The notes below the pieces were generated by a model. That model made no database searches. It was given only the letters and a program-made list of their open reading frames with translations, and was not told where the DNA came from. Positions 1 through 39,060 of a stretch of 39,060 nt of DNA are shown in pieces. Numbering within the stretch: the stretch's first letter is position 1; the number at the start of each line of letters is the position of its first letter. A program made the position numbers and the translations under genes. The stretch spans positions 1-39,060 of the IMG/VR virus record IMGVR_UViG_3300037628_000932, one strand, 5' to 3'. This DNA is from a virus.

Positions 1-96
1 GCAGAAGCAGGTGGAGAAATACCGGCAGAAGCAGGTGGAGAAATACCAGCAGAAGCAGGTGGAGAAATACCGGCAGGAGCAGGTGGAGAAATAGAT
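1..96 (+). repeat. 24-bp tandem repeats encoding AEAGGEIP (left part of the array)
   Basis: Four head-to-tail 24-bp units at 1, 25, 49 and 73, each encoding A-E-A-G-G-E-I-P; the last is a variant ending in I-D. They are the same units as those at 38934-39029, seen again because of the circular overlap. They are nearly identical at the DNA level, differing mainly at the Pro codon (cca/ccg). That makes recent slippage, and assembly mis-counting, likely. Confidence 0.95.
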
Positions 97-127
97 TATA
101 AGTCGGCTTATAAAAACATGACACCTT
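1..127. repeat. Left copy of 127-bp terminal redundancy (circular contig overlap)
   Basis: These 127 bases are identical to the last 127 bases (38934-39060). The overlap includes a run of 24-bp coding repeats but also about 30 bases of non-repeated sequence at its right end (98-127). A reading frame passes through the join without interruption. The simplest reading is one circular molecule cut at an arbitrary point. An overlap of exactly 127 also equals a common largest assembler k-mer, so it need not be a biological terminal repeat. A genuine short direct terminal repeat cannot be excluded. Confidence 0.93.
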
Positions 128-696
128 ATCTGAATCTTATACAATCGGCTATGAAGGGCGATCAAGCAGCTATAACGCAAATACAACAGTCTATACCTGG
201 CTTGGGTAAAGCAGGAGAAACGCCAGCTAATCAACCTGCGGCTGCACCAACTATAGATGAGGCAATAAATACTTTTGCTACAACGTTTGATGCAGGTTCC
301 TTAAAATCTGCAATATCAGATATGATTAACCAAGCGGTATCTCCCTATGTTGAGCAGTCTAACTTTACCCGAAATGAAAGAGCTAATAGTGAAATTGCCA
401 AAGCCATGGAGACAATTCCCGCTCTACAAGACAATAACGTTAGAGTCCAGGTTGGTAATACAATGCGGCAATATAATGGAATGGATATTAAAACAGCATA
501 CAATATAACCTTTCCAGAACAGGCGGTCAAAGCGGCTGGCGTGGCAGCCGTTGAAGCATACAAGGCAAGCCTTACTAAGAAGGTAGCAGCGACCACAATA
601 AAGCCTGGTGGGAGTCCTAATAGCATTACGGCTGACATTCCTATCTTTGGTGATTTCGCAGAAGCATACGAATACAATAAAAGGAGAATGAGTTAG
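1..696 (+). CDS. Scaffold-like virion protein, C-terminal part (gene begins at 38775 across the window ends)
   Basis: The frame is open from base 1 and is the continuation of the gene that starts at 38775; joined over the circular overlap the protein is about 284 residues. An ATG at 118 is internal and should not be taken as the start. The N-terminus is the acidic AEAGGEIP repeat region. The rest is Ala/Gln/Lys-rich and mostly helical-looking, with a short basic C-terminus (NKRRMS). It lies directly after the portal gene (10-bp gap) and before internal virion protein candidates. A stretch around TMRQYNGMDIKTAYNIT recalls helical scaffold-type proteins, which commonly follow portals, but the family is not recognised with certainty. 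It could instead be an internal head protein. The frame is certain; the role is an inference from position and composition. Confidence 0.75.
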   Translation, partial: AEAGGEIPAEAGGEIPAEAGGEIPAGAGGEIDYKSAYKNMTPYLNLIQSAMKGDQAAITQIQQSIPGLGKAGETPANQPAAAPTIDEAINTFATTFDAGSLKSAISDMINQAVSPYVEQSNFTRNERANSEIAKAMETIPALQDNNVRVQVGNTMRQYNGMDIKTAYNITFPEQAVKAAGVAAVEAYKASLTKKVAATTIKPGGSPNSITADIPIFGDFAEAYEYNKRRMS

Positions 697-698
697 AT

Positions 699-1703
699 GT
701 GGACAGTTTTAACTTGGTTGCCAATAAATTAAGATTTCCAGAATATCAGGGGTATAAAGGAAATCCAGGGTATAAACAATATCCTGGCTTTTCTGGGTTT
801 TCTGGCTTTTCTGAGTATCCAGGAACTCCAGAGAGGTTTAATGATGTTAGGAGCCAAGTTAATGATCGGGTGGGTAATAACCTTAGCTTTGGGGGGTTAT
901 CTCTTGATGCAGGAACGGTACTTGATGGATTAAAGCGTGCTGCTGGGCAATATACTGCAATACAGGCCGCAAATGCGGCAGCGGTACATCAGGCGGCGGT
1001 TGTGTCTACGGCTGGCAGTTCCGCTCCCGCTGAAGTTGCTCTAAGAGGTTCAACGGCAAATAACGCAGCTATGGCGACAACATCACCCGCTTTGTCGGTT
1101 GCCTCTGGAGCAACAGCGGGATATGGAGCGGCTGAACTGTTTCATAATACTGTAGGTAGAAACCTTACCTCTGGCGATCAGGGTTTAAGGACGGCAGGCG
1201 GAATCGGAGCAGGGGTGGTTGCTGGTAGTGGTGTTCTTGGCGGCGTAGGTGGTTTTATTGGTGCTGGAATAAGTAATATTATGAATCCTGGAGCAGGCGA
1301 CCCCGAAATAGACAGAAGAATGAGAGCGCAGGGCCAAACGTGGCAAAATATTTTTAGTCAGCTTTCCGCAGAAGATCAGAGATGGATTACGTCCTCCCCT
1401 GATATGGGAAATACTGAGGATTTAAAAGAGCGTACAAGGGTTGTTGCAGATTTCAGAAACAGAATAGAGGAAAGCTACACCGGTCAAAAGCTTTACTCAG
1501 ACGAGGAGTTAAAAGAGCTTTTAGAGGAAATAGACAAAGGTGCGTTATTAGCGCGAGACCCAGAAGCTGAAAATGATATGTTTAGTATAATGCCTCCTAT
1601 GCGGTTATCGGACGGTTGGTTGTATGATCCCAATATTAAATATCCAGGAGCTTTGGGACGTGGTTATACATATGAAAGTTATCTTGAAGCATTAAAATTG
1701 TAA
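699..1703 (+). CDS. Putative internal virion protein with Gly/Tyr/Pro-rich N-terminus
   Basis: 334 residues, unknown family. The chosen start is GTG at 699, about 11 bases after an AAAAGGAG ribosome-binding site (680-687) and only 2 bases past the previous stop. Residues about 16-44 are a low-complexity Gly/Tyr/Pro/Phe stretch with short repeats (GYKGNPGYKQYPGF, then GFSGFSGF). Residues about 85-150 are Ala-rich. Residues about 160-200 form a Gly-rich hydrophobic segment (GGIGAGVVAGSGVLGGVGGF) that looks like a membrane-active or transmembrane hairpin. The C-terminal third is charged and probably helical. Together with its place just upstream of the giant ejection protein, the glycine-zipper-like segment fits a podovirus internal/ejection protein that inserts into the host envelope. 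That role is inference; the coding call is firm. Confidence 0.72.
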   Translation: MDSFNLVANKLRFPEYQGYKGNPGYKQYPGFSGFSGFSEYPGTPERFNDVRSQVNDRVGNNLSFGGLSLDAGTVLDGLKRAAGQYTAIQAANAAAVHQAAVVSTAGSSAPAEVALRGSTANNAAMATTSPALSVASGATAGYGAAELFHNTVGRNLTSGDQGLRTAGGIGAGVVAGSGVLGGVGGFIGAGISNIMNPGAGDPEIDRRMRAQGQTWQNIFSQLSAEDQRWITSSPDMGNTEDLKERTRVVADFRNRIEESYTGQKLYSDEELKELLEEIDKGALLARDPEAENDMFSIMPPMRLSDGWLYDPNIKYPGALGRGYTYESYLEALKL

Positions 1704-1712
1704 GGAATGGTT

Positions 1713-2948
1713 ATGGGAATTTTGTCTAATCCATTATTATTTAAAGGAATAGCGGACGCTTTAAGCGGTTCTATAGGGAAATACAACAAGTTAGAAGAAA
1801 GCCAGCAAGGTAGAGAGCTGGCTTTATTAAAAGCGTTAAAAACTGCTCAGGAAACTAAGAACCTTCCTACTCCTGAAGAGGCGCAGAATTCCAGGTTATT
1901 AAAAGATTTTTCTGCTTTGCTTAAGAACCAGAAACAAGTTCAGGAGTTGAGAAATATACCTACTCCCGAAGAGACGCAAATGAGTACCTTCAGGAAGGAA
2001 TTTAATGATTCTGTGTCTGATATGCTATTAGGAAAACCTGTTGTTGCTCCTTCAAACCTTGACCCGTCTTTATATGGGAAATGGAACAAAACTGTAGATA
2101 TTGGGCAACAGTATGGCCGCTGGCTGGATGCAAATAAACGCCAGGCGGAGCTTAGGCAGAAGACGGCTATTAGTAATATTCCCATGGGTGAAAAGGATAT
2201 GGCTGATACAATAAGGCAGAATTTTACAGCTATTACTAACGCTCAGAACAAAAGGAAGCCAGGTTTTGAAGTTCCTAAAACCGTCACCGTTAAGAAGGGA
2301 AATGAGATTATAACAACGGTTTTTGACCCTGTAACAGGCAGGTCTAAAACTTATACTTCCCCAAGATTTAAGCCAGAGAGTAAGGGTGGAAAGCAAAAGA
2401 CGGCTTTAGATGTAAAAATCAAGGAGCGCCGCTTAGAGCAGTTGTCAAAGGCTATTGAGGCTACTGAAAAAAACAGTAGACTTCAAAGGGAGAAGTTTGA
2501 TTTTCAGAAAACACAAGCTCTTACCAAAAAAGGGCTTACAAGGCCGCAGCTTTTAAGGAAAAAAGGCGCAGCTAGTGAAAGACAAGTTGCCCTTATAAAG
2601 GCTAAGGCAAGTCTTAACAGTACCAATATGCTAGAAGAAAAATACAAGAAGACTTTTGGAAAGAATGTTCCAGTTACTCTTTTTGTAAATAACAAGCAGC
2701 TTGATCCTGAAGCTGTAGCAGCGGCCAACGAGTTGATTGACAAGACAATGGCGATAATTCAGGAAGAGATTGATTCATATGATGAACTTTTAGGCGGCAC
2801 AAGCCCTCAAGCCCTTGAATACGGGAAGAGAACTCTTAATGAGAATAATCCGGAAGATCGACAGATTATGGATAAAATTCTTGAAGAAGCGGGTAATGAC
2901 CCTAATAAGGCGTTAGAGCTTGCAGAACAAAAAGGTTATACATTCTAG
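1713..2948 (+). CDS. Putative internal virion protein, helical/coiled-coil
   Basis: 411 residues from ATG 1713, which has AAGGA at the right distance (1702-1706); an in-frame ATG at 1707 is too close to that site. The protein is very rich in Lys, Glu and Gln and mostly helical-looking. Two imperfect copies of a segment of about 37 residues lie near the N-terminus (NLPTPEEAQNSRLLKDFSAL at about residue 50, NIPTPEETQMSTFRKEF at about 87). The hydrophobic N-terminus (MGILSNPLLFKGIADAL) could be amphipathic. It is flanked by other late genes with gaps of 3-11 bases, so it is translated in the same operon. Position before the giant ejection protein suggests a virion-internal partner. No family is recognised. 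It could also be a chaperone for ejection proteins. Confidence 0.7.
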   Translation: MGILSNPLLFKGIADALSGSIGKYNKLEESQQGRELALLKALKTAQETKNLPTPEEAQNSRLLKDFSALLKNQKQVQELRNIPTPEETQMSTFRKEFNDSVSDMLLGKPVVAPSNLDPSLYGKWNKTVDIGQQYGRWLDANKRQAELRQKTAISNIPMGEKDMADTIRQNFTAITNAQNKRKPGFEVPKTVTVKKGNEIITTVFDPVTGRSKTYTSPRFKPESKGGKQKTALDVKIKERRLEQLSKAIEATEKNSRLQREKFDFQKTQALTKKGLTRPQLLRKKGAASERQVALIKAKASLNSTNMLEEKYKKTFGKNVPVTLFVNNKQLDPEAVAAANELIDKTMAIIQEEIDSYDELLGGTSPQALEYGKRTLNENNPEDRQIMDKILEEAGNDPNKALELAEQKGYTF

Positions 2949-2959
2949 GAATAAGTGTT

Positions 2960-5900
2960 ATGGGAAATCCATTTGTTAGAATATTGGAAGAAAAGAAAAA
3001 CCCCTTTATTAATATTGCAAAAAGGCCCAATCCTTTTGTTAAAATATTGGAAGAAAAAAGCCCTTCTTTAATCCCTGCACATAAACCTTTAGTTCCCCTG
3101 CTTCCCGCACATAAAGGAATTCCAACCTCAAGAATACCAACGGCAGCCGAAGAAGGTTTGGTTCAAATGGATAACCCTTTGGCGTTGCTTGATACTGCTG
3201 TTAAAACTGTTTCCCCGGAGGGTCCGGTAAAAGGTCCTGAGTTTGGCGGTCGTTTCTTATCCGCAGCAGGTAGAACAGCTTCGGGCGGTGTGCGTGGTGC
3301 ATCGCTTGGGTATGTTGACCTAGAAGAGCTTATGCCTGAATTAAAGGCACTTAATCAGAGGTATATTAACCGTGGCATAAAAATAAATCCAGATGACCCT
3401 TTTTATAAAAGGTGGTTAGAACATATTGAAAGAGACCCCGGCCTTTTAGCCGAAATACCTTCCGAAATGCTCGGCTCACTCCTGCCTATAAGTAAAATAT
3501 CCAAAGCCATTTCTGCTACGCCACTTATTTCCACTATACAAAGACCTGTAAGCAGGGCGCTTACTCAGGCCGCAAGTACAGGTGGTGTTATTGGTTTTAC
3601 CCGTAAGCCTGGCGAGGGCGAATCAAGGGTAAAAAATGCTGCTGAAAGTGCTGCAATTTTTACAGCCTTTACTGCTGGCGGTTTATTGGTGGATAAAGGA
3701 ATACAGTTTTTTCAAAATAAGTTTGGGAAAATTCCCCAATATAACGAACTTAGGGAGTCCCTTGTTAACGCTTTTGTAGAAAAGGGTGTTCCAGAAGAAC
3801 AAGCTACATTATATGTAAGCCGTAAAATGGCCGGGGAAGTGGCAGACGCTGGAGGCTTTAATAATATTACTCGAAAAGCTATGAGAAAGGCTTTTAAGAA
3901 AATCAAGGAATTCAGGAAAACAAGTACAGTTGCAACGCCAGAAGGGGCTTTGATTCCTGGCGAGACTGTATCGACAGCCGGTGAAATTGGCGGGGCTGTG
4001 GCTGGTACTAAGAGTGGTGTTTTGCCTGCTTGGGTAACAGAAGCACAGGAGCCCATAGATACTGCGCCTTCGTGGGTAACAACTGAAGTAGAGGAGCCCG
4101 TACATACTGCGCCGCCGGGGGTGACTGAACCAGAGGAGCCTATAGACGTTTCACCTGGTACGGAAGGAAGGATAAAAAAGCCTCCTCCCGTTAAAGGATT
4201 TAACGAAGAAACTCATACATTAGCCGATTTTATACGTTTTAAAGGCGGTATAAATCCTGGTGAATTTAAAGCTGAAGCCTTGAGCAGCTTTTCTTTAAGG
4301 CAAGCCGGTTATAACCTGTTGAATTACAAAACAGGGCATTCTATTGATCAAATGCGTATGTTTGCCGAGGAAGAAGGTTTTGACACACCCGAAACAAGTG
4401 GTGATTTCCTTGACCTTATTAAAAAAGACGTTGACGCTAAGAAATGGAAAGAACCTGGTCAAAGAGTGTGGCATCCTGGAAAGCAGAATTTTGACGATGT
4501 TTTTGCAAATATGAGCGGTGGTGGTGAGTATGCCAGTACAGGAAGATATAAAACGGAAAGGCAATTAATAAAACTTCCCGAAATAGTTGAACTAGCCAAA
4601 GAGCTTTTAGGCGGCAAATATCCAACAGTAAAAAAGATGTTAAAGCGGAATCCTGCCGTTGCCGGTGTTTTTTATTCTAGCGGTGAGGGACGTATAGGGT
4701 TAAAGGCTAGTATATTCGCGGACCCAGGACAGGCGGAAAGAACCCTTGCCCATGAAATAGGACACCTGGTTGATTATCTTCCAGACCAATATATGAGTAG
4801 GGGTAATATTCTCGGCAGGCTCTTTACTCTCAAAAAATATTTAAAAGGAATATATTACACGCCTGATACAAACCTAGGTTATACAAAGGGCATGATTAAT
4901 GATGAACTGAAAAAGTTAACACAATATATTAAGCCTTTTGACGAAAATTCAGACCAAAAATTTACAAAATACAGGTATTCATCTGTTGAATTGTACGCTG
5001 ATGCTTTTTCCACTCTTATAAACGACCCTGTTCTTTTGGAGCGCATGGCTCCCACATTTACCAAGGGCTTTTTTGATTATCTCGATAAAAAACCAGAAGT
5101 AAAGAGCCTTTATGAAGACATTCAAAGCAGGCTAACAGACAGTAGGCGTACTTTTAATGTTCGTGAAATGAATACTAGGGAAATGTTTGCCAAGGGTGAA
5201 GAAGCGGCAAGAGAGAGGTCTAAAAGAATACCTGGTAGGCCGTGGATTAAATCCGCCGGTGATTTTGCAATTGACGAGTATTCACCTGTTTATAGGAAAG
5301 AAAATCAGGCAATAAAGCAGGGCGTTAGGATAGCGCCTAAAGAAAGACCTAAGTATAAGATTGAGGAATCAATCTATGTAGGCAGTGAAATTAAAGACAT
5401 GCTTGAAAGTGTTAAAAGGCTGGTTTTAAATCCTTTGCAGGCGGAGAACTTTACCCCTGAAGACCTTGCAAGTGCTCTTATGCATCGAAGGGTTATTAAT
5501 GAACGGTCAAAAATTGCAAATCCATTAGGCTTTAACCCTGAAGAATCAACAAAGCATTTAAATACTATACGTGAAAGAGTTGGTAATGAGCGGTACAAAG
5601 ATCTTTTAAATACAGCAGATAATTACCGAAGGATTAGGAATCAAAGGATTCTTCCAGTTTTGAGAGAATCAGGAATGTATCCCTCTGATGTAATGGAAAA
5701 GATAGAGAATAACCCATATTACACTACCTTTGACGTAATTGAATATATGGACAATAAAGCCGGTGGTGGTTCAGGTGTAAAAGGTCATATTTATGGCCAG
5801 ACGGGAACGGTTAAAGAAATAGCAAATCCTTTTACACGGACTATTGAAAAAGATATTTCTATTTTGAAAGCGGCAAAGCGTACTATTGCAATTAATAAAA

Positions 5901-7702
5901 CCGTTAAGTTTATGCACGAATTTTTCCCCGGAGATATAAAGGTAGCTCAAAGAGAATGGAGCGGTAAGGCTTTGCTTCCTGTAGAGCCTAAAGATAGAAG
6001 TCTCGGTCTTGTGCGGTACATGAAAAACGGGCAAATTATGGGCGTTTACGTTGATAAAGACTTGTCTAAGGCTTTAAATTACAAAGCTCCCGGATTGGTG
6101 GAAGAGCTGCTGGAACCCCTGCGAAAAAGTAACAGAATTTGGAAAGAGCTTTTTGTAGGAAAAAGAGTAGGGTTTTGGCCCTACAATATCATTAAAGATT
6201 TTAAAGCAGCTCTTATACAAACGCCAGGGCTTACATTAAGGAAATTTGCACCGCGCTATTTTGAAGCTATAAAGCCTGCATATAGGGATGTTTTTGGCAT
6301 TCCCGATCAAGTTACCCGTGAAATGAACAGGGGTAATATGCTTATAAGTATTGCAAATCATCAAGAGGCAACGGCTGAAGACACAGAGCTAGAAAGGCTT
6401 TTAGTGTCTTACGGCTTGAGTGAGAAGAAATGGGAAAATAATATTACAAAGCCTTTTTTAAAGTTCTGGGACGATTTAGGTAGATTAACCGATATAACAG
6501 AAAAAATCCCCAAAATAGCCGTCAAAGAATATTTGGACGCAGAAACAACTCTTTCCCAAGAAGAGAAGGGTCATATTGTACGAAGCAGGGCCGGAAGTCC
6601 TGCCTTCTTAAATAAAGGACATCCCTTTTTAAATAATGTTCTGCTTTTCTACAATCCTGCAAAAGAAGGTTGGAGAAGCAGTATTGAAGCCGCAAAAGAA
6701 AATCCAAAGGAGTATGCCCGTAAAAACCTTTTTTATAGTATTACGCCTAAAGTTCTTATGGTGGCCGCTACTTATGGGCTTTTTGGAAAATACATTAAAG
6801 AGATAATGGACAGTGCCAGCGATTCCGATAAAACTAATTATACAGTTATTCCTTTAGGGAAAACCGACAGTGGAAAGGCTGTTTATATTCGGATCCCCAA
6901 TAGTGAAACTGAGAGAGTTGTTGGCGGTATATTCTGGAAAACTATCAATATGATGAAAAAGGGAGAGTTTATAGATATTTTTTCAGGATTGTTGGATTAT
7001 ACCGCTGGCCAGGCTCCCACCTGGACACCTTCATTGAATATACCGATAGATATTTGGTCGTACCTTGTTTCTAAAGAAAACCCTCATGATGATTTTAGGG
7101 GAAGACCTGCTGTGTCTGATCGGATTTTTAAGGCTGGCGGCTGGCGGAGTCATAAAGAGTTTGCTAAATATTTGGCTAATCAAGCGGGGGCGGGCATTAT
7201 TTACCGCTTTAAAAGCGACCGTGTGGAGGATATAAAAAGCGAACTTGAAAAGGTTCTCCAACTGCCTATTATAAACGATACTGTAGCGCGCTTTTTAAAA
7301 GTAACCGATATGGGTAAGCGAGAGCAGCTCATAAGTATTTCTAAAGACGCGAAGAAGAAGGAATTAAGACGGCAGCTCGATGTTCGGGGAGAGATTATAA
7401 ATACAATTAACAGCGGTAAGAACGAGCCGGAGGATGTGTCTACTCTGTATAATAAGCTTGTTGAAGAAGGTAAGTACACAGGTACTTACAGCCAGTTTGC
7501 AAATTCTTTTAGCAGATACGCCGCCAGGCGATATGGTAAGCCTGAAATTGATGCTATTGTGTATGCAAGTTCAAATGCGGAGAAGAGTGCTCTTCTTAAG
7601 GAGTACCGTAAAACTATGAGCGAAAAGGAATACAAAGAGCTTATAAATAGTTTGGTGGCTGACAAGCTTGTTAGTCCAGGTTTGGCTCTTAGTGGGGAGT
7701 AA
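2960..7702 (+). CDS. Giant ejection-type virion protein with HEIGH metallopeptidase motif and LPD38-like C-terminal region
   Basis: 1580 residues, the largest gene here. The N-terminus has repeated NPF(V/I)-x-I-LEEK units (residues 3-36). Residues about 350-400 contain three Pro/Glu-rich repeats of the type WVTEAQEPIDTAP. A zinc metallopeptidase signature RTLAHEIGHLVDYL has its first His at about residue 598, followed by ELYADAFSTL at about 677, which could supply the downstream Glu ligand. Residues about 1060-1450 (FVGKRVGFWPYNIIKDF, LLFYNPAKEGWRSSIEAAK, TPSLNIPIDIW) resemble the LPD38 'large polyvalent protein' region seen in podoviral internal virion proteins and some mobile-element polyproteins. 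It lies at the end of the internal-virion block. The likely job is delivery into the host with the DNA, with the peptidase acting on cell-envelope or host proteins. Motifs are seen directly; the family assignment is from memory and the role inferred. Confidence 0.78.
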   Translation: MGNPFVRILEEKKNPFINIAKRPNPFVKILEEKSPSLIPAHKPLVPLLPAHKGIPTSRIPTAAEEGLVQMDNPLALLDTAVKTVSPEGPVKGPEFGGRFLSAAGRTASGGVRGASLGYVDLEELMPELKALNQRYINRGIKINPDDPFYKRWLEHIERDPGLLAEIPSEMLGSLLPISKISKAISATPLISTIQRPVSRALTQAASTGGVIGFTRKPGEGESRVKNAAESAAIFTAFTAGGLLVDKGIQFFQNKFGKIPQYNELRESLVNAFVEKGVPEEQATLYVSRKMAGEVADAGGFNNITRKAMRKAFKKIKEFRKTSTVATPEGALIPGETVSTAGEIGGAVAGTKSGVLPAWVTEAQEPIDTAPSWVTTEVEEPVHTAPPGVTEPEEPIDVSPGTEGRIKKPPPVKGFNEETHTLADFIRFKGGINPGEFKAEALSSFSLRQAGYNLLNYKTGHSIDQMRMFAEEEGFDTPETSGDFLDLIKKDVDAKKWKEPGQRVWHPGKQNFDDVFANMSGGGEYASTGRYKTERQLIKLPEIVELAKELLGGKYPTVKKMLKRNPAVAGVFYSSGEGRIGLKASIFADPGQAERTLAHEIGHLVDYLPDQYMSRGNILGRLFTLKKYLKGIYYTPDTNLGYTKGMINDELKKLTQYIKPFDENSDQKFTKYRYSSVELYADAFSTLINDPVLLERMAPTFTKGFFDYLDKKPEVKSLYEDIQSRLTDSRRTFNVREMNTREMFAKGEEAARERSKRIPGRPWIKSAGDFAIDEYSPVYRKENQAIKQGVRIAPKERPKYKIEESIYVGSEIKDMLESVKRLVLNPLQAENFTPEDLASALMHRRVINERSKIANPLGFNPEESTKHLNTIRERVGNERYKDLLNTADNYRRIRNQRILPVLRESGMYPSDVMEKIENNPYYTTFDVIEYMDNKAGGGSGVKGHIYGQTGTVKEIANPFTRTIEKDISILKAAKRTIAINKTVKFMHEFFPGDIKVAQREWSGKALLPVEPKDRSLGLVRYMKNGQIMGVYVDKDLSKALNYKAPGLVEELLEPLRKSNRIWKELFVGKRVGFWPYNIIKDFKAALIQTPGLTLRKFAPRYFEAIKPAYRDVFGIPDQVTREMNRGNMLISIANHQEATAEDTELERLLVSYGLSEKKWENNITKPFLKFWDDLGRLTDITEKIPKIAVKEYLDAETTLSQEEKGHIVRSRAGSPAFLNKGHPFLNNVLLFYNPAKEGWRSSIEAAKENPKEYARKNLFYSITPKVLMVAATYGLFGKYIKEIMDSASDSDKTNYTVIPLGKTDSGKAVYIRIPNSETERVVGGIFWKTINMMKKGEFIDIFSGLLDYTAGQAPTWTPSLNIPIDIWSYLVSKENPHDDFRGRPAVSDRIFKAGGWRSHKEFAKYLANQAGAGIIYRFKSDRVEDIKSELEKVLQLPIINDTVARFLKVTDMGKREQLISISKDAKKKELRRQLDVRGEIINTINSGKNEPEDVSTLYNKLVEEGKYTGTYSQFANSFSRYAARRYGKPEIDAIVYASSNAEKSALLKEYRKTMSEKEYKELINSLVADKLVSPGLALSGE

Positions 7703-7717
7703 GGAAGGGGTTATGAT

Positions 7718-8356
7718 ATGAATGAAGTATATAAACCATTGGATAGTCAGAAAGCTTTTCATGATTCAAATGCCCAGTTTAGGGCTCTGATTGGCGGGGT
7801 TGCGAGTGGTAAGACAACGGCAGGGTGTATGGAACTTTTAAGGCTTTGTACAGAATTAGCTGGAAGTTGTTGTGTTGTATTTAGGATGGTTTATTCTTCT
7901 TTAAATAACATAACAAGAAGAGTTTTTCTTGAACAGTGCCCAAAAGACAGAATAAAAAGCTTTTCTAAATACTATAATATTTTAACTTTTAAAAACGATT
8001 CTAAAATTTATTTTCGTTCTATTGAGCAGCTTGATAGTGTTATGTCTAAAGACTTGGACTTTGTTTATATTGACGATGCCAGTGAGGTAGAAGAGGAAGT
8101 TTTTAGAAAGCTTTCGAGTAGATTAAAAAAAAAGAACAAAAAGGGTTTTATAACAAGCAAGCCTACGGACAAAAAACACTGGATTTATAAGCGCTTTGTA
8201 GAATCCTGTGATTCTAATTATTTTGTTGTTAACAGTGCAAGCTATGAAAACCCCTATCTTCCAGAAGAATATAAAAAACGTCTTGAAGCGTATAGGGGTT
8301 GGGATTTTGGTGGGCAGCCTGAGCCGAAAGGAATTATTTATGAAAGTAATACTTAG
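7718..8356 (+). CDS. ATPase-only terminase-large-subunit-like protein (no nuclease domain)
   Basis: 212 residues. Start ATG 7718 follows GGAAGGGG by 7 bases. Walker A is GGVASGKTT (residues 26-34), and Walker B is DFVYIDDASEV with the acidic pair at 119-120 (Asp-Asp rather than the usual Asp-Glu). A conserved later segment KKHWIYKRFV matches KSHWIYKRFV of the complete terminase at 29538-31055, and the following YENPYLPEEYKKRL matches its ENHYLPEGYEERL. The protein ends at GGQPEPKGIIYESNT, which corresponds to the end of the ATPase domain, so the whole RNase-H-like nuclease is absent. Its last 17 bases overlap the next gene. It is either a stand-alone ATPase that diverged from a terminase or a relic of recombination; sequence drift from the full copy argues against a recent duplication. 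Confidence 0.8.
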   Translation: MNEVYKPLDSQKAFHDSNAQFRALIGGVASGKTTAGCMELLRLCTELAGSCCVVFRMVYSSLNNITRRVFLEQCPKDRIKSFSKYYNILTFKNDSKIYFRSIEQLDSVMSKDLDFVYIDDASEVEEEVFRKLSSRLKKKNKKGFITSKPTDKKHWIYKRFVESCDSNYFVVNSASYENPYLPEEYKKRLEAYRGWDFGGQPEPKGIIYESNT

Positions 8357-9284
8357 AAACCATCAAGCACCTGGCGACATATTAATGCTTACATCCCTTG
8401 TAAGAGATTGGAAAGCTAAGTACCCGGAACACAGGATAAGGGTTAAGACTTCAACGGATGTGTTGTTTGAAAATAATCCCCTTATAGAGAAGGTTAATAT
8501 TGTTCCGAGGTCCTTTAATACTAATGCTGTTAAGTTAGATGAGCAGAAGGATTTAAGCGACAATGGCTGGTTGAATATTGATGTTCATTATGGGGATGAA
8601 GAGCAGCTTGGGAAAAAAGTTGATAATCCATGGTCTATACATAAATGCGGAACACATAAGAAGCATTTTATGTATGGCATGTTTGGATATGTTAATGCTC
8701 TTCTTGGGTTGGATATAAAGCTTACAGAGCTTCGGCCGGACTTTTATCTTAACAAGGAAGATTTTGGCGAAAAAGTTGATGGAGGTAGCTATTGGGTTGT
8801 AGTTCCAGGAGGTAAGCCCGATTATCTAAGGAAAATATGGGCCAAGAGAAACTGGGAAGAGCTTTTTAATTTGTTGCCAGATACTAATTTTGTACAAATT
8901 GGTGGTAGCGAGGCAAATCATATAAAGCCTGTTTTTGATAATGGCACTGTATTAAATTTAACGGGGAAAACAACATTACGTCAGGTTTTGTCGCTCATAC
9001 ACAATGCTAAGGGCGTTATATGTCCTATTACATTTGCCATGCACGCTGCATCCTATTGGCCGGAGAAGAAATGTATTGTAATTGCGGGTGGCGGTGAACA
9101 TCACACATGGGAGGCTTATCCTGGTCATGATTTTCTTCATACTTGCGGTACTCTTGAATGCTGCAAAGATGGCGGGTGCTGGAAAGGCAAGTGTAGCAAT
9201 AAGAACCCTGAAACGGGTGAGCAGCGGTGTATGGAGCTAATTACGGCTCATGATGTGGATGAGATTGTGAAGGGGTATAAATAA
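8340..9284 (+). CDS. Glycosyltransferase family 9-like (heptosyltransferase-type)
   Basis: 314 residues from ATG 8340; the frame is open further upstream but that part lies inside the ATPase gene. The N-terminus MKVILRNHQAPGDILMLTSL is the typical GT9 opening (basic residue, then PGD, then a helix). The second Rossmann half has WVVVPGGKPDYLRKIWAKRNW, followed by FVQIGGSEANHI, LNLTGKTTLRQVLSLI and ICPITFAMHAASY, the usual order in ADP-heptose:LPS heptosyltransferase-like enzymes. The C-terminus carries an unusual cysteine cluster (TCGTLECCKDGGCWKGKC). It overlaps the upstream ATPase by 17 bases and the methyltransferase by 1 base, so translation is coupled. It probably transfers a sugar in the host cytoplasm; the acceptor (host surface glycan or phage tail protein) is unknown. 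Confidence 0.82.
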   Translation: MKVILRNHQAPGDILMLTSLVRDWKAKYPEHRIRVKTSTDVLFENNPLIEKVNIVPRSFNTNAVKLDEQKDLSDNGWLNIDVHYGDEEQLGKKVDNPWSIHKCGTHKKHFMYGMFGYVNALLGLDIKLTELRPDFYLNKEDFGEKVDGGSYWVVVPGGKPDYLRKIWAKRNWEELFNLLPDTNFVQIGGSEANHIKPVFDNGTVLNLTGKTTLRQVLSLIHNAKGVICPITFAMHAASYWPEKKCIVIAGGGEHHTWEAYPGHDFLHTCGTLECCKDGGCWKGKCSNKNPETGEQRCMELITAHDVDEIVKGYK

Positions 9285-9970
9285 TGTCAGTTCAACTGTT
9301 GAACATAGGAAAGCCATGGTTAACGGAAGAGGCAATAGCTCTTTTGGAAGAACTTGCACCATTTAAAAGGGTTTTGGAATTTGGTTCTGGCGGTAGCACT
9401 GTTTTTTTTGCAAAAAGGGCGAAGAGTGTTATTTCCATTGAGCATGATGAGAAGTGGTTTGACCTTGTGGAAGACAAGTTGGTTGAAGAAAAAATCTCTA
9501 ACGTTGAACATATATTAATACCAAGATATGAGGGTGACAATGTTATTCCGAGAAAAGATGGGTATGTAAAAGTTATATCTGGTATTGAAGGGAGTTTTGA
9601 TTTAATCCTGGTAGACGGCAGGGAAAGAGGTGTTTGTATAAGAGATTCTTGTTCAATGATGGAACCTGGAAAATATCTAATCTTGGATAATTATCAAATG
9701 GATAAATATCAGAAAGCAATTAAAGGATTTATTCCTGGCTGGGAATTTACCCCTTTTAACAGTAAAACAAGAAAATGGAAGGGTTTAGGTACAGCTTTTT
9801 ACCAGAAGCCTGGAATTATGCAGAATTTAGCTCAGGCCAAAGAACAATACCCTTATTTTGATGAGTTTAAAGATGAAATAGCACGTATTATGGTGTGGCA
9901 TAAAAGACTTTCCAAAGATGAGGCATATAAAATAGCGGCCTTTAATAAAGTAAAAGGGGAAAATAAATGA
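9284..9970 (+). CDS. Class I SAM-dependent methyltransferase-like protein
   Basis: 228 residues. Start ATG 9284 overlaps the previous stop (TAATG). The SAM-binding motif I is RVLEFGSGGSTVFFAK (about residues 29-44), followed by the acidic end of strand 2 in ISIEHDEKWFD and by FDLILVDGRERG. This is the Rossmann-fold layout of small-molecule or sugar methyltransferases found in glycan clusters. The C-terminal 60 residues are charged and helical. Set between glycosyltransferase genes, it most likely methylates a sugar or nucleotide-sugar-derived residue. DNA methylation looks unlikely because no DPPY/NPPF-type motif IV is visible. Substrate unknown. Confidence 0.8.
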   Translation: MSVQLLNIGKPWLTEEAIALLEELAPFKRVLEFGSGGSTVFFAKRAKSVISIEHDEKWFDLVEDKLVEEKISNVEHILIPRYEGDNVIPRKDGYVKVISGIEGSFDLILVDGRERGVCIRDSCSMMEPGKYLILDNYQMDKYQKAIKGFIPGWEFTPFNSKTRKWKGLGTAFYQKPGIMQNLAQAKEQYPYFDEFKDEIARIMVWHKRLSKDEAYKIAAFNKVKGENK

Positions 9971-9990
9971 AAATAATAACACTTTAAATT

Positions 9991-10191
9991 ATGTTGTTTT
10001 CTGTGGGATGCTCTGTAACAGTTGGGACGGTAAATCTTGATGGAGACCCAAAAACAGATATTGTTGTGGATAAAACTATATCCACAGACGTTCGGCCAAA
10101 AACACAGGTAACACAAGGCACAGGCTCTATGCGTTCAGAAAGTGAAGCCGGCCAGACAGTCACGGCAACTAAGCCGGAGTCGGTAAAATAA
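9991..10191 (+). CDS. Small lipoprotein with in-frame stop codon in its signal peptide
   Basis: The readable frame from ATG 9991 gives 66 residues starting MLFSVGCSVTVG. The same frame has an ATG at 9967 that overlaps the stop of the methyltransferase (ATGA), giving M-K-I-I-T-L, then TAA (9985-9987), then I-M-L-F-S-V-G-C. Reading TAA as a sense codon would give a textbook lipoprotein signal: a Lys, a short hydrophobic core, and a lipobox ending in Cys. I therefore see an ancestral gene 9967-10191 interrupted by one nonsense base, or a sequencing error (TTA to TAA). The mature part is Thr/Ser/Asp-rich and looks extended. It precedes an XhlA-like gene, so an outer-membrane spanin or other lysis role is possible but not shown. 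The restart at 9991 keeps the lipobox but has no basic N-terminus. Confidence 0.55.
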   Translation: MLFSVGCSVTVGTVNLDGDPKTDIVVDKTISTDVRPKTQVTQGTGSMRSESEAGQTVTATKPESVK

Positions 10192-10430
10192 TGAACCCTG
10201 ATGAGGTGTTACAAATATTTAATAATACCTTTAAAGATTTTGAATCTCGGATTGAAAAGCGTTTTGATAAGGGTGAAAAGCTTTTTGAAGAAATTATAAA
10301 AGAAAAATCGGTGCATGGTGAAAGGCTTGCCAAGCTTGAGACTTCTCAAAAATGGACTAATAGAATACATGGTTTTCTTATAGCTACTTTGGCCAGTATT
10401 GCAGGTATTTTTTTTAGGCATAAATTATGA
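10191..10430 (+). CDS. XhlA-like small membrane protein (holin-associated)
   Basis: 79 residues. Start ATG 10191 overlaps the stop of the upstream lipoprotein. Residues about 12-55 form a charged helix or coiled coil (FKDFESRIEKRFDKGEKLFE, GERLAKLETSQKW). A single C-terminal transmembrane segment follows (FLIATLASIAGIFF) with a short basic tail (RHKL). This layout, an N-terminal cytoplasmic coiled coil ending in RLxxLE...W before one membrane helix, matches the haemolysin XhlA family that accompanies phage holins. No typical two- or three-helix holin is visible next to it. The endolysin is 11 kb away at 21.4 kb, so the lysis functions are split. Moderately confident in the family; the lysis role is from family knowledge. 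Confidence 0.68.
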   Translation: MNPDEVLQIFNNTFKDFESRIEKRFDKGEKLFEEIIKEKSVHGERLAKLETSQKWTNRIHGFLIATLASIAGIFFRHKL

Positions 10431-10437
10431 GGTGTAT

Positions 10438-11118
10438 ATGATACCCATATTTTTAATGACAAAAGACAGGCCGGAGTATTTGAAAAGGACGTTAGATTCT
10501 CTCGGTAAGACCAATAACCATGATTTTATGTTCCACATATACGACGATTGCAGCCAGTCTAATGAGCAATTGGAACTCTTGGAAGGATTTTCAGAGGGTT
10601 GTTTTAGGTTTAAGCAGACTATGGGAACTAAGCAAATATGGTTAGCTATGTTAATGCGCGCATTCCAGGGGCTTCATGCTGATTACTTTATCCATATTCA
10701 GGACGACATTATTTTCCATCCTGAATGGCTTAATAATCTGCTGGCAGTAAAAGACAATATCCCTAACCTGGGTATTTTAACACCTTGGGATAGGCGGCAT
10801 TGGGGCGGAGAGAGTGGCGACGGCTGGGTTATGCGCAATATGAAAGGTAAAACCTGCAAAATAGGCGGGTGCTGCTGGCTTGTTACAAGGGCTTTTGGCT
10901 TAAAGGTTCTTGAGTTGTACCAAGATAAAAAGCTTACTAGAAACTGTTTTGATTCATTTTTTCAGGGTGTTTGCAATAATTTGGGATTTAATATAGCGGC
11001 TACATCCCCTTCATGGGTTGACCATTTTGGTATAGATTCTATTGCCCACAAAGGTAAGAAAAGGACCGCTTCAAGTTATCGGGCCTGGAACCCTGTGGAA
11101 GGAATGGAGAAGGTTTAA
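10438..11118 (+). CDS. Glycosyltransferase, GT-A fold / family 2-like
   Basis: 226 residues from ATG 10438, preceded by GAGGTG; a longer frame back to 10399 lies inside the XhlA-like gene. The N-terminus IPIFLMTKDRPEYLKRTLDS is the classic GT2 opening. HIYDDCSQSNEQLELL follows, then FIHIQDDIIFHPEW, which holds the Asp-Asp metal/nucleotide-sugar motif. It then shows the acceptor half ending in a Lys/Arg-rich C-terminus. It sits 7 bases after the XhlA-like gene and abuts the GT4 gene (stop at 11118, ATG at 11119). It is a cytoplasmic glycosyltransferase; donor and acceptor are unknown. Confidence 0.8.
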   Translation: MIPIFLMTKDRPEYLKRTLDSLGKTNNHDFMFHIYDDCSQSNEQLELLEGFSEGCFRFKQTMGTKQIWLAMLMRAFQGLHADYFIHIQDDIIFHPEWLNNLLAVKDNIPNLGILTPWDRRHWGGESGDGWVMRNMKGKTCKIGGCCWLVTRAFGLKVLELYQDKKLTRNCFDSFFQGVCNNLGFNIAATSPSWVDHFGIDSIAHKGKKRTASSYRAWNPVEGMEKV

Positions 11119-12102
11119 ATGGAAACAGCAATACTATGTAATACAAAAATGCTTGGCGGCGGCGAGCGTTCAGCGCAGAAGCTGCTTGAAATGCTGCAAA
11201 CGGGGGGAGTAAGTGCCAGGGGTTACAGTTTGCATCCTGATAATAAGCGATGTAAGGGCATGGAACCATGGGAAGATTGGAGAACTTGTAAGGCCAAGCA
11301 TCAAATATGGGTAATGAACGATAAAATATACAGACTTCAAAAAGAGGATTTTAGCGATTTTATTACAGTGTTGCAGTACGCAGAGGATGTAAGGTTCATT
11401 ATAAATTTTGTTCATGGCGGTTTGTGCCAAAGAGAATGGCTTAAAGATATTCCTGTAAAGAAAGTGATTTTTCTTAATTCCACAAAAGAGAAAGACTGGT
11501 TAAAAAAATGCAAGCATGGTAACGAGAATATTCCTACCTCTGTTTTGCCGCCGCCTGTTGATATTGATATGTTTTTAGATGCTTCTAGGGAAATGAGGAA
11601 TGATTCTGTAATAACTATAGGCTCTCATGGTGGTAAAGACGCTTCTGATTCTATTGATATCTGTGAAAGCTTGATAGAAAAACATAATTTGAGGTTTGAA
11701 TTTCTTCCTGGAACAAGCGAGTTGAGGAAAGAATATGAAGGTGTTCTTAACATGTGGTTTCATCCTAAAACTTCAAATGTAGGCGATATTATAGCTTTTC
11801 TGTCTGGATTGGATATTTATGTGTACCACCTAAACCCCAAGTCCCATACTCAAGGACCTCGCACAGTTATGGAAGCAATGGCCATGGGGCTTCCTGTTGT
11901 TACTGATGCTTGTTTGGATTGCGGTATGAAAGACCGCATAGAGCATGGTGTTACAGGGTTTTTGTGTAACGGCAAGGATGAGATTATACATTATACGTCT
12001 ATGCTTATAGAGTATGAAGAACTAAGGCATGAAATGGGACTAAACGCTTTAAGGGCTGCAAGGAATATGCAGCCTGAAAGATGGTTGGAGGAGATAATAT
12101 AA
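11119..12102 (+). CDS. Glycosyltransferase family 4-like (GT-B fold)
   Basis: 327 residues. The N-terminal half shows CNTKMLGGGERSAQKLLEML, the Gly-rich loop of GT4 enzymes, plus VHGGLCQREWL. The C-terminal donor-binding half includes VLPPPVDIDMF and HTQGPRTVMEAMAMGLPVV, with the E-x7-E type arrangement, and then GVTGFLCNGKDEI. It begins directly after the GT2 stop codon and ends in a 1-base overlap with the LamG tail gene, so the glycosyltransferase cassette and the tail proteins are one transcription/translation unit. The enzyme is about 40-60 residues shorter than many GT4 members but both halves look present. Acceptor not known. Confidence 0.83.
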   Translation: METAILCNTKMLGGGERSAQKLLEMLQTGGVSARGYSLHPDNKRCKGMEPWEDWRTCKAKHQIWVMNDKIYRLQKEDFSDFITVLQYAEDVRFIINFVHGGLCQREWLKDIPVKKVIFLNSTKEKDWLKKCKHGNENIPTSVLPPPVDIDMFLDASREMRNDSVITIGSHGGKDASDSIDICESLIEKHNLRFEFLPGTSELRKEYEGVLNMWFHPKTSNVGDIIAFLSGLDIYVYHLNPKSHTQGPRTVMEAMAMGLPVVTDACLDCGMKDRIEHGVTGFLCNGKDEIIHYTSMLIEYEELRHEMGLNALRAARNMQPERWLEEII

Positions 12103-13289
12103 TGGCAATGCAGGGTAAATGGGCTCTGTCAGGAGGGAGTTATCTTGACGAAACAGCGAATAATAACGATTTAAGTAATAATTCCGGTACCGGTGCGCCT
12201 ACTCAGGTTAATGGACACCAAGGGGATGCAAACGGGGCGCTCCGTTTTACTGAGTCGAATTCACAAGGCTTGCGAATTCTTTCTGGTTCTCAAACAGGGC
12301 TTAATATTTCTGCGGCTATGACTATAGCATTTAAGATCTACATTCCTACAGCTTTACCCTCTTCGGGTTTAAAATATACTATTGTAAGTCGTGCCAATGA
12401 TGGCAATGTAAGCACTGACGGTTATCAAGTGCATGTGATAGATTCAGGTAGTGTAAGATTCAAGGCGTTTATAGACGGAAGTTCTAAGGATAGAGGTGGT
12501 CCTGTCGTGTTATCCGTGGGACAATGGCATTCCTGTGTGTGCAGGTTTGATGGTTCTGACATGTGGTGGGATATAGATGGAAACACAGGGAATAAGCTTG
12601 CCGCTGTTGGTACAATTAATACAGTCGCCAGGGATTTTTATATTGGTAAAAATATCTCTGCTGGGGGCTGGTATCTTGATGGCAGAGTTGATGACGTTAT
12701 TATTACTAACGCCTCTCAGTCTGATGCCTGGGTGACAGACTACCATAATTTAGGTGCAGATTTTTCTTCGTCATCTTCTTCCAGTCTTTCATCCTCTTCA
12801 TCCAGTTCTTTATCTTTAAGCTCGTCAAGCTCCTCGTCTCAGAGCAGCTCATTAAGCAGCTCTACGTCTTCCTCAAGTTCACTGTCTTCTACGTCTTCCA
12901 GTTCTGTATCACAGTCAAGCAGTTCAAGTTCAAGTACGTCTCAGTCAAGCAGTTCAAGCTCATCCTCAAATTCATCAAGTTCCAGTTCTTCTACGTCTTC
13001 TTCTTCAAGCAGCACAGGAGCAGCAGGAACTGTAAGCGGTACAGTAAGAGACAGGCAGGGGTCTGTTATTAATTGTTCGACCTATAATGTTCGATTAAAT
13101 GTTTACCCTAAAGACAATATTTCTTCCACGCCGCTGGCTAGTCAACTTATCACTGCCTCTGATGGTACTTGGAGCCAAGGCAGTCTTGCAATTGGAACTA
13201 AATACTTAGTTACTCATGAGTTTGAGGGTCTTTATGGTGTTCTTAATGATACAGATATTGCGGGGGCAGCCTTAATAACGGCGGTGTGA
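12102..13289 (+). CDS. Tail-fibre-like protein: LamG/concanavalin-like domain, Ser-rich linker, C-terminal beta domain
   Basis: 395 residues from ATG 12102; an upstream in-frame ATG at 12081 lies inside the GT4 gene. Residues about 5-215 look like a LamG/concanavalin-type beta sandwich (GANGALRFT-like opening as GDANGALRFTESNSQGL, then MTIAFKIYIPTA, WHSCVCRFDGSDMWWDIDG, FYIGKNISAGGWYLDGRVDD). Residues about 221-305 are almost all Ser with scattered Leu, Thr, Gln and Val. The last 90 residues (GTVSGTVRDRQGSVI onward) look like a carboxypeptidase-regulatory/Ig-like domain. The layout suits a receptor-binding tail protein that binds a polysaccharide. The Ser-rich part is a flexible spacer and a possible O-glycosylation target given the glycosyltransferase genes just upstream. 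Confidence 0.8.
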   Translation: MAMQGKWALSGGSYLDETANNNDLSNNSGTGAPTQVNGHQGDANGALRFTESNSQGLRILSGSQTGLNISAAMTIAFKIYIPTALPSSGLKYTIVSRANDGNVSTDGYQVHVIDSGSVRFKAFIDGSSKDRGGPVVLSVGQWHSCVCRFDGSDMWWDIDGNTGNKLAAVGTINTVARDFYIGKNISAGGWYLDGRVDDVIITNASQSDAWVTDYHNLGADFSSSSSSSLSSSSSSSLSLSSSSSSSQSSSLSSSTSSSSSLSSTSSSSVSQSSSSSSSTSQSSSSSSSSNSSSSSSSTSSSSSSTGAAGTVSGTVRDRQGSVINCSTYNVRLNVYPKDNISSTPLASQLITASDGTWSQGSLAIGTKYLVTHEFEGLYGVLNDTDIAGAALITAV

Positions 13290-13291
13290 TT

Positions 13292-14857
13292 ATGGGTAAT
13301 ATAGTTTTTTTAGACAGGTTTAACGGCGGCCTTTCTCACTGGGTGGTTAGTAATCCTTCGCTTGTCACTATAGTTACAAAAGATTTTAGTCCTAAGATGA
13401 GGCTGAATGGTAACAGCCTAACTGCTGTACATTCCTTTGCAGAGCCAGGCGAACCGTGGGTTTTTGAATGTGACTGCATGTATGAGTCCGGCAGTTCTAT
13501 CGTTGTTGAACTGTTGGATTCGCTAGATAATATTATTGCTTATGCTGATTTAACGTCTAATATAGTCACATTTAATACAGACTCCCCTGCGACTTTAAGG
13601 GATAATGTTTTATACCCGCCTTCTATAGCCGATAGACTTCGTCCTAATGTAATAGTCGGCGACATAACAGACGATTACGATGCTACTAATTACAAGGAAA
13701 TTGTTTTTGTAGTTAATAATCTTTCCAATAGAATAGAGTTATTAGTGTCGGAGGATACGGATAACTCAGGTGTGGGGCCCACACACGGTGGTTTAAAATC
13801 TATTGGAGTGAAAGGATACTCAGGGGATGGAATTTCTAAGATAAGATTCAAAACACAGTCAGCGGGTATTTGTTATGTTGATGAAGTGAAAATCTATACT
13901 CCAAACTTATTTATTATTGGAGATAGTATTACAGATGGAAAGATCTTTTGGTCTTACCACCCGAATTATTCAGGTAGATTAGACTCTAATGAGGACGAAA
14001 CCTCCGCCCCTCATTATAGATTAGGTTTAATGCTTGGAGGGTTGACGGAATGGGTTGCAGATAGAGCGGGTGGCGGGTGGTTATTAAGTGCTGCAAACAG
14101 CCACTTCCCGAGGAATATAATTAATGAATACCCTAAGATGGTTGTTGTGGCTGCTGGACACAATGATATTATTAACGCCTACACCCTTGAACAAATGCAG
14201 GCAGCAATTAACAGCATAATTGCAAAACTGCAAAATGCCAGTCTAATTACCAGTTCTGTCTTTGTAAATGTTTTTCCTGGTTCTGACATAGACACTACTA
14301 CTGAAAGAACTTTAAAGACTGATTGGAATACATGGCTGGAAACCAGGGCGGCTGAGGTTGGGGCGGCTTACGTTGATATGGATAGCGTTATGCAGAAAGA
14401 CGCTGACCCAAACGCCTTGAAAGCCGAATATGATCAAGGTGACGGTGTTCATCTGAGCAAGCCTGGATCCCAAGTTTGGGCAAAAACCATATTTGATGTT
14501 ATGTTGGCGGCTGGAATTGTTGAGGGGAGTGATATTTTGAGGCCCCTTGATGAGGATATATGGATGTATCCGAGGGGGTTTGCTTCTACGTCGTCAAGCA
14601 GTTCAAGTTCTACGTCAAGTTCTACGTCGTCAAGCAGTTCAAGTTCTACGTCAAGTTCTACGTCGTTAAGCAGTTCAAGTTCATCATCAAGTCCCTTACC
14701 TGTAAGAATTCATTTGAATGATTTGTGGGGGTCGTATCATATAGCCGATAACAAATTTACTGTTAATTCCGTTGATTTATGGTGGGATAATAATAACCTT
14801 GTTGATTTTTCGGGAATAATATATATTTTGCGCAACAACGTTATGGTTTTAGTGTAA
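13292..14857 (+). CDS. Tail protein with SGNH/GDSL hydrolase domain, Ser-rich linker and shared C-terminal module
   Basis: 521 residues from ATG 13292; GTG 13286 is an alternative that overlaps the previous stop. The N-terminal 200 residues are beta-rich and look like a carbohydrate-binding or base-plate-type domain. The hydrolase has block I FIIGDSITDG (catalytic Ser about 212), block III AAGHND (Asn about 291) and block V DGVHLSKPG (Asp about 384, His about 387), so all four catalytic residues are present. Residues about 432-468 are Ser/Thr encoded by three 36-bp DNA repeats. The C-terminal 45 residues (YHIADNKFTVNSVDLWW onward) reappear in the protein at 16614-16916. The enzyme probably removes acetyl or other ester groups from a host surface glycan during adsorption. 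Confidence 0.85.
   Translation: MGNIVFLDRFNGGLSHWVVSNPSLVTIVTKDFSPKMRLNGNSLTAVHSFAEPGEPWVFECDCMYESGSSIVVELLDSLDNIIAYADLTSNIVTFNTDSPATLRDNVLYPPSIADRLRPNVIVGDITDDYDATNYKEIVFVVNNLSNRIELLVSEDTDNSGVGPTHGGLKSIGVKGYSGDGISKIRFKTQSAGICYVDEVKIYTPNLFIIGDSITDGKIFWSYHPNYSGRLDSNEDETSAPHYRLGLMLGGLTEWVADRAGGGWLLSAANSHFPRNIINEYPKMVVVAAGHNDIINAYTLEQMQAAINSIIAKLQNASLITSSVFVNVFPGSDIDTTTERTLKTDWNTWLETRAAEVGAAYVDMDSVMQKDADPNALKAEYDQGDGVHLSKPGSQVWAKTIFDVMLAAGIVEGSDILRPLDEDIWMYPRGFASTSSSSSSSTSSSTSSSSSSSTSSSTSLSSSSSSSSPLPVRIHLNDLWGSYHIADNKFTVNSVDLWWDNNNLVDFSGIIYILRNNVMVLV
14585..14692 (+). repeat. Three tandem 36-bp repeats encoding the Ser/Thr linker
   Basis: Units at 14585, 14621 and 14657. The first two are identical and the third differs at a few bases near its end. 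All encode Ser with a few Thr/Leu. Such exact repetition points to recent slippage expansion of the linker. Confidence 0.92.
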
Positions 14858-14867
14858 TTACAAGGAA

Positions 14868-15130
14868 CCCTACAACGATACTTAGCTGTAACGCATTAAA
14901 TATCAACACGATACACCTGTTATTTGCCATTTTAATTCATTTTAATATTCTCCAAATTAGCTCCGCAAACGACAGATAAGATTATAGCGGAATCCTTTTT
15001 GGGCTATTTCCCATAATTTTCCACACATAATATTGTTCGGTTCTTTTGCTGAGCAGTTTGTCCAATAAATATTTGGTTGTAAAACGCTATATCTTTGAAA
15101 TTAAAAGAGTTATTTAATGACGTTGTAGGG
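14868..15130. repeat. 263-bp non-coding segment bounded by 10-bp inverted repeats
   Basis: This fills most of the 284-base gap between tail genes (14858-15141). CCCTACAACG (14868-14877) is the exact reverse complement of CGTTGTAGGG (15121-15130). A second matching pair, CATTAAATA, lies a little further in on each side at slightly different distances. GGAA stands directly outside both ends and could be a 4-bp target duplication. No open frame, tRNA or rho-independent terminator is visible inside. It may be a small non-autonomous insertion (MITE-like), or two arms of a long-range RNA stem. Only the inverted repeats are certain. Confidence 0.45.
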
Positions 15131-15141
15131 GGAAGAGGGTT

Positions 15142-16614
15142 ATGAATTTAATTTTAACAAAAAACTTGGCGGCAACTGTGAAATTCCCGACTGTGTCCGC
15201 TGCCGACCCCACAATATATCAAACAGTAACAACCCCTACATTAACAGGGTTTTATGATGATGGTTCAGGAGACACAACTTTATCCTTAAACGCTCCCACG
15301 CAAATAATAACCACGGGCATGTGGACACTTAATATGACACAAGCACAATTAAATCATGGCTTGGTAACAATAAAAATATCTGGTTCGGGTATTGTGTCAG
15401 ACCAGATAAACATAACTACGGATGAAGAGTGGTCTAGAAGAATTATTAACCATATAGAAAGCCAAAGAGCTTCGCACGGGATGCAAGGAAGTCATTTCGT
15501 TTTTGAGCCTGTTAACGGGAATGATACTACTGGCGATGGTTCTTGGGCGAGACCTTATAAGACCATTACAAAATGCCTCACAGAAGCGGTTAGCGGAAGG
15601 CACGATTCTATAGTATTTGACGGTAGAAATGGAGCGGGGTCTCCGGTTGCTTTAGACGAACAAATTACAATATCAAAAGATTTTGTTCTTTTGCGGGCAC
15701 CGGGAAGAGATGCGTTGCTTGAGACATCAAGCGCAGGAGACCTTATCACTATTGATGCGAACGGAGTTGAGATTGATGGATTTAAATTGCAAACACATAC
15801 CACTGGTAATGGGAATTGTATTACAATAAATGCAGGGAAAAGTTTTGCTAAGGTTTCAAATTGTTGGTTTGCGAGAAGTAGGGGTGATGGAATAAATATA
15901 GATAATTCAGAGCATTGTATTATTAAACATAATAGATTTGATAATGTAGGTTCGGGAGGAGCCAGTAAAGCAATTAGGTTGAAAGGCACAAGTGGGCAAG
16001 CAAAATTAAATATAATCGAAGAAAATATTATTAGAAATACTACCGGAGATGGTATTTACCTTCAGGGAGGGGCTAATTCTATTGATAATATTATAGATAA
16101 GAACGTTATTATTGGTAGTACGGGCTGGGGAATACAGATTCTTGCTAACGCTGTGAATACCACTGTGATGAACAATGAATTGCATGGCAACGCATCTGGA
16201 AATATAAACGATCTTGCCTCTTCGGGGATTTTTAACAACGAACAGTGGGCAAAAGACAGTGTAGTAACAGAAACTAGATTAGCAGAGCTTGATGTTGCAA
16301 ACATTCCCTTAGACCTGTCGACAATTGCTGCGGCTATCGGAAACCTAAATGACCTTAATGCTGCCCAGGTAAATACTGAGGTTGCAGATGTTATTAAGGT
16401 TGACACTATGCTAGAGGTAATACAGGGAGTTCCTCCCACTACACCAACGTTGGTGCAGGCAATTATGTATTTATATCAAGCATTAGTGAACCTACAAGTC
16501 CAAACAGCCATAGAAACATCCATTCATAATGCAGCAGGTACAAAGGTTGCCAAATCAACCGTAAGTGAAGTGGGGGGAACAACCACAAAGGAAAAGATGG
16601 TGTCGGGGGTATAA
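15142..16614 (+). CDS. Tailspike-like protein with right-handed beta-helix
   Basis: 490 residues; ATG 15142 follows GGAAGAGGG. Residues 1-100 form a beta-rich N-terminal domain. GNDTTGDGSWARPYKTITKC at about 127 is the standard entry to a pectate-lyase-like beta-helix. Repeated coils follow (VEIDGFKLQTHTTGNGNCI, FAKVSNCWFARSRGDGI, CIIKHNRFDNVGSG, IIEENIIRNTTGDGIYL, IIDKNVIIGSTGWGIQI), each with the Asn-rich turns of parallel beta-helices. The last 130 residues are helical and may hold a trimerisation or virion-attachment part. It is likely a host polysaccharide-binding or depolymerising spike. No catalytic residues can be assigned by eye. Confidence 0.8.
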   Translation: MNLILTKNLAATVKFPTVSAADPTIYQTVTTPTLTGFYDDGSGDTTLSLNAPTQIITTGMWTLNMTQAQLNHGLVTIKISGSGIVSDQINITTDEEWSRRIINHIESQRASHGMQGSHFVFEPVNGNDTTGDGSWARPYKTITKCLTEAVSGRHDSIVFDGRNGAGSPVALDEQITISKDFVLLRAPGRDALLETSSAGDLITIDANGVEIDGFKLQTHTTGNGNCITINAGKSFAKVSNCWFARSRGDGINIDNSEHCIIKHNRFDNVGSGGASKAIRLKGTSGQAKLNIIEENIIRNTTGDGIYLQGGANSIDNIIDKNVIIGSTGWGIQILANAVNTTVMNNELHGNASGNINDLASSGIFNNEQWAKDSVVTETRLAELDVANIPLDLSTIAAAIGNLNDLNAAQVNTEVADVIKVDTMLEVIQGVPPTTPTLVQAIMYLYQALVNLQVQTAIETSIHNAAGTKVAKSTVSEVGGTTTKEKMVSGV

Positions 16615-16916
16615 TGGCTATAGACACTGCAAACAAAAGAAGGTCGGTCTTAAGTTGTTCTCCATTTAATGTTTTTTTCCCGATATCTGACGGAGCTATA
16701 ACAGCTCCAGACAGAAGGCAATTATTAGGACTATATAGGTTCGGAGATATTCTTCTTCCTGATAAGATACCTTTTAATGGATTGTTTAAGGAATATCATG
16801 TGGCGGATAACAAATTTCTTGTTGGTGGGGTTGATTTGTGGTGGAAGCACAATAACCTTATTGATGTTAATGGGATAGTTTATATTTTGAGGGATAATGT
16901 TTTTATTTTGGTATAA
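16614..16916 (+). CDS. Small tail-associated protein sharing the C-terminal module of the SGNH tail protein
   Basis: 100 residues; its ATG overlaps the tailspike stop by one base, so the two are translationally coupled. The C-terminal 45 residues (YHVADNKFLVGGVDLWW, then NNLIDVNGIVYILRDN, then VFILV) match the end of the SGNH tail protein at 13292-14857 nearly position by position. The first 55 residues contain SDGAITAPDRRQLLGLYRFG and no recognised domain. Because the same module closes two different tail proteins, it may mediate docking or oligomerisation in the fibre assembly. It could also be a small chaperone. The homology is seen directly; the function is inferred. Confidence 0.75.
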   Translation: MAIDTANKRRSVLSCSPFNVFFPISDGAITAPDRRQLLGLYRFGDILLPDKIPFNGLFKEYHVADNKFLVGGVDLWWKHNNLIDVNGIVYILRDNVFILV

Positions 16917-17020
16917 TTGGCCTCTACTACTGCACTACTAGAAATAATACCTCATATAACTAGTTGATTTTAAAGAGGAATAATCAATTTGCGAATACTG
17001 ACAGATTATTTAATAGACTG

Positions 17021-17060
17021 CTCACGACTGCTCACAATAACTCACGACTGCTCACAATAA
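17021..17060. repeat. Two perfect 20-bp tandem repeats upstream of the integrase promoter
   Basis: CTCACGACTGCTCACAATAA occurs twice back to back (17021-17040 and 17041-17060) and ends one base before the -35 hexamer of the integrase promoter. A partial extra copy of its start precedes it (GACTG at 17016). The element shares the core CTCACGACT with the 10-bp repeats on the other side of the promoter. These are probable binding sites for the integrase arm-binding domain, an excisionase or an activator. Confidence 0.9.
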
Positions 17061-17061
17061 C

Positions 17062-17090
17062 TTGATTTTACTCACCTTTTTAGTTATGAT
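17062..17090 (+). promoter_or_regulatory. Probable sigma-70 promoter of the integrase gene
   Basis: TTGATT (17062-17067), a 17-base spacer, then TATGAT (17085-17090). Start of transcription would be near 17097, about 90 bases before the integrase ATG. It lies exactly between two tandem-repeat arrays, so binding there would directly affect transcription. Confidence 0.65.
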
Positions 17091-17105
17091 AGTATCACAT
17101 GGATA

Positions 17106-17140
17106 CACGACTACTCACGACTACTCACGACTACTCACGA
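17106..17140. repeat. 10-bp tandem repeats (3.5 copies) downstream of the integrase promoter
   Basis: CACGACTACT occurs at 17106, 17116 and 17126 with a half unit CACGA at 17136. A 10-bp period would place each copy on the same face of the helix. The array lies in the integrase leader. With the upstream 20-bp repeats it probably marks the attP arm region and/or autoregulation. The gap 16917-17186 otherwise holds no gene. Confidence 0.9.
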
Positions 17141-17186
17141 TTTTAATACGACTATAAAACTACTAAGGTGATTAAAGGTGATTATT

Positions 17187-18392
17187 ATGATGATTAAAAT
17201 AACGAAGAAGTTTGTTGATGGATTGCCTTTTACGGTGTCAGGGCAGAAGTTCTACAGGGACCCTTTAATTAAGGGTTTTGGTGTTAGGGTAGGTCTGACG
17301 GTTAAGGCTTATTATGCGGAGAAGATGGTTAAGGGGCGTGTTGTAAGGAAGACTATTGGCATCCATGGTCAAATTACAACGGAGTTTGCCAAGAAGCAAG
17401 CCCAGATCTTATTAACTAATATGGTTATGGGTATCGACCCTTTTGAGGCGGAGCGTAAAGAGTTGGCTTGCGCTGTAACATTAAGAGAGGTTGTGGAGCG
17501 GTTTTTTGAGGTAAAGAAGGATTTATCCGAGAATACTATTATCAGTTACAAGAATAAGTGTAATCGGTATATAAGTGACTGGATGGATAAGCCAATTAAA
17601 ACCATATCAACGGATATGGTTTTAAAGAGGCATAGTAAAATAGGAAAAGAGAATGGAGAGTATGCGGCAAATTATACTATGAGGGCTCTTCGGAGTTTTT
17701 TTAATTTTGCGATAAACATGTATGACCACATTAATGAGAATCCTGTTGAGATATTGTCAAAGATTCGGGGGTGGTACCGTGAAAAGCGGCGGCAAAATAT
17801 TATTAAGGAGTGTGATCTGCCTGCTTTCTGGAAGGGAATTGGGTATATTAACAACCAAAGTGTTGGCTGTGCAGATTATATTACGTTTTTACTGATGACG
17901 GGTTTGCGCAGAAGTGAGGCTTCCTCGCTTGAATGGGAGGAAGTTAGTTTTAAGGACAGGTCATTTTTTGTAAGGGGCGACAAAACGAAGAACCATGAGG
18001 ACCTGGAGCTTCCTCTAAGTGATTTTTTACTGGAAATGTTAGAACGCCGTCATAAAGAGGGTGGTTTGAAAGTGTTTAACGTGAAGGATGGTATGGTGAA
18101 CTACAGGATAAAGGAAATTAACGAAAGGTTCGGTGTGGCCTTTACCCCTCACGATTTGCGAAGAACGTTTATAACGATAGCTGAGAGCCTCGATATTTCT
18201 GCTTATGCTGTAAAGCGTATGGTTAACCATAAAATGGGCGGAGATGTTACGGCGGGGTATATAATTCCCAATGTTGATAGGCTGCGCAAGCCTATGCAGA
18301 AGATTACGGATTATATATTGCTAAAGGCTGGTGCTGCCGCCAGGACTCCTGGTAAAGTTGTGCAGCTTAGAGCAAATCATCAGGAAGGTTAG
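17187..18392 (+). CDS. int: Tyrosine-family site-specific integrase
   Basis: 401 residues from ATG 17187, 5 bases after AAAGGTGA (ATG 17190 is equally possible). The first 90 residues are a DUF4102-type arm-binding domain (KKFVDGLPFTVSGQKFYRD, IKGFGVRVG, KTIGIHG). A SAM-like core-binding domain spans about residues 95-185. The catalytic set is visible: Arg in TGLRRSEASSLEW, Lys in GDKTKNHEDLELP, His-x-x-Arg in TPHDLRRTF, the second His in MVNHKMG and the nucleophile Tyr in VTAGYI. It inserts the phage into the host chromosome and, with an excisionase, removes it. Its 3' end overlaps, tail to tail, 72 bases of the minus-strand surface-protein gene. The attP core was not identified; the repeat region just upstream is the best candidate. 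Confidence 0.95.
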   Translation: MMIKITKKFVDGLPFTVSGQKFYRDPLIKGFGVRVGLTVKAYYAEKMVKGRVVRKTIGIHGQITTEFAKKQAQILLTNMVMGIDPFEAERKELACAVTLREVVERFFEVKKDLSENTIISYKNKCNRYISDWMDKPIKTISTDMVLKRHSKIGKENGEYAANYTMRALRSFFNFAINMYDHINENPVEILSKIRGWYREKRRQNIIKECDLPAFWKGIGYINNQSVGCADYITFLLMTGLRRSEASSLEWEEVSFKDRSFFVRGDKTKNHEDLELPLSDFLLEMLERRHKEGGLKVFNVKDGMVNYRIKEINERFGVAFTPHDLRRTFITIAESLDISAYAVKRMVNHKMGGDVTAGYIIPNVDRLRKPMQKITDYILLKAGAAARTPGKVVQLRANHQEG

Positions 18393-19268
18393 TATTATTA
18401 TTCCCCACTCGTTTAGTGTGGGAACTTTCTTTTCTGTTATTACAAGTATTTCACATCCTTTTTCATCTATGTTTGTGTTGGGTGGTGTGTTGGGGCATTC
18501 GTCTATGTTGTCCATGATGCCGTCTTCGTCTGTGTCAAATTTGGAAGGGATGTATACGTCTTTAAGATTTAAGAAGTATGTGTTTGCCCATCCTTTTTCT
18601 GGAGTGTTATAAAAACTAATTAAACCTCCCAAAGAGCCGATGCCCTTTGCCACTATAATAATTTCGGAAAAATTGTCGTTTTTTTGATAAGTCTGTGTAT
18701 AAGAGTTAAAGTAATAGTGTTGGTAGTTTATGATTAAAACATTTCTTAACTCATTAAGAGATGGCATATAAACAGTACTTTCCGCTTCAACGGTAGCTAT
18801 TATTTTCATCCAAGATAATTCGTACCTAAATTCTATTTGGAACTCTGCAACTTCCCATTTCTTACCTATTTTGAGGGGAAATTCAAATAACTTCATGTCT
18901 GTATAAATTTGAGAAGAAAGAATAAAACCTCCATAGAGTGTTGAATCTGTTTTTCTAACAATCATCTCTGTAGGGGTTTTCTTAATGAAGTAAGGTGTTT
19001 TGTTAAGTAATCCCATGCTTATTCCAATAGGGATGTAAGTTTCACCGTCTATCTTCTCCGGTTTCTTTATTGTTTCAATATGACTATCTATAGGTTTTTC
19101 AGTCGGGAATAATTCTCCATTTGGGCTTATTAAGCTTTCGCTTCTTTCAAATAAAAAGATAGAGCCTTCTTCCAGCGGTATATCTTCGCTATTTATTACT
19201 ATTTCCGCAAAGCAGCATGTATTTATTGATACGAGAAAAATAAAAGCAATAAATAGTGTTTTCTTCAT
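18321..19268 (-). CDS. Secreted surface protein with TSP3-like repeat and IPTL-CTERM-type sorting signal (lysogenic conversion candidate)
   Basis: 315 residues. The N-terminal signal peptide MKKTLFIAFIFLVSINTCCF is clear. The middle 220 residues are beta-rich with no recognised fold. Residues about 245-272 are a thrombospondin-3/OmpA-type calcium repeat (FDTDEDGIMDNIDECPNTPP). Residue 282 starts VPTLNEWGIIILTFLMI, matching the IPTLxxWG-CTERM signal, which in the known family is handled by exosortase H in Gram-negative bacteria. The usual Arg-rich end is replaced by CSKLHNFTRSPGGSTSL, encoded antisense to the integrase 3' end. Its ATG overlaps the repressor stop (ATGA), with AGAAAGGG as ribosome-binding site inside the repressor gene. 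It is therefore expressed in the lysogen. It probably changes the host surface, for example to exclude other phages; that last step is inference. Confidence 0.82.
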   Translation of the reverse strand: MKKTLFIAFIFLVSINTCCFAEIVINSEDIPLEEGSIFLFERSESLISPNGELFPTEKPIDSHIETIKKPEKIDGETYIPIGISMGLLNKTPYFIKKTPTEMIVRKTDSTLYGGFILSSQIYTDMKLFEFPLKIGKKWEVAEFQIEFRYELSWMKIIATVEAESTVYMPSLNELRNVLIINYQHYYFNSYTQTYQKNDNFSEIIIVAKGIGSLGGLISFYNTPEKGWANTYFLNLKDVYIPSKFDTDEDGIMDNIDECPNTPPNTNIDEKGCEILVITEKKVPTLNEWGIIILTFLMICSKLHNFTRSPGGSTSL

Positions 19269-19675
19269 TTCTGTGCCCTTTCTGTAATCATTTTCATTAG
19301 TTGTATATCATTTGTTAATTTCTTTATTGCTTGGTTACTAATTTCTGTGCCCATTTCTGTTAGTAAGGTACAGAGATTTTGGAATTCAGGGTTCTTCAAT
19401 ATTTCCTTCCTATCATCACCCAATATTATATTCGTTGTACTGAACATATCTTCTTGGCCGGTTAGCAGCCAAGTTGGGTTTATATTGAAAATATCTGTAA
19501 TAGAGATTAAATTGTTTATAGTTATTTGAGAGCGTCCATTTTCAATGCTAGACAGAAAGTTTTGTGATAGCTTTACTTTATTGGCAAAGGCCGTTTGGTT
19601 TAGCTTTAAATGGAGACGTATTTGTTTTATTCTAACTCCAATAGTATCTATATTGTGGATATTTAGTATTGACAT
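19265..19675 (-). CDS. CI-like phage repressor (XRE-family HTH)
   Basis: 136 residues. An XRE helix-turn-helix fills about residues 12-70 (GVRIKQIRLHLKLNQTAFAN, LSQNFLSSIENGRSQITINN, then INPTWLLTGQEDMF, the common end of this domain). The C-terminal half is helical and probably dimerises; no LexA/CI-type Ser-Lys autoprotease motif is visible, so induction may not follow the classical RecA route. It is transcribed away from the Cro-like gene at 19750, with a palindromic operator between them, and overlaps the surface-protein gene by 4 bases. The start codon overlaps the -35 element of the opposing promoter. Role: keep the prophage silent and give immunity. Confidence 0.88.
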   Translation of the reverse strand: MSILNIHNIDTIGVRIKQIRLHLKLNQTAFANKVKLSQNFLSSIENGRSQITINNLISITDIFNINPTWLLTGQEDMFSTTNIILGDDRKEILKNPEFQNLCTLLTEMGTEISNQAIKKLTNDIQLMKMITERAQK

Positions 19676-19697
19676 TTATCTTTTACACGGATATTAT
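19669..19697 (+). promoter_or_regulatory. Strong sigma-70 promoter for the early (Cro-side) operon
   Basis: TTGACA (19669-19674), a 17-base spacer, then TATTAT (19692-19697). Transcription should start near 19704, right before the operator palindrome. The -35 box overlaps the first codon of the repressor gene on the other strand. Confidence 0.75.
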
Positions 19698-19721
19698 ATA
19701 TTCATTACCCCAACAATTGGG
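19693..19721 (-). promoter_or_regulatory. Repressor promoter (minus strand), -35 within the operator
   Basis: A perfect -10 TATAAT reads on the minus strand at 19693-19698. The corresponding -35 position (about 19716-19721) has no good hexamer and lies inside the operator. That fits a promoter that is weak alone and controlled by the repressor. It overlaps the -10 of the opposing promoter, so the two are mutually exclusive. Confidence 0.55.
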
Positions 19722-19723
19722 GT
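19707..19723. promoter_or_regulatory. Palindromic operator of the lysogeny switch
   Basis: ACCCCAA-CAA-TTGGGGT, 7-bp perfect arms around a 3-base centre. It covers about +3 to +19 of the early promoter and the -35 region of the repressor promoter. It is the obvious binding site for the repressor and/or the Cro-like protein. No second copy was noticed nearby. Confidence 0.75.
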
Positions 19724-19749
19724 TTGTTGATAAAAAAAAGAGATAAAAA

Positions 19750-19947
19750 ATGAAAAAATGTTGTTTGAAGCTTCTCCTTAAAAATAATGGAATTAAGTTA
19801 ACTAATATTGCAAAAAACCTTGGACTGAAGAAATCCTCGATTTCTCATGTTTTATCGGGGAGAGACCGTTCCAAACATGTTGAGGATGAGATTGCCAGAT
19901 TGCTTTTCAAAAGGAGGGATGAATTGTTCCCTGTTTCTAATGATTAG
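19750..19947 (+). CDS. Small Cro/Ner-like HTH DNA-binding protein
   Basis: 65 residues. The helix-turn-helix is KLTNIAKNLGLKKSSISHVL followed by SGRDRSKHVEDEIARLL, the arrangement of Ner/Nlp-type and other small phage regulators (recognition helix around KKSSISHVLSG). It is the first gene rightward of the switch and lies directly behind the early promoter and operator. Expected role: turn down the repressor and choose lytic growth. The ribosome-binding site is weak (GAGA about 10 bases before ATG). Confidence 0.8.
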   Translation: MKKCCLKLLLKNNGIKLTNIAKNLGLKKSSISHVLSGRDRSKHVEDEIARLLFKRRDELFPVSND

Positions 19948-19997
19948 CTAACATATTATATAGCTTTTGGAGGCGTTTTCAAGCGTTAAAGGGGGTG

Positions 19998-20017
19998 ATA
20001 TTACGAGATTGTAATAT
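19998..20017. promoter_or_regulatory. Operator-like inverted repeat followed by phased TTGTAAT repeats
   Basis: ATATTAC-GAGATT-GTAATAT has 7-bp perfect arms. The right arm starts a series of TTGTAAT/ATGTAAT elements at 20009, 20031 and 20052, spaced 21-22 bases, that is two helical turns. It lies in the 135-base gap before the next small gene. Probably a regulator-binding region; the protein is unknown. Confidence 0.45.
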
Positions 20018-20082
20018 TTGTGTTCTAGGGTTGTAATTGTGTATTGCAAAGATGTAATTTTTATGGAAAAGGGAGGTGTTTT

Positions 20083-20235
20083 GTGGAAGAAGAAAGGATG
20101 GAAGGTTGCAAAAAGGGCGGTGTAGGTGTTATGGGGAAGGTAAAGGAGAATCTCAGGTTTCTTGGTATGGGCCTGTTGTTGATGTTAGTAATAATGGTTT
20201 CCTGGGGTGGTGTAATTTGCTTATCTTTTATGTAG
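20083..20235 (+). CDS. Small single-pass membrane protein
   Basis: 50 residues from GTG 20083, 6 bases after GGGAGG; an upstream in-frame start at 20044 has no ribosome-binding site. The first half is hydrophilic and basic (EEERMEGCKKGG, GKVKENLRF). A single hydrophobic helix follows (LGMGLLLMLVIMVSWGGVIC). It sits among early genes. Small early membrane proteins in temperate phages often act in superinfection exclusion or early takeover, but nothing in this sequence points to a specific job. Confidence 0.6.
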   Translation: MEEERMEGCKKGGVGVMGKVKENLRFLGMGLLLMLVIMVSWGGVICLSFM

Positions 20236-20245
20236 GGGTAAGGAT

Positions 20246-20512
20246 ATGAAGAGTCTGATTGGGCGGAATATGACGCCGGACGACATTTGTGGAAAGTATG
20301 CAGAGTTTGCTCTTAATGCTTCTTCCCTTTACGGGATGCAGAAGGACATGGGGAACTTGTTTTTATTAGAGAATGAACTTCCTGTTTATGGGTGTGGCGT
20401 TCTTAAAGGGAAGAAGCTTGTGTTTCCTCTTTTGGAGTTGGAGAAAAGGGTAGTTTTTAGTTCTACTGTTCGGTACATGAATGGGCTGGTTTTTACGGTT
20501 TTTGAGGAGTAA
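20246..20512 (+). CDS. Hypothetical early protein, 88 residues
   Basis: ATG 20246 follows GGGGTAAGGAT closely. No recognised domain. The N-terminal part (NMTPDDICGKYAEFALNASS) looks helical, and the C-terminal part alternates hydrophobic residues as in beta strands (KKLVFPLLELEKRVVF, RYMNGLVFTVFEE). It has no signal peptide or membrane segment. The gap to the next gene is only 5 bases, so it belongs to the early operon 20083-21953. Confidence 0.62.
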   Translation: MKSLIGRNMTPDDICGKYAEFALNASSLYGMQKDMGNLFLLENELPVYGCGVLKGKKLVFPLLELEKRVVFSSTVRYMNGLVFTVFEE

Positions 20513-20517
20513 AGGTT

Positions 20518-21057
20518 ATGGAAGATAAAAAATTGAGAGGAATAGTTGAGGATCTATGTAGTAAAAATGAGGGTTTAGAGGCTGTTGATGTCGAAAGTAA
20601 AGAGTGGGGTTCCTTTGCCGAGGCAAAAGTAGATAGTAAAGAGCGGGAAAGCTTTGCCAAGGCAAAAGCAGATAGTAAAGAAAAGCAGGGAGAGTATACC
20701 AATAAAAATCTTAGTGTTACTTCTTTATTGATAACGAGGGCTTCTAATGGGTTTATTGTCTCCATTACTGGGGACGATTGTGAAGCTGGTAGGGATAATA
20801 TTGAGGCGACGTTTGTTTATCCAGACAGAGAAAAGCTTTTGAAGGCTTTAACCGGCTGGTTGGATAGTGGTGAGAAGTGCGGGAATGGTGTGTTAACGGC
20901 GGAGGGAATTAGAGACGCGATTTTTGTTTCTTTGATTAAAAGTGGGGTCTATGAAGGCAGTAGTCAAGAGGATTTTAACAGAGATTTTGATGTTGTTGAA
21001 GGGGTTCTGAAAAAGGAATTATCAGGGGTGGTGTTATTCAAGAAGGAGTATGTTTGA
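20518..21057 (+). CDS. Hypothetical early protein with 13-residue repeats
   Basis: 179 residues, unknown family. Near the N-terminus lie two tandem 39-bp repeats (20596-20634 and 20635-20673) encoding SKEWGSFAEAKVD and SKERESFAKAKAD, plus a partial third copy (SKEKQ), making a charged, Ala/Lys/Glu-rich helical linker. The remaining 115 residues look like a compact alpha/beta domain (VTSLLITRASNGFIVSITGD, KLLKALTGWLDSGEKCGNGV). The stop overlaps the next small gene (TTTGATG). Nothing suggests enzymatic motifs. Confidence 0.62.
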   Translation: MEDKKLRGIVEDLCSKNEGLEAVDVESKEWGSFAEAKVDSKERESFAKAKADSKEKQGEYTNKNLSVTSLLITRASNGFIVSITGDDCEAGRDNIEATFVYPDREKLLKALTGWLDSGEKCGNGVLTAEGIRDAIFVSLIKSGVYEGSSQEDFNRDFDVVEGVLKKELSGVVLFKKEYV

Positions 21058-21203
21058 TGTCACCGGAAGAGATTGCGTTAAGGATTATTGAAGCCCTAAT
21101 AAAGGCTGGTTTCGTGGGTGAGTCTGTTGGTTTTCTTTCTACTGTTAGTGCTGCGTATAGGGAAGTATATAAGGAGATAAATGCTATTCTGGGAGGGAAG
21201 TAA
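21057..21203 (+). CDS. Very small early protein, 48 residues
   Basis: ATG 21057 overlaps the upstream stop (TGATG), a usual sign of coupled translation. The product MSPEEIALRIIEALIKAGFV and following residues look like two short amphipathic helices, ending INAILGGK. It ends 10 bases before the excisionase-like gene. No family recognised. The coupling and operon position are the evidence that it is real. Confidence 0.5.
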   Translation: MSPEEIALRIIEALIKAGFVGESVGFLSTVSAAYREVYKEINAILGGK

Positions 21204-21213
21204 GGTGGAGCTT

Positions 21214-21420
21214 ATGACGGATAATGAAGTTGCGGAGCTGCTTGGTATTTCTCCGGGAACTTTGAGGAATAGGCGGGCGGCGAAAAAAGAAGGGCCGGCG
21301 TGGATTAAGCCGGGGAAGAAGGTCTTATATAATAAGGTAACTGTAGAAAATTGGCTGCTTGCTCAAGAGGCGTTATCTATTCCAAAAAAACAGAAGGTAT
21401 ACAAACTAAGGGGTAAGTGA
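21214..21420 (+). CDS. Excisionase-like HTH protein (HTH_17/MerR-type)
   Basis: 68 residues from ATG 21214, preceded by AAGGTGGAG; a frame back to 21181 overlaps the previous gene. MTDNEVAELLGISPGTLRNR is a canonical HTH_17 opening, followed by GPAWIKPGKKVLYNKVTVEN as the beta-wing. These small winged-helix proteins include phage excisionases and AlpA-type regulators. It is one of three HTH_17-like proteins in this genome (others at 26537-27022 and 29314-29541). As the one in the early operon, it is the best excisionase candidate. An activator is the alternative. Confidence 0.72.
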   Translation: MTDNEVAELLGISPGTLRNRRAAKKEGPAWIKPGKKVLYNKVTVENWLLAQEALSIPKKQKVYKLRGK

Positions 21421-21953
21421 TGGTTAAAAGGTGTGCTCATTGCGGGAGGAAGGAAAAGAAGAGCGGTCGGTTTTTGACGTTAATCTGTATGGAGAACAAT
21501 TTTTGGTTGTGCGGAAATTGTAATAGTTTGGCATTGTCCCAGAGGTTTAGGTTTCCTGATTTTAATTTGGTGAAAGAAAAATTTGGGATTCATGAATATA
21601 TGGATTTAGGGTTAATGATACTGTTACAGCAATTACGTAATATGGTTGGTTCACCATTTATTATACATTGTGGATATAAGGAAGAAGGGCATGCCAAGAG
21701 TAGCTTTCATTATTACGGAAAAGCTGTTGACCTGCATCCGAAAATGGGTCTTCAATGTATGTTAAAAATTGTTAGTGCCTGGTGGCCTGGTGGAGTGGGA
21801 GTTTATTTTGATTGGATTGATAATGGTGTCCATTTAGACACAGGACCTCTAAGAAGGTGGGTACGTGACAACGGTAAGTATCATAATGTGGAAAATTTTG
21901 ACAGGTGGGTTGCAAGTGAAGAAACGAAAGCGAGGTTTGAAAGGCCGTTTTAA
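21420..21953 (+). CDS. Peptidase M15-type endolysin with N-terminal Cys pairs
   Basis: 177 residues from ATG 21420, overlapping the previous stop by one base. The catalytic domain shows IIHCGYKEEGHAKSSFHYYG then KAVDLHPK, i.e. the S-x-H-x-x-G-x-A-x-D signature of M15-type zinc DD-peptidases, and later NGVHLDTGP with the second H-x-D. These give the His/Asp/His zinc ligands. The N-terminus has two Cys-x2-Cys pairs (CAHCGRK and CGNCNS) that look like a small zinc knuckle. It likely cleaves peptidoglycan stem peptides. No signal peptide, so export needs a holin. Its placement at the end of the early operon, far from the XhlA-like gene, is uncommon. Confidence 0.82.
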   Translation: MVKRCAHCGRKEKKSGRFLTLICMENNFWLCGNCNSLALSQRFRFPDFNLVKEKFGIHEYMDLGLMILLQQLRNMVGSPFIIHCGYKEEGHAKSSFHYYGKAVDLHPKMGLQCMLKIVSAWWPGGVGVYFDWIDNGVHLDTGPLRRWVRDNGKYHNVENFDRWVASEETKARFERPF

Positions 21954-22008
21954 TAAAAACAAGAGTTTGCCTGTTATGCCTAAAAACAGGGTAAAAGGCG
22001 TGTAACAA

Positions 22009-22057
22009 AAAAGGCTTGACATTTGTAAACACTGTAATGTCAAGTGTAAAGCCTTTT
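22009..22057. terminator. Nested inverted repeat downstream of the endolysin gene
   Basis: Outer arms AAAAGGCTT (22009-22017) and AAGCCTTTT (22049-22057); inner arms CTTGACATT (22015-22023) and AATGTCAAG (22036-22044), a perfect 9-bp pair around 12 bases. The two pairings share CTT, so they could be alternative. The T-run after the outer stem makes a (possibly bidirectional) terminator possible. The inner pair could equally be an operator at the edge of the origin region. Confidence 0.45.
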
Positions 22058-22189
22058 AAAGCAAGTATTATGCCAACCTGGCCACCGTGAGTTTAAGACA
22101 ATAGAAACAGTGTGTTATGGTTTTAAGAAAAAATATTACTGTTTTTAAGATTAGAAAATTTTAATGTGCTATAAAAAACAATGGGTTAA

Positions 22190-22241
22190 GGTATACCCCG
22201 ATCTTTTGGAAAAAGGGGTAAAAAGGCTATGAGGGTATACC
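22190..22241. promoter_or_regulatory. Two GGTATACC palindromes upstream of the replication gene
   Basis: GGTATACC at 22190-22197 and 22234-22241, 44 bases apart (about four helical turns). The same 8-bp palindrome recurs at 26451, 27483, 27536 and 27643 in non-coding DNA. A likely operator for a phage HTH regulator; the protein is unidentified. Confidence 0.6.
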
Positions 22242-22267
22242 TTTTTTGGAAAACTGAAAAAGTAAAA

Positions 22268-22771
22268 GTGCGCAGTTTTGTAAATGATTGTTTTTGTTAC
22301 GATTTTAGAAATATTTATAGTTTTCCCTTATAACCTTTTATTAAACAACAGGTTATAAAATAAGAAGTTTTATTTGTAATTATTTTTGCGTACTTTCCTT
22401 CCCGCTTGCGCACTTTTTTGAAGTTAGTTTTATGGTTATGTTAACAACATGTTTATGTAAACTAAAGTAAGTTTTAGAATAATCCGTATTCCTTTAAATA
22501 TCATCAAAGAAAAAAACTCCATAACAACTTTATTTAGGTGGGTACTTTGATGTGTCTTGACTTATGTAGACTATTTTACAAAAAAAGTGCGCAAGTAGGG
22601 TGAAAAGTGCGCAACGGTATTTAAGTTATTGTAATTATTTAAGTTACTAAATTTTAAAAAAAAGTGCGCAAAGTTAATTCCCACTACTAGAGGAAAAATA
22701 TAAAAAGTGCGCAACGGTTGTTATCTTATTGTTTGTATATGCGTTACGTTAATTTTAAAAGTGGTGCGCAA
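22268..22771. repeat. GTGCGCAA iterons: probable replication origin
   Basis: The 830-base gap 21954-22782 has no gene. It contains GTGCGCAA preceded by an A-run at 22587, 22607, 22664, 22707 and 22764, a near copy (GTGCGCAG) at 22268, and inverted copies TTGCGTAC at 22386 and TTGCGCAC at 22406. A 9-bp inverted repeat TTATAACCT/AGGTTATAA (22328-22336/22350-22358) lies within. The DNA between them is AT-rich. Repeated short sites beside an AT-rich tract directly before a primase-helicase gene are the usual form of an iteron-type origin. The binding protein is not known; the downstream fusion protein or a host factor are candidates. Confidence 0.72.
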
Positions 22772-22782
22772 GAATAACTATT

Positions 22783-25700
22783 ATGGGTAATTTTAGTCAA
22801 TACAGAAAAGATGTGCTTTTAAGGGTGTCTTGGGAGCAAGTATACGGGGAATTAAAAGGGCAAAAGGACCCTACAAATAACTGGGTGAGCTGCTTCTGTC
22901 CTTTTCATTCAGACCACAAAACCAGGTCTTTCTCATTTAACAAAGTGAGTTTGGGTTGGACCTGTTTTGCTAAGTGCGGTAATGGTGATGTTGTCGACTT
23001 TGTTAAAAAGATGCGGGAAGTAGACTTTACAGAGGCTCTTCAATGGCTCGGCGATTTGAATCATATTTCAAGAGAAGAGATTGAAGGCGTTCCTAAACCG
23101 CCCCTTAAGGAAGAGATGATTCAACAATATGTTGATGCGCTGCGCCCGGAAGACCGTCAATATCTAGGCGATAAGCGAGGTTTGGTTTCTGAGACTATTC
23201 AGGAATATAAGATTGGTTTTGTGGGTGGCAAAGCTCCGCGGATTTCTATTCCTGTTTATGATGATAACGCCGAGTTGGTTAATATTAGGCGTTACAGGGA
23301 GAGCGAAAAAGACGGTAGGAAAATGATAAATTATACCAAGGTAAAGCCAGGCCAAGAGGGGAAGAAGAAAAAGGATTATTGGGGGTACGGCTCCCCCGCC
23401 AGGTTGTGGCCGCTGGATAAGATGCTAAAAACCGAATCAGACGAGGTTATTTTTTGCGAGGGTGAGTGGGACTGTATTTTGCTTCGGCAGTACGGCTTTA
23501 ATGCCGTGACTGGGACGGCGGGTTGTAGGACATTTTATGAATGGTGGGTAAAGTGGCTCATTGGTAAAGACGTTGTACTTATATATGACTATGATGAAGC
23601 AGGTCGGCAGGCCGTGAGCGGTAGTGTTCTTCCTTTGTTAAGAAGACCTCTTCTAAATGGCGAGATAAATTCTCTGAAAGTGGTTTGGCTGCCATTGAAG
23701 GGGACAAAAGAGGATAACGACGTTGGGGATTATTTTCTTAAGCATGAAAATAATCCTGCTGATTTACGGCAGCTTATTACTACTACGCCATATTATCAGT
23801 ATATTGATGAGAGTGATGAGGAGATTCATATACTCGATTCCTTTCGGGATATTGACAAGAATAAGTATATGGATAAGCTGGTAAAGGTTCGTATTGTTGC
23901 AATGGGTGATGTTTACGGCACTTATGGCGCTATAAAAACATTTAATGTTCATGCCTGTCCTGAGATGAAAAAGGACAACTGTAATAAATGTACGGACACA
24001 ATAGTAGTGCCAGACGGTCATAAGTCCATGATTGCGTGCTGCAAGAAGGACGAACTGAATGTAATATCCATAATGAAACTGGTTTGCTGCGACCGCGGAG
24101 TTAGGCGGCAAACTATTGAATTAAAAGATAAAATAACTGTTAAGACTATAATTGTTCATCAAGTTATGGAAGTGATTGACGAGCTGGGTGAGATGAAAGA
24201 GGGAAGTAATAATTTTGAAGAGCGGGAAGTTTTTCTACTGTCGGAGGTCGCTCCTGAACCTGGCACATATGAGGCTATTGGATATGTGAGGACAAGTCCC
24301 ACTGACAGCAGCATAACAATGCTTATAACCTCGATGGTGAAAGTTGAGGATGATTATAAAAGTTTTATCTTGAAGGATAAGGTTAATATTCTTGAAGAAT
24401 ATAGAAAATTAAGTATAAATGAGGTTGTGAGCGATATTAGTACCCATGTGACTAATATTTACGCTCGGGATGATCTTTTGAAGCTGCTCATGCTGACGTA
24501 TTGCAGCGTTAGGTGGTTTAATTTTAATGGACAGCTAATAAGGGGTTGGCTGTTTACCGGGATTATGGGCGACTCTGGCTCGGCAAAAAGTCAGCTTTAT
24601 GAAACTGTTTTTCCGTGGCTAGATCTAGGCGCTTGTATTCAGTCGCAAACATCCAGCAGGACGGGCATAATATATTTTTTAAGCCAAGTAAAGAACACTG
24701 GTACATGGGTTCTCAGGATGGGGAAATACCCATTGAACCATGGAAAATTTCTAGTGGTAGACGAAGCGCATTTATTACCCCAAGACGAAGAAGGATTAAG
24801 AGCCTTTACTTCGGGAATTTCCCAGGGCAAGGTGGAGATTACTAGAGCTGTTACCAGAACACTCCAGACAGAAACCAGACTAATGTTTATTTTTAATCCC
24901 GCTAAAGATAAGGGGATGTCGAGGTTTCTTTTTGGGTGTCAGTCCTTATCTGAGGTTATGTCAGGTCCAATGATTAGGAGGATGGATTTATGTTGTTTCG
25001 CGAACCGAAACGACATAAAAGATAAAAGTCGCATTGATGCTATTGTCGAGAATTTGCCGCCGCAAAAAGTAAGCGCTGAAATGATGAAATCAGTTATATA
25101 TTGGGCTTGGAACCTAAAACCCAAGGATGTAGAGTTCTCAAAAAAGGCGATTCAGGCGGTAATGTACTATAAGGGGACGCTTTCAAGGGAATTTGGGTTC
25201 GCCTTAAATGTTCCACTAGTTTTTCCTGATGATTTTCGACATACACTGGCGAGATTGTCCGTTGCCTGGGCCGTTTTTAGCGGGTCGGGCAGTCCAGGTT
25301 TTAAGAAATTGTTGGTTAGGCCGGAGCATGTTGCTGCGGTTTCGGAGTATTTGTTCAATGTTTACAGCGCCAAGAATTGTCGTTTAGACAAGGTTTCTAA
25401 TTTCGCTATGCGTGATGCTACGTTGGCGGATTATGGAGAAATCAGGGAGAGATTCCTTAAGAAGCAAATAGACGGTAGACGGCAGTTTAATGGGGGGGAG
25501 CCCAGTTTTGTCAGGGTTTTACATTGTTTTTACGAGAGAAATTCTCTTACGAAGGGTGATTTGTTGGATTTGACGGGCTGTGGTAAGGACAGCCTAGAGG
25601 ACATTATAAGTTGGTTGAATGGGAAAAGGCTTATATTTGTTGGTAAGGGCAAATACGAGATGAAGGCCAAGCTTGTGGATTTTTTCCAGGAATTTCTGGA

Positions 25701-25836
25701 AGATGAAACCTATTACGTTTACAGCCGAAACGGTAAGGATTTTACAGAAAAGATAGGGGCCGTCCTGTTGGGTAAGGACGGAAAGAAAGAGTTTACTAAT
25801 TGTGGGATGAATTATTTTAGGAATATGGGGAGGTGA
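22783..25836 (+). CDS. Primase-helicase fusion: CHC2 zinc finger, TOPRIM, and MCM-type AAA+ helicase
   Basis: 1017 residues. Residues 39-65 are a CHC2 zinc finger (CPFH ... CFAKC). TOPRIM: CEGEWDCILL (Glu 226 and Glu 228) and IYDYDEAGR (Asp 269, Asp 271). Residues about 365-540 resemble the MCM N-terminal OB fold with a Cys-rich insert (Cys 392, 400, 403, 419, 420). The AAA+ module has the MCM-type Walker A GDSGSAKSQ (Lys 602, with Ala before Lys as in MCM proteins), Walker B FLVVDEAHLL (660-661), sensor-1 FNPA (Asn 705), the arginine-finger region GPMIRRMDL (about 733), and a sensor-2-like FRHTLARLSVAWA. The last 130 residues form a winged-helix-like end. It should prime and unwind phage DNA at the iteron origin just upstream. 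DnaG-type primase joined to an MCM-type motor is rare; known phage/prophage MCMs are mostly fused to AEP primases. No DnaB/RecA-type helicase gene is seen. Confidence 0.88.
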   Translation: MGNFSQYRKDVLLRVSWEQVYGELKGQKDPTNNWVSCFCPFHSDHKTRSFSFNKVSLGWTCFAKCGNGDVVDFVKKMREVDFTEALQWLGDLNHISREEIEGVPKPPLKEEMIQQYVDALRPEDRQYLGDKRGLVSETIQEYKIGFVGGKAPRISIPVYDDNAELVNIRRYRESEKDGRKMINYTKVKPGQEGKKKKDYWGYGSPARLWPLDKMLKTESDEVIFCEGEWDCILLRQYGFNAVTGTAGCRTFYEWWVKWLIGKDVVLIYDYDEAGRQAVSGSVLPLLRRPLLNGEINSLKVVWLPLKGTKEDNDVGDYFLKHENNPADLRQLITTTPYYQYIDESDEEIHILDSFRDIDKNKYMDKLVKVRIVAMGDVYGTYGAIKTFNVHACPEMKKDNCNKCTDTIVVPDGHKSMIACCKKDELNVISIMKLVCCDRGVRRQTIELKDKITVKTIIVHQVMEVIDELGEMKEGSNNFEEREVFLLSEVAPEPGTYEAIGYVRTSPTDSSITMLITSMVKVEDDYKSFILKDKVNILEEYRKLSINEVVSDISTHVTNIYARDDLLKLLMLTYCSVRWFNFNGQLIRGWLFTGIMGDSGSAKSQLYETVFPWLDLGACIQSQTSSRTGIIYFLSQVKNTGTWVLRMGKYPLNHGKFLVVDEAHLLPQDEEGLRAFTSGISQGKVEITRAVTRTLQTETRLMFIFNPAKDKGMSRFLFGCQSLSEVMSGPMIRRMDLCCFANRNDIKDKSRIDAIVENLPPQKVSAEMMKSVIYWAWNLKPKDVEFSKKAIQAVMYYKGTLSREFGFALNVPLVFPDDFRHTLARLSVAWAVFSGSGSPGFKKLLVRPEHVAAVSEYLFNVYSAKNCRLDKVSNFAMRDATLADYGEIRERFLKKQIDGRRQFNGGEPSFVRVLHCFYERNSLTKGDLLDLTGCGKDSLEDIISWLNGKRLIFVGKGKYEMKAKLVDFFQEFLEDETYYVYSRNGKDFTEKIGAVLLGKDGKKEFTNCGMNYFRNMGR

Positions 25837-25842
25837 GAGTTT

Positions 25843-26121
25843 GTGGAAATACCGATAGGGATACAAGAGGATGTGGCAATAGAGAGAGAGAAAGGATATG
25901 AAGAACATGGAGATATGCCGGGCGACCATGCCCTTTGCTTTATAGTTCTTTCAAAGCAAATTGGAGATCTGGCAAAAATGCTTAATAGTGGAAAAAGCAT
26001 AGCGGGCGCAAAGCAAAAGTTGGTAAAGATTATATCGGTGGCTGTGAACTTTGTAGAATTGTTAGAAAATGATGAAAATAAACATGTGGTCACAGATATG
26101 TTTGAAAGAAGTGATAGGTAA
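25843..26121 (+). CDS. Small helical protein resembling a degenerate MazG-like fold
   Basis: 92 residues from GTG 25843, 6 bases after the primase-helicase stop, with GGGGAGGTGAGAG just upstream. The segment FIVLSKQIGDLAKMLNSG then KQKLVKIISVAVNFVELLEN has the spacing of phage MazG-like nucleotide pyrophosphohydrolases (EExxE helix, then a helix ending in VAVAWLEAL). Here the metal-binding Glu residues are replaced (KQxxD), so catalysis is doubtful. Position suggests a role with replication. The family call is tentative; the reading frame itself is well supported by ribosome-binding site and spacing. Confidence 0.6.
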   Translation: MEIPIGIQEDVAIEREKGYEEHGDMPGDHALCFIVLSKQIGDLAKMLNSGKSIAGAKQKLVKIISVAVNFVELLENDENKHVVTDMFERSDR

Positions 26122-26145
26122 ATATTAAATATGTGAGGGTGTAGT

Positions 26146-26442
26146 GTGGCTTTAAATATTTCAAAGAATTTGATTAATGCAAGAAAAAACATAGGTGTGA
26201 ATAAATCCCAGGTTTGTAAAGACTTGGGTATGCCTAGGAGTAATCCTACTAGGTGGGAAAAAGGGCAGGTAGTGCCGTCGTTGGAAAATATATCACTTTT
26301 GGCGCAGTATTATGGGGTTACCATCGATGATATTGTTTATGGGGAGATTGAGTTTGTTGAAAAATTAGTTGATGACTTGATACTTCCAAAGCCCGTGATT
26401 CGCAAGGGGGAAGCTATTGACATAATCACACCAGGACGTTAA
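26146..26442 (+). CDS. XRE-family HTH regulator
   Basis: 98 residues from GTG 26146, following GAGGGTG. A helix-turn-helix covers residues 5-65 (NLINARKNIGVNKSQVCKDL, RSNPTRWEKGQVVPSLENIS, QYYGVTIDDIVYG). The remaining 30 residues have no recognised domain. It is the last gene of the replication unit; a GGTATACC palindrome lies 9 bases past its stop and a strong terminator follows. A natural hypothesis is that this protein binds the GGTATACC sites on both sides of the replication module, regulating it. Confidence 0.8.
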   Translation: MALNISKNLINARKNIGVNKSQVCKDLGMPRSNPTRWEKGQVVPSLENISLLAQYYGVTIDDIVYGEIEFVEKLVDDLILPKPVIRKGEAIDIITPGR

Positions 26443-26450
26443 ATAAACAG

Positions 26451-26458
26451 GGTATACC
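26451..26458. promoter_or_regulatory. GGTATACC palindrome after the replication unit
   Basis: Part of a 16-base sequence AAACAGGGTATACCTT (26445-26460) that is repeated exactly at 27477-27492. It lies between the stop of the XRE regulator and the terminator. A duplicated operator is the simplest reading. Confidence 0.55.
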
Positions 26459-26498
26459 TTAGAATTCAATGAATATGGGAATTGGCGTGATGCGGGTT

Positions 26499-26538
26499 AA
26501 GGAAAGCCCTCCGGTTTTGGCCGGAGGGCTTTCCTTTT
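26499..26538. terminator. Bidirectional rho-independent terminator
   Basis: GGAAAGCCCTCCGG (26501-26514) pairs perfectly with CCGGAGGGCTTTCC (26521-26534) over a 6-base loop, with AA before and TTTT after. It serves the plus-strand replication operon and the convergent minus-strand pair that ends at 26537. Confidence 0.93.
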
Positions 26539-27022
26539 AACTATCCAATTCCTCTAACACATGGGTTAATGCTGTATGGAATGGTTTGTCGTCGTCCCAT
26601 GCAGATAATATCGCCTGTACTACTGTGTTGAGATGACTACAATCTCCGTCATTTGTATAGTTTAGTCCTAGACCATAGCCTCTAGTTGGATAATTTTGAC
26701 CTATTTTTTTCCCTATTCTTTGAACCCATTTGTCTAATTTGTTTAGATTAGACAAGATTTCATCTGAATTGCCCAAAAATGGACATCCGAAATCTATTGT
26801 GGTTGACATTGTTTTAATCTCCCTTTTTAATAGGTTTTTGAGTTTTTTGCTCTTCTCCGTCCATGCGTCTATGTCTCGCATCGTGACGAAGTAGATTTCC
26901 CCTCTTCCGGTTTTTATGCCTGATTTTTCGTGATTTAACCTGCCTAATCGGCAGGCTTCTCGTAGTGTTTTGGTTTTTATGCCGATTAGTTTGGCGGCCT
27001 GGGCTATTGTTAGTTTATCCAT
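26537..27022 (-). CDS. HTH_17-type DNA-binding protein with unknown C-terminal domain
   Basis: 161 residues. ATG at 27022 has AGGAGG 10 bases upstream on the minus strand. Residues 1-58 are a MerR/HTH_17 domain (KLTIAQAAKLIGIKTKTLRE, then EIYFVTMRDIDAWTEK). The C-terminal 90 residues (STTIDFGCPFLGNSDEILSN, GKKIGQNYPTRGYGLGL, DDKPFHTALTHVLEEL) belong to no family I recognise. A perfect hairpin abuts the ribosome-binding site (27039-27059). It is the second gene of a two-gene minus-strand unit opposite the replication operon. Probable regulator or recombination accessory. Confidence 0.75.
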   Translation of the reverse strand: MDKLTIAQAAKLIGIKTKTLREACRLGRLNHEKSGIKTGRGEIYFVTMRDIDAWTEKSKKLKNLLKREIKTMSTTIDFGCPFLGNSDEILSNLNKLDKWVQRIGKKIGQNYPTRGYGLGLNYTNDGDCSHLNTVVQAILSAWDDDKPFHTALTHVLEELDS

Positions 27023-27038
27023 CTTTATATATCCTCCT

Positions 27039-27059
27039 ACGCCCCTAGAGAAGGGGCGT
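27039..27059 (-). promoter_or_regulatory. Hairpin touching the ribosome-binding site of the HTH_17 gene
   Basis: ACGCCCCT and AGGGGCGT are perfect 8-bp arms around 5 bases, directly next to the AGGAGG site (27033-27038, read on the minus strand). There is no T-run, so it is not a normal terminator. It may control translation or protect a processed mRNA end. Confidence 0.55.
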
Positions 27060-27096
27060 TTCGCTGTTTACAGCTCGTCAGGAAGGCTTTAGATTT

Positions 27097-27297
27097 TTAG
27101 TTTTCCCACTCTTTTATAATTCTTCTCACTTGTTTCCGTCTCGCTGCTACTTTGGCTTCTGTCGCCGGTCTGAAACATGTTGCGCCCCATATTTCGGTAC
27201 ATTCCTTTTCTTCCGGGCAGAAACATCGTGGTTCCGTTATATTCGTTGTCGGTTTTCGTAACTCCCTGAGTTTTGCCGCCGGCCATTCAAAAAGCAT
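27097..27297 (-). CDS. Small Cys-containing protein, 66 residues
   Basis: ATG at 27297 is preceded on the minus strand by GGGAGG at a good distance. The product has a compact cysteine cluster (RCFCPEEKECTEIWGATCF) that may bind zinc, followed by a basic helix (KVAARRKQVRRIIKEWEN). It is the first gene after a good minus-strand promoter (27348-27376). Basic plus zinc-like features suggest nucleic-acid binding. No family recognised. Confidence 0.62.
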   Translation of the reverse strand: MLFEWPAAKLRELRKPTTNITEPRCFCPEEKECTEIWGATCFRPATEAKVAARRKQVRRIIKEWEN

Positions 27298-27347
27298 GTT
27301 GTTTTCCTCCCTGTTGTTGATTATTGATATTTCCTTATCCTGCTTAT

Positions 27348-27376
27348 ATTCTATGGTGTATAAGCCATAAAGTCAA
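27348..27376 (-). promoter_or_regulatory. Sigma-70 promoter for the minus-strand gene pair
   Basis: On the minus strand: TTGACT (27371-27376), 17-base spacer, TAGAAT (27348-27353). The transcript would begin near 27341 and read the 66-residue gene and then the HTH_17 gene. Confidence 0.75.
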
Positions 27377-27482
27377 GTAGGGAAATATATTAATATTCAT
27401 TTTATTGGTTAACTTGTTGATATTTAAGAGATTAAAATAGTTAATAACATTAACATAATCATAACAAAAGGGGAAAAAACAG

Positions 27483-27684
27483 GGTATACCTTGAAAATCA
27501 GTAAATACAGGGGTTAAGGTGAATTCTTGCGCCGAGGTATACCGAGATAGCCAGGGATAGGCCCCCCCCTTGTAAAAGTGGTACGCAAAAAGTGCGTACC
27601 ACTTTTACGTACCCCCCCCCTATGCAGCGAGAAGTGGGTAGAGGTATACCTCAGCTATTTATTGTATTGTTATTTTGCTATACC
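27483..27684. promoter_or_regulatory. Cluster of GGTATACC palindromes
   Basis: GGTATACC at 27483-27490, 27536-27543 and 27643-27650, with a 7/8 match at 27677-27684. The first is inside the 16-base duplicate shared with 26445-26460. They surround the large palindrome at 27572-27608. Same motif as upstream of the primase-helicase gene. Confidence 0.6.
27572..27608. repeat. Perfect 16-bp inverted repeat built from iteron sequence, flanked by C-tracts
   Basis: GTAAAAGTGGTACGCA (27572-27587) and its exact complement (27593-27608) around 5 bases. The arm contains AAAAGTGGTACGCAA, matching AAAAGTGGTGCGCAA at 22757-22771 in the origin region at 14 of 15 positions. A run of eight C lies just before (27562-27569) and nine C just after (27612-27620). 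No T-run, so it is not a standard terminator. Possibly a second initiator-binding site, an ssDNA initiation hairpin or part of a packaging site. Confidence 0.75.
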
Positions 27685-27998
27685 TCGTTTGAAAGCCAAA
27701 AAAAACACGGCTTCCTTTCCTTCCTTTCCTTTCTTGTCAAAATATCCATTTAAAAATAAAAAAGTTTAAGCACTTCGAGTGCTGTTTTGGTTGTATTTCT
27801 CATATCTAAGAGGAAAGGTTGGTTTGTCTGTTTCCGTCCATTTCTAGGGGTGGAGAGAGGATATGGACGGCAGAATTTAGGTGAAAAGGGGTCAAACGTA
27901 ATTGAATAGCGGTTTTGTAGTCGGTGGAGAGGAAAAAAACACGGGGAAAAAACACAGAAAAATAAGTGCTGATTATTTGACATATCTTTGCAAAAGCC

Positions 27999-28027
27999 TT
28001 GTTTGATTGGGGCTTTGGGTGTATAAT
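27999..28027 (+). promoter_or_regulatory. Possible late-operon promoter
   Basis: TTGTTT (27999-28004), 17-base spacer, perfect TATAAT (28022-28027). It points at the terminase and virion genes with about 430 bases of leader. A TTGACA at 27977 lies too far upstream to pair with this -10. Confidence 0.5.
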
Positions 28028-28350
28028 AAAGTTCTAGTAGTGAAGTAGTAGAAAAGTGGAAGGTTTTTCATGGATTTCATGAAGTATTTTCCAAGGGAAG
28101 GACTAGAAAGCTTCCCCCCAAGTTTCCATAGGGCGACCCCCAATACCATATAGGGTTACTTATGTAAAAAGTTGGATTTTTTCAGAATCTCAAATTTTCA
28201 GAATTTTCCTTTTTTTGGTTTTTTGGAAAGAGGGAAAAGGGAGAGAGAGGGAATGGAAAGAAAAAGAAGAGAAATAAAACTATATATACTATATATATAA
28301 ACCTATATTCTATATGTAGTTATATATAATATATATTCTTATACTTATTT

Positions 28351-28380
28351 AAGGTTATGTAAACTTAACCTTGTTTTTTG
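28351..28380 (+). terminator. Weak hairpin with T-run in the late leader
   Basis: AAGGTTA (28351-28357) pairs with TAACCTT (28366-28372), followed by GTTTTTTG. The stem has only 7 bp with few G-C pairs. It could be a leader attenuator read through during late transcription, or only a chance feature of the AT-rich tract. Confidence 0.35.
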
Positions 28381-28466
28381 GTATATATTTATGGGTTTAT
28401 TTTATTGTACGTCAATATGTAGGTTGTTGGCGTTGTTTTTGATTACAAATATATATTTAAAAAGTT

Positions 28467-29063
28467 ATGGACATAAAAAAAGACCGAAAAAAAAAGTCAT
28501 ATATAAAGGAGACTCCTTTTTTTAGAGCTTTGCCTAGCAGGCAGAAGTTGGTTTATGCTGCATATTTCGGAAATCCCTATATGAGACAGTGTGAATATGA
28601 AGGCTATATTCAAAACAACTATGGCATCAAGGTTGGTCTGACAACTGTAAAGAATTTTTTTAAAGCCTTTAAAAGCGATGTCACTGTTGAAATAGAAGGA
28701 AAAGAAGAGGGAGAAGTAGAAGTAGTAGTAGCACAAAGGTTAGCGCTAGAGGCTGATGTTCAGGGTGGAGGTTTTGTGTCTCCTGAGAATTACAAAATGA
28801 TTATAGATACAATGCTCCAAACAGCGACGACACTTGGGGCGGACTCGGTTTCTGCGGGGAAATTCTTGCATGACAACTATTTTAATTCGTTTCGCCCTAA
28901 AGAAGAAAGGGAGAATGATGGCCGAGAACTAACTATTCATACAATCCCTGTAGATGTTAAGCCTACAAAAGATAATGTATTAGATTTCTTGTCCAATATG
29001 GGTAAAGAAGAAAAAGAAGAGCTGTTAGCAGCTTTGAAAGGTGGGGATGATGCCGCAGTATAA
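28467..29063 (+). CDS. Putative terminase small subunit / DNA-binding packaging protein
   Basis: 198 residues. First gene of the late operon. A basic N-terminus (KKDRKKKSYIKE) is followed by a helical region with a possible helix-turn-helix (LVYAAYFGNPYMRQ, NNYGIKVGLTTVKNFFKAF), an acidic linker (EGKEEGEVEVVV), and a helical C-terminal half ending in DFLSNMGKEEKEELLAAL. Small terminase subunits are typically DNA-binding, helical, and encoded just before the large subunit, which starts about 470 bases downstream after two small genes. No strong ribosome-binding site is seen before ATG 28467. Assignment is from position and composition; the small HTH protein at 29314 is a rival candidate. Confidence 0.55.
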   Translation: MDIKKDRKKKSYIKETPFFRALPSRQKLVYAAYFGNPYMRQCEYEGYIQNNYGIKVGLTTVKNFFKAFKSDVTVEIEGKEEGEVEVVVAQRLALEADVQGGGFVSPENYKMIIDTMLQTATTLGADSVSAGKFLHDNYFNSFRPKEERENDGRELTIHTIPVDVKPTKDNVLDFLSNMGKEEKEELLAALKGGDDAAV

Positions 29064-29301
29064 ATACCATTGTGATTTTTGTAATAGAGACACATATAAA
29101 AATAATAGGATTATAAAGCATACATCTAAAATAAAGTGTGAATGTGGACATGAAGCATTTCAGGTTTTTGACGTTCCTACAATAATTACAGATATTAAGC
29201 CTTTTGTAACGGAACATATAACAGGGTCTCCAATAGAAGTTGGGAGTAGGGCCGCCAAGAAAGCCTTTTTAAAAAGACATGGTTTGGAAGAGGCGGGATA
29301 G
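29050..29301 (+). CDS. Small zinc-ribbon virion-module protein (FmdB-like)
   Basis: 83 residues from ATG 29050, with GGTGGGG just upstream; it overlaps the previous gene by 14 bases. Two cysteine pairs (YHCDFCNRD and KCECGH) form a zinc ribbon. The C-terminal part (ITGSPIEVGSRAAKKAFLKR, then HGLEEAG) matches a motif common in small phage proteins found beside terminase or portal genes, of the type ITG-x-I-x-SR-x3-x-LKRHG-x-x-E-x-G. The precise role is unknown; a packaging or DNA-end accessory is plausible. Confidence 0.68.
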   Translation: MPQYKYHCDFCNRDTYKNNRIIKHTSKIKCECGHEAFQVFDVPTIITDIKPFVTEHITGSPIEVGSRAAKKAFLKRHGLEEAG

Positions 29302-29313
29302 CCAGGGTTTGTT

Positions 29314-29541
29314 ATGGAGACGAAGAAGAGAGTAGTTATTAGGGAGATGCCTATAACCAAAATTGTTGGTTATGTGAAGCAAAGATGGGATATAGATGTT
29401 CCCTCAGGCACGATAAAAAGTGCTGCACAGAGCGGACGTCTTACTGCTGAAAAGAATGAGTTTAATTTTTGGATGGTGAAGCCCAAGGATATTGAATCGT
29501 GGCTTAAAGCCACGAATAGGTTTTACAAACGGCGTAAATGA
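29314..29541 (+). CDS. Small HTH protein next to the large terminase
   Basis: 75 residues. The sequence PITKIVGYVKQRWDIDVPSG then TIKSAAQSGRLTAEKNEFNF and MVKPKDIESWLKATNRFYKR has the helix-turn-helix plus wing pattern of the HTH_17 group, similar in layout to the protein at 26537-27022. Its stop overlaps the terminase start (ATGA). A DNA-binding protein coupled in translation to the large subunit may be the true small terminase subunit. The alternative is a late regulator. Confidence 0.6.
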   Translation: METKKRVVIREMPITKIVGYVKQRWDIDVPSGTIKSAAQSGRLTAEKNEFNFWMVKPKDIESWLKATNRFYKRRK

Positions 29542-31055
29542 AAACATGGACAGAGTTTAGGGCAGAAAAGAAAGAGAATCTATGGGCTAAAAAACGGGTT
29601 GTATCAATGCAGCCCAAGGGGAGTAATGGAATTGATATACACCCTTTTTTGGGGTGTGAGCTGCTTCCCAAGCAAAAACTTTTTCTTTCGGCCTGGCAGC
29701 AGTATATTGCCTATATAGGCGGCGTAGGGAGTGGCAAAACATCTGTTGGATGTTGGGCCATTAATCTGTTGGGCTTGGAGTTCCCTGGTAATGAGCTTTT
29801 GGTATGTAGGTCAACGTATAGAAAATTAAAGGATAGTACGAGACACGCATTTTTTGAAATGCTAGCTGCTATCACTTTCTTAATAACAGGGAGAGCAGGA
29901 GATGTTTTAGAACCTAAAACGTGTCCTCTGGTTCTGGATTTTTCCAAAACAGACAACGATCTTATTATTTATACGGGGCGTGGAAACAGACCTAGCATTA
30001 TTCGTTTTAGAAGCCTTGATAATTATGAAAATCTACTTTCAACGCAATTTGGCAGCGCGTTAATAGACGAGGCTACAGACCAGGCTTTTACGGAAGAGAT
30101 TTTTAGAGCTATTGACGGTCGTTTGCGACATCCCGCTCAAAAAGGGAAGCACAAATTATTTTTAACGACTAATCCATGCAACAAAAGCCATTGGATATAT
30201 AAACGGTTCGTTAGGGATAAAGACCCTAATTATGTATGTTTCAACGCTCCAACTTCTGAAAACCACTATTTGCCTGAAGGTTATGAAGAAAGGCTTAGAA
30301 AAAATTTCCCGAAGGTTTACGCCCAAAGGTATTTAGATGGTGAATTTGGGGTTAGTCTGGACGGTGAGCCGGTTTTCCCTAATTTTACAGAAGAGCGGCA
30401 TGTAGGGCGGTTTAAATATAATCCCGCTCTGGGGCCTATACATAGAGGTTGGGATTTTGGCAGGCGACATCCTGCATGTCTTTTAACACAAATAAAGGCT
30501 AATAGAATTTACGTGTTAAAAGAATTGCAGGGTGAAGATATGCTAATAAAATCTTTTGCTGAAGATGTTTTGCAACACTGTGAAGAATTTTACCCAAATG
30601 CCCAATATAAAGATTTTGGAGATGTAGCGGGGAATCAAAAAGGTGATAAATCTGAGAAAACTTCTATAGAGATTCTCAGGCTTTTAAAAATTAATACTGT
30701 TTGTACTAAGGTCTTTATTAAACCTGAAATAGAAAAAATATTAGTTCTCCTCGAAGACGGAGAAGATAAATTTCCGAGGATTTTAGTTGATGCTGGGTGT
30801 GAGATTTTTATATCCGCTATGAGCGGCGGGTATCATTATGAAACAGACCCTAATAAATCTGATTCTGATGTGTTGCCGAAGAAGGACAATGTACACGATC
30901 ATTTTGTAGATTGTTTTAGATACATTATTGGAAACAATGCGGGATTTAATATTTGGTGGAAGCAGTTGTTTGCAAGAAAGAGCGATTATAAATCTTTTAG
31001 GTGGCATCAAAAATTAGCGAAGGGAGGGAAAGGTTATGGCGGGCGAGTATTATAG
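29538..31055 (+). CDS. terL: Terminase large subunit (ATPase plus nuclease)
   Basis: 505 residues. Start ATG 29538 overlaps the upstream stop by 4 bases. ATPase: Walker A GGVGSGKTS (61-69), Walker B FGSALIDEATDQ (Asp-Glu at 177-178), coupling motif LTTNP (209-213), and KSHWIYKRFV. The RNase-H-like nuclease follows: IHRGWDFGRRHPACLL (Asp 306), YKDFGDVAGN (Asp 359/362) and DHFVDCFRYI (Asp 454/458). Complete and intact. It pumps DNA into the capsid through the portal and cuts concatemers. It precedes an unknown virion gene and the capsid gene; the portal is 6 kb away, which departs from the usual terminase-portal order. Confidence 0.95.
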   Translation: MKTWTEFRAEKKENLWAKKRVVSMQPKGSNGIDIHPFLGCELLPKQKLFLSAWQQYIAYIGGVGSGKTSVGCWAINLLGLEFPGNELLVCRSTYRKLKDSTRHAFFEMLAAITFLITGRAGDVLEPKTCPLVLDFSKTDNDLIIYTGRGNRPSIIRFRSLDNYENLLSTQFGSALIDEATDQAFTEEIFRAIDGRLRHPAQKGKHKLFLTTNPCNKSHWIYKRFVRDKDPNYVCFNAPTSENHYLPEGYEERLRKNFPKVYAQRYLDGEFGVSLDGEPVFPNFTEERHVGRFKYNPALGPIHRGWDFGRRHPACLLTQIKANRIYVLKELQGEDMLIKSFAEDVLQHCEEFYPNAQYKDFGDVAGNQKGDKSEKTSIEILRLLKINTVCTKVFIKPEIEKILVLLEDGEDKFPRILVDAGCEIFISAMSGGYHYETDPNKSDSDVLPKKDNVHDHFVDCFRYIIGNNAGFNIWWKQLFARKSDYKSFRWHQKLAKGGKGYGGRVL

Positions 31056-32181
31056 TAAAATGGGGGCAACCGATAAAAAAGCGCCATTTCAAAGGACGCA
31101 AGTTCAAAGCGTTGTAAGGCCGCAGACGAGGAATATTAACCCTGATCTGGGCAAAACTACCCTTCCAAACTACCCTGTAACCAGTACATATGAACCCGCC
31201 AATTTTCCTACTGTAGAAGACCTATCAAAGCAGGTTGGTATAGATAATCTGAACATGGGGAATTACTATAATGCTAATAGAGATGCTCAATACAGACCTT
31301 TGTATGGCGGTTTGGCAGATCTTGGCAGTAATTTGGGTAATCTTCCCCAAATAACTATCCCAGAATTTCAAAACCGCCCTACAAGTAATGTCCCAAAGTT
31401 CAATAGTTTTCTTGACACGCTTCAGGAAGTTGACCCAAACTTTAGAAATCCTACATTTAACCAGGCCGATTATGTTGAGGGATATGACCCTAAAATCATA
31501 GAAGCAATAACGCCAAGACTGTTGAATTATGAGAATGCTTTGGTGGGTATAGAAGACAGGATGTCTGAAGAGAGAAACAGAAGAATAGCCGAACACCTCT
31601 CAGGTCGCGGGCTGGTAGATTCAGGAATCAGGAATGATATGGTCAGCCGCCTTGAAGAGGATATAGCTGTTCAGGGAAGGGCGGAGCGTACACGGGCTTT
31701 TAATCAGTATCACGATGCGGAGCGAGACAGGCAGATTGTAGAAGCGGGTAGAAGTACAGATTTTAACGTCGGTCAGACTGACAGAGGAAACTTAAGCACG
31801 CAACGGCAGTCAGATATACTTCGGGGTATAGCCGGTAACGTTGCGGATGACAGAGAACGTTACAGACAATATCAGACAGGTGAATTTGATAGGAGTCAGG
31901 TTTATAGAGATAAGTTGGCGGCTCTTGAGCCTGCACAGGCAGATTTGAATTTTTCTAATTTACAGAAGTTTGGCAATATATTGGGGACTGCAAATACTGG
32001 TCAACCATTTGACCCAGGTACAGGTTTGAGTCAACTTAACAGGATTACGGACCTGGAATATTTAAGGGAAGCTAATAAAGAGAATGTGAAAGTTCAAAGA
32101 GAGGCAAATACAATTGGTGGTATTAGTTCGGGAGCACAAACGGCCTGGGATATTTATGCTTATTTCAATCCACCAAAATAA
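31036..32181 (+). CDS. Putative virion protein, 381 residues
   Basis: ATG 31036 follows GAAGGGAGGGAAAGG and overlaps the terminase 3' end by 20 bases. The first half is Pro/Asn/Tyr-rich and probably extended (TTLPNYPVTSTYEPANFPTV). The second half (from about residue 165) is helical with many Arg/Glu/Gln (LLNYENALVGIEDRMSEERN, AEHLSGRGLVDSGIRNDMVS, QYHDAERDRQIVEAG). The phrase SGRGLVDSG is of a type seen in phage tail/internal proteins that are followed by a long helix. It sits between terL and the major capsid gene, so a head-associated function is most likely. No firm family. Confidence 0.65.
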   Translation: MAGEYYSKMGATDKKAPFQRTQVQSVVRPQTRNINPDLGKTTLPNYPVTSTYEPANFPTVEDLSKQVGIDNLNMGNYYNANRDAQYRPLYGGLADLGSNLGNLPQITIPEFQNRPTSNVPKFNSFLDTLQEVDPNFRNPTFNQADYVEGYDPKIIEAITPRLLNYENALVGIEDRMSEERNRRIAEHLSGRGLVDSGIRNDMVSRLEEDIAVQGRAERTRAFNQYHDAERDRQIVEAGRSTDFNVGQTDRGNLSTQRQSDILRGIAGNVADDRERYRQYQTGEFDRSQVYRDKLAALEPAQADLNFSNLQKFGNILGTANTGQPFDPGTGLSQLNRITDLEYLREANKENVKVQREANTIGGISSGAQTAWDIYAYFNPPK

Positions 32182-32199
32182 CCAAGGAGGAATTTAATA

Positions 32200-33171
32200 G
32201 TGGGTAATCCGAATTTTGACGCAGTATTATCAACAACGCTTGCTAGTTACAGAAAAACAATTGAAAATAATATTTTCAATGCTATGCCTTTGCTTTTCTG
32301 GATGAAGAAAAAGAAGAGGAAAACCATACTTGACGGAGGCTCTAAAATTATTGTACCTATTCTTTACGGTAAGAATGAAACTGTGAAAAGTTATTCAGGG
32401 TATGAGATTTTGGATGTTACACCTCAGGAAGGTATTACAGCAGCGGAGTTTAATTGGAAGCAAGTGGCAGGCTCTATTACTATTTCCAGAGAGGAAGAGA
32501 GAAAGAATAGTGGCGAGTCTCGCATTGTAAACCTTCTTAATTCTAAAATGGTTCAATGTCAGATGAGCCTTCAAGATTCCTTGTCCCAAATGCTTTTTGG
32601 TGACGGAACAGGGAACGGCGGTAAAGATATCCTTGGTCTGTCGGCTATTGTCGCTAATACCCCCACATCTGGTGTTTTGGGAGGTATAGACAGAGCTACT
32701 AATACATGGTGGAGAAATAGGTATACAACAGCCCCTAAAGACACAACAGCCTTTGATACGCTCATCGGAAAGATGAGAACTATGTATAACACTGCATCTA
32801 AGGGAAGTGATGTGCCTGATTTTATCATTTCAGACCAATCAAGTTTTGAAGGATATGAAGGGCAGTTGGCCCAGCTTCAGAGGTTTACTGATGCTAAAAC
32901 AGCCAGTGCCGGATTTGAGAATTTAAAGTTTAAAAATGCTGTGTGTATGTTTGACATTGCTGCTCCTGCCGATGCTGCACACGGGAACATGTATTTTTTG
33001 AACAGTAAGTATCTTACCTGGACAGTGGACAAGGAAACAGATTTCAAGACAACTACTTTTATACGTCCAGAAAATCAGGATGCAAAAACGGCCCAAATTC
33101 TTTTTATGGGCAATCTTGTTGTTTCTAATTGTTCTCGTTTGGGAATTGTAAAAGAGATAGATTTAGAATAA
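32200..33171 (+). CDS. Major capsid protein (HK97-fold candidate)
   Basis: 323 residues from GTG 32200, with a strong AAGGAGG 9 bases upstream, the best ribosome-binding site in the late operon, as expected for the most abundant protein. Features: an N-terminal helical arm (STTLASYRKTIENNIFNAMP), an E-loop-like basic stretch (WMKKKKRKTILDGGSKIIVP), TAAEFNWKQVAGSITISREE, and the P-domain/A-domain succession (DSLSQMLFGDGTGNGGKDIL, VPDFIISDQSSFEGYEG). It resembles the Mu50B-like/P22-group capsid proteins. No delta domain or protease gene is visible. The alternative, a tail protein, is unlikely given position and ribosome-binding site. Confidence 0.8.
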   Translation: MGNPNFDAVLSTTLASYRKTIENNIFNAMPLLFWMKKKKRKTILDGGSKIIVPILYGKNETVKSYSGYEILDVTPQEGITAAEFNWKQVAGSITISREEERKNSGESRIVNLLNSKMVQCQMSLQDSLSQMLFGDGTGNGGKDILGLSAIVANTPTSGVLGGIDRATNTWWRNRYTTAPKDTTAFDTLIGKMRTMYNTASKGSDVPDFIISDQSSFEGYEGQLAQLQRFTDAKTASAGFENLKFKNAVCMFDIAAPADAAHGNMYFLNSKYLTWTVDKETDFKTTTFIRPENQDAKTAQILFMGNLVVSNCSRLGIVKEIDLE

Positions 33172-33218
33172 TCTGTATATAGATTTTTATGTGGAAATTA
33201 ACAAAATAGGGGGAAGTT

Positions 33219-33929
33219 ATGATAGGACAAAGCGTTGTTCAGGAGTCAGATACTCCTAAGGCGCAGTTAGGGGAGAGAATTTGGCAGTACAACCCTGAAA
33301 CAGGTATCTATGGGAAGTATGAGTATGCATATGCTCCTGTTGCTATAGCAATTCACGATTTGTGTATGCGCACAGCCACTGAGGATGGGGCTCCAAGTGC
33401 CGCTTCAACGGCTGCCACCAAAACAATTATAGACACGACAAAATCATGGACTGTCAACGCATATGCCAATATGTTGGTAACCATTACTGATGGCGCGGCC
33501 CCAGTTGGAGAAACACGGAGAATAGTCAGTAATACGGCAACTGTACTAACGGTTTCATCTTTAAGGACGGGCGGTGTTGAGGAATTTTCCGCCGATTTGG
33601 CAACAAGTCATAGATATAGCATACATCATCCTAACTATGTAGCTAAAACCAGCGGGGTTGCTGTTTTTCCTGCCGGTGTAGCTCCTATAGCCGTAACGGT
33701 GTTGTATTATTTCTGGATGCAGATAAAAGGGAGAGCAATTGTAAACTTTATTGGAACAACAAATCCTTCAGCGTTGGGAGATGTGGTGGTTCCTTCTGCT
33801 ACTGCTGGTTCGGCTATGGGCAGTACGGTTGGTGCCCAGACTGCTCTTGAAGCAGGTTTGGGAGCTGGAGTAAGGCCCGCACATATTGTGGCTGTTGCAG
33901 GTAAAGCATTAGTAGATCTTGATTTATAG
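33219..33929 (+). CDS. Probable head decoration/accessory protein
   Basis: 236 residues with GGGGGAAG before ATG 33219. It follows the capsid gene directly (47-base gap), has its own good ribosome-binding site, and is rich in Ala, Thr, Val and Gly with strong beta-strand alternation (NMLVTITDGAAPVGETRRIV, AVTVLYYFWMQIKGRAIVNF). The C-terminal half has AMGSTVGAQTALEAGLGAGV. The small, beta-rich, Ala/Thr-rich type next to a capsid gene is typical of capsid-stabilising or decoration proteins. The family is not firmly recognised. Confidence 0.62.
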   Translation: MIGQSVVQESDTPKAQLGERIWQYNPETGIYGKYEYAYAPVAIAIHDLCMRTATEDGAPSAASTAATKTIIDTTKSWTVNAYANMLVTITDGAAPVGETRRIVSNTATVLTVSSLRTGGVEEFSADLATSHRYSIHHPNYVAKTSGVAVFPAGVAPIAVTVLYYFWMQIKGRAIVNFIGTTNPSALGDVVVPSATAGSAMGSTVGAQTALEAGLGAGVRPAHIVAVAGKALVDLDL

Positions 33930-33940
33930 GGGGATGAGAG

Positions 33941-34186
33941 ATGGAAGATTATATTCCTGGGGGAAAGCCTTATATTAAGAGGGTTAATAATAGACAGGAT
34001 TATATTCCTGGGAAAGATCAGGAGAATGAATACTTACCCAAAGAGATATCACTTGAGGAACATAAAAAGGTATTAGAAGAATTTTCTAAGGACATAGAAG
34101 ACTTAACTTCCCCTATAAAAGACGTTGCGGGCGATATTAAAGCGGAAGAAGTGTTTTCCACTAAGAAGAAAAAGAAGGTTAGTTAA
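33941..34186 (+). CDS. Small charged protein of the head module
   Basis: 81 residues with GGGGGATGAGAG before ATG 33941. It contains two copies of DYIPG (residues 3 and 20), a helical charged middle (EISLEEHKKVLEEFSKDIED) and a Lys-rich end (STKKKKKVS). Its stop overlaps the next start. Perhaps a head-completion or capsid-binding factor; nothing specific can be seen. Confidence 0.6.
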   Translation: MEDYIPGGKPYIKRVNNRQDYIPGKDQENEYLPKEISLEEHKKVLEEFSKDIEDLTSPIKDVAGDIKAEEVFSTKKKKKVS

Positions 34187-34863
34187 TGGACTTTGACGCT
34201 ATTCAGGCATTTGTAAGAAGCCAGGTAGGACAGCCTACAGGAGCATCAGGCTTACCAGACCCATATCTTGAGTCTATTATAAATATAGCTCAAAAGGAGA
34301 TATGCAGGTATACCTTGGCGTTGTGCGCTGAGGATGCAGGCGAGGCACTTACTACTGATGTAGCGGAATACTCTCTTTCTAGTAACTGGTTTAAAACAAG
34401 GTTTGTGCGGTACAGTGATGGTGGTGGGGTTTATAGGAAGTTAACGTCTATTTCCTTAGAAGAGTATTATTCCAAAGAAAATATTTATAGCGGGTATACG
34501 TGTAAGTATGCAATTAATACCGCCACAAAGAAGATTGTATTCTACCCTACCCCAAGTAGTTCAACTCACACGTATACCCATTTTTATGTTGTTATTCCTA
34601 CTGATTTAAGTAGTGGCTCTGATATTCCCTTTAATGGGGATGCGAGGTTGGCAGCATATCACATGATGGTAGCCGATCTCGCCATAAAACTTTATATGGG
34701 GAAAAAAGACAAAATCCCATCGGACGATATAGTTAACAGCTTTATTCCGCGTATGGATGTGATGAAACGGGAATTATCCCCTGTAACGGGAAGATCATAT
34801 ACTGTGGAAAGACGTGGAAGAACGGCAAATAGGAACCGTCCGCGTTTCCCATCGGGGTACTAA
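34186..34863 (+). CDS. Head-tail adaptor (connector) candidate
   Basis: 225 residues. The start overlaps the previous stop (TAATG). N-terminal helices (MDFDAIQAFVRSQVGQ, YLESIINIAQKEICRY) then a beta part (VAEYSLSSNWFKTRFVRYSD, KKIVFYPTPSSSTHTYTHFY) and a long C-terminal helix (ARLAAYHMMVADLAIKLYMG) with a basic tail. This matches the general layout of podoviral adaptor proteins such as the P22 gp4/T7 gp11-like ring that sits under the portal. It is followed directly by the beta-propeller tail protein, as in many such phages. Good positional and structural agreement; the exact family is not proven. Confidence 0.7.
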   Translation: MDFDAIQAFVRSQVGQPTGASGLPDPYLESIINIAQKEICRYTLALCAEDAGEALTTDVAEYSLSSNWFKTRFVRYSDGGGVYRKLTSISLEEYYSKENIYSGYTCKYAINTATKKIVFYPTPSSSTHTYTHFYVVIPTDLSSGSDIPFNGDARLAAYHMMVADLAIKLYMGKKDKIPSDDIVNSFIPRMDVMKRELSPVTGRSYTVERRGRTANRNRPRFPSGY

Positions 34864-36335
34864 TGGCAAGGCAACAACCAAGAATTATAAACATAGATGA
34901 CTACAGGGGTGGCTTAAACCAGCGAGATAGTCGGATTAAAATTGGTGATAATGAAGCTGCCGAATTAGTCAATTTCATCTTTGACGATGATGGAAGTTTA
35001 AGTAAGAGAAAGGGCAGTTCTAAATATAATTCCAGCGTTATAGCTGCTTCTCCCCTTCATAGCCTGTATAGGTATGTAAAAAGCGCAACGGATTTTAAAG
35101 AATTATTGGCTGTTGTGGCTTCAACACTCTATAAAGGAAATGATGGAGCGGGAACTTTTAGTTCTGTAGGAGCACTAACTTCGGCTAATGATGCAACTTT
35201 TCTTACATGGAAGGATATTTGTTTTATAGCTAACGGCACAGTATTTAAAACCTATAATGGTACAACAATGGCCGATGTTGCGGGTACGCCGCCCATAGGT
35301 AAATATATTGTTTTTCACAAAAGCAGAATATACGTGGCTGGCAATACCAGTTCGCCAAACAGGTTATATTTTTCTGATGTAGATAGTTATACTTCCTGGA
35401 CTCCTGGAAGTAACTATGTAGATATTCGCTCTGATGACGGTGATGAAATTACAGCCATTAGCCCGTTAGATGGCGGGCTAATGATTTATAAGCATAACAG
35501 TATATGGATGTTGGCGGGGACTGATTCTACTAATTTTTTTCTTACACCCGTTATAGACGGGATAGGATGTTATGCAAACAGAAGCCTTGTTTCCTATGGA
35601 GGGAGCCATTATTTCCTTCATAGAACGGGTGTATACATATATAACGGCGGGAAAGTACATAAGATTAGTGACAAGGTTGAAAAAACTATTTATGAGATTC
35701 CTGATGCCTATATAGGTAATGCTGCTGGGGTTGTGTATAAAGAACGGTATTACCTGTCATATACACAGTTGGGAGAGACGCAGAATAAACGTATTTTGGT
35801 ATTTGATACGCGATACGGCGGTTGGAGTGTATTTAGTGGAATTAATGCCCGTGTTTTCTCATTATGGGAAAGTTTTAGGGATCTTGGAGAATTATATTCT
35901 GGTGATTCTGTAACTGGTTTCGCATGGGAAAGTGATACTGGTGTTGATGATGACGGAAGCGATATAAGTTGTTTGTATACGTCAAAGAATTTTGATATGG
36001 GTATTTCCACCATACAAAAACATGTTCTTTATTGTTTTCTGAGTTACCTGGAAATAAACAGCACTTTAAATATGGTATTCAGAGGAGAAAGGGAAACTTC
36101 GGGAGTAATAACCTATGATCTGGCTTCTGTGTCTGGTGGTATTCTGGACTCATTTATGCTGGATACAGACATATTAGGGGAAATTCTTGAAGCCTTTAAA
36201 GAAAAGTCTGTTGGAGATATTGTGGGAAGAAATATAAGGGTAAGTATTAGTGAAGAGAGTAGTAAATCTCTTAGTGTGTATGGTATGGGTTTTGAATACA
36301 ATATTTCTTCCCCTGAAGACAGGAGGATTGAATAA
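34863..36335 (+). CDS. Tail hub/nozzle-like beta-propeller protein
   Basis: 490 residues. Its ATG overlaps the adaptor stop. The opening IINIDDYRGGLNQRDSRIKI then AAELVNFIFDDDGSLSKRKG is the standard start of phage beta-propeller stabilisation/tail-hub proteins. Repeated propeller blades follow (YIVFHKSRIYVAGNTSSPNR, LYFSDVDSYTSWTPGS, GLMIYKHNSIWMLAGT, YFLHRTGVYIYNGG, RILVFDTRYGGWSVFSG). This protein plugs or extends the short tail below the adaptor ring. Strong structural likeness; comparison with P22 gp10 is by function, not by clear sequence identity. Confidence 0.78.
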   Translation: MARQQPRIINIDDYRGGLNQRDSRIKIGDNEAAELVNFIFDDDGSLSKRKGSSKYNSSVIAASPLHSLYRYVKSATDFKELLAVVASTLYKGNDGAGTFSSVGALTSANDATFLTWKDICFIANGTVFKTYNGTTMADVAGTPPIGKYIVFHKSRIYVAGNTSSPNRLYFSDVDSYTSWTPGSNYVDIRSDDGDEITAISPLDGGLMIYKHNSIWMLAGTDSTNFFLTPVIDGIGCYANRSLVSYGGSHYFLHRTGVYIYNGGKVHKISDKVEKTIYEIPDAYIGNAAGVVYKERYYLSYTQLGETQNKRILVFDTRYGGWSVFSGINARVFSLWESFRDLGELYSGDSVTGFAWESDTGVDDDGSDISCLYTSKNFDMGISTIQKHVLYCFLSYLEINSTLNMVFRGERETSGVITYDLASVSGGILDSFMLDTDILGEILEAFKEKSVGDIVGRNIRVSISEESSKSLSVYGMGFEYNISSPEDRRIE

Positions 36336-36336
36336 T

Positions 36337-37044
36337 ATGGCTATATCAAGGGTAAAGGTTTTTGTTATTGAGATTTTAACGGCGTTAGATCTTAACAATG
36401 AAATTGATAACATTCTTAATTATATCAATGGGAATATTGATACAGATAGTCTGGCGGCTGATGCCGTCACAGCGGAAAAGATAGACGGCTTGACGGGTAC
36501 TGGGTCTGTTAATCTGGATAATATTCCTAACGGCACAAACAAGCATTCAGTTGATATTACGGCTACGTCGGACAATATTACACATGCTTCTACAACAAAA
36601 TATATATCATATGGCGCTGCCGACATAACACTTCCATCTACGAATCCACTAGACTTACCTGCTTCCCTGTCGCCCAAGTCAAGGCCGGCGGCGGCGGATG
36701 GTAGTTATGATGTTGGAAGAATAGGAGTTAACTTTCCTGACGGTTGTATTGTAGACAGTGTAACAGTGGAAGGATTTGCAGCAGCAGCAGATGGTGAAAT
36801 ACAAGTAAGATTGTTTAGAGTGTCTGTAGATGGTGCTGGGATTATTTCTGGTGTTCAGGTTGGAAGCACAATAACTATAACTAATGACGTAACAGGGACA
36901 ATAACAGGTATAAACCATACTGTTAATAATGTAACTAGGTCATATTATATTGATGTACAGCAGAAAGCATCTACGGATGTTGCTAACTCAGAATTTGGAA
37001 GAGTTCATTTAGGTATAAAAACGACAAACTTAAAAATGACATAG
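36337..37044 (+). CDS. Minor tail/fibre-like beta protein
   Basis: 235 residues from ATG 36337, 10 bases after AGGAGG (36321-36326); the frame is open back to 36250 but that part lies in the upstream gene. The N-terminus (MAISRVKVFVIEILTALDLN, NEIDNILNYINGNI) is helical, then DTDSLAADAVTAEKIDGLTG is the kind of repeat seen in tail-fibre shafts. The rest is beta-rich (VGRIGVNFPDGCIVDSVTVE, GSTITITNDVTGTITGINHT). Probably a virion surface or tail appendage protein encoded between nozzle and portal. Confidence 0.65.
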   Translation: MAISRVKVFVIEILTALDLNNEIDNILNYINGNIDTDSLAADAVTAEKIDGLTGTGSVNLDNIPNGTNKHSVDITATSDNITHASTTKYISYGAADITLPSTNPLDLPASLSPKSRPAAADGSYDVGRIGVNFPDGCIVDSVTVEGFAAAADGEIQVRLFRVSVDGAGIISGVQVGSTITITNDVTGTITGINHTVNNVTRSYYIDVQQKASTDVANSEFGRVHLGIKTTNLKMT

Positions 37045-37087
37045 GTGCCTTTTATAAAAGTTTTATTATATTTGTTTGAGAAATAAC

Positions 37088-38764
37088 ATGTCAATAAAAA
37101 CAGAAGAAGAAGTTAAAAAATGGCGTAGCCGCATTGAAACGGCGGTTAAGGGAAATCAGCCCCGTCTGGACGACCAGAAAAAGGCGGTGGCGGCGTACGA
37201 GCTTAATAAACCGTCTAAAGACGGTATTATTACGACTGACGAAGACACGGAAGGGCGGAAGAAAAACCCCATTATATATGACACCTTCTCTCTTTTGATT
37301 CCAAGTTTGTTGGCACGACTGCCAGAAATTAGGGTCGATGCTATGACTGCTGAAGGAATGGAACAGGGGCCAATTATAGAAAAGGTTGTCAAGCAACTGG
37401 CGAAGGAGATATTTTTATATGAAGAAATTCTCCGGACAGTCAAAAACGCTGTCATAGAGGGTGAAGGTTTTGTAAAAATTGGCTATGCCCCTATTATGGA
37501 GAAAGTAGAAGGAGAATGGGTACTTTATGAAGATAGGGTATTTGTAGAAAACATACCAAATAAAGATATTATTCTTGATACTGAAGCCAGGAGTTTTGAA
37601 GCTTGTAAGTTTATTGGATATAAACTGACTCTTAGTAAAGCAGAAGTGAAGGCCAGATGGCCGGACGCTAATACTGAGAAGATGTGCTCCTACACTTTAG
37701 GAGGTGAAAAGGCAGAAGATATCGGTGAAAATAAGGATAATAAACGATATCTTATTTTTGAAATATGGAGTAAGTCAGAGAACATGTATTTTGTTATGGC
37801 AGACGGATATACAGATTCTTTTCTGGAAAAAAAACCGTGGCCTTATGACTTGAAGGATTACCCGTTTGAGATGATGGTGTTCGACGAAGAAGTGGGAACA
37901 TTCAGGGGATTCAACGAGATAAATATACATGAAGGCTCTGTTGATGATATAAATTTTATGGAAGAGCTTCAGCGTGAAAGTGCTGAACAAGCCCCCGGTA
38001 TTACACTTGCTCAGAATGGAGGAGTCACAGACGATGAGGCAAAAGCGATTACTTCCCCTGAAAGTGGGAAGAGGCTTGTATTTGTTAATAATATAGAGGC
38101 ATTTAATAGTTTACGTTTTGAGGGTGTTTCTGCTGAAACATTTAAGTTGAGGGATGATAAGGTACGGCAAATTAGAGAAACCACCCACACAAGCGACCAA
38201 CGTCGCCAGGGGAAAGGAAAGAGCGGGACAACCGCAACTGAAGCAGCAATTGCTCAACAGCATTCAGGGGTGTTAACCGGCTTTAAATCTTCGCAGGTTG
38301 AGCGGTTCATTGAGCGTGTTATAGAAAAACTAATGGCCATTGTTAGCGAGTTTTTTGATGAACCTCGAACGATAAAAATTGAGAACAAGTTTACCGGTGA
38401 AGTTAGTTTTTCAGAATGGCAAGGTACGAATATTGCGCAGTTTGACTATAAGGTTAGTGTTGGTAGTGCAGCAGCGCAGAACACTACTATTGAAATAAGT
38501 CAGACGCAGCAGAGTTTAGCTTTAATTGAAAGAATGAGTATGGCGGGGATAATACCGAATCCAAGACCAGGAGCGCGGTATTTGACTAGGAAAATGTTAT
38601 CTCTACAGCGGTTAGACCCCGCTATAGTTGACCAAATGTTTCAAGAACCCCAAGTCCCTTATCTTAATCAGCAGGGCAATCAAGGGAGCGGAGAGAGTGG
38701 GTTGAGAGACATTTCAAGTCTTCAAAAGGGTCTACCTGATGTAGGAAAAACTTTTATACCTTAA
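37088..38764 (+). CDS. Portal protein
   Basis: 558 residues from ATG 37088; an upstream in-frame TTG (37076) is less likely. Portal hallmarks by eye: an N-terminal helix with YELNKPSKDG, then NPIIYDTFSLLIPSLLARLP, EGFVKIGYAP, DKDIILDTEA-type strands (NKDIILDTEARSFEACKF), DYPFEMMVFDE, a DNA-clip-like helical part (DKVRQIRETTHTSDQRRQGK, GTTATEAAIAQQHSGVLTG) and a long C-terminal helix (ERFIERVIEKLMAIVSEFFD). This order is typical of podoviral portals of 500-700 residues. It lies after the tail genes and just before the scaffold-like gene, an unusual position. It forms the dodecameric ring through which DNA enters and leaves. Confidence 0.83.
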   Translation: MSIKTEEEVKKWRSRIETAVKGNQPRLDDQKKAVAAYELNKPSKDGIITTDEDTEGRKKNPIIYDTFSLLIPSLLARLPEIRVDAMTAEGMEQGPIIEKVVKQLAKEIFLYEEILRTVKNAVIEGEGFVKIGYAPIMEKVEGEWVLYEDRVFVENIPNKDIILDTEARSFEACKFIGYKLTLSKAEVKARWPDANTEKMCSYTLGGEKAEDIGENKDNKRYLIFEIWSKSENMYFVMADGYTDSFLEKKPWPYDLKDYPFEMMVFDEEVGTFRGFNEINIHEGSVDDINFMEELQRESAEQAPGITLAQNGGVTDDEAKAITSPESGKRLVFVNNIEAFNSLRFEGVSAETFKLRDDKVRQIRETTHTSDQRRQGKGKSGTTATEAAIAQQHSGVLTGFKSSQVERFIERVIEKLMAIVSEFFDEPRTIKIENKFTGEVSFSEWQGTNIAQFDYKVSVGSAAAQNTTIEISQTQQSLALIERMSMAGIIPNPRPGARYLTRKMLSLQRLDPAIVDQMFQEPQVPYLNQQGNQGSGESGLRDISSLQKGLPDVGKTFIP

Positions 38765-38774
38765 GGGGGAAATT

Positions 38775-39060
38775 ATGGCGGGAGAAATACTAGCAGAAGC
38801 AGCGGGCGAGGGAACAGTACCAGCGGGAGAAATACCAGCAGAAGCAGGTGGAGAAATACCAGCAGAAGCAGGTGGAGAAATACCAGCAGAAGCAGGTGGA
38901 GAAATACCGGCAGAAGCAGGTGGAGAAATACCGGCAGAAGCAGGTGGAGAAATACCGGCAGAAGCAGGTGGAGAAATACCAGCAGAAGCAGGTGGAGAAA
39001 TACCGGCAGGAGCAGGTGGAGAAATAGATTATAAGTCGGCTTATAAAAACATGACACCTT
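38775..39060 (+). CDS. Scaffold-like repeat protein, N-terminal part (continues at the start of the window)
   Basis: ATG 38775 lies 10 bases after the portal stop, with AAGGGGGAAA just upstream. The reading frame stays open to the end of the window and, over the circular overlap, continues to the stop at 694-696. The N-terminus MAGEILAEAAGEGTVPAGEI leads into eight 8-residue repeats (AEAGGEIP), giving a strongly acidic, probably extended segment, then YKSAYKNMTPYLN. An antisense open frame over the same repeats (Leu/Pro/Val-rich) is an artefact of the repeat. The acidic repeat could be a flexible spacer within the procapsid, or a DNA-mimicking surface; both are speculation. Confidence 0.78.
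   Translation, partial: MAGEILAEAAGEGTVPAGEIPAEAGGEIPAEAGGEIPAEAGGEIPAEAGGEIPAEAGGEIPAEAGGEIPAEAGGEIPAGAGGEIDYKSAYKNMTP
38838..39029 (+). repeat. Eight tandem 24-bp repeats encoding AEAGGEIP
   Basis: Units start at 38838, 38862, 38886, 38910, 38934, 38958, 38982 and 39006. Seven encode AEAGGEIP exactly; the last is AGAGGEID. Unit differences are mostly cca/ccg in the Pro codon. Copy number may vary between virions and may be under-counted by a short-read assembly. Confidence 0.95.
38934..39060. repeat. Right copy of the 127-bp terminal redundancy
   Basis: Identical to bases 1-127. When making a circular map, one copy should be removed, giving about 38,933 bp. Confidence 0.93.

Follow-up and report, generated by a model that had tools for sequence, protein, structure and literature searches.

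The 39,060-nucleotide stretch of viral DNA analysed here (the window; IMG/VR record IMGVR_UViG_3300037628_000932) encodes a protein in which a DnaG-type primase is joined to an AAA+ motor of the MCM family. We consider it likely that this protein is the replicative primase–helicase of the phage and that it uses a 3′–5′ MCM ring. It is a variant of a known phage primase–MCM fusion, bearing the other primase, and the DnaG–MCM fusion is common among phages, cultured and uncultured, that lack a bacterial-type replicative helicase.

Domain organization of the DnaG–MCM protein

The gene is a single open reading frame of 1017 amino acids (22783–25836, plus strand, as are all domains given below). A CHC2 zinc-binding domain at residues 31–96 (22873–23070; Pfam PF01807, Zn_ribbon_DnaG, E 3.6e-10) is followed by a DnaG RNA-polymerase core with a TOPRIM fold at about residues 110–340 (23110–23802), delimited by a family profile against Aquifex DnaG (2au3) and including R169, K180, E228, D230, D269, D271 and D313. 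An OB-like region with a four-cysteine site occupies residues 350–525 (23830–24357) and is defined by strands in the model and by the cysteine pattern. The MCM AAA+ motor spans residues 528–865 (24364–25377), based on Pfam MCM, the PDB profile, Foldseek and conservation. A C-terminal helical or winged-helix-like domain at about residues 884–974 (25432–25704) is taken from DSSP of the AlphaFold model, which has a mean pLDDT of 84. No AEP domain is matched by Pfam in the window protein and the N-terminal primase is of the DnaG type.

A first-pass annotation of this DNA, made from the letters alone, had described a CHC2 and TOPRIM primase fused to an MCM-type AAA+ domain. That architecture is borne out, with every motif it named lying where it was placed. 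The zinc ligands it assigned to residues 39–65 are C39, H42, C61 and C65. The Cys-rich OB-like region it proposed contains C392, C400, C403 and either C435 or C436, which fit a four-cysteine pattern found in most family members, and the winged-helix-like end appears in the model as four helices (884–901, 908–918, 924–931 and 935–947) and two short strands (951–953 and 957–960).

The primase half is best judged across the family, for which we used an alignment of 43 non-redundant members, the window included, that are ~19–26% identical to the window protein. Taken by itself, the window protein matches Toprim_2 at E 0.0035, under the curated Pfam cut-off, and a PDB comparison with the single protein places Aquifex DnaG on residues 153–287 at E 3e-4. 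The TOPRIM call is firm because 42 of the 43 members match Toprim_2 and because the family profile aligns to Aquifex DnaG 2au3 across CHC2 and TOPRIM (E 1.1e-30), with the E and DxD residues in register. Pfam also detects MCM in 41 members and CHC2 in 38. Residues G227, E228, D269, D271, G274 and D313 are invariant, R169, Y171, K180 and D230 are nearly so, and the CHC2 ligands are largely kept (C39 in 40/43, H42 in 37/43, C61 in 40/43 and C65 in 38/43). Judged from the alignment, conservation of catalytic residues at this level of identity is far beyond chance. The EGE (226–228) and DYD (269–271) motifs of the first-pass annotation are thus sustained through E228, D269 and D271, and the TOPRIM acidic residues, whose misalignment it had named as one ground for refutation, do align to Aquifex DnaG.

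Identity of the AAA+ motor

The motor motifs GDSGSAKSQ, VVDEAHLL, FNPA and IRRMDL begin at residues 596, 658, 704 and 731. They supply the Walker A lysine (K602), the Walker B pair (D660–E661), the sensor 1 asparagine (N705) and the arginine finger (R733); R688 is at the pre-sensor-1 hairpin and R824 is the probable sensor 2. In the 43-member alignment K602, E661, N705 and R733 are invariant, and position 824 is arginine in 39 sequences and lysine in four. Paired strands in the AlphaFold model mark the sites of the helix-2 insert (631–635/642–646) and the pre-sensor-1 hairpin (683–687/691–695), the latter with lysine or arginine at the hairpin position in 39/43 members.

Pfam assigns an MCM P-loop domain to the window protein at E 3.3e-8. 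The same model exceeds its cut-off in each of 14 control genomes, among them that of E. coli, and is a weak marker alone; we therefore rejected it as sole proof and rested the identity on the PDB profile, Foldseek and a motor HMM built from the family. This weakness is what could be said for a generic AAA+ domain of the RavA/MoxR, Mg-chelatase/ComM or sigma54-activator groups, acting in regulation or repair. The other comparisons point elsewhere. MCMs are matched at residues about 500–750 by the single protein (best E 1.3e-6), the best 60 PDB matches of the family profile are DnaG and MCM only, and the best 50 Foldseek matches of the model in the PDB are all MCM (best E 4e-25). The motor HMM scores AEP–MCM proteins at 298–334 bits and archaeal MCMs at 38–94 bits, against 13 for E. 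coli ComM and 6 for NtrC, while RavA gives no score at all. A generic AAA+ identity, which the first-pass annotation had named as the outcome that would undo its assignment, is largely refuted and very improbable, with all three lines of comparison favoring MCM. The OB-like region consists of long beta strands in the model; it has no significant match by sequence to archaeal MCM OB domains, and the Foldseek whole-model alignments are long enough to span it.

Occurrence in other phages

The fusion is not an oddity of a single phage: tblastn and IMG/VR both reveal many cultured and uncultured phages that carry it. With the whole protein, tblastn matches 44 phage records over at least 80% of its length, and with the motor half alone 50 records. 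The matches are to Microbacterium phages (36 records), the Bacillus BSP7 and BSTP phages, Weizmannia phage Youna2, Arthrobacter phage Wollypog and one uncultured siphovirus, and they also include an AEP-fused phage and an archaeal virus, with two records each. All DnaG-type relatives examined match MCM (weakly in some) and TOPRIM in Pfam, and most match CHC2. Labels of these records include 'DNA primase' and 'DNA primase/helicase'. The Youna2 protein (L008 2474–5488) is annotated 'DNA primase small subunit', a label that misfits the primase half of what is a CHC2/TOPRIM plus MCM protein.

An IMG/VR scan with TOPRIM-based patterns found at least 172 relatives, a count that is not an unbiased census because such patterns favor DnaG-type proteins. 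A scan of IMG/VR with a single sequence found no relatives, a mixed DnaG/AEP alignment yielded no usable search pattern and a scan of genome contigs gave two weak primase matches only. Among 80 loci kept from the pattern scan, primase and motor share one open reading frame in 72 and lie in two overlapping frames in four (L060, L062, L072 and L076). In all four the gene is split between the OB region and the AAA+ motor, and the second frame is in the −1 register with an ATG within a shared TTTCAATG. The motor (about 430 aa) may thus be produced alone in these phages, by re-initiation or frameshifting.

Apart from the rarity of named examples, nothing speaks for a chimeric assembly or a chance fusion. 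The one-frame architecture of those 72 loci and of several independently sequenced cultured phages, together with the grouping of the fused primases in one clade (support 100/99), already refutes this explanation, to which we assign practically no weight.

Relation to AEP–MCM proteins

The same OB region and motor occur with AEP domains in Bacillus phage vB_BboS-125 and in B. velezensis plasmid p3, and the OB region gives HMM matches of 105–134 bits to AEP–MCM proteins. The first-pass annotation had described phage and prophage examples from the Bacillus cereus group as carrying AEP primases instead, and the characterized one does: BcMCM, from a Bacillus cereus prophage, has an AEP domain and shows 3′–5′ helicase, ssDNA-stimulated ATPase and primase activities (PMC4538821).

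The fused DnaGs all group in one clade of the primase tree (100/99), apart from six free DnaGs, with the window the first to branch. Capture of a DnaG module by the window phage only was considered and rejected, as the window primase groups with the other fused primases at this support. In the motor tree, the AEP–MCM proteins are one clade (100/99), to which the window motor is sister (91/95) on a long branch; its end branch of 2.28 makes it the most divergent member. An AU test does not reject a single clade of DnaG-fused motors (p 0.38). On these trees, the simplest reading would be one DnaG–MCM fusion and one exchange of primase on a shared motor.

Archaeal MCMs fall outside the phage and bacterial clade, separated by a long stem. 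On this sequence evidence the window motor belongs to a branch of MCMs from bacterial mobile elements that includes the AEP–MCM proteins and is far from archaeal MCMs across the long stem, and so it is not a recent archaeal import. Of the first-pass proposal of a replisome core of mixed origin, the MCM family of the motor is retained, and the term 'archaeal/eukaryotic-type' should be narrowed to a divergent branch of MCMs from bacterial mobile elements. In Kazlauskas et al. 2018 (PMC5862659), the MCMs that occur with AEP in mobile elements of bacteria are judged highly divergent and improbable as recent acquisitions from archaea; no DnaG–MCM fusion is mentioned in the passages on MCM and DnaG.

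A broader and still tentative reading is that DnaG–MCM is a widespread, unrecognized core of phage replisomes, with an MCM ring that has replaced DnaB wholesale and bears a bacterial primase at its front, and that BcMCM represents a narrow side branch that exchanged DnaG for AEP.

Helicases and polymerases encoded alongside the fusion

A DnaB_C search over 44 records (the window, 38 other DnaG–MCM records and five AEP–MCM records, some of them fragments) gives no match, and an AAA_25 search over the same records gives nothing over the cut-off. Phages with a related free DnaG (Wakanda, Genie2, PS1 and DeM53M), in contrast, have an annotated replicative (DnaB-like) helicase gene adjacent to it or one small gene away. 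This difference is our best indication that the fork is driven by the MCM half. Of the DnaG–MCM records, 16 of 39 carry PolA; DnaE is present in 14 of 37 that were scanned for it, and the two never occur together in one record.

These distributions also bear on the idea that the protein acts in fork restart or recombination-dependent replication, with host machinery responsible for the main replication. A restart role has been proposed for BcMCM (PMC4538821). The absence of a DnaB-family helicase from all 44 records, with no AAA_25 match over the cut-off, and the strict conservation of the fusion alongside either type of polymerase make such a role improbable here, and we prefer to see the protein as the replicative primase–helicase.

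In the window genome, searches of nearly all open reading frames of at least 80 aa that do not overlap its integrase, repressor-like, terminase, portal and adaptor genes, together with six-frame searches, detect no PolA, DnaE or DnaB. The first-pass statement that no DnaB-type helicase is present thus stands, DnaB_C being without a match in a record that is probably complete. Its description of a 'self-contained replisome core' is not supported, as no PolA or DnaE is recognized, and the phage must use a host or an unrecognized polymerase. From this gene content, priming and unwinding are probably the phage's own and DNA synthesis the host's.

Genome context and a candidate origin

The first and last 127 bases of the window (1–127 and 38934–39060) are identical, as expected of a circular contig built by a k = 127 assembler, and the genome is therefore probably complete and circular at 38,933 bases. 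A 24-base tandem repeat encoding GGEIPAEA repeats lies at 38826–39026 and 1–93, in a gene that spans the end overlap. The phage is of the temperate type, with genes for an integrase, a repressor-like HTH protein, a terminase, a portal and an adaptor. There are two genes for terminase large subunits: a full one of 505 aa (29538–31055) and a 212-aa copy of the ATPase half (7718–8356). The two are 36% identical, and the end of the shorter one overlaps a glycosyltransferase-9-like open reading frame. Glycosyltransferase-like genes of families 9, 2 and 1 form a run at 8208–12102 in the late region. Beside the integrase, a 315-aa open reading frame (18321–19268, minus strand) matches TSP_3 and IPTL-CTERM weakly, which is unusual for a phage and may hint at a Gram-negative host.

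The DnaG–MCM gene is preceded by an AT-rich non-coding stretch of 829 bases (21954–22782), within which a cluster of AAAGTGCGCAA-like repeats at 22265–22770 is a candidate replication origin or operator. Seven of the eight GTGCGCA sites in the window fall in this cluster, irregularly spaced; 1.7 sites are expected in the whole window and none of 100 shuffles reaches eight. The 11-mer of these repeats, allowing up to one mismatch, has eight matches against 0.95 expected, seven of them in the cluster. Such clusters occur in only two of 42 relatives (p ≤ 0.01) and are not a family-wide feature. Further repeats and palindromes containing GGTATACC flank the replication gene on both sides (22188–22243, 26442–26490 and 27474–27554) and are possibly operators of HTH regulators.

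The position of the cluster directly upstream of the gene invites the suggestion that the protein is mainly a Rep-like initiator, whose MCM ring melts an origin at the repeats and makes the first primer before a host DnaB replisome drives the fork. The lack of PolA and DnaE in the genome would suit this role, and the SCCmec helicase Cch2, whose role in a mobile element is comparable, binds AAGTG iterons and depends on them (PMC7581432). Relatives that encode PolA or DnaE themselves are likewise without DnaB, however, and such repeats are absent from most of them, and a fused primase fits repeated lagging-strand priming. We regard an initiator role as unlikely, if the least unlikely of the alternatives to a replicative primase–helicase.

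A model for a probable replicative primase–helicase

In the model that we favor, six copies of the protein would probably form an MCM-type AAA+ ring. By analogy with MCMs, and with the BcMCM motor taken as homologous, the ring would thread one strand of the fork and move 3′–5′, taking over from DnaB the task of unwinding. Tethered ahead of the OB-like region, the DnaG-type module would make RNA primers at its TOPRIM metal site, and the CHC2 zinc finger would read the template, as expected from DnaG. A ring on the leading-strand template would leave the lagging strand as the excluded one, which the N-terminal primase could catch outside the ring. At the eukaryotic CMG helicase, Pol α-primase works on the excluded lagging strand, and the arrangement would be roughly alike. 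The geometry is expected to differ from that of T7 gp4, as gp4 moves 5′–3′ and has the lagging strand running through its ring (PMC12593628). Primers would be handed to a host polymerase in the window phage and to the PolA or DnaE that relatives supply themselves. The upstream repeats may be the site of ring loading. Counting against the replicative reading are the sub-cut-off Toprim_2 score of the protein alone, the divergence of its motor, the lack of a recognized phage polymerase and the restriction of the repeats to few family members.

Comparison with known systems

Replisomes are usually described as bacterial (DnaB and DnaG) or archaeal/eukaryotic (MCM and AEP). The present fusion, which occurs in phages that can be cultured, crosses these sets within a single polypeptide, and related motors bear either primase. 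Whether a primase known from 5′–3′ DnaB rings can function on a 3′–5′ MCM ring is thereby open to test, and the protein is a possible single-chain model for MCM–primase coupling. About 50 public phage records, most with names such as 'DNA primase', can now be annotated as having an MCM-like motor, and these public, unremarked relatives allow easy testing in cultured phages. We found no report of activity tests on a DnaG–MCM protein in the literature, where the fusion itself may have been mentioned earlier.

The closest characterized system is the BcMCM-type AEP–MCM, which has the same order of primase, OB/Zn region, MCM motor and C-terminal domain. Its motor and OB region are homologous to those of the window protein along their whole length (about 300 and about 120–130 bits by HMM), whereas its N-terminal AEP and the DnaG-type primase of the window have unrelated folds. 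The deposited DnaG–MCM fusions (the Microbacterium Krampusvirus group, Wollypog, BSP7/BSTP and Youna2) share both primase family and motor with the window protein and are 22–25% identical to it (Youna2 left out of this figure); unlike the window phage, they encode a DnaE or PolA themselves. An MCM fusion is described neither in their records nor in the literature that we found.

T7 gp4 and Twinkle likewise combine a DnaG-like zinc finger, a TOPRIM domain and a hexameric helicase in one chain, the hexamer being inferred for the window protein. Their motor is of the RecA-fold DnaB family and runs 5′–3′ (PMC12593628), in contrast to the AAA+ MCM motor of the window, and a DnaB_C motor of the gp4 type has no match in the window genome. 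Archaeal MCM and eukaryotic MCM2–7 have no fused primase and lie outside the bacterial–phage clade, beyond a long stem. They share with the window protein the AAA+ core, the helix-2 insert, the pre-sensor-1 hairpin and the sensor and arginine-finger residues, and a winged-helix-like end; before the motor they have an OB/Zn region, to which the OB-like four-cysteine region of the window protein may correspond.
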